Source: Streptomyces zinciresistens K42 (GTDB taxonomy: Bacteria; Actinomycetota; Actinomycetes; Streptomycetales; Streptomycetaceae). From it: a stretch of DNA of 64,000 bases. The position numbers and the translations under genes were made by a program. Under the pieces are notes generated by a model, which worked only from the letters and a program-made list of their open reading frames with translations, had not been told where the DNA came from and ran no database searches. This document shows, piece after piece, positions 1-64,000 of this stretch. The stretch lies in contig NZ_AGBF01000021.1 of NCBI RefSeq assembly GCF_000225525.1, positions 1 to 64,000 on the forward strand. The letters run 5' to 3'. Numbering within the stretch: the first letter of the stretch is position 1; each line of letters starts with the position of its first letter.

Positions 1-581
1 CCCGCCGAGGCCACCTCCGTCCCCTCCGGGCCGTACAGCACGGTCCAGCCCTCCAGGCGCCGGGCGAGCTGCCGCAGCACGGCCCGCACCGGGTCCGGGC
101 GCGAGGCCGCGGCCGCCAGGCCCTGCTGGGCCTCGGCGACCCGGCGCAGCTCGGCGAGCCGGGCGCGCGCCATCAGCTGCCACACCGCGCGGGCCACGCC
201 CGAGAACGTCGTGCGCGGCGGGACCTCCAGGAGCGGGAGCGCGTGGGTGTCGCACGCCCGTGCCAGCGCGGGCGGGACGCTGTCGTGCACGGGGGCGAGG
301 CCGAAGCCGAGGGCGGCGCCGCCCGCCGCGACGATCCGGGACACATAGGCGTCGAAGTAGGCCCCGCTCCCCGCTCCCCCGGGGATGTGCAGCCCGGCCG
401 ACAGCAGCAGCTCCCCGCCCAGCAGATAGGGGTACGGATCGGCCATCTCCGAGGTGTGCGCCCAGTGGATCACCGTGTCCGCGCCGACGGGGCCGGCGAT
501 CTGCCGCAGCCCCAGGTCCTCCCGGGCCAGCAGTGCCGCGAGCGGCACCGGCGGGGTGGGCGGAACGGCGGGGTCCGACAT
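1..581 (-). CDS. PucR-family transcriptional regulator, N-terminal part (3' end beyond the window)
   Basis: Reading the minus strand from an ATG at 581 gives an uninterrupted frame to the left edge (about 193 residues). Residues about 10-130 look like the purine-catabolism-regulator N-terminal domain: they contain WAHTSEMADPYPYLLGGELL and, later, ALGFGLAPVHDSVPPALARA, typical of PucR proteins. The GGDEF-like middle part and the C-terminal HTH_30 domain would lie outside the window. A GGAGGAA ribosome site sits 6-7 nt upstream of the ATG. The gene is divergent from the symporter/ureohydrolase genes, so it is probably their regulator (inference from position). PucR proteins usually respond to the nitrogen compound whose catabolism they control; the ligand here is unknown. 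Confidence 0.85.
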   Translation of the reverse strand, partial: MSDPAVPPTPPVPLAALLAREDLGLRQIAGPVGADTVIHWAHTSEMADPYPYLLGGELLLSAGLHIPGGAGSGAYFDAYVSRIVAAGGAALGFGLAPVHDSVPPALARACDTHALPLLEVPPRTTFSGVARAVWQLMARARLAELRRVAEAQQGLAAAASRPDPVRAVLRQLARRLEGWTVLYGPEGTEVASA

Positions 582-761
582 GGACGTTTCCTCCACTCGC
601 ACGGCCTGGGATGGATGAAACGTACACTTCGCAGTCGCTTTCCGGCCACCTACTGTCGTTCCGACCGGCGGCCGCGGGTACGGGCGGATGTCCCCGCGCG
701 GCGCCGGGACCACCCCCCTCTGCACGACACGCCACCGGATGTCCGCGAAGGAGGCCCCACC
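582..761. promoter_or_regulatory. Divergent promoter region, PucR regulator / symporter
   Basis: This 180-bp gap separates two divergent starts and must hold both promoters. It carries GAAACGTA at 617-624. The same octamer occurs at 2250-2257 in the gap before the agmatinase gene, so it may be a shared regulator site (inference). A clear AAGGAGG ribosome site for the symporter lies at 748-754. Confidence 0.5.
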
Positions 762-2222
762 ATGGCCGTCGACTACACCGTCATCGTCGTCTATCTGGCC
801 GGCATGCTGGCCATGGGCTGGTGGGGCATGCGCCGCGCCAGGTCCAAGAGCGAGTTCCTCGTCGCCGGGCGCAGGCTCGGGCCGGTCATGTACTCCGGCA
901 CCATGGCCGCGATCGTCCTCGGCGGCGCGTCCACCATCGGCGGTGTCGGGCTCGGCTACCAGTACGGGCTCTCCGGCGCCTGGATGGTCTTCACCATCGG
1001 CCTCGGCCTGCTCGCGCTGTCGGTGTTCTTCTCCGCCCGCATCGCCCGGCTGAAGGTCTACACCGTCTCCGAGATGCTCGACCTGCGCTACGGCGGCCGG
1101 GCCGGGGTCATCTCCGGCGTCGTGATGTGGGCGTACACCCTGATGCTCGCCGTCACCTCGACCATCGCCTACGCCACGATCTTCGACGTCCTGTTCGACA
1201 TGAACCGGACCCTCGCCATCGTCCTCGGCGGCTCGATCGTCGTCGCCTACTCCACGCTCGGCGGCATGTGGTCCATCACGCTCACCGACATGGTGCAGTT
1301 CGTGGTGAAGACCGTCGGCGTGCTGCTCCTGCTGCTGCCCATCGCCGTCGTCAAGGCCGGCGGGTTCAGCGAGATGAGGGCGACGCTGCCGACCGAGTAC
1401 TTCGACCCGCTGGGCATCGGCGGCGAGACGATCTTCACCTACGTGCTGATCTACACCTTCGGCATGCTCATCGGCCAGGACATCTGGCAGCGCGTCTTCA
1501 CGGCCCGCGGCGACCGGACCGCCAAGTGGGGCGGCACGGTCGCCGGTACCTACTGCCTCGTCTACGCCCTCGCGGGCGCCGTCATCGGCACCGCCGCCAA
1601 GGTCCTCTACCCGAGGCTCGGCAGCCCGGACGACGCCTTCGCGACCATCGTCAAGGACGAACTCCCGCCGGGCGTACGGGGCCTGGTGCTCGCCGCCGCC
1701 CTGGCCGCGGTGATGTCCACCTCCTCCGGCGCCCTCATCGCCTGCGCGACCGTGGCCAACAACGACATCTGGTCACGTCTGCGCGGAGCGGTGCGGCCCG
1801 CGGGCGGGGAGCGCGACGAGGTCAGGGGCAACCGGGTCTTCATCCTGCTGATGGGGCTCGCCGTGATCGGCACGGCCATCGCGCTGAACAACGTCGTCGA
1901 GGCGCTGACCGTCGCCTACAACCTGCTGGTCGGCGGGCTGCTCGTACCGATCCTCGGCGGTCTGCTGTGGCGGCGCGGCACCGCGCAGGGCGCGCTCGCC
2001 GCGGTCGCGGTCGGCGGCGTCGCGGTGGTGGCGCTGATGGCGGCCCGCGGCATCCTGGCCAACGAGCCCGTCTACTGGGGCCTGCTCTCTTCCCTCGCCG
2101 CCTACCTCGCCGTCTCCTTGATGACGAGGCCCACCGACGCCGCGGTCCTCGCCGTCTGGCGTGAGCGCCTCGCCGGACGGGACCCCGCACCCGTGTCCGA
2201 ACCGGTGCCGGCCGGCCAGTAG
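762..2222 (+). CDS. Sodium:solute symporter (SSS family)
   Basis: A 486-residue membrane protein with about 13 hydrophobic segments, starting MAVDYTVIVVYLAGMLAMGW. SSS hallmarks include SKSEFLVAGRRLG near residue 30, a GGASTIGGVGLGYQYG segment near 55-70, and LAAVMSTSSGALIACAT in the later core. Family members use the sodium gradient to import small solutes. The in-frame opening begins far upstream at 243, but the ATG at 762 with AAGGAGG 7 nt before it fits the first membrane helix. The next gene, 54 bp downstream, is a ureohydrolase, so a guanidino compound, amine or related nitrogen source is a reasonable substrate guess. Substrate cannot be read from the sequence. Confidence 0.9.
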   Translation: MAVDYTVIVVYLAGMLAMGWWGMRRARSKSEFLVAGRRLGPVMYSGTMAAIVLGGASTIGGVGLGYQYGLSGAWMVFTIGLGLLALSVFFSARIARLKVYTVSEMLDLRYGGRAGVISGVVMWAYTLMLAVTSTIAYATIFDVLFDMNRTLAIVLGGSIVVAYSTLGGMWSITLTDMVQFVVKTVGVLLLLLPIAVVKAGGFSEMRATLPTEYFDPLGIGGETIFTYVLIYTFGMLIGQDIWQRVFTARGDRTAKWGGTVAGTYCLVYALAGAVIGTAAKVLYPRLGSPDDAFATIVKDELPPGVRGLVLAAALAAVMSTSSGALIACATVANNDIWSRLRGAVRPAGGERDEVRGNRVFILLMGLAVIGTAIALNNVVEALTVAYNLLVGGLLVPILGGLLWRRGTAQGALAAVAVGGVAVVALMAARGILANEPVYWGLLSSLAAYLAVSLMTRPTDAAVLAVWRERLAGRDPAPVSEPVPAGQ

Positions 2223-2249
2223 AGTCGTCGGTATATGTACATAAGCAAC

Positions 2250-2257
2250 GAAACGTA
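2250..2257. promoter_or_regulatory. GAAACGTA motif and AT-rich element before the agmatinase gene
   Basis: The 54-bp gap before the agmatinase gene is unusually AT-rich for this chromosome. It holds the palindrome tatgtacata (2234-2243) and a second copy of the GAAACGTA octamer also seen upstream of the symporter (617-624). Either a second promoter or a regulator site is possible. Confidence 0.3.
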
Positions 2258-2276
2258 GGAAAGAAGACATTCAGCT

Positions 2277-3257
2277 ATGACTGGCAACGAGACGCCCCGC
2301 GGCCCCGTCGACTCCTCACGCGTCCCCCGGTACGCGGGCCCGGCGACCTTCGCCCGGCTCCCGCGCCTGGACGAGGTCGGCCGCGCCGACGTCGCCGTGA
2401 TCGGTGTGCCGTTCGACTCGGGCGTCTCGTACCGGCCCGGCGCCCGCTTCGGCGGCAACGCCATCCGCGAGGCGTCCCGGCTCCTGCGCCCGTACAACCC
2501 GGCGCAGGACGCCTCGCCCTTCGCGCTCGCGCAGGTCGCCGACGGCGGCGACATCGCGGTCAACCCCTTCCACATCAACGAGGCCGTCGAGACCGTGGAG
2601 GCCGCCGCCGACGAACTCATCGGCACCGGGGCCCGGTTGATGACCCTCGGCGGCGACCACACGATCGCGCTGCCGCTGCTGCGCGCGGTCGCCAGGAAGC
2701 ACGGGCCCGTCGCCCTGCTCCACTTCGACGCCCATCTCGACACCTGGGACACCTACTTCGGCGCCGAGTACACCCACGGCACGCCCTTCCGGCGTGCCGT
2801 CGAGGAGGGCGTCCTCGACACCTCGGCCCTCTCCCACGTCGGCATCCGCGGCCCGCTCTACGGCAAGCAGGACCTCACCGACGACGAGAAGATGGGCTTC
2901 GGCATCGTCACCGCCGCGGACGTCTACCGCCGCGGCGCCGACGAGGTCGCCGACCAGCTGCGCCAGCGCGTCGGGGAGCGCCCGCTCTACATCTCCATCG
3001 ACATCGACTGCCTCGACCCGGCCCACGCGCCCGGCACCGGCACCCCCGAGGCCGGCGGCATGACCTCCCGCGAACTGCTGGAGATCCTGCGCGGCCTCGC
3101 GTCCTGCAACCTGGTCTCGGCCGACGTCGTCGAGGTGGCCCCCGCGTACGATCACGCCGAGATCACATCGGTGGCCGCGTCCCACACGGCGTACGAACTG
3201 ACCACGATCATGTCCCGCCGGATCGCGGCGGCCCGTGAGGAGAACGAGGGCAAGTGA
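2277..3257 (+). CDS. speB: Agmatinase-family ureohydrolase (agmatinase or guanidinobutyrase)
   Basis: A 326-residue, full-length member of the arginase/agmatinase superfamily, which hydrolyses a guanidino group to urea plus an amine at a binuclear Mn(II) centre. The metal motifs are all present: GGDHT (H128), HFDAHLDTW (D151, H153, D155) and [14 protein letters not shown] (D242, D244). It starts with ATG after AGGAAAG and overlaps the next gene by GTGA. With the downstream ThDP enzyme it could act as a 4-guanidinobutyrase in the arginine transaminase route (AruI then GbuA in Pseudomonas) rather than as agmatinase; sequence motifs alone do not separate these substrates. The symbol speB names the family, not a proven substrate. 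Confidence 0.85.
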
Positions 3258-4942
3258 CCCACGACCACGACCTGGTGCTCCGGCCGACCCCGGCGCAGAT
3301 CACCGCCGCGCTGCACCCGCCGGCCGGCCGCAACGGCGGGGACCTGGTCGTGGAGACGCTGGCCGGGCTGGGCGCGACGACCGTCTTCGGGCTGCCCGGC
3401 CAGCACGCGCTCGGCATGTTCGACGCGCTGCGCCGCTCCGACCTGCGCTACATCGGGCTGCGGGTGGAGAACAACGCCGGGTTCGCCGCCGACGCCTACG
3501 GCCGCATCACCGGCGAGGCCGCCCCGCTGCTGCTGTCGACCGGGCCCGGCGCGCTCACCTCGCTCGCCGCGCTCCAGGAGGCGGCCGCGGCGAGCGCCCC
3601 CGTGCTGGCGATCGGCAGCCAGGTCCCGACGGCTGGGCTCGGCGGCGGCCGCCACGGCTATCTGCACGAACTCCCCGACCAGGCCGCCTCGTTCCGGGGC
3701 GTGGTGAAGTCCGTGCACACGGTCCGCACCCAGTCCCAGATCCCCTCCGCCCTGGAGGCCGCCTGGAAGTCGGCGCTCACCGCTCCGCACGGCCCGGTCT
3801 GGGTGGAGATCCCGCAGGACGTGCTGCTGGCCGAGACGTCGGTCCCCGTCGTCACCGGCGGCGACGCCTTCCCCGAGGAACTCGTGCCGCGCCCCGAACT
3901 GACCGCGGTGGCGGCCCACTTGCTCTCCCACGCCGAGCGTCCGGCGATCATCGCGGGCGGGGGAGTGGTACGCGCGGACGCCTCGGAAAAGCTGAGGCGG
4001 CTCGCCGAGGCGGTGCGGGCCCCCGTCGTCACGACCCCCGGCGGCAAGGGCGCCTTCCCCTGGACGCATCCGCTCTCGCTCCAGTCCTGGATCGAGGACC
4101 GGCACACCACCGACTTCCTGGAGGACGCCGACGTCCTGCTCGTCGTCGGCTCCGGGCTCGGCGAACTCTCCTCGAACTACCACACGTTCACGCCGCGCGG
4201 CCGGGTCGTGCAGATCGAGGCCGACCTCGGCAAGCTGGAGTCCAACCACCCGGCCCTCGGCATCCACGCCGACGCCCGCCTCGCCCTCCAGGCCCTGCTG
4301 GAGACGGTCACCGAACGCCCCGACCCGGGCGCGGCCCTGCGTGTGAGGGACGTCCTGGCGAAGGTCGCCGAGCGGATCGCCGGCCAGGAACTCACCCTGG
4401 AGCAGGAGGTGCTGGCGTCCGTGCGCCGTGCGCTGCCCGCCGACTCCCCGTCCTTCTGGGACATGACGATCCTCGCGTACTGGGCGTGGTCGGCCTTCGA
4501 CGCCAAGGGCCCCAACCGCATGCACTCCGCGCAGGGCGCGGGCGGACTCGGCTACGGCTTCCCGGCCGCCCTCGGCGCCGCCGCCGCGGACCCCACGCGC
4601 CCGGTGCTCGCGGTGTCCGGCGACGGCGGCGCCCTGTACTCGATCGCGGAACTGGCCACGGCCCGCCAGTACGGCCTGGACGTCACCTGGCTCATCGTCG
4701 ACGACGGCGGCTACGGCATCCTGCGCGAGTACATGACGGACACCTTCGGCGAGGCCACCGCGACCGAGCTGACGCGGCCGGACTACGTGGCGCTCGCCGA
4801 GTCCTTCGGCGTCCCCGGGGTCCGCACGACCCCGCAGACCCTGGAGGCCGACCTCGCCGAGGCACTGTCCGCCCCCGGCCCGTCGGTGGTCGTACTCCCG
4901 GCGGTCCTGCGGATGTTCGCGCCGACGCATCTCACGGCGTGA
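3254..4942 (+). CDS. ThDP-dependent enzyme of the acetolactate synthase / 2-ketoacid decarboxylase family
   Basis: A 562-residue protein with three ThDP-enzyme domains. The N-terminal PYR domain carries [10 protein letters not shown] and the cofactor-activating Glu in [17 protein letters not shown] (near residue 75). The C-terminal PP domain has [20 protein letters not shown] followed by a DDGGYG end in place of the usual N-N of the GDG-N-N motif. The GTG start overlaps the agmatinase stop (GTGA), implying translational coupling. No small ALS regulatory subunit is nearby, so biosynthetic acetolactate synthase is unlikely. P. aeruginosa AruI, a 2-ketoarginine decarboxylase of similar size, is a good functional model given the ureohydrolase neighbour (inference). 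The 3' end overlaps the convergent next gene by 11 bp. Confidence 0.8.
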
Positions 4943-5183
4943 GAGCAGGCCCGGCGGCCCGGTCGCGCATCTCCTCGTGGTCGCGGTCGCGGCAGGCGTC
5001 GTCCACGGCGGGGCCGGTCAGCGGCAGGGCCCACGGGACGAGCGCGAGTGTCTCCTCGCAGAGGCCGGAACCGGAGTAACCGGCGATGCTGACGCGACCC
5101 CGGCCGGTGTCGTCGGCGTGGGCCGGGGCCGCGAGCCCGAGGGCTGCCACGGTGAGTGCGGCGAGCGCGCTGATCGTCTTCAT
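4932..5183 (-). CDS. Small secreted protein of unknown function
   Basis: An 83-residue protein starting MKTISALAALTVAALGLAAP and ending its signal at AHA, so the mature part is about 60 residues. The ATG at 5183 was preferred over an upstream in-frame start because it places a classical Sec signal peptide at the N terminus. The mature region has two cysteines (SGLCEET and DDACRDR) that may form a disulfide, and a charged C terminus. No family is recognised. It converges on, and overlaps, the ThDP-enzyme gene. The 215 bp between its start and the downstream plus-strand ATPase gene hold divergent promoters. Confidence 0.6.
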   Translation of the reverse strand: MKTISALAALTVAALGLAAPAHADDTGRGRVSIAGYSGSGLCEETLALVPWALPLTGPAVDDACRDRDHEEMRDRAAGPALTP

Positions 5184-5398
5184 GACCGGGCCAACGGGCG
5201 CGGAACGGGGCAGGTCACTCCGCTGCACAGGTGGTGTGCCCGGTGGCTGCCGGATCGCCTCGACAGACCCGGGCTCGGGCTGATCACCCGATCGGCTGTT
5301 CCTGCTGACCATGACGGGATACGTTCCGTGAGCCGCCGGGTATCGGCCGGGCCGATGTCAGACGCGGCCACTACTCTGAGCCCGGAGAGGAGGACAGT

Positions 5399-6697
5399 GT
5401 GCTGCTGCGGTTCCGTGTGGCAAACGTACGGTCCCTGCGAGACGAGCAGGAGCTGTCCTTCGTCGCGCCTGGCGGCGAACAGGGCCGGCCGGCGCATCCG
5501 GTGGATCTCGCAGGCGGTGCATCCATTCCCGTCCTCCCGCTGATCGGCGTTTTCGGGGCCAACGCCTCGGGCAAGTCGAACGTGCTGACCGCGATGACCG
5601 ACATGCGCAACGCGGTCCTCGACTCCTACGCGCGCTGGGCCTCTCACGACGGCATCCCGCGCCAGGTGTTCGCCCTGAACCCCAGGAGCGAGAGCGAACC
5701 CTCCTTCTTCGAGGTCGACATCGCCATCGACTCGGTCCGCTGGACGTACGGCTTCGAGCTCAGTGCCACCCGCGTCGAGTCCGAATGGCTGCACAGCTAT
5801 CCGCTCGGCCGCCGCCAGGAATGGCTCGACCGCGACGCCTCCCGGCCGGACGTCTTCAAGTGGCCCGGCGGACGTGTCAGGGACCGGGCCCAGCTCGTCC
5901 GGCGCACGCGGCCGAACGCACTGCTGCTCTCCACGGCGGGCACGGACAACCACCCGCAGCTCTCCCCGCTCTTCCACTGGTTCCGCCGCAACTTCCGGAT
6001 GATCAGCCCTGAGGTCGAGCGGGACGAGCGCGCGCGGTACACCACGAAGGAACTGTCGGGTCCGAGGGCCACCAGGATCCAGGAGCTGTTGAGGGTCGCC
6101 GACCTCGGCATCACCGGAGCGACGGTCGTCCAGGACGGCCCGGGTCAGGACGCGGTGAAGCTGACGCACCGTTCGGCCGCCGGGGACGTGTCCTTCGACT
6201 GGCAGGAGGAGTCCTACGGCACCCGCTCCTGGTTCGCCCTCCTGGGCCCTCTGCTCCTGGCCCTCGACGAAGGCGCGGTACTGCTCGTCGACGAACTCGA
6301 CGCCAGCCTGCACCCCCGCTTCGCAGCCGAGGTCGTCCGGCTCTTCCACGACCCGTACGCGAACCCCAGGGGCGCCCAGCTGGTCTTCACGTCGCACGAC
6401 GCGACGGTGCTGACCACCCCGAGCGGTGAGCGACTCCTCGACCCGGCACAGGTGTGGCTGACGGAGAAGGGCAAGGACGGTGCGACCGCGCTGTACCCGC
6501 TCACCGATGCGGAGCCTGGCGAGGACGAGGACCTCACGCAGTCCTATCTCGCAGGGGCCTTCGGCGGCGTTCCGGCTCTTCTGGAGGGGCAGATCGCGCG
6601 GCGGCTGCTGGTCGCGCGCGAGGCCGACACGTACGACGAGACAGGCCAGCGAGCGGACGGGGCGGGCGAGCGAGCGGACGGGGCGGGGCGCGACTGA
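5399..6697 (+). CDS. AAA/ABC-type ATPase (AAA_15/AAA_21, OLD-like), partner of RloB
   Basis: A 432-residue cytosolic ATPase of the SMC/OLD-like family. It opens MLLRFRVANVRSLRDEQELS, the usual start of AAA_15 proteins that fold over their own DNA-binding or dimerisation insert. Walker A is GANASGKS at 53-60, Walker B is LLVDELDASLHP with D298/E299, and a switch histidine sits in TSHD (H333). The GTG start has GGAGAGGAGG just upstream. The stop overlaps the RloB start by one base, so the two are translationally coupled. ATPase plus Toprim-like effector pairs such as PARIS (AriA/AriB) are anti-phage systems in which the ATPase senses phage and releases the nuclease; that role here is inference. 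The last about 17 residues are encoded by a short GC-rich repeat. Confidence 0.85.
   Translation: MLLRFRVANVRSLRDEQELSFVAPGGEQGRPAHPVDLAGGASIPVLPLIGVFGANASGKSNVLTAMTDMRNAVLDSYARWASHDGIPRQVFALNPRSESEPSFFEVDIAIDSVRWTYGFELSATRVESEWLHSYPLGRRQEWLDRDASRPDVFKWPGGRVRDRAQLVRRTRPNALLLSTAGTDNHPQLSPLFHWFRRNFRMISPEVERDERARYTTKELSGPRATRIQELLRVADLGITGATVVQDGPGQDAVKLTHRSAAGDVSFDWQEESYGTRSWFALLGPLLLALDEGAVLLVDELDASLHPRFAAEVVRLFHDPYANPRGAQLVFTSHDATVLTTPSGERLLDPAQVWLTEKGKDGATALYPLTDAEPGEDEDLTQSYLAGAFGGVPALLEGQIARRLLVAREADTYDETGQRADGAGERADGAGRD
6649..6690 (+). repeat. Short tandem repeat encoding the ATPase C terminus
   Basis: The unit gcgagcggacggggcggg occurs twice in tandem within the last codons of the ATPase gene, giving QRADGAG-ERADGAG-RD. 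Being a multiple of three, it keeps the frame. It resembles replication-slippage variation rather than a conserved domain. Confidence 0.6.
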
Positions 6698-7377
6698 TGG
6701 GGCGGGCGCAAAAGGGCAGGGACTCGTGGGAGCGTCCGGCCCGGCGGGGTGGACAGCGCAAGCGCCAGGTCTTCGTTCTCACCGAGGGCAAGGTGACCGA
6801 GCCCTCGTATCTCGACATCCTCAAGGACCACGGCGTCCCCTTCGCAGACAAGGTCCCGGTGGAGATGCACATCGCCAACCGCAGGGCCGACAGCGGACGC
6901 AAACCGCTCGACCTCGTCGAGCAGGCGATCAGCCTGAAGCGCGAAGAGGACCGCAAGGCGAAGCGGGCCAAGCTGGAGGCGAAGTACCTGCCCCAGGTCT
7001 GGTGCCTCTTCGACCACGACAACTACACCTACGTCCGTGACGCACTGGAGCGGGCGAGGGCGGCGGACATCGGAGTCGCCTTCTCGCATCCGTGCTTCGA
7101 GGTGTGGCGCCTCGCGCACTACAAGCCGGTCAGCGGCTCGTTCGCCGGGGTGTGCGACGGGGCGGCCGAGCGGCTCCCGTTCCAGCGGGGTTCCCAGGAC
7201 GCCAAGACCCCCAAGGTCGTCCTGCCGCACCAGGTCCTGGGCCGCTACGGGACGGCCCGGACGAATGCCGAGCGGATGAACGAACAGCACCCGGCACACA
7301 AGGGCGAGTGGGACAAGGACCCTTACACGGACGTGCACGAGTTCGTGGAGAAGGCCCTGAACATCTCCACGTACTGA
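6697..7377 (+). CDS. rloB: RloB-family protein (Toprim-like putative nuclease)
   Basis: A 226-residue protein. The ATG at 6697 overlaps the stop of the ATPase gene. RloB family signatures are visible in order: a basic N terminus (RARRGGQRKRQ-like), the Toprim-style acidic motif TEGKVTEPSYLDIL (E30, E35), the acidic pair in VWCLFDHDNYT (D106, D108), and the conserved SHPCFEVWRLAHY (F134, E135, W137). RloB was first noted beside type I restriction loci and is placed with Toprim nucleases such as the AriB/OLD group. No restriction genes flank it here, so the ATPase-RloB pair stands alone. The likely role is an effector nuclease acting on DNA or RNA when unleashed by the ATPase (inference). Confidence 0.85.
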   Translation: MGRAQKGRDSWERPARRGGQRKRQVFVLTEGKVTEPSYLDILKDHGVPFADKVPVEMHIANRRADSGRKPLDLVEQAISLKREEDRKAKRAKLEAKYLPQVWCLFDHDNYTYVRDALERARAADIGVAFSHPCFEVWRLAHYKPVSGSFAGVCDGAAERLPFQRGSQDAKTPKVVLPHQVLGRYGTARTNAERMNEQHPAHKGEWDKDPYTDVHEFVEKALNISTY

Positions 7378-7701
7378 TCTCTCTCGGTCGTGGTCACGAG
7401 CTGGCCCCGGGATGGCCCCGGCCGGGCCGTAGGGCTCGAAGCGGCTACCCCGCGCCACCGATCTGCTCGCGGACCGCGAGGTCACCGCACCCCCACTCCG
7501 GTACTGCGTCGCGTGACTGACCGAATCCCCGCTGACGTGCACCGCATCGCGCGGTCGCCGGGCTCCTGCCCGTGGCGCACGCCGATGGCGAGGTTCCCGA
7601 GGAGGGCCGTGACGCCCGGGCCGCCTGTCCCGCCGGACGTGCGGACGTACGTGCCTCAGCAACGCCTCGTACGTCCGCACGCCCGGTTGCCGTCACGGCG
7701 T
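7378..7701. other. Convergent intergenic region with hairpin
   Basis: This stretch lies between the 3' ends of rloB and the nuclease gene. It holds the 14-bp inverted repeat listed separately. On the minus strand (7482-7630) a short open stretch reads LAIGVRHGQEPGDRAMRCTS, weakly like the end of DUF397 proteins. No intact gene is seen. Confidence 0.4.
7638..7681. terminator. Hairpin, probable bidirectional terminator
   Basis: cgtgcggacgtacg (7638-7651) and its exact complement cgtacgtccgcacg (7668-7681) form a 14-bp stem with a 16-nt loop. It lies between two convergent genes, 20 bp after the nuclease stop. No U-tract follows, which is usual for Streptomyces terminators. Confidence 0.6.
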
Positions 7702-8505
7702 CTACCAGATCGACTCCACCCACTCCGGGTGGTCGATGAACGGGTTGCGGTTGCCCTGGTAGGAGTCGTAGATGACCTGGTTGCGGCGCTTTTCGAAGGC
7801 GTCCGGCGGGTCCTCGTCGTTCCACTGCTTCAGGACCGACAGCCGTCCGTGGAAGGGGACGCTGCCGTTGATGGCGTCGTTGGCCTCCAGGTCGGGCCAG
7901 CTGTCGTCGCCCTCGTAGCGGACGGCCATGTAGAGGATCATGCGGGCCACGTCGCCCTTGACGGCGTCGCGCGGCTCGAAGGAGTCGGAGTCGGTCAGGC
8001 TGCCGCCCGAGTTGGTGAAGGCGCTGCCGCCGTTGTCGAAGTCCTTGTTCCCGCGCGCGCCGTTGACCTGGACGTCCTCGGCCCGCAGATGGTGCAGGTC
8101 GGTGCCGGGGCCCGTGGCGGTGCCGAAGTTGCCGTGGGACTGCGCCCACACGTGCTCGCGGTTCCAGTTGCCGGTGCTGCCGCCGTTGAGCGACTTGCTG
8201 CGCGAGATGCCGCTGTACAGCAGGATCACGTTGCCGCTGTTGTTCGGGTCCTGGTCGGTGACCTTCAGGGCGTTCCAGACGGCGGAGTAGGAGATCGTGC
8301 GCTGCGCGCTGATGATCTCGTGCAGCGAACTCTTCAGCGTGGCGCCCGTCTTGCCCATCGCGTCGGCGTAGTACGTGGTGTCGTACGGCGTGGTCGTCGC
8401 GGCGGCGGGGGTGGCGGTGAGGGCGGGGGTGGTGAGGCCGGCCAGGAGGGCGGCGGTCGCCAGTGCCACTGTCCTCCAGCGGCGGTGGCGTATGGGTGTC
8501 GCCAT
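7702..8505 (-). CDS. Secreted endonuclease I family nuclease
   Basis: A 267-residue protein of the endonuclease I family (beta-beta-alpha metal fold, non-specific DNA/RNA cleavage). The signal peptide spans about residues 1-36 (RRWRTVALATAALLAGLTTP then ATPAAA). The active-site motif is NREHVWAQSHG at 115-125, followed by TDLHHLRAEDVQVNGARGN. Extracellular location suggests nutrient scavenging or degradation of DNA released during mycelial lysis (inference). The ATG at 8505 is chosen because it puts RRWR directly before the hydrophobic signal core; in-frame starts further upstream give a long non-signal extension. No cysteine-rich or repeat extension is attached, so it is a minimal single-domain enzyme. 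Confidence 0.85.
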   Translation of the reverse strand: MATPIRHRRWRTVALATAALLAGLTTPALTATPAAATTTPYDTTYYADAMGKTGATLKSSLHEIISAQRTISYSAVWNALKVTDQDPNNSGNVILLYSGISRSKSLNGGSTGNWNREHVWAQSHGNFGTATGPGTDLHHLRAEDVQVNGARGNKDFDNGGSAFTNSGGSLTDSDSFEPRDAVKGDVARMILYMAVRYEGDDSWPDLEANDAINGSVPFHGRLSVLKQWNDEDPPDAFEKRRNQVIYDSYQGNRNPFIDHPEWVESIW

Positions 8506-9234
8506 GTGGGGTTCCCATCTACGCGGGTTGAATGAAGGCGGCACTCGGGAGAGTGACATGGACATGGAGCCCTGTCGAGGGCCTGCGCGTGTCCATCGGG
8601 TGACGGGAGACGTCAAAGAGGGTCAGGGGCGGGCGAGTCGGATGGGCGAGCCGGAACAGGGGCGCCCCCCGCCCCCGGCCCCGCGGATAACCACCGGCCC
8701 CCGCCTCCCGCCCCGCGGCAGACCACCGCCCCCGAGCGGCGGCGCTCGCTGCCACGGGTGGGCCGGATGACATCCAGCGGGGCGTGAGCTGGGTGGCGTC
8801 GTTCAGACCTGCCGCGTCCCTCGGTGTGCCGACTTCGCCCGGCCACCTCTCCCGCTGTCGACCTGCGCCGGGCCGCGGGTCTGCCCGACGCCGTCGCCCA
8901 CCGGTTCGCGGGAGCGCGGGCAGCCGCTCCGCACGTCACGTTGTTCGCGAGCCTCTGCACGGCACCCGGCCGAGTCGACGCTCAGGTCCCCCGTGATCGA
9001 GCCCCCCGTGATCGGACCTCTGCCTCGGGTCGGGCAGGGACCGGAGCCGGGCGGGGATCCGCTGCCAGGCGCCGTCCTGCTGCCGTCGGCGGAACAGTTC
9101 GCGGACCCGGTTCCACGGACCGTACTCGACCGGGGTTCGTGAGACGGGCCGCCGGAAGCACCCGCCGGGGCCGGTGGCTCCCCTCACGCCGGCCCGGAGT
9201 CGCTCGGGTCTCCGCGCGTTCGTCCGCGGGTCGT
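8506..9234. other. 729-bp gap with promoter of the nuclease gene and transposase remnant
   Basis: Between the start of the nuclease gene and the end of the ABC permease gene there is no intact reading frame with normal codon bias. The right part is the decayed transposase fragment. The left part (8506-8800) should contain the nuclease promoter; no clear operator is seen. Confidence 0.5.
8803..9140 (-). pseudogene. Remnant of an IS5-family transposase
   Basis: On the minus strand the segment around 9140-9030 reads PVEYGPWNRVRELFRRRQQD then GAWQRI, the YGPW...FRRWQRDGTW region of IS5-family (IS112-like) transposases. The next conserved block, normally LITWDVSVDST, appears as ITGDLSVDSAGCRAEAREQR but in a different frame, so at least one frameshift separates them. 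The shift coincides with a partial duplication of gatcacgggg near 8985-9015. Reading continues in the second frame to a stop at 8803-8805. The N-terminal third, the later catalytic residues and terminal inverted repeats were not found, so this is a dead fragment. Confidence 0.6.
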
Positions 9235-10548
9235 TCACGCCGAGGCCAGCGCCTCTGTCGGGGGGAGCCTGGCCGCACGGACCGAGGGGTAGACCCCGGC
9301 CACCATGCCGACCGCTACGGCACCGAGGCAGCCGGCTGCGACCGAGGTCAGGGGGATGACGGACGGCCAGCCCTGAGAGGTCGCGTAGCCGACGGCGGCG
9401 AGTACGCCGAGCGCTGTTCCGGCGAGGGCGCCGAGCAGGGAAAGCGCCACCGACTCGGTGAAGAACTGGACCCGTATCTGGCCCCGGGTCGCACCCAGCG
9501 CGCGGCGGAGCCCGATCTCGCTGCGGCGCTCCAGAACCGAGATGACCATGGTGTTGGCCACGCCTATCCCGCCGACCAGCAGGGCGACACCGGCCAGCCC
9601 GAGGAAGAGCGAGGAGAAGGAGTTCTGCGTTGCCCGCTTGGCGGCCAGGGCGTCGGACGGGCGGCTGACCTGAACCTGCCCCGGCCGCTCCGGGAACACG
9701 GTGGCGGGCAGTACATTCCGTACGTCTTCCAGGTATTCCTCCCCGGCCTTGATGTAGATCACCGTGGGGTTCCCTTTGAACCGCAGCGTGTTCTTGGCGG
9801 CGGTCCATCCCGTCAGTACGGCGACGTCGAGTTCCTCGGCCAGGGGCACGGAGCGGAGGATGCCGACGACGGTGAACCACGATCTGCCGATCCGTATCTC
9901 CGGAGCCGGCTCATCCGCGGGGATCTCCCCGATACCGAGACGGCTGGCCGCCTGGTAACCCAGGACCGCGGTGGGAAACCGTTCATCGGCTTCGCTGAAG
10001 AACCTTCCCGACAGGACCGTGCCCCCCACGACATCCAGTAGATTCCGCCGGGCCGCCAGAACGCTCAGTCCCGCGCTGGAGAAGTCCTCCCCCGAGGTGA
10101 GATCGGAACGCTGCACCTCCGTATTGGTGTTGGCCACCGCGCTCACTCCGGTGACCGGCCCGATACGGCGTGCCATGTCGACCGATCCCTCGGGCAGGGG
10201 GACCGGCTTGGACTGCCCGGCGACCGGCTGTACCCGCAGCATGTTGGAGCCCAACGCCGATATCTCCTCGATCAGCGCCCGGTGGCTGGAGGCCGGGATC
10301 GCCGTCACTATCACCATGGTGGCGACACCGATGGAGATGCCGAGCGCCGACAGCATGGCGCGCATCTTGCGGGTCCGCAGGCCGAGCATGCCCAGGCTCA
10401 GCAGATCCGGAAAGGCCAGCCGGACGGGCTTGACGCTGCTCGTAGCGGACCTGCGCGAGTGCGGGGACGGGGCACTTGAGTGCCGGGTGGAGAACGGTTC
10501 GGAGCGGCGGCGCTTGGAGCGGGCGGGTTTGGAGTGGGCGGCTGTCAT
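9235..10548 (-). CDS. ABC transporter permease, MacB/FtsX family
   Basis: A 437-residue permease with MacB/FtsX architecture: a basic, Ser-rich cytoplasmic leader, one membrane helix near residues 60-85 ([20 protein letters not shown]), a large extracellular MacB periplasmic-core-like domain (about 90-300), then three C-terminal helices including [20 protein letters not shown] and the conserved [16 protein letters not shown] loop. These permeases work with a dedicated ATPase as mechanotransmitters or exporters of peptides, lipids or antibiotics across the envelope. The start overlaps the upstream ATPase stop (ATGA). It is the last gene of the lipoprotein-adaptor-ATPase-permease operon on the minus strand. 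Confidence 0.88.
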
Positions 10549-11234
10549 GTGAGGCTCTCGGTCAGTGCGGTGTCCGCGACCTTGTGGCCGTCGCGCATAT
10601 GGACCCTGCGCGGCAGCCGGTCGGCGATGTCCCGGTCGTGGGTGATGAGCGCGATCGTGGTGCCTGCCGCGTTGAGTTCGGTCAACAGGGCGAGCGCCGC
10701 CTCGCCGTTCGCCGTGTCGAGCGCACCGGTCGGCTCGTCGGCGAGGACGAGGGCCGGGTCGTGGACAACCGCGCGCGCTATGGCAACCCGCTGGCGCTCT
10801 CCCCCGGAGAGCTGGTGCGGGAGATGGCCGGCGCGGTGCGCGAGACCGACGCGGGCCAGGGCTTCCGCGGCCATCCTCGTGCGGTGCTTGCGCGGGACGC
10901 CGGCATACAGCAGACCGGTCGCCACGTTCTCCGTCGCCGTGAGTCCGTCCGTCAGATGGAAATGCTGGAAGACGAAGCCCAGGCGGCGCCCGCGCAGGGC
11001 GGACAGTTCGCGGTCGGAGAGCTCCGCCACGTCGTGTCCCTCGATGATCACACTGCCACTGGTCGGCGGGGCCAGTGTGCCCATGATGTTGAGCAGGGTG
11101 GACTTGCCCGAGCCGGAAGGGCCGAGGATCGCCAGCAACTCGCCCTGTGCGACGGACAGGGATACGCGGTCGAGGGCTCGTACCTCGGGCGGGTAGACAA
11201 CGCTCGCCTCCAGGACGCTGATGACCTCCGTCAT
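10545..11234 (-). CDS. ABC transporter ATP-binding protein, MacB/LolD type
   Basis: A 229-residue nucleotide-binding subunit with all motifs intact: Walker [10 protein letters not shown] at 38-46, Q-loop Q90, signature LSGGE at 142-146, Walker B LVLADEP with D166/E167, and switch H199. The ADEPTGALD form is typical of the MacB/LolD/FtsE class. It sits between the adaptor and the permease with 4-bp overlaps on both sides, so the three proteins are made as one export unit. Substrate unknown. Confidence 0.9.
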
Positions 11235-12655
11235 GCTGTGGCTTCCACCTTCATGCCTTCGGCGACGCCCTCGCCGCTGATCTCGACCAGTCCCCGGGCG
11301 AACATGCCCGTGTCCACCGGAACGAGCCGTCCCCCGGAACGCCCCTCAAGGGAACGGCCTTCGGCCAGACGCACCGCGTAGCCTCCCTCGCGCAGAGCGA
11401 GCAGAGCCCCGACCGGGACGGCGAGTACGCCCTTCTTGGCCTCGCCCTCGAACCGCACCTGCACGGGCGCGGCGTCGATACCTTCGACGGCTTCGGCATC
11501 GTCGACCGAGACGGTGACATTGATCTTGGCCACTCCCGCGCCGTTCCCTCCTTCCTGGTCTGCCTTGATGGTCGTACCGATCGTGGCGACCTCGCCCGCG
11601 GTTCCGGTCCCGTCCGGAAGCGTCACGGTGACCTTCTGACCCGCCTTGATGGTCCCGAGGTCAAGCGTCTCCACCGGAATGCGCACGGACTTGGTGGTGG
11701 CGGAGACCGACAACAAGTCGTTCGCCGCCGCGTCCCCCGTCTGGGCGGAGACCTCCGAAACACGGACCGCCGAGCGTGTCACCACCACATCGGAGCTCTC
11801 CAGAACACCGGTCGGCTCGATGCCGACGGACTTCTGCCACCGCTTGATCGCGGACATCAGGCCCTCGGTGAGCACACCGTCACCCTCCTTGACCCTGACC
11901 TGCCGGGCGGGCGTGGGCGACTGGCCCACCCCCGTCGGGCCTTCCGGCGGCCGGCCGGCTCCGGTCCCCTGGCCGGCATCGTCGCCCTGAGCCGACGGGG
12001 GCGGGCCGGAGCCCGGCTCGGCGGTCTCCTGATCCGTTCCGGTCGCTGTCGAAGGACCGGCGTCCGCCGGCATCTGCTGATCCACTGGTGGCCGCTGCCG
12101 AACGGCCGTGCCCACAGCCGGCTGTGGGCCGATGTCGTAGCCGGCGGCCTTCAGGTTGTCGGCCACGACCCGTACGTCACGGCCGACACTGCCTGGAGTG
12201 TCGAGCCTGCGGTACATGGGGGTGCTGCCGTAGAAGACCACGGTGGGACGCTCGTCGACGCGGTACAGCTGCTCACCGCGTGCGACCGTCGCACCCTGTT
12301 TCGGAAGCCAGGTCACCACTCCTTCACCAGCGCCCCGGACGGTGCGTACGGAGTCGTAGCCGAGCGTGCCCTCCATCTCCCTGACCCCGGCCATGTCCGT
12401 CCTGGCCACCGCAACCCGCCGGATCTTCGGACCAGCCTCGGGCGCGGCGGTCTTTCCGCCACCGCCCGCCCCCAGCAACCCGGCTCCCACTCCTGTCGCC
12501 ACGAGCACGGCGGCGACACCGAGAACCACCGCCTTCTTCCGGCCGCGGACCGTCGGCTCAGGGAGGTCCGTCTCATCGGCAAGGACCTCCCCGCCTTCTT
12601 CCTGAACGGCCACGCGCAGAGGCATCGTCTCGGCAGGATCGCGGTCACTTTGCAC
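11231..12655 (-). CDS. HlyD/MacA-like adaptor with peptidoglycan-binding domain
   Basis: A 474-residue single-pass protein. After a short cytoplasmic part and [20 protein letters not shown] (membrane helix near 40-60), the extracellular portion has a biotinyl-lipoyl-like piece ([20 protein letters not shown]), a split peptidoglycan-binding-1 module ([16 protein letters not shown] ... [20 protein letters not shown]), a disordered Pro/Gly/Thr linker, and a MacA-like barrel ([20 protein letters not shown] onward). The GTG start overlaps the preceding lipoprotein gene by 11 bp. In Gram-positive bacteria such adaptors join the permease to the wall; the PG-binding module fits that idea. Whether it helps export or senses wall damage cannot be decided here. 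Confidence 0.85.
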
Positions 12656-13292
12656 TGAACGCCTCGATCATGCATTCCTGATCGATCTGATCGGCGTTCC
12701 TGGGCGGCGTCGCGCCCGCTTTGTAGTTCCAGCCCTCACCATTGGGAAGGGGTTCCACTTTGAGCCCCCTCCCATTCATGCAGTCAATATAGTCAGCGTA
12801 GTCACCCATGTAATTGGGGTTCTTTTTCGGGTCCGTCTCCGGGGGCTGAAGAGGCTTCTTCCCCAGACACTTCTTCTCCGCCTCGGGATTGTCTACGGAT
12901 ACGTCCCCGCCAGGCCATCCCAGAAGTTCTGGATCACCCCCCTCCAGCTTTGACCCGATCTTCATAATCTGCACCCCGTTCTCCTTCAAGCACTGAAAAT
13001 ACCCTTGGCTCATCCGCACCTCTTCGACCGCCGAAGTGTCCATCCGGAGCTGAGGGCGACCGGCCTCCGGGTCATTCGCCTTGGCGTCCGCACCGCCCCC
13101 TCCCCCCGATTCCGCCTTCTCTGCCGTCCCGGTGGACCGATCGACGGAATCGACACCGGGTCCCTTGTTCCCCCCGGAGCCGGAGCAACCTGCCAGCAGC
13201 ATCACCGCCGTCACGGCCCCGGTGATGAGCAGGAGCTTTTCACGTGAAGGACGCGACGAACGGAATTCCGTCCCGCTCGGAAGTGTTCTCAT
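12645..13292 (-). CDS. Lipoprotein of unknown function heading the export operon
   Basis: A 215-residue protein with a lipobox at LLAGC (Cys near residue 36) after a hydrophobic core (LLLITGAVTAVML). The mature part begins with a Gly/Ser-rich tether, then a compact domain with four cysteines (YFQCLKENG, KKCLGKK, IDCMNGRG, DQECMIE), likely two disulfides. Codon use is less GC-extreme than its neighbours. It is the first gene of the minus-strand operon and is divergent from the two-component regulator. Similar short lipoproteins often accompany this adaptor-ATPase-permease set in actinomycetes (recollection). It may present or sense the exported substrate (inference). Confidence 0.75.
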   Translation of the reverse strand: MRTLPSGTEFRSSRPSREKLLLITGAVTAVMLLAGCSGSGGNKGPGVDSVDRSTGTAEKAESGGGGGADAKANDPEAGRPQLRMDTSAVEEVRMSQGYFQCLKENGVQIMKIGSKLEGGDPELLGWPGGDVSVDNPEAEKKCLGKKPLQPPETDPKKNPNYMGDYADYIDCMNGRGLKVEPLPNGEGWNYKAGATPPRNADQIDQECMIEAFSAK

Positions 13293-13313
13293 GCGGCACA
13301 GCGTGGCATGAGA

Positions 13314-13382
13314 TTGTCAGGAAAATATCAACGCCTGTGTGCGAGCCGGCCACTAGCACGCAATTGTCAAGAAGTTGTCAGG
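13314..13382. promoter_or_regulatory. TTGTCA direct repeats, probable response-regulator operator
   Basis: In the 145-bp divergent gap before the lipoprotein and the response regulator, ttgtcagg occurs at 13314-13321, ttgtcaag at 13364-13371 and ttgtcagg at 13375-13382. The last two are 11 bp apart, one helical turn, as expected for tandem binding by an OmpR/PhoB-type regulator. The region is also AT-rich for this genome. Confidence 0.6.
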
Positions 13383-13437
13383 GAAGCGATCCGCTGCCGG
13401 CACTTCCATCCCCGCACGACAGGCTTATGATCTGGCC

Positions 13438-14172
13438 ATGTCCACATACGTGCTGGTGGCGGAAGACGATCGGAAGCAGGCGGAGCTGATCCGCCGCTAC
13501 CTTGTGCACAACGGCTATGCGGTGACCGTCGTACACGATGGTGGTACAGCGCTCAGGGAAGCCACCCGCCGGCCACCGGACCTCCTCGTCCTCGACTGGA
13601 TGCTCCCCGGCCTGGACGGACTGGAGATATGCCGACGACTGCGCGTGGCCGGCGAGTTGCCCATCCTCATGCTCACCGCCCGCTCCACCGAGGACGACGT
13701 TCTGCAGGGTCTGGATCTCGGAGCGGACGACTACATGACGAAGCCCTTCAGACCGCGCGAACTGGTCGCACGCATCCGCACCCTGCTGCGCCGCAGCCAC
13801 CACACGGCCCGTCCGGCCTCCGCGGCCCCCGTATCTCCTGCGGCGCCCGGGAACCGAGCAGTTCTCACGGTCGGCCGACTGACCGTGAACGCGGCCCGGC
13901 ACCAGGTATTCGTGCACGATCGCCCGGTGGACTGCACCCCTGGCGAATTCCGCATACTCAGCGCGATGGCCGCCTCGCCCGATCGGGTCTTCACCAGATC
14001 CCAACTGCTGGACTGCCTGACGGACCACGGCAGAACCGTCTCCGAACGCACCGTGGACGTACACATACTGAACCTGCGGAAGAAGATCGAGACCTCACCC
14101 CGCCAACCCCAGCACCTCCTCACGGTCCACGGCATCGGATACAAACTGGCCCGCGGCGACCATGGCGCCTGA
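13438..14172 (+). CDS. Two-component response regulator, OmpR/PhoB family
   Basis: A 244-residue regulator. The receiver domain has the acidic pocket AEDD (E9-D11), phosphoacceptor D53 in LVLDWMLPG, T80 and K102 in MTKPFRP. A Pro/Ala linker leads to a winged-helix DNA-binding domain with TPGEFRILSAM and SERTVDVHILNLRKKIE, ending HGIGYKLARG. The ATG at 13438 is the natural start of the receiver fold. The stop overlaps the kinase gene by 11 bp. It is divergent from the export operon, whose promoter region holds repeats spaced for this type of protein, so it very likely controls that operon and perhaps itself. Confidence 0.92.
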   Translation: MSTYVLVAEDDRKQAELIRRYLVHNGYAVTVVHDGGTALREATRRPPDLLVLDWMLPGLDGLEICRRLRVAGELPILMLTARSTEDDVLQGLDLGADDYMTKPFRPRELVARIRTLLRRSHHTARPASAAPVSPAAPGNRAVLTVGRLTVNAARHQVFVHDRPVDCTPGEFRILSAMAASPDRVFTRSQLLDCLTDHGRTVSERTVDVHILNLRKKIETSPRQPQHLLTVHGIGYKLARGDHGA

Positions 14173-15946
14173 AGTGCCGCTGCGCGACAGCCTGCTGCTC
14201 CGCCTCCTGATCGCCTCCTTTGCGATCTCCCTGGTCTCCATCGCCGCCACGGCCTGGCTCACGGCACGTAGCACCACGATCGCCATCAAGCAGGAACGGG
14301 GCCAGATCCTCGCGGACGACGCCACCATCCAGAACACGCTCGAAGGCTTCGCGGCCGTGCAGCCGAACTGGGACGAGGCCGGGCGCACCGTCCGGGATCT
14401 CGCCCGCAGAACCGGGCGCGGCATCGTCATCACCACGCGGGCCCGCGAGGTCATCACCGCCTCGGACCGGTCAGCCGCCGACCGGCTGCCCCTCACCGCG
14501 AGCGCCGTCATCGATCCTCTGAACCTCAGTCCGCCTTCGGAGCAGGGCGCCGGCCCGCCGGAGCAGGTCTCCCGGATCGACCCACGGGCGGTCGGCCCCT
14601 ACCTGCTTCCCGCCGCGGAACGGAAGAAGCTGAGGGAACTCGCCCGTCAGGAGGTCGCCTGTCTCAACGGCACACAGGGGCTGCGCACATACATCGTCGA
14701 GGAACCCAGCGGCAGGCCCGCCATCCGGGATCTCCACGCCGGAGCGGTCACCCCGCAGGCCTGTGCGACCAAGGAACTGTACGCGCCCACCCCGACCGAG
14801 GCGAAGGCCCTCACCGAACTCACCGCGCTCGTCCGGACCTGCGCGGTACGCAACCGCATACGCGTCGAAGAACCCCTGACCATCGATCCGCAGTTCCGGT
14901 TGGGCGAGGCCGGCTTCGAGCAGGGCGCCTCCGCACTCGACGATTGCGTGGAGGAGGGCCGGCGCGAACAGCTGGCGCCCCATGTCGCCCCGGCGGCCCT
15001 GCTGTTCGTCACCAGCCCCTCCCAGACGGCCACTCCCGTTTTCGATCTGTCCAGGGCCGGAACCCTGCGCGTACTGGGAACCACCGGTCTGATCCTCACC
15101 GTGACCACCGCCATCACCGCCGTCGTGGCGATCCGGCTCATACGTCCGTTGCGGACGTTGACCGACGCGGCCCGCGACCCCTCGGGCCGACACCTCCGGA
15201 TGCCCCTCACCACCAAGGACGAGATCAGCTATCTGGCTGCCGCCCTCAACGAGCTGTCGGAACGGCGCGAACGCACCGACCAGCAGCGCAGGGTCATGGT
15301 CAGCGACATCGCGCACGAGCTGCGGACCCCGCTCAGCAACATACGCGGCTGGCTGGACGCAGCCCAGGACGGTCTGGCAGATCCGGACTCCTCGCTCGTC
15401 GCCTCGCTCCAGGAGGAGGCGGGCCTGTTGCAGCACATCATCGACGACCTCCAAGTGCTCGCTTCGGCCGACGCCGGCTCCTTGCGCCTCAACCCCCGCG
15501 AGCTGAGCCTGCGGGAGCTGGCGGAACAGTCACTCGACGCCCACCGAACGGCCGCGCAGACAGGCCGAGTCGCACTGACCGGCTCCTTCACGGACGACCT
15601 CACCATCGAAGGCGACCCCGTCCGCCTGCGCCAAGTACTGGGCAACCTCCTGTCGAACGCGATACGCCACACACCGCCGAACGGCTCCGTCACCGTCAGC
15701 GCCCATCGGGTGGAAGGCGGCGTCGAGCTCCACGTCGCCGACACCGGCGGCGGCATCCGACCAGAGGATCTGCCCCGGATATTCGACCGCTTCTGGCGAG
15801 CCGAACAGTCCCGCAGCAGGAACGGCGGGGGCAGCGGTCTCGGACTCTCCATCGTCAGACACCTCGTGCGAGCGCACGGCGGAGAGGTGTACGCGGTGAG
15901 CAGCCCGGGGACGGAGACCGTGTTCACAGTCCGGCTTCCGACCTGA
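14162..15946 (+). CDS. Sensor histidine kinase with large extracellular domain
   Basis: A 594-residue kinase. The first helix (LLLRLLIASFAISLVSIAAT) and a second near 300-320 (TGLILTVTTAITAVVAIRLI) enclose an about 260-residue extracellular domain with four cysteines (EVACLNG, PQACATK, VRTCAVR, LDDCVEE). HAMP follows, then HisKA with H385 in SDIAHELRTPLSN, and an HATPase domain with N box GNLLSNAIRHT, G1 box ADTGGGI and G2 box GGGSGLGLSIV. The even number of extracellular cysteines suggests disulfides and possibly a redox or ligand sensor. It is cotranscribed with the response regulator and should signal to the adjacent envelope export operon. Confidence 0.92.
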   Translation: MAPEVPLRDSLLLRLLIASFAISLVSIAATAWLTARSTTIAIKQERGQILADDATIQNTLEGFAAVQPNWDEAGRTVRDLARRTGRGIVITTRAREVITASDRSAADRLPLTASAVIDPLNLSPPSEQGAGPPEQVSRIDPRAVGPYLLPAAERKKLRELARQEVACLNGTQGLRTYIVEEPSGRPAIRDLHAGAVTPQACATKELYAPTPTEAKALTELTALVRTCAVRNRIRVEEPLTIDPQFRLGEAGFEQGASALDDCVEEGRREQLAPHVAPAALLFVTSPSQTATPVFDLSRAGTLRVLGTTGLILTVTTAITAVVAIRLIRPLRTLTDAARDPSGRHLRMPLTTKDEISYLAAALNELSERRERTDQQRRVMVSDIAHELRTPLSNIRGWLDAAQDGLADPDSSLVASLQEEAGLLQHIIDDLQVLASADAGSLRLNPRELSLRELAEQSLDAHRTAAQTGRVALTGSFTDDLTIEGDPVRLRQVLGNLLSNAIRHTPPNGSVTVSAHRVEGGVELHVADTGGGIRPEDLPRIFDRFWRAEQSRSRNGGGSGLGLSIVRHLVRAHGGEVYAVSSPGTETVFTVRLPT

Positions 15947-16251
15947 TCGACCGCGAGAGCGCGGAGCACTGCTCAAGGCCTGTGGACCAGCTTCGGGCCG
16001 GCGCGTGAAGGGCGTGCCTTCCCGAACGATGCTGTGACGGTCATGGAGTAGGCCGCCAGGGCGGTGAACCGCCGCGGTTCCGGATCCGGGCAGGCGGAGC
16101 CGATGGGGTCGCGTCTCTCGTCGCCGAACCGGGCGAACCGCACGCAGCGGCGCGTGCGCGGGCGATCAGCTCATCCCGCCGGCTGAGAACGCGTCAGCCC
16201 TGCCTTCGGCCCCCGTACAACCTTTTCGGCCCGCTCGTTGGTCAACAGGCC
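15947..16251. other. Gap upstream of the beta-lactamase-like gene
   Basis: This 305-bp stretch contains the uncertain small frame listed at 15973-16143 and the promoter of the downstream serine hydrolase. No strong hairpin or operator was found. Confidence 0.35.
15973..16143 (-). CDS. Possible small protein (56 aa), uncertain
   Basis: In the gap after the kinase gene, a minus-strand GTG frame reads VRFARFGDERRDPIGSACPD and ends ASFGKARPSRAGPKLVHRP. Third codon positions are about 80% G/C, consistent with coding, and the composition looks protein-like. No ribosome site stands out and no family is recognised. It may be a remnant of a longer gene. Confidence 0.2.
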   Translation of the reverse strand: MRFARFGDERRDPIGSACPDPEPRRFTALAAYSMTVTASFGKARPSRAGPKLVHRP

Positions 16252-17130
16252 ATGACTCACGGGAGAACGAGCGAGAAGCCGAGGGCCGCGTCCCGGCGGG
16301 CGAGGATCGCGGTCGCGGCCGGAGCGGGCGCCGCGATAGTCGCGGCGTCCGTCGCCGCCGCGAGCCCCGCCGCGGCCGCGGGGCCGGCCGTCGGCTGCAC
16401 CTCCGCCAGGGCGGGGCTCGCCGAGAAGCTGACCAAGGACATCACCGCCGCGCTCGCCGGGCGCGGCGGAACCGTGGCGGTGGGGCTGTACGACCGCGCC
16501 ACCAACACCACCTGCTCGCTGCGCGCCTCGACGGCGTTCGACTCCGCCAGCGTCGTGAAGGTCACCGTGCTGGCCGCGCTGCTGTGGGACGCCAAGAAGC
16601 AGAACCGCTATCTGACCACCCGTGAGGCCACCCTCGCCAAGGCCATGATCACCACGTCGGACAACGCCGCGACCAGCGCGCTGTGGAAGCAGCTCGGCCT
16701 GACGAAGATCAAGGGCTTCCTCACCGCCGCCGGCATGACGCAGACCAGGCCCGGCGCGGACGGCTACTGGGGGCTGACCCAGATCACCGTCACCGACGAG
16801 CAGAAGCTCCTCAAGCTGGTCACCGCCAGGAACGCCGTCCTCAGCGACAGCGCCCGCGCCTACGTCCTGAAGCTGATGGGCCAGGTCGTCCCCGCGCAGC
16901 GCTGGGGCACCCCGTACGGCGTGCCGTCCGGCGTCACCGTGGCCGTCAAGAACGGCTGGCTGCAACGCGCCTCCGACGGCTGGCGCGTGCACAGCGTCGG
17001 CGCCTTCAAGGGCGGCGGCCACGACTACGTGATCACGGTGCTCACGCAGGGCAACAGCACCATGGCCTACGGCATCGCCACGATCCAGGGCGTCGCGAAG
17101 GCCATCCACCGGGACCTCGCGGCGAACTGA
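16252..17130 (+). CDS. Secreted class A beta-lactamase-like serine hydrolase
   Basis: A 292-residue protein with an N-terminal basic stretch, a signal/anchor region (ARIAVAAGAGAAIVAASVAA) and a class A beta-lactamase/transpeptidase fold. The three penicillin-recognising motifs are present: SVVK (S100, K103), SDN (136-138) and KNG (233-235, replacing KTG). The omega-loop E-x-x-L-N motif that carries Glu166 in true class A enzymes is not seen between SDN and KNG. So it probably does not turn over penicillins well and may act on cell-wall peptides or be a penicillin-binding relative. No close ribosome site precedes the ATG. It is followed 51 bp later by another secreted protein gene. Confidence 0.75.
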   Translation: MTHGRTSEKPRAASRRARIAVAAGAGAAIVAASVAAASPAAAAGPAVGCTSARAGLAEKLTKDITAALAGRGGTVAVGLYDRATNTTCSLRASTAFDSASVVKVTVLAALLWDAKKQNRYLTTREATLAKAMITTSDNAATSALWKQLGLTKIKGFLTAAGMTQTRPGADGYWGLTQITVTDEQKLLKLVTARNAVLSDSARAYVLKLMGQVVPAQRWGTPYGVPSGVTVAVKNGWLQRASDGWRVHSVGAFKGGGHDYVITVLTQGNSTMAYGIATIQGVAKAIHRDLAAN

Positions 17131-17181
17131 CCTTCACACGGCGGCCCACCGCGCGTCACCGGACCGCCCTACGGTGACCCC

Positions 17182-18210
17182 ATGCGCCTGAGATCCGTAC
17201 TCGCGACGACCGCCGCGGTGCTGGCGGCGGCCACCTGCCTGACCGCCGCCGGCCCGGCGAACGCCCGCCCCGGACCCCCCGGGGACACCGCCTGCTCCCC
17301 GTCCGTCTCCCTCGACCGCTTCTCCGACGCCCTCGACAAGACGACCTACGACGGCACCTTCACGGGCAACCTCTCCGCACTCGCCCGCGACCGCGACGGC
17401 TCCCTCGCGGCCGTGTCCGACCGCTCCGCCCTCTTCCGCCTGGACGGCACCACGCTCCGGCCCCGGGGCGTCGTCCCGCTCGCCGCCGAGGACGGCACCG
17501 CCCTCGACGCCGAAGGGCTGGTCGTCGACCGCGACGGCACCCGGCTCGTGACCTCCGAGACCGAGCCCTCCGTACGCCGCTACGCCCCCGACGGCCGGCT
17601 CCTGGGCCGCCTCCCCGTGCCGGACGCCCTGAAGGTCGCCCCGGCGGGACGCGGCGCCGCCAACGGCACCTTCGAAGGGCTCACCCTCCTGCCCGGCGGG
17701 CGCACCCTGCTCGCCTCGATGGAGTACGCCCTGTCCGGCGACGACGCGGACCTCGTCCGCATGCAGACCTGGCGGCGTGCCGCCGGCGGCTTCGAGACCG
17801 CCCGCCAGTACGCCTACCGGGCCGACCCCGGCCTCGGAGTCCCCGAGGTCCAGGCCCTCGCGGACGGACGGCTGCTCGTCCTGGAGCGCGGCTTCACCGC
17901 GGGCGTCGGCAACACCGTCCGCCTCTACGTCGCCGACCCGCGCCGGGCGACGGACACCTCCGGCGTGGAGTACCTGACGGGCGGGGGCGGGGTGCGCCCG
18001 GCCGCCAAGAGGCTGCTCGCCGACCTCGTGACCTGCCCGTCACGGGGAGCGACCGCCGGGCAGCCGCAGCCCAACCCCCTGCTCGACAACTTCGAGGGCA
18101 TGGCCGTCACCGGCCGCGCGGCCGGCCGGCTGAAGGTGCTGCTGGTCAGCGACGACAACCAGAACGCCGCGCAGAAGACCCGCCTGCTGTTCCTGCGGGT
18201 CCGCGTCTGA
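17182..18210 (+). CDS. Secreted phytase-like / esterase-like beta-propeller protein
   Basis: A 342-residue exported protein (signal MRLRSVLATTAAVLAAATCL to about residue 28). The mature part matches the esterase-like activity of phytase family: LSALARDRDGSLAAVSDRSA, a DAEGLVVDRDGTRLVTSE block, NGTFEGLTLLPGGRTLLAS, and the C-terminal DNFEGMAVTGR ... VLLVSDDNQN signature. Two cysteines (near 38 and 280) could pair. Proteins of this family are predicted propellers acting on phosphate esters or lipids outside the cell; precise activity is unproven. Confidence 0.8.
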   Translation: MRLRSVLATTAAVLAAATCLTAAGPANARPGPPGDTACSPSVSLDRFSDALDKTTYDGTFTGNLSALARDRDGSLAAVSDRSALFRLDGTTLRPRGVVPLAAEDGTALDAEGLVVDRDGTRLVTSETEPSVRRYAPDGRLLGRLPVPDALKVAPAGRGAANGTFEGLTLLPGGRTLLASMEYALSGDDADLVRMQTWRRAAGGFETARQYAYRADPGLGVPEVQALADGRLLVLERGFTAGVGNTVRLYVADPRRATDTSGVEYLTGGGGVRPAAKRLLADLVTCPSRGATAGQPQPNPLLDNFEGMAVTGRAAGRLKVLLVSDDNQNAAQKTRLLFLRVRV

Positions 18211-18297
18211 CCTCTCCCCGACTGTTGCGGAGGGATGAAATCCGCTTCCGTCCGTGTTGGTGCCTTCCGGTAGAACAGATCGACGGAAGGCACCCGC

Positions 18298-21200
18298 GTG
18301 GCAGCGCAGCAGGGGGAGACCAGGGGCTGGGCGCGAAGGCTGGCCGGATACGCGTGGCGTCATCCGAAGGACGTGGTCCTCGCGCTCGGCTCCTCGCTGG
18401 CCGGCATGGCCGTCCTGGCGGTCGTCCCGCTGGTCACCAAGGTGATCATCGACGACGTCATCGGCGCCGGCACCCGCGACATGGCGCCCTGGGCGGGCCT
18501 GCTGATAGCCGCGGCCCTCGTCGTGTACGTCCTCACCTACATCCGCCGCTACTACGGCGGCCGGCTCGCCCTGGACGTCCAGCACGACCTGCGGACCGAC
18601 ATGTTCGGGACGATCACCCGCCTCGACGGACGCCGGCAGGACGAGCTGTCCACCGGGCAGGTCGTCGGCCGCGCCACCAGCGACCTCCAGCTCATCCAGA
18701 GCCTGCTGTTCATGCTCCCGATGACCATCGGGAACTTCATGCTCTTCCTGGTCTCGCTGGTCGTCATGGCCTGGCTGTCGATCCCGCTGACGCTGGTCGC
18801 GCTCGCCGTCGCCCCCGCCCTGTGGTGGATCGCCCGGCGCAGCCGGGCCCGGCTGCACCCCTCCACCTGGTACGCCCAGGCCCAGGCCGCCGCCGTCGCG
18901 GGCGTCGTCGACGGAGCCGTCAGCGGCGTACGCGTGGTCAAGGGGTTCGGGCAGGAGGACCAGGAGACGGGCAAGCTGCGCGAGGTCGGCCGGCGGCTCT
19001 TCGCGGGCCGCCTGCGCACCATCCGGTTCAACTCCCGCTACACCCCCGCGCTCCAGGCCGTGCCCGCCCTCGGCCAGGTCGCGATGCTCGCCGTCGGCGG
19101 CTGGCTGGCCGTGCGCGGGCACGTCACCCTCGGCACCTTCGTGGCGTTCTCCACCTACCTCGCGCAGCTCGTCGGCCCGGTCCGGATGCTCGCCATGGTC
19201 CTCACGGTCGCGCAGCAGGCCAGGGCCGGCACCGAGCGCGTCCTGGAGCTGATCGACACCGAGCCCCACCTCCGGGACGGCACCCGGACCCTGCCCGCCG
19301 ACGCCCCCGCGGGCGTCGAGTTCGACGACGTCTCCTTCGGCTACGAGGACGCCTCCGGGCCCGTCCTCGACGGACTCAGCTTCGAGATCCGCCCCGGCGA
19401 GACCCTCGCCGTCGTCGGCTCCTCCGGCTCCGGCAAGTCCACGGTCTCCCTGCTCCTGCCGCGCTTCTACGACGTCACCCGCGGAGCGGTGCTGGTCGGC
19501 GGACACGACGTGCGCGAGCTGACCCTCGACTCGCTGCGCGCCGCGATCGGGCTGGTGCCCGAGGACTCCTTCCTCTTCTCCGACTCCGTGCGCGCCAACA
19601 TCGCCTACGGCCGCCCCGACGCCACCGACGAGGAGATCGAGACGGCGGCGCGCGCCGCCCGTGCGCACGGGTTCATCACCGAGCTGCCCGAGGGCTACGG
19701 CACCAAGGTCGGCGAGCACGGCCTCACCCTCTCCGGCGGCCAGCGCCAGCGCGTCGCCCTCGCCCGCGCCCTGCTCACCGACCCCCGCCTGCTCGTCCTG
19801 GACGACGCGACCTCGGCCGTGGACGCCAAGGTGGAGCACGAGATCCACGAGGCGCTCAAGCAGGTCATGGCGGGCCGCACCACCCTGCTCATAGCCCACC
19901 GCCGCTCCACCCTGAACCTCGCCGACCGCATCGCCGTCCTCGACGGCGGCCGGCTCGCCGACCTCGGCACCCACGAGGAGCTCCAGCGGCGCTCCGCGCT
20001 CTACCGCCGCCTGCTGACCGACCCGGACGGACTCGGCGGCGTCTCGCCCGGCCACGCGCTGCCCGTCCGCCCGCCGGAGGACACCTCCGTACGGGACGAG
20101 CTGAACGCCGGGTTCGACGCCGAGCGCGGGGTGACGCCCCGGCTGTGGAGCGGTGACCGCGAGCGCAAGGACCTGGCCCTGGCCGGCTCCCCGGCCACCC
20201 CCGAACTCCTCGCCCAGGTCGAGGCGCTGCCCCCGGCGACCGACACCCCCGGCATCGACGAGGCCCGCGCGGTGCGGCCCGAGGAGTCCTACGGGCTGCG
20301 GCGGCTGCTGCGCGGCTTCGGGCGCCCGCTGCTGATCAGCCTCGGCCTGGTCGCCGTGGACGCCGGCATGGCGCTGCTGCTGCCCGTGCTCATCCGGCAC
20401 GGCATCGACCAGGGCGTCTCCGCGGCGGCCGTGGGCGCGGTGTGGGCGGCGTCGCTGCTGGGCCTGCTCGCGGTGCTCGTCCAGTGGGCGGCGCAGGTCG
20501 GCGAGACCCGGATGACCGGCCGCACCGGCGAGCGCGTGCTGTACTCCCTGCGCCTGAAGATCTTCGCCCAGCTCCAGCGGCTCGGCCTGGACTACTACGA
20601 ACGCGAGCTGACCGGCCGGATCATGACCCGGATGACGACGGACGTCGACGCGCTGTCGACGTTCCTGCAGACCGGCCTGGTCACCGCCTTCGTCTCCGTC
20701 GTCACCTTCTTCGGCATCATGGGCGCCCTGCTGGTGATCGACCTCCAGCTCGCGCTCGTCGTCTTCGCCACGCTGCCGCCGCTGATCGTGGCGACGTACT
20801 ACTTCCGGCGGGCGAGCGTGAAGGCGTACGAACTCGCCCGTGAGCGGGTGTCGGTGGTCAACGCCGACCTCCAGGAGTCGGTGTCCGGGCTGCGCGTCGT
20901 GCAGGCGTTCCGGCGCGAGGAGGACGGCAGGGCGTCGTTCGCGCGGGGCAGCGACAGCTACCGCCTGGCGCGTATCCGCGGCCAGTGGCTGATCTCGGTC
21001 TACTTCCCGTTCGTGCAGTTCCTGTCGTCGGCGGCCGCCGCGGCGGTGCTGATCGTGGGCGGGGTGCGGATCGACGCCGCGACCCTGACCACCGGGGCGC
21101 TGGTGGCGTACCTGCTCTACATCGACCTGTTCTTCGCGCCGGTCCAGCAGCTCTCCCAGGTCTTCGACGGCTACCAGCAGGCCACGGTCTCCCTCGGCCG

Positions 21201-22041
21201 CATCCAGGAGCTGCTGCGGGAGCCGACCTCCACGAGGACGGCCGCCAAGCCGCTGGAGGTGCGCGCGCTGCGCGGCGAGGTCGCCTTCGAGGACGTGCGC
21301 TTCCGCTACGGCGGCGGCGACGGCGCGGAGGCCGCGCTCGACGGGGTCGACCTGCGCATCCCGGCCGGGCAGACCGTCGCGTTCGTCGGCGAGACCGGCG
21401 CCGGAAAGTCCACGCTGGTGAAGCTGGTGGCGCGGTTCTACGACCCGAGCGACGGCCGGGTGACGGTCGACGGCACCGATCTGCGGGCCCTGGACCTCGC
21501 CTCGTACCGGCACCGCCTCGGGGTGGTGCCGCAGGAGGCGTACCTGTTCCCGGGCACGGTCCGCGACGCCATCGCCTACGGCCGTCCGCAGGCCACCGAC
21601 GCCGAGGTCGAGGCCGCGGCCCGCGCGGTGGGCGCCCACGAGATGATCGCGACCCTGGACGGCGGCTACCTCCACGAGGTCGCCGAGCGCGGCCGCAACC
21701 TCTCCGCGGGCCAGCGCCAGCTGATCGCGCTCGCGCGCGCCGAACTGGTCGACCCCGACGTACTGCTCCTGGACGAGGCGACGGCCGCGCTGGACCTGGC
21801 CACGGAGGCCCAGGTCAACCTGGCCACCGACCGGCTCGCGGGCCGCCGTACGACCCTCGTGGTCGCCCACCGGCTGACGACGGCGGCGCGGGCGGACCGG
21901 GTGGTCGTGATGGACCACGGACGCGTCGCCGAGGACGGCACCCACGAGGAACTGCTGGCGCTGGACGGCCGGTACGCCGAGCTGTGGCGGACCTTCGTCG
22001 GCCGGTCCGAGCCGGAGGAGCCGGTCGGGGCGACACGCTGA
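18298..22041 (+). CDS. Single-chain ABC exporter with two TMD-NBD halves
   Basis: A 1247-residue protein made of two ABCB-type half-transporters in one chain. Half 1 has Walker A GSSGSGKST (374-382), signature LSGGQ (478-482) and Walker B ending D502-D503. Half 2, after an about 70-residue linker, has Walker A GETGAGKST (1031-1039), signature LSAGQ (1135-1139) and Walker B D1159-E1160. The catalytic Glu is thus Asp in NBD1 and the signature is altered in NBD2. Both changes fall in the same composite ATP site, the pattern of heterodimeric exporters such as TM287/288 or BmrCD. Both switch histidines remain (AHRRST, AHRLTT). The GTG start follows GGAAGG. Probable multidrug or lipid exporter. Confidence 0.9.
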   Translation: MAAQQGETRGWARRLAGYAWRHPKDVVLALGSSLAGMAVLAVVPLVTKVIIDDVIGAGTRDMAPWAGLLIAAALVVYVLTYIRRYYGGRLALDVQHDLRTDMFGTITRLDGRRQDELSTGQVVGRATSDLQLIQSLLFMLPMTIGNFMLFLVSLVVMAWLSIPLTLVALAVAPALWWIARRSRARLHPSTWYAQAQAAAVAGVVDGAVSGVRVVKGFGQEDQETGKLREVGRRLFAGRLRTIRFNSRYTPALQAVPALGQVAMLAVGGWLAVRGHVTLGTFVAFSTYLAQLVGPVRMLAMVLTVAQQARAGTERVLELIDTEPHLRDGTRTLPADAPAGVEFDDVSFGYEDASGPVLDGLSFEIRPGETLAVVGSSGSGKSTVSLLLPRFYDVTRGAVLVGGHDVRELTLDSLRAAIGLVPEDSFLFSDSVRANIAYGRPDATDEEIETAARAARAHGFITELPEGYGTKVGEHGLTLSGGQRQRVALARALLTDPRLLVLDDATSAVDAKVEHEIHEALKQVMAGRTTLLIAHRRSTLNLADRIAVLDGGRLADLGTHEELQRRSALYRRLLTDPDGLGGVSPGHALPVRPPEDTSVRDELNAGFDAERGVTPRLWSGDRERKDLALAGSPATPELLAQVEALPPATDTPGIDEARAVRPEESYGLRRLLRGFGRPLLISLGLVAVDAGMALLLPVLIRHGIDQGVSAAAVGAVWAASLLGLLAVLVQWAAQVGETRMTGRTGERVLYSLRLKIFAQLQRLGLDYYERELTGRIMTRMTTDVDALSTFLQTGLVTAFVSVVTFFGIMGALLVIDLQLALVVFATLPPLIVATYYFRRASVKAYELARERVSVVNADLQESVSGLRVVQAFRREEDGRASFARGSDSYRLARIRGQWLISVYFPFVQFLSSAAAAAVLIVGGVRIDAATLTTGALVAYLLYIDLFFAPVQQLSQVFDGYQQATVSLGRIQELLREPTSTRTAAKPLEVRALRGEVAFEDVRFRYGGGDGAEAALDGVDLRIPAGQTVAFVGETGAGKSTLVKLVARFYDPSDGRVTVDGTDLRALDLASYRHRLGVVPQEAYLFPGTVRDAIAYGRPQATDAEVEAAARAVGAHEMIATLDGGYLHEVAERGRNLSAGQRQLIALARAELVDPDVLLLDEATAALDLATEAQVNLATDRLAGRRTTLVVAHRLTTAARADRVVVMDHGRVAEDGTHEELLALDGRYAELWRTFVGRSEPEEPVGATR

Positions 22042-22143
22042 GGAAACCCTCCGGGGCCGCGGGGCGGCCGTGCAACCATCGGGCATACGTCCGGCGTCCG
22101 TACACCAGTACGCTCATGGCCGGTGTGCGGGGAGGACGAGACG

Positions 22144-22536
22144 GTGGACAGTGGTGCGACACGCAGGCGGCCGGCGGCCGTCCTCGCGTTGCTGACGGTC
22201 GCCGCACTGCTCGTGCTGGCGGCCCCGGCCCAGGCGCGGGCCGCCGAGGCCACGCGCTGCGAGGGACGCAAGGTCAGGACGTACCCGTTCGCCACCGGCA
22301 CCCTGTACGTCTACAGGCAGCGCGGCTACGTCTGCGCCGTCACCGTCCCCAGGCACCCCGGCGCCGGGCAGCGGATGAAGGTCAGCGTGCAGGCGTACCG
22401 GGCCAAGCCGGTCAGGGACCAGGGCGTCTACAGCCGCCGGGCGGGCCCGGTCACCGTGCACGCCGGCCAGCGCTGCGTGTGGGTGAGGGGGCAGGTGGGA
22501 GGCGGCTCGGTGAGCAAGGGCTGGATACTGTGCTGA
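22144..22536 (+). CDS. Small secreted cysteine-containing protein
   Basis: A 130-residue protein starting at a GTG with GGGGAGGACGAG just upstream. The N terminus (RRRPAAVLALLTVAALLVLA then APAQARA) is a Sec signal peptide. The mature part has exactly four cysteines (TRCEG, YVCAV, QRCVW, WILC at the very end), suggesting two disulfides, and a predicted beta-rich, basic composition. No known family recognised. It lies 102 bp after the ABC exporter with a separate promoter possible. Confidence 0.65.
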   Translation: MDSGATRRRPAAVLALLTVAALLVLAAPAQARAAEATRCEGRKVRTYPFATGTLYVYRQRGYVCAVTVPRHPGAGQRMKVSVQAYRAKPVRDQGVYSRRAGPVTVHAGQRCVWVRGQVGGGSVSKGWILC

Positions 22537-22551
22537 CCTGACCCCGTCCCC

Positions 22552-22587
22552 GTCCCGTGCGACCCGCCGGAGCGGGTCACGCGGGAC
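22552..22587. terminator. GC-rich hairpin between convergent genes
   Basis: gtcccgtgcgacccgc pairs with gcgggtcacgcgggac around the loop cgga, with a small bulge. It sits 16 bp after the secreted-protein stop and 51 bp from the GH3 stop, so it can end both transcripts. Confidence 0.5.
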
Positions 22588-22638
22588 GTGCGGGCAGGAG
22601 TGCGCCCGCCGGGCGGCGTACGCGCGCCGCGCCCGGTG

Positions 22639-24474
22639 TCAGCGCGCGCGGTACGACAGCCCGTACCCGACCGGGTGAAGCACCTGTGTGGCGTCGTCCG
22701 CCCGCTGCACCGGCACCGGGAGCCGGCCGCGCGGGGAGACCCGGCCGGCGATGACCCGGGCGGCGGCGCGCAGTTCGACGTCCGTCCAGGAGTAGGACGC
22801 GAGGAACGCCGGGACGCCGGGCAGGTGGGCCACGTCGTAGGGGTTGCGGATCGCGACGGCCACGACCGGTCTGCCCGTGGCGAGCAGCCGCTCGACCAGC
22901 GTCCGCTGCGTGCTCCCCGCGGTGACGTTGTAGGTGGCCACCACGACCGCGTCCGCCTGCCCGGCCGCCGCGACGGCCCGCGCGACGGTGCCGTCCGAGG
23001 GCGCCGTCCCCGTCGACAGGGCGGTCGCCGTGAAGCCCAGCTCGGTGAGGGCGGCGGCGAGCACCGAGGTCGGCGGACCCGTCGTGCCGGTCGGCGAGGC
23101 CGGGTCCGCGCCCACGACCAGCACCCGGCGATGGCTGCGCCGGGACAGCGGGAGCAGGGCGTCCCGGTTGGCCAGCAGCGTCGTGGTGCGCTCGGCGATG
23201 CGGTCGGCCTCGCGCAGATGGGCCGGGGTGCCGACGGTGCGCGCGACACCGCCGCGGCTGACGTACGGCTCCTCGAACAGCCCCAGCCGCGCCTTCATCC
23301 GCAGGACGCGCAGGACGGACTCCTCCAGCCGTGCCTCGGTCAGCTCGCCGTCCGCCACGGCCCTGAGCACCGCGTTCCACGCGACGTCCAGGGACGGGGG
23401 GTTGAGCAGTTGGTCCACGCCCGCCCTGAGCGCGAGGACCGGCACGCGGTCGTCGCCGTACTTCGTGCGGACGCCCTCCATGCCGAGCGAGTCGGTCACC
23501 ACCACCCCGTCGTAGCCCAGCTCGCCGCGCAGGACGCCGGTGAGGATCGGGCGGGAGAGGGTGGCCGGGTCGCCGGAGTCGTCCAGGGCGGGGACCATGA
23601 TGTGCGCGGTCATGACGGAGTCGATGCCGGCCCGGATCGCGGCCCGGAACGGCGGAGCGTCCAGGCGCTCCCACTGCTCCCGGGTGTGGGTGATGACCGG
23701 GAAGCCGTAGTGGCTGTCGACGGAGGTGTCGCCGTGCCCGGGGAAGTGCTTGGCGGTGGCCGAGACCTGGCGGGCCCGCTGGTACCCGGCGACCTCGGCG
23801 GCGACCAGGCCGGCCACCGCCGCCGGTTCGGAGCCGAAGGAGCGCACGCCGATCACCGGGTTGGCCGGGTTGACGTTGACGTCGGCCACGGGGGAGTAGT
23901 TCTGCCGGATGCCCATCGCGCGCAGCTCCCGGCCGGCGATCCGGCCGAGGGTGCGGGCGTCGTCGGGGGAGCCGCCCGCGCCCACGGCCATGGCGCCGGG
24001 GAAGAGGGTCGCGGGTTCGCCCACGCGGCAGACGGCGCCGTGCTCCTGGTCGGTGGAGATGAGCACGGGCACCCCGCGGGGCTGGGCGAGGGACGCCCGC
24101 TGGATGCCGTTGGAGAGGTCCGCGATCTGCTGCGGGTCGCGGGTGTTGTTCGCCCAGGTGAAGTAGATGACGCCGCCCACCCGGTACCTGGCGATCATCT
24201 CGGCCGCCGTGCGGACGCCGATCTCCTTGAGGTTGGCGTCGATGTCGGCCTGGGCGGGGTCGGTCGCCGAGTGGCCGTAGACCCGCATCACGAAGAGCTG
24301 CCCGACCTTCTCGGGCAGGGTCATGCGCGCGATCAGCGCCCGCAGCCGGCGGTCGTCGGGGGCGGCGGCGCGGGCGGGTCCGGCCGCGGCCAGCGCGGTG
24401 GTCAGGCCGGCGCCGGCCGCGAGGACCGTACGTCGCGAAGGTGGTGCGGTGCGTCCCGTGCTGGTGTCGGGCAC
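22639..24474 (-). CDS. Tat-exported glycoside hydrolase family 3 beta-N-acetylglucosaminidase
   Basis: A 611-residue enzyme. A Tat signal is seen at the N terminus (PPSRRTVLAAGAGLTTALAA then AGPARAAA). The GH3 domain carries the NagZ-type motif KHFPGHGDT (242-250) with the loop SVDSH (H255) that supplies the Asp-His dyad, and the nucleophile D328 in VVVTDSLGM. A C-terminal GH3_C-like domain completes it. It should release GlcNAc from chitin or wall fragments outside the cell. The GTG at 24474 is chosen over an upstream ATG because GGAAGGAG lies 5-6 nt before it and it begins right ahead of the Tat signal. Its promoter is overlapped by a strong inverted repeat. Confidence 0.85.
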   Translation of the reverse strand: MPDTSTGRTAPPSRRTVLAAGAGLTTALAAAGPARAAAPDDRRLRALIARMTLPEKVGQLFVMRVYGHSATDPAQADIDANLKEIGVRTAAEMIARYRVGGVIYFTWANNTRDPQQIADLSNGIQRASLAQPRGVPVLISTDQEHGAVCRVGEPATLFPGAMAVGAGGSPDDARTLGRIAGRELRAMGIRQNYSPVADVNVNPANPVIGVRSFGSEPAAVAGLVAAEVAGYQRARQVSATAKHFPGHGDTSVDSHYGFPVITHTREQWERLDAPPFRAAIRAGIDSVMTAHIMVPALDDSGDPATLSRPILTGVLRGELGYDGVVVTDSLGMEGVRTKYGDDRVPVLALRAGVDQLLNPPSLDVAWNAVLRAVADGELTEARLEESVLRVLRMKARLGLFEEPYVSRGGVARTVGTPAHLREADRIAERTTTLLANRDALLPLSRRSHRRVLVVGADPASPTGTTGPPTSVLAAALTELGFTATALSTGTAPSDGTVARAVAAAGQADAVVVATYNVTAGSTQRTLVERLLATGRPVVAVAIRNPYDVAHLPGVPAFLASYSWTDVELRAAARVIAGRVSPRGRLPVPVQRADDATQVLHPVGYGLSYRAR

Positions 24475-24500
24475 GTGCGCTCCTTCCGCAGTGGGGTGCT

Positions 24501-24549
24501 CTGAAGGAAACTTCCGAGGAGTCAGCAATATCCGGGAAGTTTCCTTCAG
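24501..24549. promoter_or_regulatory. Inverted repeat operator upstream of the GH3 gene
   Basis: ctgaaggaaacttcc (24501-24515) and ggaagtttccttcag (24535-24549) are exact 15-bp complements separated by 19 bp. Each arm also holds a near-palindrome ggaaacttcc. The spacer includes tattgc on the minus strand, a possible -10, 57 bp from the start codon. A repressor binding both arms would block the promoter. The core resembles ggaaactttcc at about 33955, in another sugar locus. Confidence 0.55.
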
Positions 24550-24754
24550 TCAAGGGAGCGGGCCGTGTCCGAAGAGGGGCCGCCGTCGGCGCAGTTGGGG
24601 CGACGCCCCGTCGGACCCGGGCGCGGCCTCGCCGTCGCCCGCGACCGCGCCGCCTCCGGGTCCCGCCGGTGCCCGGCGCGGGCGGGCGGACGGGCAGGCG
24701 CCCCGGCCCCGGAGGGAGCCGCACCGGACGCCGGCCCGGTGGGACGAACAGGTG

Positions 24755-25555
24755 CTACGCCGACTCGTTCAGCAGCCGGGCCAGGTGCCGCCGGCCCTGG
24801 TCGAGCAGCCCTTCGAGCGGCGGCGCCTCCTCGTGCCAGCGCTTCTCGTACTCCCAGCACAGCCAGCCGTCCCAGCCGTGCCGGGAGAGGACCTCCACGC
24901 ACTCCGCGAGCGGCAGCACCCCGGCGCCGAGCGCGAGCGGGGCCGTGTCCTCGGCGGAGGCGATGTCCTTGAGCTGGACGTAGCCGAGATGCGGGGCGAG
25001 CGCCGCGTAGCTCTCCGAGGGCTGCTCGCCGCCGAGCCACGTGTGCATGACGTCCCAGAGGGAGCCGACGTGCCGGTGCCCGACCAGTCCGAGCACCCGC
25101 ATCGCGTCGGCGGCGGCACCGTGCGAGTCATGGGTCTCCAGCAGGATCCGCACGCCCCTGTCGGCGGCGTGCTCCGCGGCGGTGCCCAGGCGCCGGGCGG
25201 CGACCGCGTCCGCCTCCCGCGCGTCCTGCCCGGGGTCCGCCCCGGGGAAGACCCGCACGAAGGGCGCGCCGAGGTCGTGCGCGAGGTCGACGAGCCGGCG
25301 CGTCTCCTCGATCACCGGTCCGTCGGCGCCGGGCGCGGCGACCCGCACGTATCCGGCGAGGCCCACGGGCTCGACGCCGGCCGCCTTGAACTCGGCCGCC
25401 ACGGCGGCCCGTTCACCGGGGCCGAGCCCCGGATGCACCGGCTCCTCCGGATGGGTGCGCAGCTCCACGCCGTGATACCCGTGCGCGTTCGCGAGCCGCA
25501 GCACGTCGGGGAGGGGGAGACCGGGGACGCCGAGGGTGGAGAACGCCAGTTTCAT
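24755..25555 (-). CDS. Sugar phosphate isomerase/epimerase family TIM-barrel protein
   Basis: A 266-residue xylose-isomerase-like TIM barrel. Typical elements are MKLAFSTLGVPGLPLPDVLR, GYHGVELRTHPEEPVHPG, ILLETHDSHG (metal ligand Glu), VGSLWDVMHTWLGGEQP, LGYVQLKDI and a final CWEYEKRW. The ATG at 25555 has AAGGTGAGG upstream and gives the standard N terminus. These enzymes use a divalent metal to isomerise or epimerise sugars or keto-sugars. It follows the GNAT gene by 64 bp on the same strand, so they may be cotranscribed. Substrate unknown. Confidence 0.8.
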   Translation of the reverse strand: MKLAFSTLGVPGLPLPDVLRLANAHGYHGVELRTHPEEPVHPGLGPGERAAVAAEFKAAGVEPVGLAGYVRVAAPGADGPVIEETRRLVDLAHDLGAPFVRVFPGADPGQDAREADAVAARRLGTAAEHAADRGVRILLETHDSHGAAADAMRVLGLVGHRHVGSLWDVMHTWLGGEQPSESYAALAPHLGYVQLKDIASAEDTAPLALGAGVLPLAECVEVLSRHGWDGWLCWEYEKRWHEEAPPLEGLLDQGRRHLARLLNESA

Positions 25556-25619
25556 GTACCTCACCTTGCCAGGGAAACGGGGCCCACACATCCGGCCGGG
25601 CATCGCGGCGGTCGCGGTG

Positions 25620-26201
25620 TCACCCGGCGGGGCCGCGCAGCTCCGGCCGCCGGTCCTGCCCGGTCAGGTCCTTGCCGAAGGAGCGGTGGGGCCTCTCTCC
25701 GGTGAGCGCGAAGCCCTGGCGCCGGTGGATCCGGCGGGCGGCGGTGCGGACGTCGTTGGTCCACAGCGCCAGGTCGCGGTAGCCGGCGCCGCGGGCGAAG
25801 CCGACGGCCGCCGTCACCAGCCGGCCGCCGACGCCGAGGCCCCGGGCGTCCGGTTCGACCAGCAGCAGCCGCAACCGGGCCGTGCCGGGCGCCTCGTCCC
25901 GTACGCACATCGCACAGCCCACCGGACGCCCGTCCAACTCGGCCGTCCGCACCCGCTCCAGATGCGGGTCGTGGTCCTGCGCGAAGTCCGCGACGATCCT
26001 CGCGACGAGGCCCTCGTAGTCGGTGTTCCAGCCGTACTCGGCGGCGTGCAGCGCGGCGTTGCGCTGCACGATCCAGCCGAGGTCGCCGGGTCCCGGCTCG
26101 CACAGCAGGACGTCCTCGCGGCGGGGCGGGCGGCCCTGGGGCAGGATGGTACGGACGGTCGCCATCGCCTCGGTGCGCCGCGGCCGTTCGGGCGCCGGCA
26201 C
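25620..26201 (-). pseudogene. GNAT acetyltransferase domain of a 5'-truncated MarR-GNAT gene
   Basis: From the first usable start (GTG 26201) the frame gives 193 residues with a GNAT fold: GDLGWIVQRNAALHAAEYGW, the acetyl-CoA loop EPDARGLGVGGRLV, WTNDVRTAARRIH and RSFGKDLTGQ. These match the C-terminal half of bifunctional MarR/GNAT proteins. The same frame stays open upstream of the GTG to a stop near 26299. Those start-less codons read GPLDRETGRSLEERAAESDG then SLLARV, the last helix of the MarR domain. The winged-helix part is absent because the TetR gene ends exactly there (26298). A deletion has therefore removed the 5' part. The acetyltransferase may still be made from the GTG. Confidence 0.7.
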
Positions 26202-26297
26202 CCTGGCCAGCAGCGAACCGTCCGATTCGGCCGCCCGCTCCTCCAGCGACCGGCCCGTCTCGCGGTCCAGGGGCCCGGGTGTCCGCCGGGGGCAGGA

Positions 26298-26849
26298 TCA
26301 GGGGCGGAAGCCCTGGATCGCCAGCTCCATCAGGCGCTCGGCCCGGACCGCGCCCTCCGGGGTCGCGGGGGTGCGCCACAGGCAGCTCAGCAGCATGATC
26401 ACGTCGACCGGGTCGATGCCGGGGCGGATCTCGCCCGCGCGCTCGCAGGCGTCGAGGAGCCGGCCCACGGCGGCGCTGACCGGCGGCCAGGACTCGCTCA
26501 CGACCGCCTGCGCCGCCGCGGAGTTGAGCGCTTCCCCCACGCCGTGCTTGATACGTGCGTAGCTCGCGAGGTCGGTGAACCACCGGCGCAGTGCGTCCAG
26601 CGGCTCCCGCGTGGCCAGCAGGTCCGGCACGGACGCCACCAGCAGGCCTATGTCGCGGCGGTAGACCTCCAGCATCAGCACCTCCCTGGTCGGGAAGTGC
26701 CGGTAGAGCGTGCCGGGGCCGACACCCGCGCGCTTGGCGATGGAGTTCAGCGAGGTGTCCGGGTTCTCGGCGAACGCGTCATGTGCGACCTGGAGGATCG
26801 CCTCCCGGTTCTTCAGTGCGTCGGTGCGCTGCGGTCGTGTGCCGGCCAT
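26298..26849 (-). CDS. TetR-family transcriptional regulator
   Basis: A 183-residue repressor. The N-terminal HTH is clear: NREAILQVAHDAFAENPDTS, LNSIAKRAGVGPGTLYRHFP. The C-terminal ligand domain (RRWFTDLASYARIKHGVGEA onward) is of the common TetR type that pairs with oxidoreductases. It is divergent from the aldo/keto reductase with a 110-bp gap containing two matched palindromes, so autoregulation and control of the reductase are likely. Its 3' end abuts a truncated MarR-GNAT gene. Confidence 0.9.
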   Translation of the reverse strand: MAGTRPQRTDALKNREAILQVAHDAFAENPDTSLNSIAKRAGVGPGTLYRHFPTREVLMLEVYRRDIGLLVASVPDLLATREPLDALRRWFTDLASYARIKHGVGEALNSAAAQAVVSESWPPVSAAVGRLLDACERAGEIRPGIDPVDVIMLLSCLWRTPATPEGAVRAERLMELAIQGFRP

Positions 26850-26888
26850 GGCCCCCTCCGTCGTCGGCGGTCGGCCGGGATTGCCAAC

Positions 26889-26936
26889 CGGAGACCTCTC
26901 CGTTAATGTCGAACTCGAAGCGGAGAGCTCTCCGCT
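26889..26936. promoter_or_regulatory. Two TetR-type operators
   Basis: agcggagagctctccgct (26919-26936) is a perfect 18-bp palindrome. cggagacctctccg (26890-26903) is a near copy with a mismatched centre. They are 31 bp apart, about three helical turns, and lie between the divergent TetR and aldo/keto reductase starts. Confidence 0.75.
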
Positions 26937-26959
26937 ACCGTTCGATCATAGGAGTCGGC

Positions 26960-28009
26960 ATGCGTTACATCAAGCTCGGCCGCACCGGCCTCGACGTGTC
27001 CCCGGTGGCCATCGGCGCCATGACCTACGGCGACCCCGGCCGCGGCCACCCGGTCTGGTCCCTCGACGAGGAGTCGAGCCGCCCGCTGATCAAGCACGCG
27101 CTCGACGCGGGCATCAACTTCTTCGACACCGCGAACCTCTACTCCTACGGCTCCAGCGAGGAGATCCTCGGCCGCGCGCTGAAGGACTACGCCGACCGCG
27201 ACGACGTGGTCGTCACCACCAAGGTCCGCAACACCATGCGCCCGGGGCGGCCCAACGGCGGCGGCCTGTCCCGCAAGGCGGTCATGAGTGAGATCGACGC
27301 CAGTCTGCGCCGGCTCGGCACCGACTACGTCGACGTCTACATGGTCCACCGCCTCGACAGCGAGACCCCGCTGGAGGAGACCCTGGAGGCCCTGAACGAC
27401 GTGGTGCGGGCCGGGAAGGCCCGCTATCTGGGGGCCTCGTCCATGCACGCCTGGCAGTTCGCCAAGGCCCTGCGGCTCCAGGAGCGGCACGGCTGGGCGC
27501 GGTTCGTCACCATGCAGGACCACTACAACCTCCTCGCCCGCGAGGAGGAGCGCGAGATGCTGCCGCTCTGCGCCGACGAGGGCATCGCCACCACCGTCTG
27601 GAGCCCGCTGGCCCGCGGCCGGCTGGCCCGCCCCTTCGACCGGGCCCACGAGGGCGCCCGCGCCGCCACCGACGGCGGCTACGCCGACCAGCTCTACCGG
27701 GCCGACGCCGAGGGCGACCGCCGTATCCTCGACGAGGTCGGCGCGCTCGCCGAGGCGCACGGCGTCTCCCGCGCCCAGGTCGCCCTGGCCTGGCTGCGCC
27801 GCAACCCCGTCGTGGCCGCACCGCTGGTCGGGGCCCGCACGGTCCGCCAGATCGACGAGGCGGTGGCCTCCCTCGACCTCACCCTCACCGACGACGAGGC
27901 CCGCCGCCTCGAAGCGCCCTACACCCCCCGCGACGACTTCCAGGGCGTCTCCGACCCGGCGGAGATGGAACGCATCAAGGCGGCCGTCCCCGGCTTCGCC
28001 AACGTCTGA
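26960..28009 (+). CDS. Aldo/keto reductase
   Basis: A 349-residue NADPH-dependent reductase of the AKR superfamily (TIM barrel), in the potassium-channel-beta-like/YghZ subgroup. The catalytic tetrad is present: D56 and Y61 in FFDTANLYSYG, K88 in VVTTKVRN, and H130 in DVYMVHRLD. The cofactor end has VAAPLVGARTVRQIDEAV. The ATG at 26960 follows ggag at 26951. Controlled in all likelihood by the divergent TetR repressor. It reduces aldehydes or ketones; the real substrate may be the TetR ligand or a toxic carbonyl. An SDR gene follows 42 bp later and is probably cotranscribed. Confidence 0.9.
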   Translation: MRYIKLGRTGLDVSPVAIGAMTYGDPGRGHPVWSLDEESSRPLIKHALDAGINFFDTANLYSYGSSEEILGRALKDYADRDDVVVTTKVRNTMRPGRPNGGGLSRKAVMSEIDASLRRLGTDYVDVYMVHRLDSETPLEETLEALNDVVRAGKARYLGASSMHAWQFAKALRLQERHGWARFVTMQDHYNLLAREEEREMLPLCADEGIATTVWSPLARGRLARPFDRAHEGARAATDGGYADQLYRADAEGDRRILDEVGALAEAHGVSRAQVALAWLRRNPVVAAPLVGARTVRQIDEAVASLDLTLTDDEARRLEAPYTPRDDFQGVSDPAEMERIKAAVPGFANV

Positions 28010-28051
28010 CCCGCACGACCCACGGCACGACGATCGAGGAGAGCGACGAAC

Positions 28052-29080
28052 ATGGCCGACGTACTGGTGACAGGCGGATCGGGCTACATCGGGAGCTGGT
28101 GCGTCCTGGCCCTGCTGGACGCGGGCCACTCGGTCCGCACCACGGTCCGCGACCCGTCCCGCGAACCGGGACTGCGGGAGATGCTGCGGCGCGGCGGAGC
28201 CGCCCCGGACGCGCCCCTGCAGGTCGTGGCCGCGGACCTCACGCGGGACGAGGGGTGGCCGGAGGCGGTGCGCGGGTGCGACGCCGTCCTGCACGTCGCC
28301 TCCCCGACCCTGACCAGCGCCCCGCGCTCGGACGACGAGATGGTCGGGCCGGCCCGCGACGGAGTGCTGCGGGTCCTGCGTGCGGCCCGGGACGCGGGCG
28401 TCCGGCGGGTGGTCCTGACCTCGGCGATCGGTGCCGTCGCCTACGGCCACCCGGACCGGGACACGCCGTTCACGGAGGACGACTGGACGAACGTGGACGC
28501 GGGCGTCGAGCCCTACCAGAAGTCCAAGACGCTTGCGGAGCGCGCCGCCTGGGACTTCGTACGGACCGAGGGCGGCGGGCCGGAGCTGGCCACCGTGAAC
28601 CCGACCGGCGTCCTCGGCCCGGTCCTCGGACCCGACTACTCCCCCTCCCTCGGGCTGATCCGGCGGATGGTGGACGGTTCGATGCCGGTGGCCCTGCCCT
28701 TCGCCTCCGGCTACGTGGACGTGCGGGACGTGGCCGACCTGCATCTGCGGGCCATGACCGATCCGGCCGCCGCGGGGGAGCGGTTCATCGCGACGTCCGG
28801 CCGCAGCCTGTGGGTCCGCGAGGTCGCGGCCGTGCTGCGCGCCCGCCTGGGCGACCGCGCGGCCGCCGCGCCCACCCGCGAGATGCCGCTCTGGGCCGCC
28901 CGGGGGCTGTCCCTGGTCAACTCCGACCTGCGGACGCTGCGCAGACTGCTCGGCAAGAACCTCGACGCCACCTCCGAGAAGGCCCAGCGCCTGCTGGGCT
29001 GGCGGCCGCGTCCCGTCGAGGACACCCTCGCCGAGACCGCCGAGAGCCTCCTCGCGCTCAGCGCCGCCGACACGGCCTGA
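28052..29080 (+). CDS. Extended SDR, dihydroflavonol-4-reductase-like NAD(P)-dependent reductase
   Basis: A 342-residue extended short-chain dehydrogenase. The Rossmann motif is TGGSGYIGSW (7-16) and the catalytic pair is Y155 and K159 in EPYQKSKTLAER. The middle region (LHVASPTLTSAP, LTSAIGAVAYGH, TVNPTGVLGPVLGPDYS) is that of dihydroflavonol reductase/aldehyde-reductase-like proteins. ATG start after GAGGAGAG. It lies just after the aldo/keto reductase, so both may detoxify carbonyl compounds under the same TetR control. Confidence 0.85.
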   Translation: MADVLVTGGSGYIGSWCVLALLDAGHSVRTTVRDPSREPGLREMLRRGGAAPDAPLQVVAADLTRDEGWPEAVRGCDAVLHVASPTLTSAPRSDDEMVGPARDGVLRVLRAARDAGVRRVVLTSAIGAVAYGHPDRDTPFTEDDWTNVDAGVEPYQKSKTLAERAAWDFVRTEGGGPELATVNPTGVLGPVLGPDYSPSLGLIRRMVDGSMPVALPFASGYVDVRDVADLHLRAMTDPAAAGERFIATSGRSLWVREVAAVLRARLGDRAAAAPTREMPLWAARGLSLVNSDLRTLRRLLGKNLDATSEKAQRLLGWRPRPVEDTLAETAESLLALSAADTA

Positions 29081-29290
29081 GCGGCCGGAACCCCGCTCCC
29101 GGGCTGGTGATGCGGCCGGGAGGGTTCGCCGGGTGGCTCGCGGCGTCCGGTGCGGTCCCCCGCAGGGCGGGAGCGTCACCCGCGTACGGGACTTGCTCGG
29201 GTGAGGCGACAACGCGGCGTGGGGTCCCCCTGCTCGCGGAGCCCGGGGGAGCCGCGGCGGGCGGCGGATGCCGTCAAGGGGCGGCGGCCC

Positions 29291-30337
29291 TCACCTCCGC
29301 GGCCCCCCGGTGGACCCCCGCACCATCAACTCGCCCCGTATCGTGGCGATTCCGCCGGGCGGTGGTTCCTCGCGGCCCATCGCGATGCGGCCCGCGCGCG
29401 CGCCCGCCTCGGCCAGCGGCAGCCGGACGGTCGTGAGGGACGGCACCGTGTCCACGCTGAACGGCAGGTCGTCGAAGCCCGCCACCGAGACGTCCTCCGG
29501 GATGCGCAGGCCGGCGTCCCGCAGGGCCGCGCACGCGCCGAGGGCGACGGAGTCGTTGGCCGCGACCACCGCGGTCAACGCCGGTTCTCTGCGCAGCAGT
29601 TCGAGGGTCGCCTCATAGCCGGACCGCCGGTCGTAGCGGCCGTGCACCGTCCGCTTCCCGTCGTCGTCCAGGCCGTGCGCCGCCAGCGCGGCACGGTGGC
29701 CCTCCAGGCGGTGCCGGGTGGTCGTGCGCTCCTCGGGGCCCGCGATGTAGCCCAGCCGACGGTGGCCCAGCGCGATCAGATGCTCGGTCAGCTCCCGCCC
29801 GCCCCCGCGGTTGTCGAAGGTCAGCGCGATGGCCCCGGTGTCCGGCGCGGGCGGGCGCCCGCACAGCACCACGCGGGTCCCCGCCTCCGACAGCCTGCGC
29901 AGCTTGGCCGCGACGGCCGCCGCGTGCGGCGCGTTCTCCATGGCGCCGCCGGTCAGCACGACCGCCGCCGCGCGCTGGCGCTGGAGCAGGGTCAGATAGG
30001 TCAGTTCACGCTCCGGCGACCCCCCGGTGTTGCAGACGACCGCCAGCCGCTCGCCGCCGGCCCGGCCGCCGGGGCCGCCTATCTCGGACTGGATGGCGCT
30101 CGCCATGATCCCGAAGAACGGGTCGGCGATGTCGTTGACGAGGATGCCGACCAGGTCGGAGGTGGCGGCGGCCAGGGAACTGGCGGGACCGTTCAGCACG
30201 TAGTCCAGCTCGTCCACCGCGCGCAGCACCCGCTCCCGGGTGGAGGCGGCGACGGGGTAGTTCCCGTTCAGTACGCGCGACACCGTCGCGGGCGAGACCT
30301 GGGCGCGGGCCGCCACGTCCGCCAGGGTCACCGTCAT
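29291..30337 (-). CDS. LacI-family transcriptional regulator of the Gfo/Idh-DUF993 operon
   Basis: A 348-residue LacI/GalR repressor: HTH VTLADVAARAQVSPATVSRV with hinge region YVLNGPASSLAAATSD, then a periplasmic-binding-protein-like sensor (IADPFFGIMASAIQSEI, GHRRLGYIAGP, VVAANDSVALGAC, VAGFDDLPFS). The ATG at 30337 follows GGAGGACGACGAG. The hinge lacks the usual LxxRRT order but is otherwise standard. Divergent from the dehydrogenase operon, with an AGCGCT-core operator in the gap. Expected inducer is a sugar or sugar derivative handled by that operon. Confidence 0.9.
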   Translation of the reverse strand: MTVTLADVAARAQVSPATVSRVLNGNYPVAASTRERVLRAVDELDYVLNGPASSLAAATSDLVGILVNDIADPFFGIMASAIQSEIGGPGGRAGGERLAVVCNTGGSPERELTYLTLLQRQRAAAVVLTGGAMENAPHAAAVAAKLRRLSEAGTRVVLCGRPPAPDTGAIALTFDNRGGGRELTEHLIALGHRRLGYIAGPEERTTTRHRLEGHRAALAAHGLDDDGKRTVHGRYDRRSGYEATLELLRREPALTAVVAANDSVALGACAALRDAGLRIPEDVSVAGFDDLPFSVDTVPSLTTVRLPLAEAGARAGRIAMGREEPPPGGIATIRGELMVRGSTGGPRR

Positions 30338-30549
30338 CTCGTCGTCCTCCGGTCGTGCATCGTCGTACCACCTCGTGCGGCTCGCCGCCCGGCCGTCCCG
30401 TCCTCCCGGGCGGGCCCGGCGCGGCCGCGGTTGTGTGCATGTCGAGCAGACCTTAAGGCCAACCGCCCCGTCTGTTCGTCCCCTCGAACAACTCAACCCC
30501 GTCACGGTCTTGTCCCACCGCTGACCAGAGGCTAGCTTCTCCTCAGATA

Positions 30550-30561
30550 GAAAGCGCTTGC
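30550..30561. promoter_or_regulatory. LacI-type operator with AGCGCT core
   Basis: gaaagcgcttgc at 30550-30561 contains the palindrome aagcgctt, the core favoured by LacI-family sugar repressors in Streptomyces. It lies in the 306-bp gap between the divergent LacI and dehydrogenase genes, about 90 bp before the latter. Confidence 0.65.
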
Positions 30562-30643
30562 TGCGACCCTCATCAGGAGAAGTGCGCGCGGGCGCACACC
30601 ACCGCGCACGAACGCCGTGTACGGCACCGACGAAGGGAACGAC

Positions 30644-31801
30644 GTGACACGCAAGACGGTGCGTATCGCCATGAACGGTGTGACCGGGCGCATGGGCTAC
30701 CGCCAGCACCTGGTCCGCTCCATCCTGGCCCTCCGCGAGCAGGGCGGCCTCGACCTCGGCGACGGCACCCTGCTGTGGCCGGAGCCGATCCTGCTCGGCC
30801 GCCGCGAGTACGCCCTCAAGGCGCTCGCCGAACGGCACGGCCTCGACCCGCAGAACGTCTCCACCGACCTCGACGCGGTCCTCGCCGACCCGGACGTCGA
30901 CATCTACTTCGACGCCCAGGTGACCTCCGCCCGCGAGGAGGCGCTCACCAGGGCGATCGCCGCGGGCAAGCACCTCTACACCGAGAAGCCCACCGCCACC
31001 GGACTGGCCGGCGCCCTGCGGCTCGCCCGGCTCGCCGCCGACGCCGGCGTCAAGCACGGCGTCGTCCAGGACAAGCTGTTCCTGCCGGGCCTGCGCAAGC
31101 TGAAGCGGCTCATCGACGGCGGCTTCTTCGGCCGGATCCTCTCCGTGCGCGGCGAGTTCGGCTACTGGGTCTTCGAGGGCGACTGGCAGAGCGCCCAGCG
31201 CCCCTCCTGGAACTACCGCGCCGAGGACGGCGGCGGCATCGTCGTCGACATGTTCCCGCACTGGGAGTACGTCCTGCACGAGCTGTTCGGCCGGGTGACC
31301 TCCGTGCAGGCCCTCGCCACCACCCACGTCCCGCAGCGCTGGGACGAGAACGGCAAGCCCTACGACGCCACGGCCGACGACGCCGCCTACGGCGTCTTCG
31401 AACTCGAAGGCGGCGCCGTCGCGCAGATCAACTCCTCCTGGGCGGTGCGCGTCCACCGCGACGAACTCGTCGAGTTCCAGGTCGACGGCACGGAGGGCTC
31501 CGCCGTCGCGGGCCTGCGCACCTGCCGTGTCCAGCACCGCTCCCTCACCCCGAAGCCGGTCTGGAACCCGGACATCCCGGCCACCTACTCCTTCCGCGAC
31601 CAGTGGCAGGAGATCCCGGACAACGACGACTTCGACAACGGCTTCAAGGCCCAGTGGGAGCTGTTCCTGCGCCACGTGTACGCCGACGCCCCCTACCACT
31701 GGGACCTCCTCGCCGGCGCCCGCGGCGTCCAGCTCGCCGAACTGGGCCTGCGCTCCTCGGCCGAGGGCCGCCGCCTCGACGTACCGGAGATCACGCTGTG
31801 A
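30644..31801 (+). CDS. Gfo/Idh/MocA-family oxidoreductase
   Basis: A 385-residue NAD(P)-dependent dehydrogenase. The Rossmann start reads VRIAMNGVTGRMGYRQ, the EKP motif that binds nicotinamide is at 114-116 (LYTEKPTATG), and the C-terminal domain has the catalytic-type HWEYVLHELFG. The GTG at 30644 with GAAGGGA 5 nt upstream is preferred over an ATG at 30617. This family oxidises secondary hydroxyls of sugars, cyclitols or glycosides, often at C3. It is the first of three genes joined by 4-bp GTGA overlaps. The partner DUF993 and TIM-barrel proteins suggest oxidation followed by aldol/eliminative cleavage or epimerisation (inference). Confidence 0.88.
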   Translation: MTRKTVRIAMNGVTGRMGYRQHLVRSILALREQGGLDLGDGTLLWPEPILLGRREYALKALAERHGLDPQNVSTDLDAVLADPDVDIYFDAQVTSAREEALTRAIAAGKHLYTEKPTATGLAGALRLARLAADAGVKHGVVQDKLFLPGLRKLKRLIDGGFFGRILSVRGEFGYWVFEGDWQSAQRPSWNYRAEDGGGIVVDMFPHWEYVLHELFGRVTSVQALATTHVPQRWDENGKPYDATADDAAYGVFELEGGAVAQINSSWAVRVHRDELVEFQVDGTEGSAVAGLRTCRVQHRSLTPKPVWNPDIPATYSFRDQWQEIPDNDDFDNGFKAQWELFLRHVYADAPYHWDLLAGARGVQLAELGLRSSAEGRRLDVPEITL

Positions 31802-32949
31802 CGATCCGACTGCCCCGCCCCGGCGGCGCCCTGCACACCTACGAGCCGCGCGCCGAACCCCTCGCGCCCGCCCCCGGCGCGCCCCTCGCCTCCCGTACGG
31901 TCTTCTCCGCGGCCCATGTCGTCGCCGACCCGTACGCCGACGTCCCGCCCGGCGCGCCCGCCGCCGTCGACTGGGACGCCACCCTCGCCTTCCGCCGCCA
32001 TCTGTGGTCGCACGGGCTCGGCGTCGCCGAGGCCATGGACACCGCCCAGCGCGGGATGGGCCTGGACTGGGCCGGCGCGGCCGAACTGATCCGCCGCAGC
32101 GCCGCCGAGGCCAGGGCGGCCGGCGGCCGGATCGCGTGCGGAGCCGGCACCGACCAGCTCACCGCCGGCTCCCTCGCCGAGGTCCGCGCGGCCTACGAGG
32201 AGCAGCTCGCCGTCGTCGAGGAGAGCGGCGCGCAGGCCGTCCTCATGGCCTCGCGCGCGCTCGCCGGCGCCGCCTCCGGCCCCGAGGACTACCTGGAGGT
32301 CTACGGCCATCTGCTGCGCCAGGCCGCCGAGCCGGTGATCCTGCACTGGCTCGGCCCGATGTTCGACCCCGCGCTGGAGGGCTACTGGGGCGCGGACGAC
32401 CTCGACGCGGCCACGGAGACCTTCCTGGAGATCATCGCCGCGCACCCGGACAAGGTGGACGGCGTCAAGGTCTCGCTGCTGGACGCCGGGCGCGAGATCG
32501 CCCTGCGCCGCGCCCTGCCCGACGGGGTCCGCTGCTACACCGGCGACGACTTCCACTACCCCGAGCTGATCGCGGGCGACGACCAGGGCTTCAGCCACGC
32601 CCTGCTCGGCATCTTCGACCCGCTGGGCCCGCTGGCCGCCGAGGCCGTACGGGTGCTGGACACCGGGGACGCCGAGGGCTTCCGCCGACTCCTCGACCCC
32701 ACGGTCGAGTTGTCCCGGCACCTGTTCGCGCCCCCGACCCGCTTCTACAAGACCGGCGTCGTCCTGCTGGCCTGGCTGGCGGGCCACCAGGACCACTTCG
32801 CCATGGTCGGCGGGCTGCAGTCGGCCCGCTCCCTGCCGCACCTGGCCCGCGCCTACGAACTCGCCGACGACCTGGGGCTGTTCCCCGACCCGAAACTCGC
32901 CGAAGAGCGGATGAAGAACCTGCTCGCCGTGTACGGAGTGAACCAGTGA
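31798..32949 (+). CDS. DUF993 protein (dihydrodipicolinate synthase-like)
   Basis: A 383-residue member of the DUF993 family, distantly related to DHDPS/NAL aldolases. Starts at GTG 31798, overlapping the previous stop. A central TIM-barrel core is visible: GGRIACGAGTDQLTAGSL, AGAQAVLMASR-like strand, ILHWLGPMFDP, and HPDKVDGVKVSLLDAGREI, in which K224 sits where DHDPS enzymes carry the Schiff-base lysine. CYTGDDFHYPELIAGDDQG follows and resembles the substrate loop. If K224 is catalytic the enzyme would be a class I aldolase or dehydratase acting on a keto-sugar acid made by the neighbours. No member's reaction is known to me. Confidence 0.75.
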   Translation: MTIRLPRPGGALHTYEPRAEPLAPAPGAPLASRTVFSAAHVVADPYADVPPGAPAAVDWDATLAFRRHLWSHGLGVAEAMDTAQRGMGLDWAGAAELIRRSAAEARAAGGRIACGAGTDQLTAGSLAEVRAAYEEQLAVVEESGAQAVLMASRALAGAASGPEDYLEVYGHLLRQAAEPVILHWLGPMFDPALEGYWGADDLDAATETFLEIIAAHPDKVDGVKVSLLDAGREIALRRALPDGVRCYTGDDFHYPELIAGDDQGFSHALLGIFDPLGPLAAEAVRVLDTGDAEGFRRLLDPTVELSRHLFAPPTRFYKTGVVLLAWLAGHQDHFAMVGGLQSARSLPHLARAYELADDLGLFPDPKLAEERMKNLLAVYGVNQ

Positions 32950-33779
32950 CCGCCGACCTGTCCCGCTTCTCGATCAACCAGATGACGGTCAGGCAGCTGT
33001 CGCTGCCCGAACTGGCCGACGCCTGCGCCGCGTCGGGGGTGGGCGCCGTCGGCCTGTGGCGCGAACCGGTCCGGGAGTACGGCCTGGACGCGGCGGCGAA
33101 GCTGGTCCGGGACGCCGGTCTGAGGGTCACCACCCTGTGCCGCGGCGGCTTCCTCACCGCGATCGACCCGGAGGAGCGGGCGAGGGCGCTGGCGGACAAC
33201 CGGCGCGCCGTCGACGAGGCGGCCGTGCTGGGCACGGACGTCCTGGTCCTGGTCTCCGGCGGGCTCCCGGCCGGCTCCAAGGACCTGCCCGGCGCCCGCG
33301 AGCGCATCGCCGACGCGCTGGCGGTGCTGGCCCCGTACGCCGGGGAGCGCGGTGTGAAGCTGGCCGTCGAGCCGCTGCACCCGATGTACGCCGCCGACCG
33401 CTGCGTGGTGTCGACCCTGGCCCAGGCCCTCGACATCGCCGAGCGCTTCCCCGCGCACCAGGTCGGCGTCGCGGTCGACACCTACCACGTCTGGTGGGAC
33501 GAGGACGCGCCCGCGCAGATCGCCCGCGCGGGCGCGCAGGACCGTATCCACACCTTCCAACTCGCCGACTGGACCACCCCGTTGCCCGAGGGCGTCCTCA
33601 ACGGCCGGGGCCCGCTCGGTGACGGCGCCGTCGATCTGCGGGAGTGGCGCGGCCACGTCGAGGCGGCGGGCTACACCGGGGCCGTCGAGGTCGAGCTGTT
33701 CAACGACGCGCTGTGGGCCCGGGACGGACGGGAGGTGCTGGCGGAGACGGTACGGCGGTTCGTGGACCACGCCTGCTGA
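32946..33779 (+). CDS. Sugar phosphate isomerase/epimerase family protein
   Basis: A 277-residue xylose-isomerase-like TIM barrel starting at GTG 32946 (GTGA overlap). Metal-site segments are LAVEPLHPMYAADR (Glu, His), VGVAVDTYHVWWDED (Asp, His), RIHTFQLADW and a last AVEVELFNDALW (Glu). Family members include hydroxypyruvate isomerase, inosose dehydratase, 3-keto-sugar epimerases and C-glycoside lyases. Together with the upstream Gfo/Idh/MocA protein, a 3-keto-sugar or inosose-like chemistry is plausible. It ends the operon; a tandem repeat and a strong terminator follow. Confidence 0.8.
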   Translation: MTADLSRFSINQMTVRQLSLPELADACAASGVGAVGLWREPVREYGLDAAAKLVRDAGLRVTTLCRGGFLTAIDPEERARALADNRRAVDEAAVLGTDVLVLVSGGLPAGSKDLPGARERIADALAVLAPYAGERGVKLAVEPLHPMYAADRCVVSTLAQALDIAERFPAHQVGVAVDTYHVWWDEDAPAQIARAGAQDRIHTFQLADWTTPLPEGVLNGRGPLGDGAVDLREWRGHVEAAGYTGAVEVELFNDALWARDGREVLAETVRRFVDHAC

Positions 33780-34154
33780 CGCCGACCGGTCCGCGTCCGC
33801 CCCGCCCGCCGCGGCGCAGCGGGCAGCCCGGTGGGCAGGCGGGGTCCGCGGGGTCTGCGGGGTCCGCGGGGTCCCCGAGTCCGCGAGGCCCGTGAGGTCC
33901 GGCAGCTCCGTGAGGGCCGCCGTCCCGCGGAGAGCGGCTCCGGCGACCGGTGGGGAAACTTTCCGGGAAATCCGTGCAACCCTTCGCGGACGCCGCGGGT
34001 CATACGTGGCGGCAGGGCTTCTGCGGGGGGATTCGGGGGATCGCGGGAGCGCTGTCGGGAGGGGAGACGCGAGGGGCCCGGTCGACGGACCGGGCCCCTC
34101 GAAGCTCTCCCGGGACCGGCTCTCCCGGGGCCGCCGCGCTCCCGGGACCCGGGG
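33780..34154. other. Intergenic region with short tandem repeat, operator-like motif and terminator
   Basis: This 375-bp gap between convergent operons holds a 9-bp repeat (ggggtccgc and variants, four copies at 33841-33876), ggaaactttcc near 33955, and the terminator at 34071-34100. No coding frame is convincing. Confidence 0.5.
34071..34100. terminator. Strong terminator hairpin between the DUF993 operon and the ribose operon
   Basis: gaggggcccggtc (34071-34083) pairs perfectly with gaccgggcccctc (34088-34100) around a gacg tetraloop. It lies 54 bp beyond the rbsD stop and can end transcripts from both sides. Confidence 0.8.
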
Positions 34155-34544
34155 TCAGAAGAACACGCCGCAGCGCAGCAGCACGTTCGCGTACGGCCGG
34201 GCCTCCCCGGTCCGCACCACCAGCCGCGCCCCCGCCGACAGCTCCTTGAGCCGCTCGTGCGCCACCAGCTCCAGCGCGGGGAACTCGCCCGCCAGCAGCG
34301 CGGCCGCCGCGGGATTGGCCTCCCGCACCTCCCGCGCGGCCGTCGCGCCCTCCACCACCAGCTCGGCCAGCAGCCCCTCCAGCACCTCCGCGAAGGACGG
34401 CACCCCGGCCCTGAAGGCGAGGTCCACGACCCGGGGTCCGGCCGGTATCGGCATGCCCGCGTCGCAGACCAGGACGCCGTCGCCGTGGCCCAGCTCGGCG
34501 AGGGCGCCCGCCAGATGACGGTTGAGGATTCCGGCGCGCTTCAC
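34155..34544 (-). CDS. rbsD: D-ribose pyranase
   Basis: A 129-residue RbsD/FucU-family protein, the usual length. It converts beta-D-ribopyranose to the furanose form used by ribokinase. H20 (AELGHGD) and D28 (VLVCDAG) correspond to the catalytic pair known in Bacillus RbsD; ILNRHLAGAL and the C-terminal RTGEARPYANVLLRCGV are family signatures. The ATG overlaps the rbsK stop. Last gene of the ribose operon. Confidence 0.92.
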   Translation of the reverse strand: MKRAGILNRHLAGALAELGHGDGVLVCDAGMPIPAGPRVVDLAFRAGVPSFAEVLEGLLAELVVEGATAAREVREANPAAAALLAGEFPALELVAHERLKELSAGARLVVRTGEARPYANVLLRCGVFF

Positions 34545-35443
34545 AGGGCGTCGACCTCCGCCGCCGTCGGGAAGGACGCCTGCGCGCCCCGCCGGGTCAC
34601 GGCGACCGCGCCGACCTGGGCCGCGTAGGCCGCCGCCTCGGCGAGCGGGGCGCCCGTGCCGAGCCGCCAGGCGAGAGCCGCCGTGAAGGCGTCGCCCGCC
34701 CCGGTGGTGTCCACCGCGTCCACCCGTACGGCCGCGATCCGGGCCGTGCCCCGCGCCGAGGCCACCAGCGCGCCCTCGGCGCCGAGGGTCACGACCACCG
34801 AGCGCGGCCCTCTGGCCAGCAGCGCCCGCGCCCAGTCGTCCGGTGTCCCGCCGGCCGCGGTGTCACCGAGGATCACCTTCGCCTCGTGCTCGTTGACGAT
34901 CAGCGGATCGCAGGCCGCCAGCACCTCGTCGGGCAGCGGCCTCGGCGGCGAGGGGTTGAGGACGAACCGGCTGCCCTCGGCCAGGGCGCGGACCGCCTCC
35001 ACGACCGACTCCAGCGGGATCTCCAGCTGCGCCGAGACCACCCGCGACGCCCGGACGAGGCCGGCCGCGGCCCGGACGTCGGCCGGGGTGAGCCTGCCGT
35101 TGGCGCCCGGCGACACCACGATGCTGTTGTCCCCCGACGGATCCACCGTGATCAGCGCGACGCCGGTCGGCGCTCCGCCGACCAGCACGCCCGCCGTGTC
35201 GACGCCGGCCGAGCGCTGCGAGTCGAGCAGCAGCCCGCCGTGCGCGTCGTCGCCGACGCGGGCCAGCAGGGCCGTACGGGCGCCGAGCCGCGCGGCCGCG
35301 ACCGCCTGGTTGGCGCCCTTGCCGCCCGGGTGGACGGCCAGGTCGGAGCCGAGCACCGTCTCCCCGGCGCCCGGCCTGCGCTCGACACCGATCACCAGGT
35401 CGGCGTTGGCCGACCCCACGACCAGCAGGTCGTAGTCGTACAT
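34541..35443 (-). CDS. rbsK: Ribokinase
   Basis: A 300-residue PfkB-family kinase phosphorylating ribose at O5. Signatures: VVGSANADLVIGVERRPGAG, GGKGANQAVAAARLG (40-54), the ribokinase NEHEAK motif (185-190), and the anion hole/base DTTGAGD (246-252, D252). ATG start. It is separated from the transporter gene upstream by 105 bp containing a perfect 20-bp hairpin, and overlaps rbsD by 4 bp, so kinase and pyranase expression are coupled but can be set apart from transport. Confidence 0.93.
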   Translation of the reverse strand: MYDYDLLVVGSANADLVIGVERRPGAGETVLGSDLAVHPGGKGANQAVAAARLGARTALLARVGDDAHGGLLLDSQRSAGVDTAGVLVGGAPTGVALITVDPSGDNSIVVSPGANGRLTPADVRAAAGLVRASRVVSAQLEIPLESVVEAVRALAEGSRFVLNPSPPRPLPDEVLAACDPLIVNEHEAKVILGDTAAGGTPDDWARALLARGPRSVVVTLGAEGALVASARGTARIAAVRVDAVDTTGAGDAFTAALAWRLGTGAPLAEAAAYAAQVGAVAVTRRGAQASFPTAAEVDAL

Positions 35444-35474
35444 GAGGTTGCTCCCCTGATCAGATCCCCGTGGG

Positions 35475-35537
35475 GGCGTCCGGCCGGGCGGCCGCGGTCG
35501 GTTCCATGCTCCTGCGACGGCCGCCCGGCCGGACGCC
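35475..35537 (-). terminator. Perfect 20-bp intercistronic hairpin (partial terminator or mRNA stabiliser)
   Basis: 35475-35494 and 35518-35537 are exact 20-nt complements, GC-rich, with a 23-nt loop. The hairpin lies inside the ribose operon, 12 bp after the rbsCB stop and 32 bp before the rbsK start. It may reduce read-through into rbsK-rbsD or protect the 3' end of the transporter mRNA. Confidence 0.75.
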
Positions 35538-35548
35538 GTTCACCGGCG

Positions 35549-37501
35549 TCAGCCCTTGAAACCGGCCACGTTCTCCCGCGTGACCACCTTCACCGGCACC
35601 TTCACCGTCTTCTCGACCTTCTCGCCCTGGAGCGCCTTGAGGGCGTTGTCCACGGCGATCCGGCCCAGCTGGCTCGGCTGCTGCGCGACGGAGGCGTACA
35701 GGGAGCCGCCCTCGACCGCCTTCAGGCCGTCCGGCGTGCCGTCGAAGCCGACCACCGGTACCGAGGTGCCCGCCCTGGAGCCCAGCGCCTTGATCGCGCC
35801 CAGCGCCATCTCGTCGTTGGCGGCGATGACGCCCTGGACGTCCGGGTTCGCCTGGAGCAGGTTCGCCATCACGTCGAGCCCCTTGGTGCGGTCGAAGTCC
35901 GCCGGCTGCTGGGCGACGACCTTGACGCCCGGGAAGTCCCTCAGCCCTTCGGCGAAGCCCTGGGCGCGCTCACGGGCGGCGGACGTGCCCGCCTGGCCCT
36001 GGAGAATCACGATCCTGCCCTTGCCGCCGAGCTTCTCGGCGAGCGACTTCGCGGCGAGCCTGCCGCCCGCGACGTTGTCGGAGGCCACCAGGGTGTCCAC
36101 CGGCGCCTTGTTGACGCCGCGGTCCACGGCGACCACCGGGATGTCCGCCTTGCCGGCGGCCTGCACGGAGTTGCTCGCCGCGTCGGAGTCCACCGGGTTG
36201 ACGATGATCGCGCCCATGCCCGAACTGGTGAAGTTCTGCAACTGGTTGGCCTGCTGCGAGGCGTCGTTCTGCGCGTCGGTGACGGTCAGGTCCACCCCCC
36301 GCTTCCTCGCCTCGGCCTGGGCGCCCGCCCGGATCTGCACGAAGAAGGGGTTGTTGAGGGTGGACAGCGACAGGCCCATCTTCCGGTCGGACGACGAGGA
36401 GGAGCCGTTGTGCAGGAAGGAGGTCGCGCCGACGATCGCCACGGTGACGACCGCCGCGAGCGCGTACGTCCACGCCTGCCTGCCCCGGCCGCCGCCCGCA
36501 CCCGTGCCCGCCGCCACCGGGGTCGCCCCGGCCTTGCGGCGCAGTGTGTCGAAGAGCACCGCCAGCGCGATCACGACGCCGATGACGACCTGCTGCCAGA
36601 ACGCGGACACGTTCAGCAGGTTCAGGCCGTTGCGCAGCACCGCGAGGATCAGCGCGCCGATGAGCGTGCCGGACGCCTTGCCGGTGCCGCCCGCGAGGGA
36701 GGCGCCGCCGATGACGACGGCGGCGATGGCGTCGAGTTCGTAGCCGTCGGCGGCCTGGGGCTGCGCGGAGGACAGCCGCGACGCCAGCACGACACCGGCG
36801 ACGGCGGCGAACACGCCGGACAGGGCGTAGATGGCGAGCTTCTGCCGCTTCACCCGCAGTCCGGACAGGCGGGCGGCCTCCTCGTTGCCGCCGATCGCGT
36901 ACATCGAGCGGCCGATGTAGGTCCGGCCGAGCACGAAGGCGGCGACCAGCCCCATCACGATCATCACCAGGACCGGCACCGGCAGCCAGCCGCCGAGCGT
37001 GTCACCGAGGTGCGAGACCGACTCGGGGAAGGGGATCGGGGAGCCCTCGGAGATCACCAGCGACAGACCGCGGGCCACCGACAGCATGGCGAGCGTGGCG
37101 ATGAACGGCGGGAGTTTGCCGTAGGCGATGAGGAACCCGTTGACGAGACCGGCCGCGATGCCGGTCGCGACGGCGAGCACCACCGCGACGGCGACCGGGA
37201 CGCCCTGCGAGGTGGCGCTCCAGGCGAGGACGGTGGCCGACAGGGCCGCCACCGAACCGACCGACAGGTCGATGCCCGCCGAGACGATGACGAAGGTGAC
37301 GCCGAAGGCGAGCACGGCGGTCACGGCCGCCTGCACGCCGACGTTCAGCAGGTTGTCGGCGGTCAGGAAGTCGCCCGACAGCGCCGACATGGCGATGACG
37401 AGCACGATGAGCGCGGTGAGCGCGCCGTTCTCCAGCAGCAGCCGGCGTACGGCCGAGGCGCCACCGGCGCCCGATGGGCTCTTGAGCGTGTCAGCGGCCA
37501 C
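35549..37501 (-). CDS. rbsCB: Ribose ABC transporter permease fused to its substrate-binding protein
   Basis: A 650-residue natural fusion. Residues about 20-330 are a complete RbsC-type permease ([52 protein letters not shown]). A Gly/Ala linker and an extra helix ([20 protein letters not shown], about 350-370) carry the chain outside, where residues about 378-650 form a ribose-binding protein ([72 protein letters not shown]). This tethers one or two binding proteins to each transporter, instead of a separate lipoprotein. GTG start, overlapping rbsA by 11 bp. Confidence 0.92.
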
Positions 37502-39032
37502 GATCGGCCTCCTTGTCGGACGTGGGGTTGTCGTCGGGGGCGGGGGGATGGCTGACGGCGAGGGCCATCACGGAGTCCTGGGTGGCCTCCTCGGCGGTCA
37601 GCTCGCCCGCGATCCGGCCCTGGGCCATCACCAGGACGCGGTCGCTCATGCCGAGCACCTCCGGCAGATCGCTGGAGATCATGACCACGGCGGCACCGGC
37701 CGCGGTGAGTTCGTTGACGAGCTGGTAGATCTCGACCTTGGCGCCGACGTCGATCCCGCGCGTGGGCTCGTCGAGGATCAGCACCCGGGTGTCGGCCAGC
37801 AGCCATTTGCCGATGACGACCTTCTGCTGGTTGCCGCCGGACAGCGTGCGCACGTGCTGGCCGAGCCCGGCCATCCGCACGCCGAGCTGCCGCGCGATCC
37901 GCGCGGCGGCCGCGCGCTGGCCCTTGAGGTCGACCAGACCCGCGCGCGTGGCCGAGCGCAGGGTCACCAGGCCGAGGTTCTCCTCGACGGAGGCGTCGAG
38001 CAGCAGGCCCTGGCCCTTGCGGTCCTCGGGCACGAGCCCGACCCCGGCCGCCAGGGCGGCGTTGACGTCATGGCGGCGCAGGGCGGTCCCGGCGACCTTC
38101 ACGGCGCCCCGGTCGTAGGGGTCCGCGCCGAACACCGCCCGCACGACCTCGGTGCGGCCGGCGCCGACCAGTCCGGCGATGCCGACCACCTCGCCGGCGT
38201 GCACCTCGAAGCTGATGTCGTCGAAGACGCCGTCGCGGGTCAGCCCCTCGACGGAGAGCAGCGCGGCCCCCGTCCCGGCGCGCTCCCGCGGGTACTGCTG
38301 GTCGATCGAGCGGCCCACCATCAGCCGTACGAGTTCGTCCTCGGGCGTGCGGGCCGGGACCTGGCCGACGCTGCGGCCGTCCCGGATCACCGTCACGCGG
38401 TCGCCCAGGGCGGCGATCTCCTCCAGGTGGTGGGTGATGAAGACGATGCCGACGCCGTCCTCGCGCAGCCTGCGCACGATCGCGAAGAGCTTGTCGACCT
38501 CCTCGGAGGTGAGCACGGCGGTCGGCTCGTCCATGATCAGCACGCGCGCGTCCAGGCTGAGCGCCTTGGCGATCTCCACCATCTGAAGGCGCGCGATGCC
38601 CAGTTCCCGCACCAGCGCGCGGGGCGAGACGCTGACGCCGACCCGCTTCAGCAGGACCTCCGCGTCGGCCTCCATGCGCCGCCGGTCGATCATCCCGAAG
38701 CGGCGCGGCTGGCGGCCCAGGAAGATGTTCTCGGCGACGGTGAGGTCGGGGACGAGGTTGAACTCCTGGTAGATGGTGGTGATCCCGAGGCGCTCGGAGT
38801 CCTGCGCGCCGTGGATGCGCACCTCCTCGCCGTCGACGACGATCCGCCCGGCGTCGGGGGTGTAGGCACCGGAGAGCATCTTGATCAGCGTGCTCTTGCC
38901 CGCGCCGTTCTCGCCGAGGAGCACATGCACCTCGCCGCGCCGCAGGTCGAAGTCGACGCCGTCCAGCGCGACCACGCCGGGGAAGGTCTTGCGGATGCCC
39001 TCGATGCGCAGCAACTCGTTGCGGTCGCTCAC
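37491..39032 (-). CDS. rbsA: Ribose ABC transporter ATP-binding protein
   Basis: A 513-residue duplicated ATPase of the carbohydrate uptake-2 type. The N-terminal half has Walker [10 protein letters not shown] and Walker [10 protein letters not shown], with the first signature altered to LGIARLQ. The C-terminal half has degenerate Walker [10 protein letters not shown], signature LSGGNQQK and [12 protein letters not shown], the usual asymmetry of RbsA/MglA. GTG start at 39032 with AGGAG upstream, overlapping the regulator stop by 4 bp. Powers ribose import through the fused permease. Confidence 0.93.
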
Positions 39033-40057
39033 GACGTGCTCCTGTTCTTCGCGGGGTTCTCGGCGGGCGGGGCGCCGCAGGAGCGGCGCACGACGAGCCG
39101 GGCGGGCAGCGTCACGGACGCCCCGGGCCGCCCCTCCACCCGGTCGACGAGGGCCCGTACGGCGGCCCGGCCCAGCTCGCCCGTCGGCTGGGCGATCGCC
39201 GTGACCGGCGGATCGGTGTGCACGAACCACCGGATGTCGTCGAACGCCGCCAGGGCGATGTCCCGCGGCACGCGCAGCCCGCGCGCGCGGACGGCGTCCA
39301 GCGCGCCGAGCGCCATCAGGTTGTCGGCCGCGAAGACGACCTCGGGCGGCTCGGGGAGGTCGAGGAAGCCCTCGGTGACCCGCCGGCCGCTCTCGGCCTG
39401 GAAGTCGCCCTGCCCGACGTAGGCGCCGGGAAGGTCGAGGCCGTACAGGGCGAGCGCCTCGCGGAAGGCGTCGACGCGTTCGCGGCCGGTCGTGGTCGCC
39501 GCAGGTCCGGCGATGATCGCGAGCCGCCGGTGCCCGAGCCCGTGCAGGTGGGCCACGAGGTCCCGGACGGCGGCTCGCCCGTCGGACCGCACCACCGGCA
39601 CGTCCACCCCGGGGATCCACCGGTCGACGAACACCATCGGCGTCCCCCCGCGCGCGGCGTCCAGCATCAGCGGCGAGCCGCCGTCGGTGGGGGAGACCAG
39701 CAGACCGTCGATCCGGCGGTCGAGCAGGGTGCGGACGTGATGGTCCTGGAGGTCGGGCCGCTCGTCGGCGTTGCCGATGATGACGCTGTAGCCGAGCGCG
39801 CGGGCCTCCTCCTCGACGGAGCGGGCCAGTTCGGTGAAGTAGGGGTTCATCACGTCGCTGATGACCAGGCCCAGGGTGCGGGTCTGGTCGGTGCGCAGGG
39901 AGCGCGCGACGGCGTTGGGGCGGTAGTCCAGATCCCGCACGGCCGCCAGCACGCGCGTGCGTGCCGCGGCGCTGACCGACGGATGGTCGTTCAGGACGCG
40001 CGAGACCGTGGCGACGGAGACCCCCGCCGCCGCGGCGACGTCCTTGATGCTCGCCAT
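39029..40057 (-). CDS. rbsR: LacI-family repressor of the ribose operon
   Basis: A 342-residue LacI-type repressor: HTH MASIKDVAAAAGVSVATVSR and hinge YRPNAVARSLRTDQT, then a ribose-binding-protein-like sensor domain (VISDVMNPYFTELARSVEEE, VSPTDGGSP, FAADNLMALGALDAV, AFDDIRWFVHTDPPVTAIAQ). It is the first gene of the operon it should repress, with two operator copies just upstream of its start. Ribose or a phosphate derivative is the expected inducer. Confidence 0.92.
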   Translation of the reverse strand: MASIKDVAAAAGVSVATVSRVLNDHPSVSAAARTRVLAAVRDLDYRPNAVARSLRTDQTRTLGLVISDVMNPYFTELARSVEEEARALGYSVIIGNADERPDLQDHHVRTLLDRRIDGLLVSPTDGGSPLMLDAARGGTPMVFVDRWIPGVDVPVVRSDGRAAVRDLVAHLHGLGHRRLAIIAGPAATTTGRERVDAFREALALYGLDLPGAYVGQGDFQAESGRRVTEGFLDLPEPPEVVFAADNLMALGALDAVRARGLRVPRDIALAAFDDIRWFVHTDPPVTAIAQPTGELGRAAVRALVDRVEGRPGASVTLPARLVVRRSCGAPPAENPAKNRSTS

Positions 40058-40502
40058 CGGCGCCCCACCTCCTCGTGGAATGCATGGAATCGATTACATC
40101 GACGTGTACTGAGGATTGGAAACGATTACACGCGGGTTAATCAAGCCCTCAACCACATCCCGAGACCGGATCGTGATGTCGCGGGGCGGTCGGGGTGGGG
40201 TGTCGGGAGAGGCGGTCGGGAGGGTGCGGTCGGGAGGGTGCGGTCGGGCTGGGACGGGTCGCCCCGGGTGCGGGTGCGGGTGCGGGCGCGGGGCCAGTGC
40301 GGGGGTGACCCGAGGTCCGGGGCGGGGACGGCGGGTCCCGGGACCGCGCGCACCGGGACGGCGGGTTCCGGCCGCCGCGTCCCGTGACCGCGCGCACCGG
40401 CCTGCCGCGCCCCGGTCCGCCGCGCCCCGGAGCGGCGGGTTCCGGGCGCCCGCCCTTTCGGGCCCGTCCCGCGATGTCGGACCCGGGCGGTAGCGTCGGA
40501 TC
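40058..40502. other. Gap between rbsR and recD2 with operators and GC-rich microsatellites
   Basis: Besides the RbsR sites, 40217-40244 has a 14-bp unit cgggagggtgcggt twice in tandem, and 40265-40283 holds three cgggtg units. The rest is extremely G-rich and holds the recD2 promoter. No coding frame with proper start was found. Confidence 0.5.
40085..40130. promoter_or_regulatory. Two RbsR operator copies
   Basis: tggaatcgattaca (40085-40098) and tggaaacgattaca (40117-40130) are nearly identical 14-mers in the same orientation, 32 bp apart (three helical turns). They resemble LacI-family half-palindromes centred on cgatt and lie 28-73 bp upstream of the rbsR start. Confidence 0.75.
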
Positions 40503-42794
40503 ATGTCCAATCAGGCGGGGACCTCCGCGGGTGAGCCACGACTGGCCGTGCTCGAAGGCGTCCTGGAGCGCATCACCTACGCCAACGAGGAGAACGGCTA
40601 CACGGTCGCCCGGGTCGACACCGGCCGCGGCGGCGGCGACCTCCTGACGGTGGTCGGCGCGCTGCTCGGCGCCCAGGTCGGCGAGTCGCTGCGGATGGAG
40701 GGCCGCTGGGGCTCCCACCCGCAGTACGGCAAGCAGTTCACCGTGGAGAACTACACGACCGTGCTCCCCGCCACGGTCCAGGGCATCCGCCGTTACCTCG
40801 GCTCCGGCCTGGTCAAGGGCATCGGCCCGGTCTTCGCGGACCGCATCACCCGCCACTTCGGCATGGACACGCTGAAGATCATCGAGGAGGAGCCCAAGCG
40901 CCTGGTCGAGGTCCCCGGCCTCGGCCCCAAGCGCACCAGGAAGATCGCCGAGGCGTGGGAGGAGCAGAAGGCGATCAAGGAGGTCATGCTCTTCCTCCAG
41001 ACCGTGGAGGTGTCCACCTCCATCGCCGTGCGGATCTACAAGAAGTACGGCGACGCCTCGATCTCCGTCGTCAAGGACCAGCCCTACCGTCTCGCGGCCG
41101 ACGTCTGGGGCATCGGCTTCCTCACCGCCGACCGGATCGCCCAGTCCGTCGGCATCCCGCACGACAGCCCGGAGCGCGTCAAGGCGGGCCTGCAGTACGC
41201 CCTGTCGCAGGCCACCGACCAGGGCAACTGCTATCTCCCCGAGGAGCAGCTGATCAAGGACGGGGTCAAGCTCCTCCAGGTCGACACCGGGCTGGTCATC
41301 GAGTGCCTCGCGGAGCTCGCGCGGGTCCCGGAGGACGGCGGCGACCCGGGGGTCGTCCGGGAGAAGGTGCCCGGTCCCGACGGCGACGCCGAGCCGGTGA
41401 CGGCCGTGTACCTGGTCCCCTTCCACCGGGCCGAACTCTCCCTGTCGGCCCAGGTGTTGCGCCTGCTGCGCACCGACGAGGACCGGATGCCCGCGTTCCG
41501 TGACGTGGACTGGGGGAAGGCGCTGGGCTGGCTGAGGGGGCGGACCGGAGTGGACCTCGCCCCCGAGCAGGAGGCCGCCGTCAGGCTGGCGCTCACCGAG
41601 AAGGTGGCCGTGCTGACCGGCGGCCCCGGCTGCGGGAAGTCCTTCACCGTGCGCTCGATCGTGGAGCTGGCGCGCGCCCGCGGGGCGGAGGTCGTCCTGG
41701 CCGCCCCCACCGGCCGCGCCGCCAAGCGTCTCGCCGAGCTCACGGGCGCGCAGGCGTCCACCGTCCACCGCCTGCTGGAGCTCAGGCCGGGCGGTGACGC
41801 GGCCTACGACCGCGACCGGCCGCTCCAGGCCGACCTGGTGGTGGTCGACGAGGCGTCCATGCTGGATCTGCTGCTGGCCAACAAGCTGGTCAAGGCCGTT
41901 CCGCCGGGTGCGCACCTGCTCTTCGTCGGCGATGTGGACCAGTTGCCCAGCGTGGGCGCGGGCGAGGTGCTCAGGGATCTGCTCGCCGAGCGCGGACCCG
42001 TCCCCGCCGTGCGGCTCACGCGGGTCTTCCGCCAGGCCCAGCAGTCCGGCGTGGTGACCAACGCGCACCGGATCAACGCCGGGCGGCATCCGGTCACGGA
42101 CGGCATGAAGGACTTCTTCCTCTTCGTCGAGGACGACACCGAGGCCGCCGGACGGCTCACGGTGGACGTGGCGGCCCGCCGGATCCCGGCCAAGTTCGGC
42201 CTCGATCCGCGCCGGGACATCCAGGTGCTCGCGCCCATGCACCGCGGCCCGGCCGGCGCCGGCACGCTCAACGGGCTGCTCCAGCAGGCCATCACCCCCG
42301 GCCGCCCCGATCTGGCGGAGAAGCGGTTCGGCGGCCGGGTCTTCCGCGTCGGCGACAAGGTCACCCAGATCCGCAACAACTACGACAAGGGCGAGAACGG
42401 CGTCTTCAACGGCACCGTGGGCGTCGTCACCTCGCTCGACCCGGTCGACCAGCGCCTGACGGTGCTGACGGACGAGGACGAGGAGGTGCCGTACGACTTC
42501 GACGAACTGGACGAGCTGGCCCACGCGTACGCGGTGACCATCCACCGTTCGCAGGGAAGCGAATATCCCGCGGTCGTGATCCCCGTCACGACGGGAGCAT
42601 GGATGATGCTCCAGCGCAACCTGCTCTACACGGCGGTGACCCGGGCCAAGCGGCTGGTCGTCCTCGTCGGTTCGCGCAGGGCCATCGGCCAGGCGGTGCG
42701 CACGATGTCGGCGGGCCGGCGCTGCACGGCACTGGACTTCCGGCTCGCGGGCGGCGGAACCTCGGAGCGGACCCTTTCGCGCGCACCCGGCTGA
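40503..42794 (+). CDS. recD2: RecD2-type DNA helicase
   Basis: A 763-residue SF1B 5'-3' helicase with the RecD2 layout: an about 100-residue OB-like N-terminal domain (VLERITYANEENGYTVARVD), helix-hairpin-helix repeats (YLGSGLVKGIGPVFADRITR, VPGLGPKRTRKIAEAW, DVWGIGFLTADRIA), then motor motifs: Walker A GGPGCGKS (373-380), LAAPTGRAAKRL, VVVDEASM (D449, E450), GDVDQLPSVGAGEVL, TRVFRQ, and the C-terminal TIHRSQGSEYPAVVIP and LLYTAVTRAKR. RecD2 works without RecBC and is linked to repair and replication-fork processing. ATG start. Confidence 0.93.
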   Translation: MSNQAGTSAGEPRLAVLEGVLERITYANEENGYTVARVDTGRGGGDLLTVVGALLGAQVGESLRMEGRWGSHPQYGKQFTVENYTTVLPATVQGIRRYLGSGLVKGIGPVFADRITRHFGMDTLKIIEEEPKRLVEVPGLGPKRTRKIAEAWEEQKAIKEVMLFLQTVEVSTSIAVRIYKKYGDASISVVKDQPYRLAADVWGIGFLTADRIAQSVGIPHDSPERVKAGLQYALSQATDQGNCYLPEEQLIKDGVKLLQVDTGLVIECLAELARVPEDGGDPGVVREKVPGPDGDAEPVTAVYLVPFHRAELSLSAQVLRLLRTDEDRMPAFRDVDWGKALGWLRGRTGVDLAPEQEAAVRLALTEKVAVLTGGPGCGKSFTVRSIVELARARGAEVVLAAPTGRAAKRLAELTGAQASTVHRLLELRPGGDAAYDRDRPLQADLVVVDEASMLDLLLANKLVKAVPPGAHLLFVGDVDQLPSVGAGEVLRDLLAERGPVPAVRLTRVFRQAQQSGVVTNAHRINAGRHPVTDGMKDFFLFVEDDTEAAGRLTVDVAARRIPAKFGLDPRRDIQVLAPMHRGPAGAGTLNGLLQQAITPGRPDLAEKRFGGRVFRVGDKVTQIRNNYDKGENGVFNGTVGVVTSLDPVDQRLTVLTDEDEEVPYDFDELDELAHAYAVTIHRSQGSEYPAVVIPVTTGAWMMLQRNLLYTAVTRAKRLVVLVGSRRAIGQAVRTMSAGRRCTALDFRLAGGGTSERTLSRAPG

Positions 42795-42858
42795 CCTGCC
42801 GGTTCGTGAGGCGGCGAAAAAAATGATCGATCAAACGAGTCGTGAAGGTCACAGAGCA

Positions 42859-42915
42859 CTTCCCGTGAGGGAAGACACGGTGCAGGATGGCAAGTTGGCG
42901 GCACTCAGTGCCGCC
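42859..42915 (+). promoter_or_regulatory. Structured citA 5' leader
   Basis: Two small perfect hairpins: cttccc/gggaag (42859-42864 with 42869-42874) and ggcggcac/gtgccgcc (42897-42904 with 42908-42915). They lie 109-165 bp before the citA start, probably within the untranslated leader. The region is less GC-rich than flanking genes. Confidence 0.4.
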
Positions 42916-43015
42916 AATAGGCCCAATGGTCGACCCCGAGTGCACTCTCCTGAGCCGAATGGGGGAGGGTAGAGACAGTCAGGGCAACCTCGAAGATGAG
43001 GCACAACGTCGGTGA
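42887..43015 (+). CDS. Possible 42-aa leader ORF of citA
   Basis: An ATG at 42887, 5 nt after gcagg, opens a frame of 42 codons (begins MASWRHSVPPIGPMVDPECT) ending at TGA 43013-43015, inside the gtgagggaagac sequence that serves as the citA ribosome site. The same gtgagggaagac occurs at 42865-42876, just before this ATG. A perfect hairpin (42897-42904 with 42908-42915) lies at its beginning. Third-position GC is low, so it may not encode a selected protein; its position suggests a regulatory leader. Confidence 0.3.
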   Translation: MASWRHSVPPIGPMVDPECTLLSRMGEGRDSQGNLEDEAQRR

Positions 43016-43023
43016 GGGAAGAC

Positions 43024-44313
<1,290 letters not shown>

Positions 44314-44495
44314 CCCCGCCCTCGCCCTGACCGGAGCCTCGTGCCTGACATGGTTGGGTACGGGGCTCTCGCATGTCCGGGGCCGGACGCATCCCCTGGG
44401 GCGGGCCGGGCGGCCGGACCGCGGTGGCGGCGCGGCGTGCGGGGGGGGCGGGGGAGGCGCGGCGGCGGGTGCCCGGCCGCTGAAGCCGTCCGGAA

Positions 44496-44537
44496 GAAGT
44501 GGTCCCGGTGAAGTGGTCCGGGTGAAGTGGTCCGGGA
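44496..44537. repeat. Three tandem 14-bp units downstream of citA
   Basis: gaagtggtcccggt (44496-44509), gaagtggtccgggt (44510-44523) and gaagtggtccggga (44524-44537) are tandem near-identical copies. Their function is unknown. They border the 3' end of the candidate small RNA. Confidence 0.8.
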
Positions 44538-44564
44538 GAAGAAGTTCAGGAGGAGGGGGTCGGG

Positions 44565-44735
44565 GGAAGCAGAAGGCGCCCTGGCGGCGGTCCCCCCACG
44601 GGCCGACGTCCAGGGCGCCTTCCCATGTCCCGGTGCGGATTCCCCCCACGGGATCCGGCCGGGCGTCTGTGAGGACAGCGCCTGAATCGCTGTTTGAGTA
44701 CATCGAGCCGAACTCGTCGTACTCATGTATGAGGT
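44565..44735 (-). ncRNA. Candidate small RNA antiparallel to citA (3' of citA)
   Basis: On the minus strand, a hairpin with nested stems (tgagtac 44695-44701 with gtactca 44719-44725, plus cgag/ctcg inside) is followed by about 100 nt and a strong 13-bp terminator-like stem (44572-44584 with 44610-44622) and a pyrimidine-rich run. catacat at 44725-44731 could be a -10. No coding frame with normal codon bias fits. A small RNA named scr2736c was reported near citA in S. coelicolor (from memory), which agrees in place and strand. Exact ends are guesses. Confidence 0.35.
44572..44622. terminator. Terminator-like stem-loop downstream of citA
   Basis: gaaggcgccctgg (44572-44584) and ccagggcgccttc (44610-44622) form a perfect 13-bp stem with a 25-nt loop. 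It can stop citA transcripts and, on the other strand, the candidate small RNA. Confidence 0.7.
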
Positions 44736-45084
44736 TGTGGTGCGGTCTGCCGGGACAGCGCACGGTCGGGAGGGCCGCTCAAAGCTTCCCGAAGTGCGTG
44801 CCCCGGCAACGCGACTCTGAGGAAGTCCCCCAAGACATCCCCAGACGCCAGCAGACGCCCCCCAAGACGTCGTCTGACATCGCCAACTTAGACCTTCGAA
44901 TCCCTTCGATGGTTACGTTCACAGCACTGTGATCTGCGTCTCTTGCATTTGTCCGTTAGGTGCGCAAGAGCCCGGGTACGCCGACCGGGACCCCAGCGTA
45001 AGGATGATGCGTGAGCCTTGTGAAGAGCTTATGTGAGCCTGGCGCCGGACTCCAGAGGGGTCCGGGAGGGTTCTTCCCGCGAAT

Positions 45085-47496
45085 TCACCGGAACGTCCTC
45101 AGCCGCAGGCTGTTCGTCACCACGAACACGGACGAGAAGGCCATCGCCGCCCCCGCGATCATCGGGTTCAGCAGTCCCGCCGCGGCCAGCGGCAGGGCCG
45201 CGACGTTGTAGCCGAAGGCCCACACGAGGTTGCCCTTGATGGTGGCCAGCGTCCGCCGGGAGAGCCGGACCGCGTCCGCCGCCACCCGCAGGTCCCCGCG
45301 TACGAGGGTCAGATCGGCGGCCTCGATCGCCGCGTCCGTCCCCGTGCCCAGGGCGAGCCCGAGATCGGCGGCGGCCAGCGCGGCCGCGTCGTTGACGCCG
45401 TCGCCGACCACGGCCACGCACCGCCCCTCGGCCCGCAGCCGCCGTACGGTCTCGACCTTGTCCTCCGGCAGCACCTCCGCGATCACCCGCTCGATGCCGA
45501 CCGCGTCCGCGACCGCCTCGGCCACCGCGCGGTTGTCCCCCGTCAGCAGCACCGGCGTGAGCCCCAGCGCGCGCAGCGCGCGCACCGCCTCGGCGCTGGT
45601 CTCCTTGACGGCGTCCGCCACGGTCACCACGCCGCGCGCGGCTCCGTCCCACCCGACCACGACCGCCGTACGGCCCTCCCGCTCGGCCTCCTGGGCCGCA
45701 CGGGCGAGTTCGGGGGGCAGGGCGCCGCCGTTCTCCGCGAGGCGCCCCACGGCCACGTCACGGCCCTCCACGCGCCCGCGTACGCCCCGCCCCGGGACGC
45801 TCCGGAAGTCCGTGACCGCCGGCAGCCTCCCCAGGCGCTCCCCGGCCCCCGCGGCGACGGCGCGCGCCACCGGGTGCTCGGAGGCGTGCTCCACGGCGCC
45901 CGCGAGCCGCAGCACCTCCTCCTCGGCGGTGCCCCGTGCGGCGTGGACCGTCCGCAGGGTCATGCGGCCCGTGGTCACGGTGCCCGTCTTGTCGAGCAGG
46001 ACGGTGTCGATCCGGCGCGTGGACTCCAGTACCTCGGGGCCCTTGATCAGGATGCCGAGCTGCGCGCCGCGGCCGGTGCCCACCAGGAGGGCCGTCGGCG
46101 TGGCGAGTCCCAGCGCGCAGGGGCAGGCGATGATCAGGACCGCCACGGCCGAGGAGAAGGCGGCGGCCGTGTCGCCGGTCAGGCCGGACCAGGCGCCGAA
46201 CGTGGCGGCCGCGAGCACGAGCACGACCGGGACGAACACCGCCGAGATCCGGTCGGCGAGCCGCTGCACCCGCGCCTTGCCGCTCTGCGCCTCCTCCACC
46301 AGCCGCGCCATCCGCGCGAGCCGGGTGTCCGCGCCGACGCGTACCGCCTCCACCACGAGCCGTCCGCCGGCGTTGACCGTGGCGCCGGTGACGGCGTCGC
46401 CGACCGCCACGTCCACCGGCACCGACTCGCCGGTGAGCAGGGCGGCGTCCACCGCGGAGGCGCCCTCGACGACGGTGCCGTCGGTGGCGATCTTCTCGCC
46501 GGGCCGTACGACGAACCGGTCGCCGACGGCCAGCAGGCCGACCGGCACACGGACCTCGCGGCCGTCGCGCAGGACGGTCACGTCCTTCGCGCCGAGCTCC
46601 ATGAGCGCGCGCAGCGCGGCCCCCGCCCGGCGCTTGGAGCGCGTCTCCAGATACCGGCCCAGCAGGAGGAACGTGACGACGCCCGCGGCCACTTCGAGGT
46701 AGATCCGGGAGGCGCTGTCCGCGCGCGAGACGGTGAACGAGAAGCCGTCGTGCATCCCGGGCATGCCCGCGTCGCCGAGGAACAGGGCCCACAGGGACCA
46801 GCCGAACGCCGCGAGGGTGCCCAGCGAGACCAGGGTGTCCATGGTGGCCGCACCGTGCCGCGCGCCGGTGAACGCCGCCCGGTGGAACGGCAGTCCGCCC
46901 CAGACGACGACCGGGGAGGCGAGGGTGAGCGCCAGCCACTGCCAGTTGTCGAACTGGAGGGCCGGGATCATCGACAGCAGCACCACCGGGACCGCGAGCA
47001 GGGCGGAGACCGTGAGACGACGGCGGTAGGAGGCCGGTTCGGCGTCCCGCCGCGCGTCCTGGGCGTCCGGCGCTGCCGCGGTGCCCGGTGTGGCGGGCAC
47101 GGGGGTAGCGGCGGGAGCGGGTTCCTCGGCGGTGTAGCCCGTCCTCTCCACCACCGCGATCAGATCGGCGACGCCGACGCCCGCGGGGCAGGTCACCCTC
47201 GCCTTCTCCGTGGCGTAGTTGACCGAGGCCGTGACGCCCGGCACGCGGTTCAGCTTCTTCTCCACGCGGGCGGCGCAGGAGGCGCACGTCATGCCGCCGA
47301 TCAGCAGCTCGACCCGGGTGGCGGCGGCTTCGGCGGAGGACGCTCCGGGGGTGTCCGCGGGTACCCCGGCGGCCGGGGCCGCGCCCGCGGCCCCGGCCGG
47401 CTCGGCTCTCTGCGCCGGTCCGCCGGTTCCGACCGGGGCGGAGGCCGGTGCGGCGGTCGGGGCGGAGGTCTGCGGTTCGCCGGTGGTGCGGGTCAT
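45085..47496 (-). CDS. copA: Copper-translocating P1B-type ATPase
   Basis: An 803-residue heavy-metal P-type ATPase exporting Cu(I). Order: a long Ala/Pro-rich N-terminal extension, one metal-binding domain with GGMTCASC (C71, C74), six-plus transmembrane helices with the CPC metal gate (C458-P-C460 in [15 protein letters not shown]), phosphorylation site DKTGTVTTG (D502), HP motif (EHASEHPVA), and hinge [12 protein letters not shown]. The C-terminal helices carry [16 protein letters not shown] and [16 protein letters not shown], as in CopA. Starts at ATG 47496, 8 bp after the copZ stop, and shares its CsoR-type promoter. S. coelicolor SCO2731 is the likely counterpart (recollection). Confidence 0.93.
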
Positions 47497-47504
47497 GGCA
47501 GGGG

Positions 47505-47744
47505 TCAGATCGTGCCGACCAGCTCGAAGCCGGCCTCGTCGACGGCGGCGCGCACGGCCGCCTCCTCCAGCGGGGCGGCGGAGACGACGGTGACCTCGCC
47601 GGTGGAGGCGACGGCCTTCACCGAGCTGACGCCCGGCAGTTCGGAGATCTCGCCGGAGACGGCACCCTCGCAGTGCCCGCAGCTCATGCCGCTCACCTTG
47701 TAGACGGCGGTGACGGTACCCGGGGTGTCGGTCTGGGCGGTCAT
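47505..47744 (-). CDS. copZ: Copper chaperone CopZ
   Basis: A 79-residue HMA-domain protein with the Cu(I) site GMSCGHC (C22, C25) and the ferredoxin-like fold ending [12 protein letters not shown]. The ATG at 47744 follows GAGGAGAACGAC. It hands Cu(I) to CopA, encoded immediately downstream on the same strand. A CsoR-type box lies 64-80 bp upstream. Confidence 0.93.
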
Positions 47745-47807
47745 GTCGTTCTCCTCGTCGAGGCACGTGGGGCTGTCGGGACCCGCGGGTCCCGCTTTCT
47801 CCACGGT

Positions 47808-47824
47808 ATACCCCTAAGGGGTAT
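47808..47824. promoter_or_regulatory. CsoR operator of copZ-copA
   Basis: atacccctaaggggtat is a palindrome with arms atacccct/aggggtat, matching the G-tract boxes bound by copper-sensing CsoR in Streptomyces (known for the copZA homologue). It overlaps the expected copZ promoter. No csoR gene is present in the window. Confidence 0.85.
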
Positions 47825-48215
47825 TACTCCAGCGAGGTCCGGCCGTCACGGGTACCCCGGCGCGCCCGGCCCGTGCCGCGCGGGAGCGCCCTGTCTGCGC
47901 CGGGCGGGAGCGCCCTGTCCGTGGCGCGGCGGAGCGCCCTGTGGGGCGCCGGGCGGACCGGGGCGCGGGGGGCGGACCGGGGGGCTCCGGAGCGGTCCCG
48001 GGGTGTGCGGGCCGGGGCGTACTGGGGGTGTGCGGGGGCGTACGGGCCCAGGGCGTACGGGGGTGTGCGGGGCGTACGGGCCCAGGGCGTACGGGGGTGT
48101 GCGGGGCGCACGGGCCCGGGATGCGCGGGTGTGCCGCGCGGTGGACAGTGGGTCGGGTGTCCGACGGGGGACGTCGAACCCGGGAGCTGGATCATGCGTG
48201 ACTGCGGCGGCGGCC
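47825..48215. other. 391-bp gap between copZ promoter and TetR gene
   Basis: Almost wholly occupied by the minisatellites. No coding frame with a ribosome site was found; any long frames here arise from the G-rich repeats. Confidence 0.5.
47881..48125. repeat. Two minisatellites upstream of copZ
   Basis: First, cgggagcgccctgtc repeats with 24-bp period at 47881, 47905 and (variant) 47929. Second, a 34-bp unit beginning gcgtacgggccca occurs at 48038 and 48072, with the half-unit gcgtacgggggtgtgcgggg at 48053 and 48087 and diverged copies on both sides (48017-48125). Contiguous repeats without spacers, so not a CRISPR array. Confidence 0.8.
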
Positions 48216-48935
48216 TCACCGGCCGGTTCGGGGCGCTCCCGCGGCTCCGGGCCGGTCGCCCACCAGCGGGTCGAGATAGCGGACCAGGAGGTGCTTCAGC
48301 TCCTGGACGTACGCGTCGCGCTCGGCGCCCTCGTGGGCCAGGACCAGCTCCAGACCGGCCTTGTACACCCCCAGGCACATGTGCGCGGTGCGGGCCAGGT
48401 CGGCCGGGGCCGCGTCGGGCAGGAGCGACGACAGCAGGACCTCTGTCCGGGCGAGCAGGCTCGCGTGCAGCGCGTCGTGCTCCTCGGCCAGGCGGCCGGG
48501 GATGTCGGGGCCGTGCATCAGGGAGAAGAACGCCGGGTGCGCGCAGTTGAAGGCGATGAAGCGGTCGACGGCCGAGTTGACGGCCTCCTCCAGCGGCGTC
48601 GCGGGATCGACCGGGGCGAGCGCCTCGCCGTACATCTCGCGCAGTTCGTGCATGAGGCGGTCGCCGAGCTCGATGGCGATGGCCTCCTTGTTCGGGAAGA
48701 ACTGGTAGAGGGTGCCGGGCGACACGCCCGCCGCGCGCGCGATGGCGTTGGTGCTGGCCGCCGTGTAGCCGGCGGTGGTGAAGACGTCCGACGCGGCCTC
48801 CAGCAACTGGGCGATGCGGCGCTCGCCGCGGGCCTGGCGGCGGCGCGGCTGCTCCTTCTCCTGGCCGTCCTGATCGCTCCGAGGGTCCTGCTGCTCCTGC
48901 GGCTCCTGGTGGTCCATCTCCCGGTTGGCGGACAC
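48216..48935 (-). CDS. TetR-family transcriptional regulator of the MMPL exporter
   Basis: A 239-residue repressor. After a polar N-terminal extension (Gln/Asp/Glu/Arg-rich, about 35 residues) comes the HTH: RIAQLLEAASDVFTTAGYTA, STNAIARAAGVSPGTLYQFF. The C-terminal domain has ELREMYGEAL and a TetR_C-like end. The GTG at 48935 is the first start; an ATG a few codons later is an alternative. Divergent from the MMPL gene with two inverted-repeat operators in between, so it likely represses the pump and itself until a ligand binds. Confidence 0.88.
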   Translation of the reverse strand: MSANREMDHQEPQEQQDPRSDQDGQEKEQPRRRQARGERRIAQLLEAASDVFTTAGYTAASTNAIARAAGVSPGTLYQFFPNKEAIAIELGDRLMHELREMYGEALAPVDPATPLEEAVNSAVDRFIAFNCAHPAFFSLMHGPDIPGRLAEEHDALHASLLARTEVLLSSLLPDAAPADLARTAHMCLGVYKAGLELVLAHEGAERDAYVQELKHLLVRYLDPLVGDRPGAAGAPRTGR

Positions 48936-48971
48936 GCGTTATCCCCAGCTCTCCGAACGCGATTGACAAAC

Positions 48972-49020
48972 GCGAGCGGTCGCTCGCATTCTTGAGGAAC
49001 GCGAGCGATGTCTCGTGTTT
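48972..49020. promoter_or_regulatory. TetR operators between regulator and MMPL gene
   Basis: gcgagcg-gt-cgctcgc (48972-48987) is a perfect inverted repeat. A second, imperfect copy (aacgcgag ... ctcgtgtt) lies at 48999-49019. Both share the gcgagcg half-site and sit in the divergent promoter region. Confidence 0.7.
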
Positions 49021-49093
49021 GCCAGTCTATGGCAGTGATGGCTCCGTGCCGCCCGCTGCGCGCCACGGATCAGGGTGAAGGGGACACCGCACC

Positions 49094-51322
49094 ATGACCG
49101 AAGTCAACAGGCCACCCCGAGTCGGAGGCTGGACCCGCTTCGTGACCGCGCGCCCACGGCTGTCGCTGCTGGCGGCCCTGGTGATCACCGCGCTCGCCGT
49201 GCTGGCCGGCGGCGGTGTGGCCGACCGGCTCGGCAGCGGCGGCTGGGAGGACCCGGACGCCGACTCCACCTACGCGACCCGGGCGCTGGAGCGCGAGTTC
49301 CCCGCCTCCCAGCCCAATCTGCTGCTGCTGGTGGACGCGGGCAGGGCTTCGGTGGACGACCCCGCGGTCGCCGCGGAGGCCCGTCGCCTCGTCGCGGGCC
49401 TGGCCGCCCAGAAGGGCGTGGTCGGGGTGGGCTCCTACTGGCAGGCGGACCGGGCCTCCGCCCCCGCCCTGCGCGCGAAGGACGGCCGCGAGGCGCTGAT
49501 CGCGGCCCGCATCACCGGCGACGAGAAGGCGGCGGGGGAGACCCTGGACCGCGTCGCGGCCGAGTTCCGGGGCACGCGCGGCCCGGTCGAGGTCAGCGTC
49601 GGCGGCCCGGTCGCCGTCCGCCACGAGATGCAGACGATCATCCAGGAGGACCTGGTGCGGGCCGAGCTGATCGCCCTGCCGGTCACCCTGGTGCTGCTGG
49701 TGATGGTCTTCGGCAGCGCGGTGGCGGCCCTGCTGCCGCTCGGCATCGGCATCGTCGCGATCCTCGGCACCAACGCGGTACTGCGCGGCCTGACCGAGTT
49801 CACCGACGTCTCCGTCTTCGCGATGAACCTCACCACGGCCCTCGGACTGGGCCTGGCCGTGGACTACGCCCTGTTCATCGTCCGCCGCTTCCGGGAGGAG
49901 CTGGCGACCGGCGCCGAACCCCTCGCGGCGGTCGGCACCACCCTGCGCACGGCGGGCCGCACGGTCCTGTTCTCGGCGCTGACGGTCGCGGTGTCCCTCG
50001 CGGCGATGCTTCTCTTCCCGCAGTACTTCCTGCGGTCCTTCGCCTACGCCGGGATCGCGGTCGTGCTGCTGGCCTCGGCCGCGGCGCTGATCCTGCTCCC
50101 CGCGGCCCTGATCCTGCTCGGCCACCGGGTCAACTCCCTCGATCTGCGCAAGCTGTTGCGGCGCGGAAGGGCGCGCGGAGAGTCGCACGGCCCGGACGCC
50201 GAGGGCCGGGGGTGGTCCCGGACCGCGGGCCTCGTGATGCGCCGCGCCCCGTACTTCGCGCTGGGCACCACCGCCGTGCTCGTCCTGCTGGGGCTGCCGT
50301 TCCTCGGGGTGAAGTTCGGCACGGCCGACGACCGGCAGCTGCCGTCGAGCGCCGAGTCCCGGGTGGTCCAGCAGCAGATCCGCGAAGGCTTCCCCGGCAG
50401 CCCCGGCGGCGGTCTGGAAGTGCTGGCCGAAGGTTCCGCGACCCCGGCCCAGTACGCCGCCTACAAGGAGCGGATCGCCGGCCTGCCGGAGGTGCTGCGG
50501 GTCGACGGACCGCTGGTGAAGGGCGAGTCCGCCTACTTCACGGTGCAGCCCGAGGGAGAGGCGGTGGACGGCCCGGCCCAGCGGCTGGTGGACGAACTGC
50601 GCGCCACCCCGGCCCCGTTCGACACCAAGGTGACCGGAGCCGCCGCGGTCCTGGTCGACTCCAAGGACGCGATAGCCGAACGCCTGCCGGTGGCGGCCGC
50701 GTTCATCGCGATCGTCACCCTGCTGCTGGTCTTCCTGCTCACCGGCAGTCTGCTGATCCCCCTCCAGGCGGTGGTGCTCAACGCGCTCAGTCTGACGGCG
50801 ATGTTCGGCGCGGTGGTGTGGGTCTTCCAGGACGGGAACCTGTCGGGGCTGCTCGGCTTCACCAGTCCCGGCTCGATCGAGACGACTCTGCCGGTGCTGA
50901 TGTTCTGCGTCGCCTTCGGACTCTCCATGGACTACGGCGTCTTCCTGCTCTCCCGCATCAAGGAGGAGTACGACGCGACCGGCGACCACGACCGGGCCGT
51001 CCGGCTCGGGTTGCAGCGCACCGGCGGGCTGATCACCGCCGCGGCCGTGATCCTCGGGGTGGTGATGGTCGCTATCGGTACCTCGCGCGTGACCAACACC
51101 AAGATGCTCGGCCTCGGCATCGCCCTCGCGGTCGTGATGGACGCGATGATCGTCCGCAGTCTGCTGGTCCCGGCGGTCATGCGTCTGACGGGCCGGGCCA
51201 CCTGGTGGGCCCCGGGACCGCTGCGCCGCTTCCACACCCGCTTCGGCCTCAGCGAGGGCGAGCCGGCGGCGCCGCGAACCGAACCCGACCGCGCGCGGGA
51301 CAAGGTCGGCGCGAACGGCTGA
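49094..51322 (+). CDS. MMPL-family (RND-like) transporter
   Basis: A 742-residue proton-driven exporter with two repeats of a large extracellular domain and a membrane bundle. Each half has the proton-relay Asp-Tyr pair: [20 protein letters not shown] and [19 protein letters not shown]. Actinobacterial MMPL proteins export lipids, siderophores or antibiotics. ATG start after aagggg. Controlled by the divergent TetR protein. Length is usual for the shorter Streptomyces MMPL type. Confidence 0.92.
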
Positions 51323-51821
51323 CCACACGACCGGCCGGCATCCCCCGCCGCAGGCATCCTCCGGCCACCGCCACTGCCGCCACCCTCCTCCGGCCTTCCC
51401 CGGTGTCCGGGCGGGGCGGCCCGGCGGCCGGCGGGGCGAGGGCGCGGCCCGGCGGGCCGGGCGAGGGTCCGCATCGGGCGGGAGGGTCGGCAACCGGGCC
51501 GAGAGGTCCGCGGCGGGGCGGGGCCGTATGCGGGGGAGCGTGCAGCCGGACGGCAGGGCGGGGCGCAGTCCGGCCGGGAGGCCCATCCGGGTGGGGCGGG
51601 GGCGCGGTCCCGGCGGGAGGCCCGCAGGCGGTCGGCAGAGTGAGCCGCAGTCGGGCAGGGGGCACCTCCTGTGGGGCGCGCGACCGAGGGAGGCAGGTTC
51701 GCCGTCCGGCAAGGGGGAGTGCCGCAGGCGCGGCGGCTGGGGGGCGTACCGCGAATGTCGCGGAGCGTCTAGCGTTCGCGAGTGGATCTCCCCGTGGGGG
51801 GCGTGGCCGGAAGGAGCCGGG
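51323..51821. other. 499-bp gap upstream of the alcohol dehydrogenase
   Basis: Very G-rich on the plus strand with no convincing gene. Near its right end, tagcgt at 51769-51774 could be a -10 element for the dehydrogenase. ggaaggag at 51808-51815 is its ribosome site. Confidence 0.4.
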
Positions 51822-52985
51822 ATGCGGGCTGTGGTGTTCGAGCGGTTCGGGGAGCAGGCGGGCGTCCGCGAGGTGCCCGACCCGCGTCCGGCGCCCCATG
51901 GAGCGACCGTGCGGGTGGAGGCCACGGGGCTGTGCCGCAGCGACTGGCACGGCTGGCAGGGCCACGACCCCGACATCACGCTGCCGCATGTCCCCGGTCA
52001 TGAACTCGCCGGGGTCGTCGAGGAGGTGGGTGCGCGGGTGACCGGCTGGCGGCCCGGCGACCGGGTCACCGTGCCGTTCGTGTGCGCCTGCGGGCACTGC
52101 GCGGCCTGCGCGGCGGGCGACCAGCAGGTGTGCGAGCGCCAGACCCAGCCCGGCTTCACCCACTGGGGCTCCTTCGCCCACTACGTCGCGCTGGACCACG
52201 CCGACGTCAATCTCGTCGCCGTGCCCGAGGAGATGTCGTTCGCGACGGCCGCCTCGCTCGGCTGCCGCTTCGCCACTGCCTTCCGCGCGGTGGCGCGGCA
52301 GGGCCGGGTCGCGCCGGGGGAGTGGGTCGCCGTGCACGGCTGCGGAGGGGTCGGACTGTCCGCGGTGATGATCGCGGCGGCATCCGGCGCGCGGGTGGTC
52401 GCCGTGGACGTCTCGGCGCGCGCCCTGGACCTGGCGCGGGAGTTCGGGGCGGCGCACTGCGTGGACGCCTCGCGCACGCCCGACACCGCGGCGGCGGTCC
52501 GGGAGCTGACCGGCGGCGGCGCGCATCTCTCCCTCGACGCCCTGGGCGCCCCCGCCACCTGCGCCGCCTCGGTGAACGGCCTGCGGCGGCGGGGCCGGCA
52601 CATCCAGGTCGGCCTGCTGCCCTCGGAGTCCGGCACCACCCCGGTCCCCATGGCCCGTGCCATCGCCCTGGAACTGGAGATCCTCGGCAGCCACGGCATG
52701 GCCGCCCACACCTATCCGGCGATGCTGGAACTGGTGCGGGCGGGCGTCCTGCGCCCGGACCGGCTGGTGACCTCGACGATCCCGCTCGACGCCGTACCGG
52801 CCGCCCTGGCGGCGATGGGGACGCCCCCCTCGCCCACGCCCCCCTCGCCCACGCCCCCCTCGCCCCCTTCGCCGGCGGTCCTCGCGCCCACGCCCCCCTC
52901 ACCCACAGCCCCGGGGACGCTCCCCTCACCCACGGCCCTGGGCGCGGGGGCGACGGTCATCGAGCCGTGGGCTCCGGTCCGGTGA
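51822..52985 (+). CDS. Zinc-dependent alcohol dehydrogenase (MDR family) with repeat-expanded C terminus
   Basis: A 387-residue medium-chain dehydrogenase. Catalytic zinc ligands are C38 ([10 protein letters not shown]) and H60 (VPGHELAG); structural zinc cysteines are C90, C93, C96 and C104. The cofactor site is [20 protein letters not shown]. The ATG at 51822 has ggaaggag upstream. After AALAAMGT, near residue 330, an about 40-residue Pro/Ser/Thr tract made of TPPSP units replaces the usual junction to the last strand, then [14 protein letters not shown] ends the protein. The tract is encoded by a 15-bp tandem repeat and is likely a slippage expansion. The 3' end overlaps the convergent GNAT gene by 29 bp. 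Confidence 0.88.
52821..52935 (+). repeat. 15-bp tandem repeat inside the alcohol dehydrogenase gene
   Basis: acgcccccctcgccc occurs three times without change (52821-52835, 52836-52850, 52851-52865), followed by degenerate copies up to about 52935. Each unit encodes TPPSP, and the frame is kept throughout. Confidence 0.85.
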
Positions 52986-53550
52986 GGCCGGGCCTGCCGC
53001 GGTGGACCGCCCACTCGCGGTCGAGGACCGCCATCATGACCCAGTCCCGCCAGAGACCGTCCCGGAAGTCCGCCTCGCGCCGCACCCCCTCCACCACGAA
53101 CCCGGCCTTCTCGTAGACCCGCCGGGCACGGTGGTTGTGCCCGTAGACCTCCAACTGGACCCGGTGCAGCCCCAGTTGCTCGAAGGCGTGGCCGACGATC
53201 AGCCGGGTGGCCTCCGTGCCCAGCCCCCGGCCGCGCCCGCGGGGCCCGATCAGGGTGCGGAACGTACAGCCGCGGGCGGCGGCCTCCCGGTCGTGCAGCA
53301 CGACCTCGCCGACGAGTTCGCCGGTCGCGCGGTCGGTGACGGCGAGGTCGAGACGGTCGTCCTGCTCGGAGCGGGTGCCGTACCAGGCGCGCAGCCGCCG
53401 CGGGGTGAGGTCGCCGGCGGGCTCGCCGGTGAGGCGGACGACCTCCGGGTCCTCGATGATCGCGCCCATGACGGCGGCGTCGGCCTCGGTGAAGGGCCGC
53501 AGCACGGTCAGCTCACCCGTGAGCACGGGCTTGACGGAGAAGTCGCTCAT
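52957..53550 (-). CDS. GNAT family N-acetyltransferase (RimJ/RimL-like)
   Basis: A 197-residue GNAT. Features: [20 protein letters not shown] at the N terminus, acetyl-CoA loop [20 protein letters not shown], and the C-terminal [32 protein letters not shown], typical of RimJ/RimL-type or spermidine-like acetyltransferases. ATG at 53550. A perfect 13-bp (up to 15-bp) hairpin begins 5 nt upstream of the start codon and leaves little room for a ribosome site, so translation may be regulated or weak. Confidence 0.85.
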
Positions 53551-53554
53551 GGAG

Positions 53555-53591
53555 CCGACTGTGCCCCACGGGGCGCGTGGGGCACAGTCGG
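53555..53591. terminator. Strong hairpin between the HTH gene and the GNAT gene
   Basis: gactgtgccccac (53557-53569) and gtggggcacagtc (53577-53589) form a perfect stem, extendable by two pairs, with loop ggggcgc. On the minus strand it follows the HTH stop by 14 bp and precedes the GNAT start by 5 bp. Confidence 0.75.
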
Positions 53592-53604
53592 TTGAACCGG
53601 CGGG

Positions 53605-53805
53605 TCAGTCGGGACGGCGGCCGCGGTTGCCGGGACGGGCGGCCACCCAGGCGCGGACGGTGTCGGCATACCAGTAGGGCTTGCCGCCCTCCACGTGGTC
53701 GGGCGGCGGCAGCAGCCCGTGTTTGCGGTAGGACCGCACGGTGTCCGGCTGCACCTTGATGTGCGCCGCGATCTCCTTGTAGGACCAGAGACTTCGGTCG
53801 GTCAT
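53605..53805 (-). CDS. Small MerR/AlpA-type helix-turn-helix protein
   Basis: A 66-residue DNA-binding protein: TDRSLWSYKEIAAHIKVQPD, TVRSYRKHGLLPPPD, then KPYWYADTVRAWVAARPGN. This is the winged-helix excisionase/MerR N-terminal type without an effector domain. The ATG at 53805 is chosen because GGAGG lies 8 nt upstream; an in-frame GTG 9 nt earlier is too close to it. Such small proteins act as excisionases or developmental regulators (BldC-like); no integrase is nearby, so a regulator is more likely. Confidence 0.75.
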   Translation of the reverse strand: MTDRSLWSYKEIAAHIKVQPDTVRSYRKHGLLPPPDHVEGGKPYWYADTVRAWVAARPGNRGRRPD

Positions 53806-54215
53806 CGGTGGCACCTCCCCGCGCGCGCCGCGGCGGCGACCGGGGCCGGTCGTCGGGGGGACCGAGCGCTGCGCTGGTGATCACTAGCCTGTGACCGGTC
53901 AACGACAGGCGGTGAGGGGCGGCAGGGCCTGTACTCCGGGTGTGACGTACATCCCGCGTACGCGCGACATGTGTGACACGGGAGGGGCTTTTGTGACACA
54001 CGTGCAGCAAAGGCGCACTCGGGCACCCGGGCGCGGCGGGTTGACAGGGGTCGACAGGAGTGAATCGGAGGCATTGCCGGGGTCCTCGTTCGAATGTCTG
54101 GACAAAACATTGACAGGCCTCCCCCGGCGGGGCTACAAAACCGTGGAGGGCCGACCGCCGCCGAGACCGCGCGGCCGGTGCCGGGAGCCGTGACGAGGGA
54201 GACCGAGGGACACCG
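53806..54215. other. Divergent gap between HTH gene and iolC
   Basis: 410 bp, AT-richer than flanking genes, with repeated gtgtgac/gacaca-like elements around 53940-54000 and tgtctggaca (54095-54104) directly before the iolC -35 box. It should contain both promoters and regulator sites. Confidence 0.45.
54110..54139 (+). promoter_or_regulatory. iolC: Probable iolC promoter
   Basis: TTGACA at 54110-54115 and tacaaa at 54134-54139 are separated by 18 bp, a good vegetative sigma-factor promoter. tgtctggaca directly upstream of the -35 box could be a regulator half-site. Confidence 0.6.
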
Positions 54216-55196
54216 ATGGCGTACGACCTGATCACCATGGGCCGGATCGGAGTGGACCTCTACCCGTTGCAGACCGGCGTGCCGCTGTCGCGGGTCACCA
54301 CCTTCGGCAAGTTCCTGGGCGGCTCGGCGAGCAACGTGGCGGTCGCCGCGGCCCGCCTCGGACGCCGTACCGCGGTGATCACCCGCACCGGCGACGACCC
54401 CTTCGGCACCTATCTCCACGAGGCGCTCAGGGACTTCGGCGTCGACGACCGCTGGGTCACCCCCGTCCCCGGCCTGCCCACCCCGGTGACCTTCTGCGAG
54501 GTCTTCCCGCCGGACGACTTCCCGCTCTACTTCTACCGCCGGCCCAAGGCGCCGGACCTGGAGATCGACGCCCACGACCTCGACCTCGACGCCATCCGCG
54601 ACGCCCGCGTCTTCTGGGTCACCGGCACCGGGCTGAGCGAGGAGCCGAGCCGTACGGCGACCCTCGCCGCCCTCGCCCACCGCGCGCGCTCCGGCATCAC
54701 GGTCTTCGACCTGGACTGGCGGCCCGTGTTCTGGCCCCAGGCCCCCGACGGTTCCGGTGCCGCACAAGGCCCCGAGGCGGCCCGCCCCTTCTACGCCGAG
54801 GCCCTGAAGCACACCACGGTCGCGGTCGGGAACCTCGACGAGGTCGAGGTCGCCACCGGCGTCCGCGAACCGCACGCCGCAGCCCGCGCGCTGCTGGCCG
54901 CCGGAGTCGAGATCGCCGTGGTGAAGCAGGGCCCCAAGGGAGTCCTCGCCGTGAGCCGGGACGGCGAGCACGCCGAGGTCCCGCCGCTGCCGGTGAACGT
55001 CCTCAACGGCCTCGGCGCGGGCGACGCCTTCGGCGGCGCCCTCTGCCACGGCCTGCTCGAAGGCTGGGACCTGGAGCGGACGATGCGCCACGCCAACGCG
55101 GCGGGCGCCATCGTCGCCTCCCGCCTGGAATGCTCCTCCGCGATGCCGACGCGGGACGAGATCGAGGCCGCGCTCGCCGCGGGAGCCGTCACATGA
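54216..55196 (+). CDS. iolC: 5-dehydro-2-deoxygluconokinase
   Basis: A 326-residue PfkB-family kinase: MGRIGVDLYPLQTGVPLSRV, GGSASNVAVAAARLGRRTAV, and the catalytic NGLGAGDAFGGALCHG. It phosphorylates 5-dehydro-2-deoxy-D-gluconate in myo-inositol catabolism. The N-terminal GRIGVDLYPLQ is characteristic of IolC rather than ribokinase. ATG start after gagggagaccgaggg. It overlaps the next gene (ATGA), an aldolase seen together with IolC in actinobacterial inositol clusters. Confidence 0.9.
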   Translation: MAYDLITMGRIGVDLYPLQTGVPLSRVTTFGKFLGGSASNVAVAAARLGRRTAVITRTGDDPFGTYLHEALRDFGVDDRWVTPVPGLPTPVTFCEVFPPDDFPLYFYRRPKAPDLEIDAHDLDLDAIRDARVFWVTGTGLSEEPSRTATLAALAHRARSGITVFDLDWRPVFWPQAPDGSGAAQGPEAARPFYAEALKHTTVAVGNLDEVEVATGVREPHAAARALLAAGVEIAVVKQGPKGVLAVSRDGEHAEVPPLPVNVLNGLGAGDAFGGALCHGLLEGWDLERTMRHANAAGAIVASRLECSSAMPTRDEIEAALAAGAVT

Positions 55197-56074
55197 GCCT
55201 CGACATCACCGAACTCGTCCGGCTGCGCGCCGAGCGGCCCGAGGCGGTCGCCGAGGCCGCCGCCCGCCGGGTGCGCCGCCCGCTGCTCGGCGACGCCGGC
55301 CGGCTGATGATCGTCGCCGCCGACCACCCGGCCCGCGGCGCGCTGGGCGTCGGCGACCGGGCGCTCGCCATGGCCAACCGGGCCGAACTGCTGGAACGCC
55401 TGTGCCTCGCGCTCTCGCGCCCCGGCGTCGACGGTGTCCTCGCCACCGCCGACATCCTGGACGACCTGCTGCTGCTCGGCGTGCTCGACGGCAAGGTCGT
55501 CATGGGCTCGATGAACCGCGGCGGCCTCCAGGGCGCCCGCTTCGAACTCGACGACCGCTTCACGGGGCACCGCGCCGAGGACATCGAGCGGCTGCGCTTC
55601 GACGCGGGCAAGCTGCTGCTGCGCGTCGACCTCGACGACCCCGGCTCGCTGACCACCCTGGAGTCCGCCGCCCGTGCCGTCGACGCGATGGCGGCCCGCG
55701 GGCTCCCCGTGTTCGTGGAACCGTTCATCAGCCGGCGCGCCCCCGGAGGCCGGGTCGTCAACGACCTGTCCGCCGAGGCCGTCACCCGGTCCATCGCCAT
55801 CGCCTCCGGCCTCGGCGGCACCTCCGCCTACACCTGGCTGAAGCTCCCGGTCACCGAGAACCCCGACGACATGGCCGAGGTGACGCAGACCTCCACGCTG
55901 CCCGCGGTCCTGCTCGGCGGAGAGGTCGGTGACGACCAGGACGGGGCATACGAGAAGTGGCGGGGCGCCCTCCGACTGCCCACCGTGCGGGGCCTGGTGG
56001 TGGGCCGGTCCCTGCTCTACCCGGCCGGCGGGGACGTGGCCGCCGCCGTCGACACCGCCGTGGGACTGCTGTGA
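55193..56074 (+). CDS. Cgl0158-type class I aldolase of inositol catabolism
   Basis: A 293-residue protein of the DeoC/FbaB/LacD superfamily, the Cgl0158 type. Segments: RLMIVAADHPARGALGVGDR, DGVLATADILDDLLLLG, MGSMNRGGLQGARFELDDRF, FVEPFISRRAPGGRVV and the putative Schiff-base lysine in TSAYTWLKLPV. In actinobacteria it replaces IolJ and cleaves 2-deoxy-5-keto-gluconate 6-phosphate to DHAP and malonate semialdehyde (family knowledge). ATG start inside the iolC stop. No iolB, D, E or G follows, unlike many clusters; a 609-bp gap comes instead. Confidence 0.85.
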   Translation: MSLDITELVRLRAERPEAVAEAAARRVRRPLLGDAGRLMIVAADHPARGALGVGDRALAMANRAELLERLCLALSRPGVDGVLATADILDDLLLLGVLDGKVVMGSMNRGGLQGARFELDDRFTGHRAEDIERLRFDAGKLLLRVDLDDPGSLTTLESAARAVDAMAARGLPVFVEPFISRRAPGGRVVNDLSAEAVTRSIAIASGLGGTSAYTWLKLPVTENPDDMAEVTQTSTLPAVLLGGEVGDDQDGAYEKWRGALRLPTVRGLVVGRSLLYPAGGDVAAAVDTAVGLL

Positions 56075-56683
56075 GGTCCCCCTGACCACCGCCGGGCGCA
56101 CCGCCCCGGCGGGTCGCGAGGCGCGAACGCCCCCGGCCCGCCGAGCGGCCCCGCCCGGCCCCGTACGACCGCACCACCCGCCGGCACTCCGCACGGAGCG
56201 CCGGCACACCGATCGCCTCCGGCGCGGTAGGCCGCTTTGCTTTGGCAGGAGCGAAGTGCGAGCGACAACTCCCCGCCCGCTACGGCCCCGCGCCGGAGGT
56301 CTCTTTTCCCCCAACACACCGCGCGCCGCCCCGCGTACGCCCCGCGCACTCGCCCGCGCGCACCCTCGCCCGGCAGCCCCGCCCGCACCCGTACGCCCGC
56401 CGCCCGGAGGGCCCCGCGCACCCACTCACCTGCCCGCCGCCCGCAGGCCCCCGGACACCCTCCGCCACCCCCGGCGGCGCTCGCCCCGTCCGACACTCCC
56501 ACTTGTGTCTACGTCGGGAGCGAAACGGCAGACACTGTGTCGGGCGCGCCGCCGGCGCGGGACTGGTGGGATGTTCCTGTGGCCGGGACCGCGACCCGAC
56601 CGACCGTCGGCGGTCACGGCACGGGAGCTGTACGAACGGCACGTCTGGACCCGACGCCGCCATCTGCGAAGGAGTAACCGGGA
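56075..56683. other. 609-bp gap between the aldolase and mmsA
   Basis: No convincing gene; long frames here reflect C-rich composition. Near the right end, gtgtct (56505-56510) and agacac (56530-56535) form a small inverted repeat that could be part of the mmsA promoter. AAGGAG at 56669-56674 is the mmsA ribosome site. Confidence 0.4.
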
Positions 56684-58186
56684 ATGACGAAGATCGTCAA
56701 CCACTGGATCGGCGGCAGGACCGCCGAAGGCGCGTCGGGCAGGTTCGGGCCGGTGACCGACCCGGCGACCGGCGCGGTCACCACGAAGGTCGCCTTCGCC
56801 TCCGTCGAGGAGGTGGACGCGGCGGTCGCGTCCGCCAAGGACGCCTACGCCGCCTGGGGCCAGTCCTCGCTGGCCCTGCGCACCTCGATCCTGTTCAGGT
56901 TCCGCGCGCTGCTGGACGCCCACCGCGACGAGATCGCCGAGCTGATCACCGCCGAGCACGGCAAGGTGCACTCCGACGCCCTCGGCGAGGTGGCCCGCGG
57001 CCTGGAGATCGTCGACCTGGCCTGCGGCATCACCGTGCAGCTGAAGGGCGAGCTGTCGACACAGGTCGCCAGCCGCGTCGACGTGGCCTCGATCCGCCAG
57101 CCGCTCGGCGTCGTCGCGGGCATCACGCCGTTCAACTTCCCGGCGATGGTGCCGATGTGGATGTTCCCCCTCGCCATCGCCTGCGGCAACACCTTCGTGC
57201 TCAAGCCGTCCGAGAAGGACCCGTCGGCCGCGATCAGGATCGCCGAACTGCTGGCCGAGGCCGGGCTGCCCGACGGCGTCTTCAACGTCGTGCACGGCGA
57301 CAAGCAGGCCGTCGACCGCCTCCTGGAGCACCCGGACGTCAAGGCCGTCTCCTTCGTCGGCTCGACCCCGATCGCCCGCCACATCCACACCACCGCCTCC
57401 GCCCACGGCAAGCGCGTCCAGGCACTCGGCGGCGCCAAGAACCACATGCTGGTCCTGCCCGACGCCGACCTCGACGCGGCCGCCGACGCCGCCGTGTCGG
57501 CCGCCTACGGCTCCGCGGGCGAGCGCTGCATGGCGATCTCCGCGGTCGTCGCGGTCGGTGCGATCGGCGACGAGCTGGTCGGGAAGATCCGCGAGCGCGC
57601 CGAGAAGATCAAGATCGGCCCCGGCGACGACCCGGCCTCCGAGATGGGCCCGCTGATCACCGCCGCCCACCGCGACAAGGTGGCGTCCTACGTCGCGGGC
57701 GCCGCCGCCGAGGGCTGCGAGGTCGTGCTCGACGGCACCGGCCACACCGTCGACGGCTTCGAGGACGGCCACTGGATCGGCATCTCGCTGCTGGACAAGG
57801 TGCCGACGTCGGCGAAGGCGTACCAGGACGAGATCTTCGGCCCGGTCCTGTGCGTGCTGCGCGCCGAGACCTACGAGGAGGGCGTCGCCCTCATCAACGC
57901 CTCGCCGTTCGGCAACGGCACCGCGGTCTTCACCCGCGACGGCGGCGCCGCCCGCCGCTTCCAGCTGGAGGCCGAGGCCGGCATGGTCGGCGTGAACGTC
58001 CCGATCCCGGTCCCCGTGGGCTACCACTCCTTCGGCGGCTGGAAGGACTCCCTCTTCGGCGACCACCACATCTACGGCAACGACGGCACGCACTTCTACA
58101 CCCGAGGCAAGGTCGTCACCACCCGCTGGCCGGACCCCGCCGACGCGCCCACCGGCGTCGACCTGGGCTTCCCGCGCAACCACTGA
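56684..58186 (+). CDS. mmsA: Methylmalonate-semialdehyde dehydrogenase (CoA-acylating)
   Basis: A 500-residue aldehyde dehydrogenase of the MmsA/IolA group. Hallmarks: ITPFNFPAMVPMWMFPLAIA, cofactor site FVGSTPIARHI, ALGGAKNHMLVLPDADLD and catalytic C282 in SAGERCMAISAVV (the Arg-Cys-Met form of MmsA). It converts malonate or methylmalonate semialdehyde to acetyl- or propionyl-CoA, serving inositol and valine breakdown. ATG with AAGGAG 9 nt upstream. The S. coelicolor counterpart msdA (SCO2726) has been studied (recollection). Immediately after the stop lies a partial duplication of its own 3' end. Confidence 0.93.
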   Translation: MTKIVNHWIGGRTAEGASGRFGPVTDPATGAVTTKVAFASVEEVDAAVASAKDAYAAWGQSSLALRTSILFRFRALLDAHRDEIAELITAEHGKVHSDALGEVARGLEIVDLACGITVQLKGELSTQVASRVDVASIRQPLGVVAGITPFNFPAMVPMWMFPLAIACGNTFVLKPSEKDPSAAIRIAELLAEAGLPDGVFNVVHGDKQAVDRLLEHPDVKAVSFVGSTPIARHIHTTASAHGKRVQALGGAKNHMLVLPDADLDAAADAAVSAAYGSAGERCMAISAVVAVGAIGDELVGKIRERAEKIKIGPGDDPASEMGPLITAAHRDKVASYVAGAAAEGCEVVLDGTGHTVDGFEDGHWIGISLLDKVPTSAKAYQDEIFGPVLCVLRAETYEEGVALINASPFGNGTAVFTRDGGAARRFQLEAEAGMVGVNVPIPVPVGYHSFGGWKDSLFGDHHIYGNDGTHFYTRGKVVTTRWPDPADAPTGVDLGFPRNH

Positions 58187-58275
58187 CCCGCAAGCGTTTC
58201 CCCGCGCGACCACGGACCCGCAAGCGCGCCGGGCCCCCCGTCCCGGCCGGTCCCGTCCCGTCCCGTCCCGTCCCG
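58169..58275. repeat. Duplicated mmsA 3' end followed by a pentanucleotide repeat
   Basis: 58169-58196 (the last codons, stop and 10 nt) is repeated at 58198-58226 with one indel and two substitutions; the TGA stop became gga in the copy. Then tcccg is repeated five times (58251-58275). Signs of slippage in a convergent intergenic spot. Confidence 0.75.
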
Positions 58276-58280
58276 GAGCC

Positions 58281-58691
58281 TCACCCGAAGTCCCACGTCA
58301 CCACCGCGCACGAGCCGTCGTCCTCGCCGCCCGCGCCGCGGTAGGTGGCGAGGGCGGCCTCGTTGCCCGACTCGACCAGCACCCACATGCCGTAGCACCC
58401 CAGCTCGCGGCCCAGCGCGTCGAGCCGGCGCACCAGCGCCCGCCCGACGCCCCGGCGCCGGTAGGGCGCGGCCACCCCCAGCTCGTACAGGAACATCTCG
58501 GCGCCCTTGTCGGGGTGCACGGTCTCCACCCCGCTGACGAAGCCCACCGGTTCGCCGTCCAGGTAGGCCACCAGCAGATGGTGGCCGGCGGTCCCGAGGA
58601 AGCGCTCGGCCCACTCGGTGCGCACCGGGTGGTCGAGCAGGTGTTCCACGGCGGCGACTTCGGGGAGGCTGCCGGCCCGGCGGATGTCCAT
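58281..58691 (-). CDS. GNAT acetyltransferase, AAC(3)-I-like
   Basis: A 136-residue [64 protein letters not shown], then ALATYRGAGGEDDGSCAVVT and WDFG. The order ExFLYELxVxxxxRRxGxxxAL and the acidic GEDDG before the final strand resemble aminoglycoside 3-N-acetyltransferase I. Actual substrate unknown; aminoglycoside modification is possible but unproved. The ATG at 58691 is chosen for normal family length; upstream in-frame codons run into the promoter of the next gene. Confidence 0.75.
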   Translation of the reverse strand: MDIRRAGSLPEVAAVEHLLDHPVRTEWAERFLGTAGHHLLVAYLDGEPVGFVSGVETVHPDKGAEMFLYELGVAAPYRRRGVGRALVRRLDALGRELGCYGMWVLVESGNEAALATYRGAGGEDDGSCAVVTWDFG

Positions 58692-58807
58692 GTGCCTTCG
58701 TACCACGGCTGGAGTACTCGGGAGCCCGGCCGTACGCCCCTGGGAGGGGCCGGTGTTCGACCTGCGGTCGACATCTTGCTGACAGGTTCGCCACGTACCG
58801 TTGCACC

Positions 58808-61465
58808 ATGGATCTTCGACTGCCCGGACTGAGCGCACTGCGCGGTCTGCGGCGGCCCCGGCGGCTGGTCGCCGCCGCGGCCGCCGTCGTCGTGCTGGCG
58901 GGTGCCGGGACATGGACGGCCGTCGCCTCGGACGAGGCCCCGGCGGTACGGCGCGCCGACCAGGTCATGGACATGGGGGCCGGGGTCCGCGTCGACACCT
59001 CGTACTTCACCGCGGGCGCCGGCGGCCGCCGGCCCGCCGTGCTGCTCGGCCACGGCTTCGGCGGCAGCAAGGACGACATGCGGCAGCAGGCCGAGGACCT
59101 GGCCCGCGCCGGGTACGCCGTGCTGACCTGGTCGGCCCGCGGCTTCGGCAGGTCGACCGGCAAGGTGGGCCTGAACGACCCCCGGGGCGAGGTCGCCGAC
59201 GTCTCCCGGCTGCTGGACTGGCTGGCCGGGCAGCCCCAGGTCGAGCTCGACGGCCGCGGCGACCCGCGCGTCGGCATGGCCGGCGGTTCCTACGGCGGCG
59301 CGATCGCCCTGCTGGCCGCCGGGTACGACGACCGCGTGGACGCCATCGCGCCCGCGATCACCTACTGGAACCTCGCGGACGCCCTCTTCCCGAACGGCGT
59401 GTTCAAGAAGCTCTGGGCGGGCATCTTCGTCAACTCGGCGGGCGGCTGCGACAAGTTCGAGAAGACGGTCTGCGCGATGTACGACCGGGTCGCCGAGTCC
59501 GGCGTCCCGGACGCCGCGGCCCGCGCCATGCTGGAGAAGCGCTCGCCCTCCGCCGTGGGCGACCGCATCAAGGTCCCCACCCTGCTCTTCCAGGGCCAGA
59601 CCGACTCCCTCTTCCCGCTCGGCGAGGCCGACCGGGCCGCGAAGGCCGTCCGCGCCAACGGCGCCCCCGTCGACGTCGACTGGATCGCCGGCGGCCACGA
59701 CGGCGGCGACATGGAGACCGGCCGCGTCCAGGCCCGCGTCACCTCCTGGTTCGACCGCTACCTCAAGGGCGACAAGGGCGTCGACACCGGCCCCGCCTTC
59801 CGCGTCACCCGCACCGGGGGCATCGACTCCACCGACGGCCGGGCCCAGCTGCGCGGCGCGGGCGCCGACTCCTACCCCGGTCTGGAGGGCGGCCCGAAGC
59901 GGATCGCGCTGCGCGGCGGCGAGCAGAGCTTCGCCAACCCGGCCGGCGCCAGCCCGCCCGCCGTCTCCGCCCTGCCCGGCTTCGGCGGCGCCGGCGGCCT
60001 CGCCCAGCTGTCCTCGCTCGGCGTCGGGGTGTCGCTGGACTTCCCCGGCCAGTTCGCCCGCTTCGAGTCCGCGCCGGTCGGCCGCGAACTGCGCGTCACC
60101 GGCTCGCCGAAGGCCACCGTGCGCGTGCGGTCGAGCTCCGGCGAAGCGGTCCTCTTCGCGAAGGTCTACGACGTCGGCCCCGACGGCCGCCAGCAGGTGC
60201 TGCCGTCCCAGCTGGTCACCCCGCTGCGGGTGACGGACGTGCGGGAGGGCAGGGACGTCACGATCACGCTCCCCGCCATCGACCGCGACATCGAGAAGGG
60301 CCACCGGCTGCGCCTGGTGCTCTCCTCCACCGACCTCGGCTACGCCTCCCCGGCCGCTCCGGCCACGTACACCGTGTCCCTGCGGGGCGACCTGACCGTC
60401 CCCACGGACCCCGCCGCCGGCTCCGCCGCCGCCCCGCTGCCGTCCTGGGTGTGGTGGCTGCCCGTCAGCGGCGCGGTCGTCGCGCTGGCCCTGCTGCTGA
60501 CCGCCCGCCGCCGCACCGCCGTCCCCGCCCCGGACCCGGACCTCGCCGAGGTCCCGCTGGAGATCACCGACCTCAGCAAGCGGTACGCGGGCTCCGCCGA
60601 CCGGTACGCGGTACGGGACCTGTCCTTCCGCGTCGAGAAGGGCCAGGTCCTCGGACTGCTCGGCCCGAACGGCGCGGGCAAGACGACGACCCTGCGCATG
60701 CTGATGGGCCTCATCAAGCCCGACGCCGGCGAGGTCCGCGTCTTCGGCCACGCCATCCGCCCCGGCGCCCCCGTCCTCTCCCGCGTCGGCGCCTTCGTCG
60801 AGGGCGCGGGCTTCCTGCCGCACCTGTCCGGCCGGGAGAACCTGGAGCTGTACTGGCGGGCCACCGGCCGCCCCGCGGCGGACGCCCACCTCGACGAGGC
60901 CCTGGAGATCGCCGGGCTCGGCGACGCGCTGGCCCGCGCCGTGCGCACCTACTCCCAGGGCATGCGCCAGCGCCTGGCCATCGCCCAGGCCATGCTCGGC
61001 CTGCCGGACCTGCTCATCCTCGACGAGCCGACCAACGGCCTCGACCCGCCGCAGATCCGCGAGATGCGCCAGGTGATGATCCGCTACGCGGCCGCCGGGC
61101 GCACCGTGATCGTCTCCAGCCATCTGCTGGCCGAGGTCGAGCAGTCCTGCACCCACCTCGTGGTGATGGACCGCGGCCGCCTCGTGCAGGCCGGGCCGGT
61201 CGCCGAGATCATCGGCTCCGGCGACACCCTGCTGGTCGGCACGGCCGCGGCCGTCGACGAGCCGGTCGCGGAGAAGGTCGCCGCGCTGCCGGGCGTGGTC
61301 TCCGCCGTCTCCGTCGACGGCGGCCTGCTGGTGCGGCTCGCCGCCGACGGCAGCGCGCAGCGGCTGATCGCCGAACTCGTCCGGCTGGAGGTGCCCGTCC
61401 AGTCGGTCGGCGCCCACCGCCGCCTCGAAGACGCCTTCCTCACCCTGATCGGAGGTTCCGCATGA
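58808..61465 (+). CDS. Extracellular S15-type alpha/beta hydrolase fused to an ABC ATPase
   Basis: An 885-residue fusion. Residues 20-42 are an N-terminal helix (RLVAAAAAVVVLAGAGTWTA). Residues about 50-370 form an alpha/beta hydrolase with S161 (GGSYGG), D266 (GQTDSLFP) and H297 (GGHDGG) as a likely triad. Residues about 400-535 are an X-Pro-dipeptidyl-peptidase C-terminal jelly roll. A second helix (547-567, WVWWLPVSGAVVALALLLTA) returns the chain to the cytoplasm. There a complete ABC domain follows, with Walker A GPNGAGKT (619-626), signature YSQGM (715-719) and Walker B D739/E740. An ABC-2 permease gene overlaps its stop. Hydrolysis outside and transport energy inside are thus in one polypeptide. 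Confidence 0.88.
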   Translation: MDLRLPGLSALRGLRRPRRLVAAAAAVVVLAGAGTWTAVASDEAPAVRRADQVMDMGAGVRVDTSYFTAGAGGRRPAVLLGHGFGGSKDDMRQQAEDLARAGYAVLTWSARGFGRSTGKVGLNDPRGEVADVSRLLDWLAGQPQVELDGRGDPRVGMAGGSYGGAIALLAAGYDDRVDAIAPAITYWNLADALFPNGVFKKLWAGIFVNSAGGCDKFEKTVCAMYDRVAESGVPDAAARAMLEKRSPSAVGDRIKVPTLLFQGQTDSLFPLGEADRAAKAVRANGAPVDVDWIAGGHDGGDMETGRVQARVTSWFDRYLKGDKGVDTGPAFRVTRTGGIDSTDGRAQLRGAGADSYPGLEGGPKRIALRGGEQSFANPAGASPPAVSALPGFGGAGGLAQLSSLGVGVSLDFPGQFARFESAPVGRELRVTGSPKATVRVRSSSGEAVLFAKVYDVGPDGRQQVLPSQLVTPLRVTDVREGRDVTITLPAIDRDIEKGHRLRLVLSSTDLGYASPAAPATYTVSLRGDLTVPTDPAAGSAAAPLPSWVWWLPVSGAVVALALLLTARRRTAVPAPDPDLAEVPLEITDLSKRYAGSADRYAVRDLSFRVEKGQVLGLLGPNGAGKTTTLRMLMGLIKPDAGEVRVFGHAIRPGAPVLSRVGAFVEGAGFLPHLSGRENLELYWRATGRPAADAHLDEALEIAGLGDALARAVRTYSQGMRQRLAIAQAMLGLPDLLILDEPTNGLDPPQIREMRQVMIRYAAAGRTVIVSSHLLAEVEQSCTHLVVMDRGRLVQAGPVAEIIGSGDTLLVGTAAAVDEPVAEKVAALPGVVSAVSVDGGLLVRLAADGSAQRLIAELVRLEVPVQSVGAHRRLEDAFLTLIGGSA

Positions 61466-62325
61466 GCACGCTCACCGAGCGCACCGAGGTGGCCTCCGGC
61501 TACCGCGCGGGCCGGACCCTGCCGCTGAGGGTGGAGCTGATCCGCCAGCTCAAGCGGCGCCGCACCCAGGTCATGTTCGCCATCCTCGCCGTGCTGCCGT
61601 TCGTGCTGGTCGTCGCGTTCGCGATCGGCGGCGAGCCGGACGACCGCGGCGACCGCATCACGCTGATGGACACCGCGACGGCCTCCGGCGCCAACTTCGC
61701 CGCCGTGAACCTGTTCGTGTCCGCGGGCTTCCTGCTGGTCATCCCGGTCGCGCTGTTCTGCGGCGACACGGTGGCCTCGGAGGCGAGCTGGTCCTCGCTG
61801 CGCTACCTCCTCGCGGCCCCCGTGCCCCGGGTCCGGCTGCTGTGGTCCAAGCTCGTGGTCGGGCTGGGCCTCAGCCTGGCCGCGATGGTGCTGCTGCCCG
61901 TGGTCGCCCTGGCCGTGGGCTCGGCCGCCTACGGCTGGGGCCCCCTGCAGATCCCCACCGGCGGCTCCCTGGACACGGCCACCGCGGCCCAGCGCCTGGT
62001 GGTGGTCGTGGCGTACGTCTTCGTGTCCCAACTGGTCACCGCGGGACTGGCGTTCTGGCTGTCGACCAAGACGGACGCCCCGCTGGGCGCGGTCGGCGGC
62101 GCGGTCGGCCTGACCATCGTCGGCAACGTCCTGGACGCGGTGACCGCCCTCGGCGACTGGCGCGACTTCCTGCCCGCGCACTGGCAGTTCGCGTGGGCGG
62201 ACGCCGTGCAGCCCACCCCGGAGTGGGCCGGCATGATCCAGGGCACGTCGATCTCCGTGACCTACGCCCTGGTGCTGTTCGCGCTGGCCTTCCGCGGTTT
62301 CGCCCGCAAGGACATCGTGTCGTAG
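61462..62325 (+). CDS. ABC-2 type permease, partner of the hydrolase-ATPase fusion
   Basis: A 287-residue membrane protein with six hydrophobic segments (MFAILAVLPFVLVVAFAIGG, FLLVIPVALFCGDTVASEA, KLVVGLGLSLAAMVLLPVVA, LVVVVAYVFVSQLVTAGLAF, AVGGAVGLTIVGNVLDAVTA, SISVTYALVLFALAFRGFAR). The cytosolic SEASWSSLRYLLAAPVPR stretch is the coupling region typical of ABC-2/NatB-like permeases. ATG overlaps the stop of the fusion gene. Substrate unknown; a peptide-related export or resistance function is likely. Confidence 0.88.
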   Translation: MSTLTERTEVASGYRAGRTLPLRVELIRQLKRRRTQVMFAILAVLPFVLVVAFAIGGEPDDRGDRITLMDTATASGANFAAVNLFVSAGFLLVIPVALFCGDTVASEASWSSLRYLLAAPVPRVRLLWSKLVVGLGLSLAAMVLLPVVALAVGSAAYGWGPLQIPTGGSLDTATAAQRLVVVVAYVFVSQLVTAGLAFWLSTKTDAPLGAVGGAVGLTIVGNVLDAVTALGDWRDFLPAHWQFAWADAVQPTPEWAGMIQGTSISVTYALVLFALAFRGFARKDIVS

Positions 62326-62340
62326 GTCGGCGGAGGGTCA

Positions 62341-62358
62341 CCCGCCGGTCTCGGCGGG
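62341..62358. terminator. Terminator hairpin after the ABC operon
   Basis: cccgccg (62341-62347) and cggcggg (62352-62358) pair around gtct, 15 bp after the permease stop. A further strand asymmetry (ggcccctctcgtgcccct) follows. Confidence 0.55.
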
Positions 62359-62472
62359 CCCCTCTCGTGCCCCTTTCGAGACGCTTCCGCAACGCTTCGT
62401 CGCGCACGTTCCGGCCCCCCGGCCCGTCACAGTCACAGCAGGCCGACGTCGACGGACCAGGGGGCACGGACG

Positions 62473-64000
62473 ATGCAGCGACAGCACACACCGAGGGCGA
62501 CGGGCACCAGGGGCGTACTGACCGCGCTCACCGCGGCGGGCGCACTGCTGCTCGCCGGCTGCGGGGGCGCCTCCGGCGACGGCTCCTCGGCCCGGCGCGC
62601 GGACCGCGACGGACTCCCCGCCGCCCCGGAGCGCGGCGCGGCGGGCGGGCAGAAGAACGGCGACGCGTCCGGCGCCCGGAAGTTCGCGCCCGCCCCCGCC
62701 CCCGACCGCCTCTCCACCTTCGCCCTGGACGTCGACACGGCCTCCTACGGCTACGCCCGCCGCACCCTGGCGGAGGGCCGGCTGCCCGATCCCGCGACGG
62801 TCCGCCCCGAGGAGTTCGTCAACAGCTTCCGCCAGGACTACGACCGCCCCGACGGCGACGGCTTCACGGTCACCGTCGAAGGCGCCCGCACCGGCCGCGG
62901 CACCTGGTCCCTGGTCCGCGTGGGGCTGGCCACCCGCCCCTCCGGGGACACCGGCGAACGGCCGCCCGCCGCCCTGACGTTCGTCATCGACATCTCCGGT
63001 TCCATGGGCGAACCGGGCCGCCTCGACCTCGCCAAGGACTCCCTCGGCGTGATGACGGACCGGCTGCGCGACGACGACTCCGTCGCCCTCGTCACCTTCA
63101 GCGGCGAGGCGGAGCGGGTCCTGCCGATGACCCGGCTCGGCGGCAACCGCGCCGAGGTCCGCGACGCGATCGAGACGCTGGAGCCCACCGACTCCACCGA
63201 TCTCGGCGCGGGCATCGAGACGGGCTACGCGACGGCCGCCGACGGACTGCGCGAGGGCGCCACGAACCGGGTCGTCCTCGTCTCGGACGCGCTGGCCAAC
63301 ACCGGGGACACCGACGCCGACACCATCCTGGAGCGCGTCGCCTCCGAACGCCGCGAGAACGGCATCACCCTGTTCGGCGTGGGCGTCGGCAGCGACTACG
63401 GCGACGCGCTGATGGAGCGGCTGGCCGACCGGGGCGACGGCAACACCGTGTACGTCTCGGGCGAGAAGGAGGCCCGCGACGTCTTCAGCCGCCAACTGCC
63501 CCGCAACGTCGACCTGACCGCCCGCGACGCCAAGGCCCAGGTCGCCTTCGACCCGGAGACCGTGCGCGAGTTCCGCCTCATCGGCTACGACAACAGGCGG
63601 GTGGCCGACGAGGACTTCCGCGACGACCGCGTCGACGGCGGCGAGGTCGGCCCCGGCCACACCGTCACCGCCCTGTACGCCGTGCGCACCGCCCCCGGCG
63701 CCGAGGGCCCCCTCGCCACCGCGCGCGTGCGCTGGCTCGACCCGTCCTCGCGCACCCCGCACGAGGCGTCGGGCCGGATCGCGACCGGCGCCCTGCGCGC
63801 GTCCGTGTGGGGCGCGAGCCCGCGGTTCCAGGTCGCCGCCACCGCCGCCTACTTCGCCGACGCGCTGCGGCGCGGCGAGGACCGCGGCGAGGACCGCGTC
63901 CGCGCACTGCCCGGCGCTCCCGGACTCGACCGACTCGCCGACCGGGCAAGGGAGTTGGCGGCGGTGACGGAGGACAAGGACGTGCGCGCGCTCGCCGACG
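62473..64000 (+). CDS. VWA-domain lipoprotein (YfbK-like), 3' end beyond the window
   Basis: At least 509 residues. The lipobox is LLLAGC with C30 after an Arg-containing signal sequence. The N-terminal vWF_A-like region (PAPDRLSTFALDVDTASYGY) is the family's conserved start, followed by a von Willebrand A domain with the MIDAS motif DISGS (D173) and the T/D ligands in PTDSTDLGAGIETGY and LVSDALANTGDTDADTI. A DUF3520-like C-terminal region begins near residue 400. The frame runs off the right edge. Such proteins are surface metal-dependent adhesion or chaperone-like factors. ATG start; RBS weak (ggggcacgg). Confidence 0.88.
   Translation, partial: MQRQHTPRATGTRGVLTALTAAGALLLAGCGGASGDGSSARRADRDGLPAAPERGAAGGQKNGDASGARKFAPAPAPDRLSTFALDVDTASYGYARRTLAEGRLPDPATVRPEEFVNSFRQDYDRPDGDGFTVTVEGARTGRGTWSLVRVGLATRPSGDTGERPPAALTFVIDISGSMGEPGRLDLAKDSLGVMTDRLRDDDSVALVTFSGEAERVLPMTRLGGNRAEVRDAIETLEPTDSTDLGAGIETGYATAADGLREGATNRVVLVSDALANTGDTDADTILERVASERRENGITLFGVGVGSDYGDALMERLADRGDGNTVYVSGEKEARDVFSRQLPRNVDLTARDAKAQVAFDPETVREFRLIGYDNRRVADEDFRDDRVDGGEVGPGHTVTALYAVRTAPGAEGPLATARVRWLDPSSRTPHEASGRIATGALRASVWGASPRFQVAATAAYFADALRRGEDRGEDRVRALPGAPGLDRLADRARELAAVTEDKDVRALAD

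Follow-up and report, generated by a model that had tools for sequence, protein, structure and literature searches.

A Streptomyces gene that fuses a predicted extracytoplasmic S15/CocE-type hydrolase to an ABC ATPase and is paired with an ABC-2 permease gene

In the YbbAP-TesA system of E. coli, an ABC complex is proposed to extract hydrophobic substrates and deliver them to an esterase outside, an experimental precedent (PMC12646458). The locus analyzed here resembles YbbAP-TesA in combining an ABC ATPase and a permease with an extracytoplasmic serine ester hydrolase. However, TesA is a separate GDSL chain served by a type VII permease with a large outside domain, whereas here an S15/CocE-type hydrolase lies within the ATPase polypeptide, the permease is of the ABC-2 type, and the phylum is different. 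The best reading of the fusion, by analogy, is that it may be a covalent counterpart of YbbAP-TesA. An earlier note on this DNA had considered the link between an outside hydrolase and an ABC motor unusual, but with YbbAP-TesA such a link is no longer without precedent (PMC12646458).

An ABC-2 protein of Myxococcus (Q1D520, TC 3.A.1.145.1) is fused to an M1 aminopeptidase (PMC3924187). It likewise attaches a hydrolase or peptidase to an ABC-2 exporter component, but the enzyme is a zinc aminopeptidase on the permease domain, with 13 predicted helices (PMC3924187). DrrAB-type exporters share with the present locus a drrA-like ATPase and a separate ABC-2 permease, whereas the fusion adds an ectodomain, and its ATPase did not reach the cutoff of drrA (TIGR01188; 179.2 versus 312.45 bits), even though this was its best NCBIfam model. 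In peptidase-containing ABC transporters (PCATs), a C39 cysteine protease sits inside the cell on an exporter with its own membrane domain. As in PCATs, a hydrolase and an ABC ATPase share one chain here; no C39 peptidase domain was found among the Pfam hits of the fusion at E values up to 0.01, which sets it apart from that group. The lipase PaL (8yzn, 8yzo) and CocE match the whole ectodomain fold, and the triad aligns with the S, D, and H of solved lipase 8yzo in an alignment-based comparison, but these solved chains lack an ATPase and have 21 to 22% identity.

The window, which is the whole 64,000-nucleotide stretch of Streptomyces zinciresistens K42 contig NZ_AGBF01000021.1 that was analyzed, contains the following features.

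58796..58801, + strand: TACCGT, a -10-like box 6 nt upstream of the ATG, shared by 19 of the 20 upstream regions aligned
58808..61465, + strand: fusion protein (signal/anchor helix, S15/CocE hydrolase, jelly-roll, transmembrane [TM] helix, ABC ATPase), with 132 distinct fused relatives
58862..58927, + strand: N-terminal helix, residues 19 to 40, preceded by RRPRR and ending in TAVA followed by SD; putative signal peptide or signal anchor
58988..59797, + strand: alpha/beta-hydrolase domain, residues about 61 to 330 (Pfam S15; PaL/CocE fold)
59288..59290, + strand: nucleophile Ser161 in GGSYGG, in 132/132 relatives
59447..59473, + strand: Cys214-Cys222, a presumed disulfide in the cap, adjoining the site after residue 212 where insertions of variable length occur
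59603..59605, + strand: triad Asp266, in 132/132 relatives
59696..59698, + strand: triad His297, in 132/132 relatives
60056..60361, + strand: PepX_C jelly-roll, residues 417 to 518 (Pfam)
60449..60505, + strand: TM helix, residues 548 to 566, followed by RRR (hydropathy)
60557..61213, + strand: ABC ATPase, residues 584 to 802 (Pfam, NCBIfam, PDB sequence matches, motifs)
61214..61462, + strand: more variable ATPase C-terminal tail, residues 803 to 885
61462..62325, + strand: ABC-2 family permease, 287 amino acids, overlapping the fusion gene by ATGA (PF12730, PF12679)

Comparison at the sequence level established the gene structure and domain order, the intact triad and ATPase motifs, the pairing with a permease, and the lack of an internal start. 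Both the 885-amino-acid open reading frame (ORF), in which sequence, Pfam, and NCBIfam analyses placed the S15/CocE-type hydrolase, jelly-roll, TM helix, and complete ABC ATPase, and the permease ORF with its ATGA overlap were present as the earlier note had claimed. An identical single-ORF arrangement occurred in 80/80 loci of an 80-locus relative set. This set or same-genus genomes supplied 97 of the 132 distinct fused proteins, and 35 came from elsewhere. The single ORF in all 80 loci and the 132 distinct relatives rule out a frame error merging two genes. Separate expression of the ATPase from an internal start, which the earlier note had named as a possible refutation, does not hold either because there is no usable start codon near the linker: GTG548, the sole ATG, GTG, or TTG codon within residues 530 to 604, is inside the helix and is not preceded by a Shine-Dalgarno-like sequence, and ATG631 falls downstream of Walker A. 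An apparent natural split of the gene in one same-genus genome was not counted as such because its reading frames are broken at several places in a fragmented assembly. In another same-genus genome, the halves of the fusion sit on separate contigs.

The annotated ATG start is supported by the relatives: the start codon was ATG at all 79 placed starts (the script favored ATG, and 1 of the 80 loci had no candidate), followed by the residues DLR in nearly all 79. The position of the TACCGT box suggests that the mRNA of the fusion gene may be leaderless; a sigma-70 consensus scan found no promoter match at the box or upstream of the gene.

The ectodomain matched Peptidase_S15 (PF02129, residues 75 to 270; 71.2 bits versus a cutoff of 23), PepX_C (PF08530; 53.4 versus 22.5 bits), and the NCBIfam CocE/NonD model TIGR00976 (105.2 versus 66.3 bits). 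This family score, the Ser-Asp-His triad, and the PepX_C jelly-roll all fit a CocE/NonD (S15-like) hydrolase. The earlier note had named exactly the right triad residues, Ser161-Asp266-His297. A structure model of the ectodomain, made with an alignment of 77 of the 80 relatives in the 80-locus set, had a PaL/CocE fold. This fold and the alignment of the triad with 8yzo bear on the other refutation named in the earlier note, a failure of the triad residues to come together in a model. By a wide margin, the top match of the model was PaL (Z of 29.9 over 441 residues, 4.1 Å); cocaine esterase, with a Z of about 24, was nearly tied with X-prolyl dipeptidyl peptidase (6nff; Z of 23.3 over 429 residues). 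We infer that the substrate would be of the ester type rather than a peptide, and hydrophobic.

Location of the ectodomain outside the cell is strongly indicated. It has exactly two cysteines in 130 of the 132 relatives and is free of cysteine in 2; no relative has just one. This pattern fits a disulfide outside the cell. The N-terminal helix, whose hydropathy peaks at residues 21 to 39, is conserved in Streptomyces, and by eye the N termini of several relatives from other genera resemble a cleavable signal peptide and one resembles a lipoprotein signal/lipobox. For the first helix, a role as signal peptide or signal anchor is probable, and because this helix is signal-peptide-like in several relatives, the second helix, with hydropathy of at least 1.4 in all 134 aligned rows (the 132 relatives, with the window present twice), may be the sole permanent one. 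Thus, of the earlier claim of two helices, both hydrophobic segments are there, but the second may alone be permanent. The topology proposed with that claim, an ATPase inside and a hydrolase (most likely) outside, is supported.

The ATPase contains Walker A (GPNGAGKTT, from residue 619), signature (YSQGM, from 715), Walker B (LILDEP, from 736), and SSH (from 770) motifs and matched ABC_tran above the Pfam cutoff at residues 603 to 743. Residues K625, S716, D739, E740, and H772 are unchanged in 132/132 relatives. The earlier proposal of one polypeptide with a permease partner and both active sites complete is supported. The nearest PDB chains by sequence are ABCA lipid transporters, followed by NosF. 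Mean identity to 12 divergent relatives was 0.31 at residues 801 to 885 versus 0.64 at residues 581 to 800. The permease scored 39.8 bits for PF12730 (cutoff of 27) and 28.2 bits for PF12679 (cutoff of 27.2), and its gene adjoins the fusion gene in 129 of the 132 relatives; in the remaining 3, the sequence runs out at this point. Five hydropathy peaks are spread along the permease, and hydropathy revealed no large outside domain for hydrolase docking. Complete ATPase motifs with an ABC-2 type permease are the components of an ABC-2 exporter. A full-length AlphaFold model (alignment with 61 of the 80 relatives in the 80-locus set) was poor, with a pLDDT of 54.6, and was set aside.

Searches with the fusion protein matched 111 of 121 same-genus genomes and 29 of 181 other Actinomycetes genomes. 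The system is near-core in Streptomyces; 10 of the 121 genomes had no match, and therefore it is not essential to the genus. The fusion is present both inside and outside the class, within the same phylum, and is retained in two genomes that each consist of one contig (1.34 and 1.35 Mb). Plasmid records gave 17 matches; among 4 examined, 2 were fused (both actinobacterial) and 2 were stand-alone. Of 69 full-flank Streptomyces loci, 68 had mmsA, 55 had the VWA gene, and only 4 had the GNAT gene; the mmsA and VWA neighborhood looks like stable chromosome order rather than function. BLAST of 12 non-Streptomyces regions found no widely recurring neighbor except ABC ATPase matches and overlapping antisense ORFs. 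One annotated relative, from Tsukamurella, is called merely an "alpha/beta fold hydrolase." Literature searches in an open-access library turned up no account of this fusion, which is weak evidence given thin coverage, and the accessible part of an S. coelicolor glycoproteome paper does not mention it.

Stand-alone relatives exist for the hydrolase and for the ATPase-permease pair. In a quick hydrolase tree, the 33 fused rows formed one clade, whereas in the ATPase tree the fused rows did not (3 changes). A single origin of the fusion would agree with the hydrolase tree but not with the ATPase tree. Because stand-alone ATPase-permease relatives are interspersed among the fused ATPases, a motor of this type can occur independently of the hydrolase. 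Both halves are under purifying selection, with dN/dS values in 9 pairs of 0.32 to 0.43 for the ectodomain and 0.04 to 0.16 for the ATPase, and the faster evolution of the ectodomain could reflect loose coupling.

In the mechanism that we propose, a two-gene ABC-2 (DrrAB-like) machine would carry its own extracytoplasmic ester hydrolase on each ATPase chain. Inside the cell, ATP binding and hydrolysis would power the permease, which would extract or export a hydrophobic compound bearing an ester or acyl group. A single helix, continuous with the ATPase, would keep the S15/CocE-type ectodomain at the exit, where it would cleave the compound at the outer face. We hold this extraction or export of a hydrophobic ester, with hydrolysis by the fused ectodomain, with middling confidence. 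The two activities would be coupled, and we infer a 2:2 assembly with the permease. The proposal is supported because the triad and ATPase residues are invariant and the permease adjoins; because cysteines come as two or none, N termini are signal-peptide-like, the fold is PaL-like, and the ATPase is ABCA-like; and because both halves are under purifying selection in a system that is near-core in the genus and kept in genomes of 1.34 and 1.35 Mb. It is weakened because non-Streptomyces neighbors are uninformative on substrate, the full-length model is poor, and the hydropathy of the permease reveals no large outside domain, and because the ectodomain evolves faster, the ATPase-permease pair exists alone, and some Streptomyces genomes have no match.

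An ATP-driven outside hydrolase that does not transport is an unlikely explanation. The ATPase-permease would then act as a mechanical switch like FtsEX or NosDFY and, via the linking helix, would either open the hydrolase or offer it lipids of the outer leaflet. The covalent tie of hydrolase to ATPase, through one helix and a linker of about 17 residues leading from it to the ATPase, would suit such a switch, as would the fact that NosF is one of the closest bacterial ATPases in the PDB. However, FtsEX and YbbAP use a MacB-type permease, and the Pfam hits of the permease here were to ABC-2 families only, with no MacB type among them. Mechanotransmission has been put forward for YbbAP-TesA, but that system is little stimulated by ATP on soluble substrates (PMC12646458). 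We also doubt that the fusion is a covalent ATP-gated cell-surface hydrolase, with a mainly nontransporting ATPase acting on the enzyme by way of the linking helix and the permease, that arose independently of YbbAP-TesA from another class of permease and another hydrolase family and serves envelope housekeeping in most Streptomyces.

Trimming of a peptide, for example a small lipopeptide, by an S15-type exopeptidase as it is exported is improbable. It would agree with the Pfam S15 and PepX_C matches and with a weak NCBIfam match, far below cutoff, of the permease to lantibiotic MutG, but PaL lipase is a closer match to the fold than X-Pro dipeptidyl peptidase is, and no peptide-precursor gene was noticed among the longer ORFs. 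There is similarly little reason to favor simple tethering, in which a secreted esterase is anchored on an unrelated exporter and the activities are independent; the stand-alone relatives of each part are compatible with it, but the fusion has been maintained both within the class and beyond it in the phylum. The earlier suggestion of a ligand-gated regulator, in which ligand binding by the hydrolase fold would control the ATPase and catalysis would be incidental, could draw on the insertions of 13 to 92 residues after residue 212, between nucleophile and Asp and beside the cysteine pair, in 12/12 divergent relatives, but as a main role it is unsupported as worded and very improbable because a pure sensor need not retain S, D, and H in 132/132 relatives.

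The fusion is not a one-off; it is found in most Streptomyces examined and in some other actinobacteria. ABC motors that serve an outside ester hydrolase are a recent idea, and YbbAP-TesA, described in 2025, uses separate proteins (PMC12646458). Because both halves here are one chain, coupling is open to study through individual mutations of a single gene, in bacteria that are easy to work with. This widespread Streptomyces system may conceal a role in the envelope or in secondary metabolism.

The earlier note described an 885-residue ORF overlapped at ATGA by a permease gene. Both are present as claimed in this genome of 8.22 Mb and 524 contigs, which has Streptomyces as its close relatives, and the residues named for the fusion protein were all exactly placed in a sequence check. 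The features of the locus are as follows:

58281-58691, minus strand: GNAT acetyltransferase gene, divergent from and adjoining the fusion gene (gene neighbourhood)
58808-61465, plus strand: fusion ORF, 885 residues (ORF reading)
Fusion residues 75-270: Peptidase_S15 (Pfam, above cut-off)
Fusion residues 417-518: PepX_C (Pfam, above cut-off)
Fusion residues 603-743: ABC_tran (Pfam, above cut-off)
61462-62325, plus strand: permease ORF, 287 residues (ORF reading)
62473-63999, plus strand: VWA/YfbK-type protein gene, 147 bases past the permease gene (gene neighbourhood)

The permease matches ABC-2 membrane families (Pfam, above cut-off), and the fusion protein scores above the NCBIfam cut-off for CocE/NonD. 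The top NCBIfam model for its ATPase is drrA, yet the score falls below the drrA cut-off. Among 69 full-flank Streptomyces loci, the GNAT gene is present in only 4 and the VWA/YfbK-type gene in 55.

The proposal that hydrolase and ATPase form one polypeptide withstood a search for an internal start that could yield a separate ATPase. GTG548, which lies within the second helix, is the sole ATG, GTG, or TTG codon at residues 530 to 604, and no ATG occurs between residue 302 and the ATG at 631, beyond Walker A. Thus, with no usable start codon near the linker, the ATPase could not readily be produced by itself. The fusion's own ATG was backed by 79/79 placed starts, with a placement script that favours ATG. 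TACCGT directly precedes this ATG in 19 of 20 aligned upstream regions, a position that suggests leaderless translation of the mRNA. A promoter consensus scan upstream of the fusion found no match.

The fusion is a genuine protein family. When contigs were scanned with the ectodomain half, the best 80 of 408 relatives were kept; 78 of these 80 carried Streptomyces titles, and all 80 had the ATPase in the same ORF as the hydrolase. Three loci that lacked a fused ATPase in the ORF check belong to the window's own genome and are further S15 genes. Among 296 whole genomes sampled across the phylum, with ORFs checked, the fusion was found in at least 8 of 9 same-genus genomes, at least 2 of 17 other genomes of the class, and at least 10 of 270 other genomes of the phylum. 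The genus sample gave matches in 111 of 121 genomes (E 1e-95 or better), including two fragmented assemblies with the halves on separate ORFs (G407 and G408) and one genome (G303) in which the match covers residues 380 to 884 only. In the class sample, 44 of 197 genomes matched (15/16 same-genus and 29/181 others; 19/90 genera), and all 38 of the 44 that were retrieved had a single-ORF fusion. Tsukamurella and Nonomuraea records in a plasmid collection also contained it. Searches of one open-access paper library turned up no earlier account of this fusion.

The hydrolase triad (S161, D266, H297) and the key ATPase residues (K625, S716, D739, E740, H772) were invariant in 132 distinct relatives, 97 from the best-80 contig loci or same-genus genomes and 35 others. 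The permease gene came next in 129, and the remaining three stop 2 to 34 bases before the sequence end. In nine close pairs, dN/dS was 0.32 to 0.43 for the ectodomain and 0.04 to 0.16 for the ATPase. Both halves look functional.

Hydropathy placed helices at residues 21 to 39 and 548 to 566, the second in 134/134 rows of the relative set, with the window counted twice. A weak peak at 824 to 842, within the ATPase tail, was not counted as a third helix. In most Streptomyces sequences, an RRPRR-like stretch precedes the first helix, which has TAVA-SD or a near variant at its end; by eye, some N-termini in other genera end in motifs like PAQA-ES or AHA-AN. The N-terminus of one relative (L177, 7457-9970) has, by eye, a lipobox-like LGAC resembling a lipoprotein signal, and its ectodomain may be lipid anchored. 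Ectodomains of 130/132 relatives contain exactly two cysteines each, and those of the remaining two contain none. This gain or loss in pairs fits a disulfide and thus an ectodomain outside the cell. In loci L129 and L130, both cysteines are gone together, with S/A and T/A instead.

The full-length structure model was poor (pLDDT 54.6, pTM 0.37) and was left out of the analysis. The ectodomain model (pLDDT 77.3, pTM 0.79) best matched PaL, which we take to be Pseudomonas alcaligenes lipase (Z 29.9, 441 residues, 4.1 Å), also the top Foldseek match. It was followed by 2,6-dihydroxy-pseudo-oxynicotine hydrolase (Z 25.5, 254 residues), cocaine esterase (Z ~24, ~442 residues), and X-prolyl dipeptidyl peptidase 6nff (Z 23.3, 429 residues). 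Because the scores after PaL are close together, the fold does not separate esterase from peptidase relatives. S161, D266, and H297 pair with S, D, and H of the PaL structure 8yzo in a sequence alignment and come after strands 111-116, 214-218, and 244-248 of the model (model numbering). Divergent relatives carry insertions of 13 to 92 residues after residue 212, beside C214 (12/12), and of 5 to 35 residues after residue 342 (9/12).

In a quick tree, the fused hydrolases formed one clade versus 4 stand-alone rows; in the ATPase tree, the fused ATPases were not one clade versus 10 stand-alone rows. It is possible that the hydrolase was lost in some lines or that fusion occurred more than once. 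Stand-alone ATPase-permease pairs occur at L133 (1005-2749), L134 (6304-8288), and L135 (141-1906), with ATPases ~50 to 52% identical to the fused ATPase and no hydrolase match beside them within the stretch retrieved. The single ORF at L142 (5563-7383), an N-terminal hydrophobic stretch, ABC ATPase, and ABC-2 permease without a hydrolase, is by its predicted domains another single-chain rearrangement.

In the proposed mechanism, the ABC-2 machine would extract or export a putative substrate, which would meet the attached putative ester hydrolase at the outer face. NosDFY provides an analogy. FtsEX is another (PMC12646458). E. coli YbbAP-TesA (PMC12646458) serves as the precedent: a type VII ABC transporter there holds an esterase in the periplasm, and its authors propose that it pulls out hydrophobic compounds to be hydrolysed and consider extraction still to be confirmed. 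Little ATP stimulation was seen there with soluble substrates (PMC12646458), a caution for testing the window system. A looser precedent comes from Myxococcus, where an M1 aminopeptidase is joined to an ABC-2 protein in one chain (PMC3924187). The window system differs from these precedents in hydrolase family, permease class, and the covalent hydrolase-ATPase link.

Two single-contig genomes of 1.34 Mb (G430; fusion at 7377-9845 of L174) and 1.35 Mb (G460; 7130-9601 of L175), with ~49% GC near the locus, still carry both genes of the unit in full. Their retention in such small genomes argues for a basic role.
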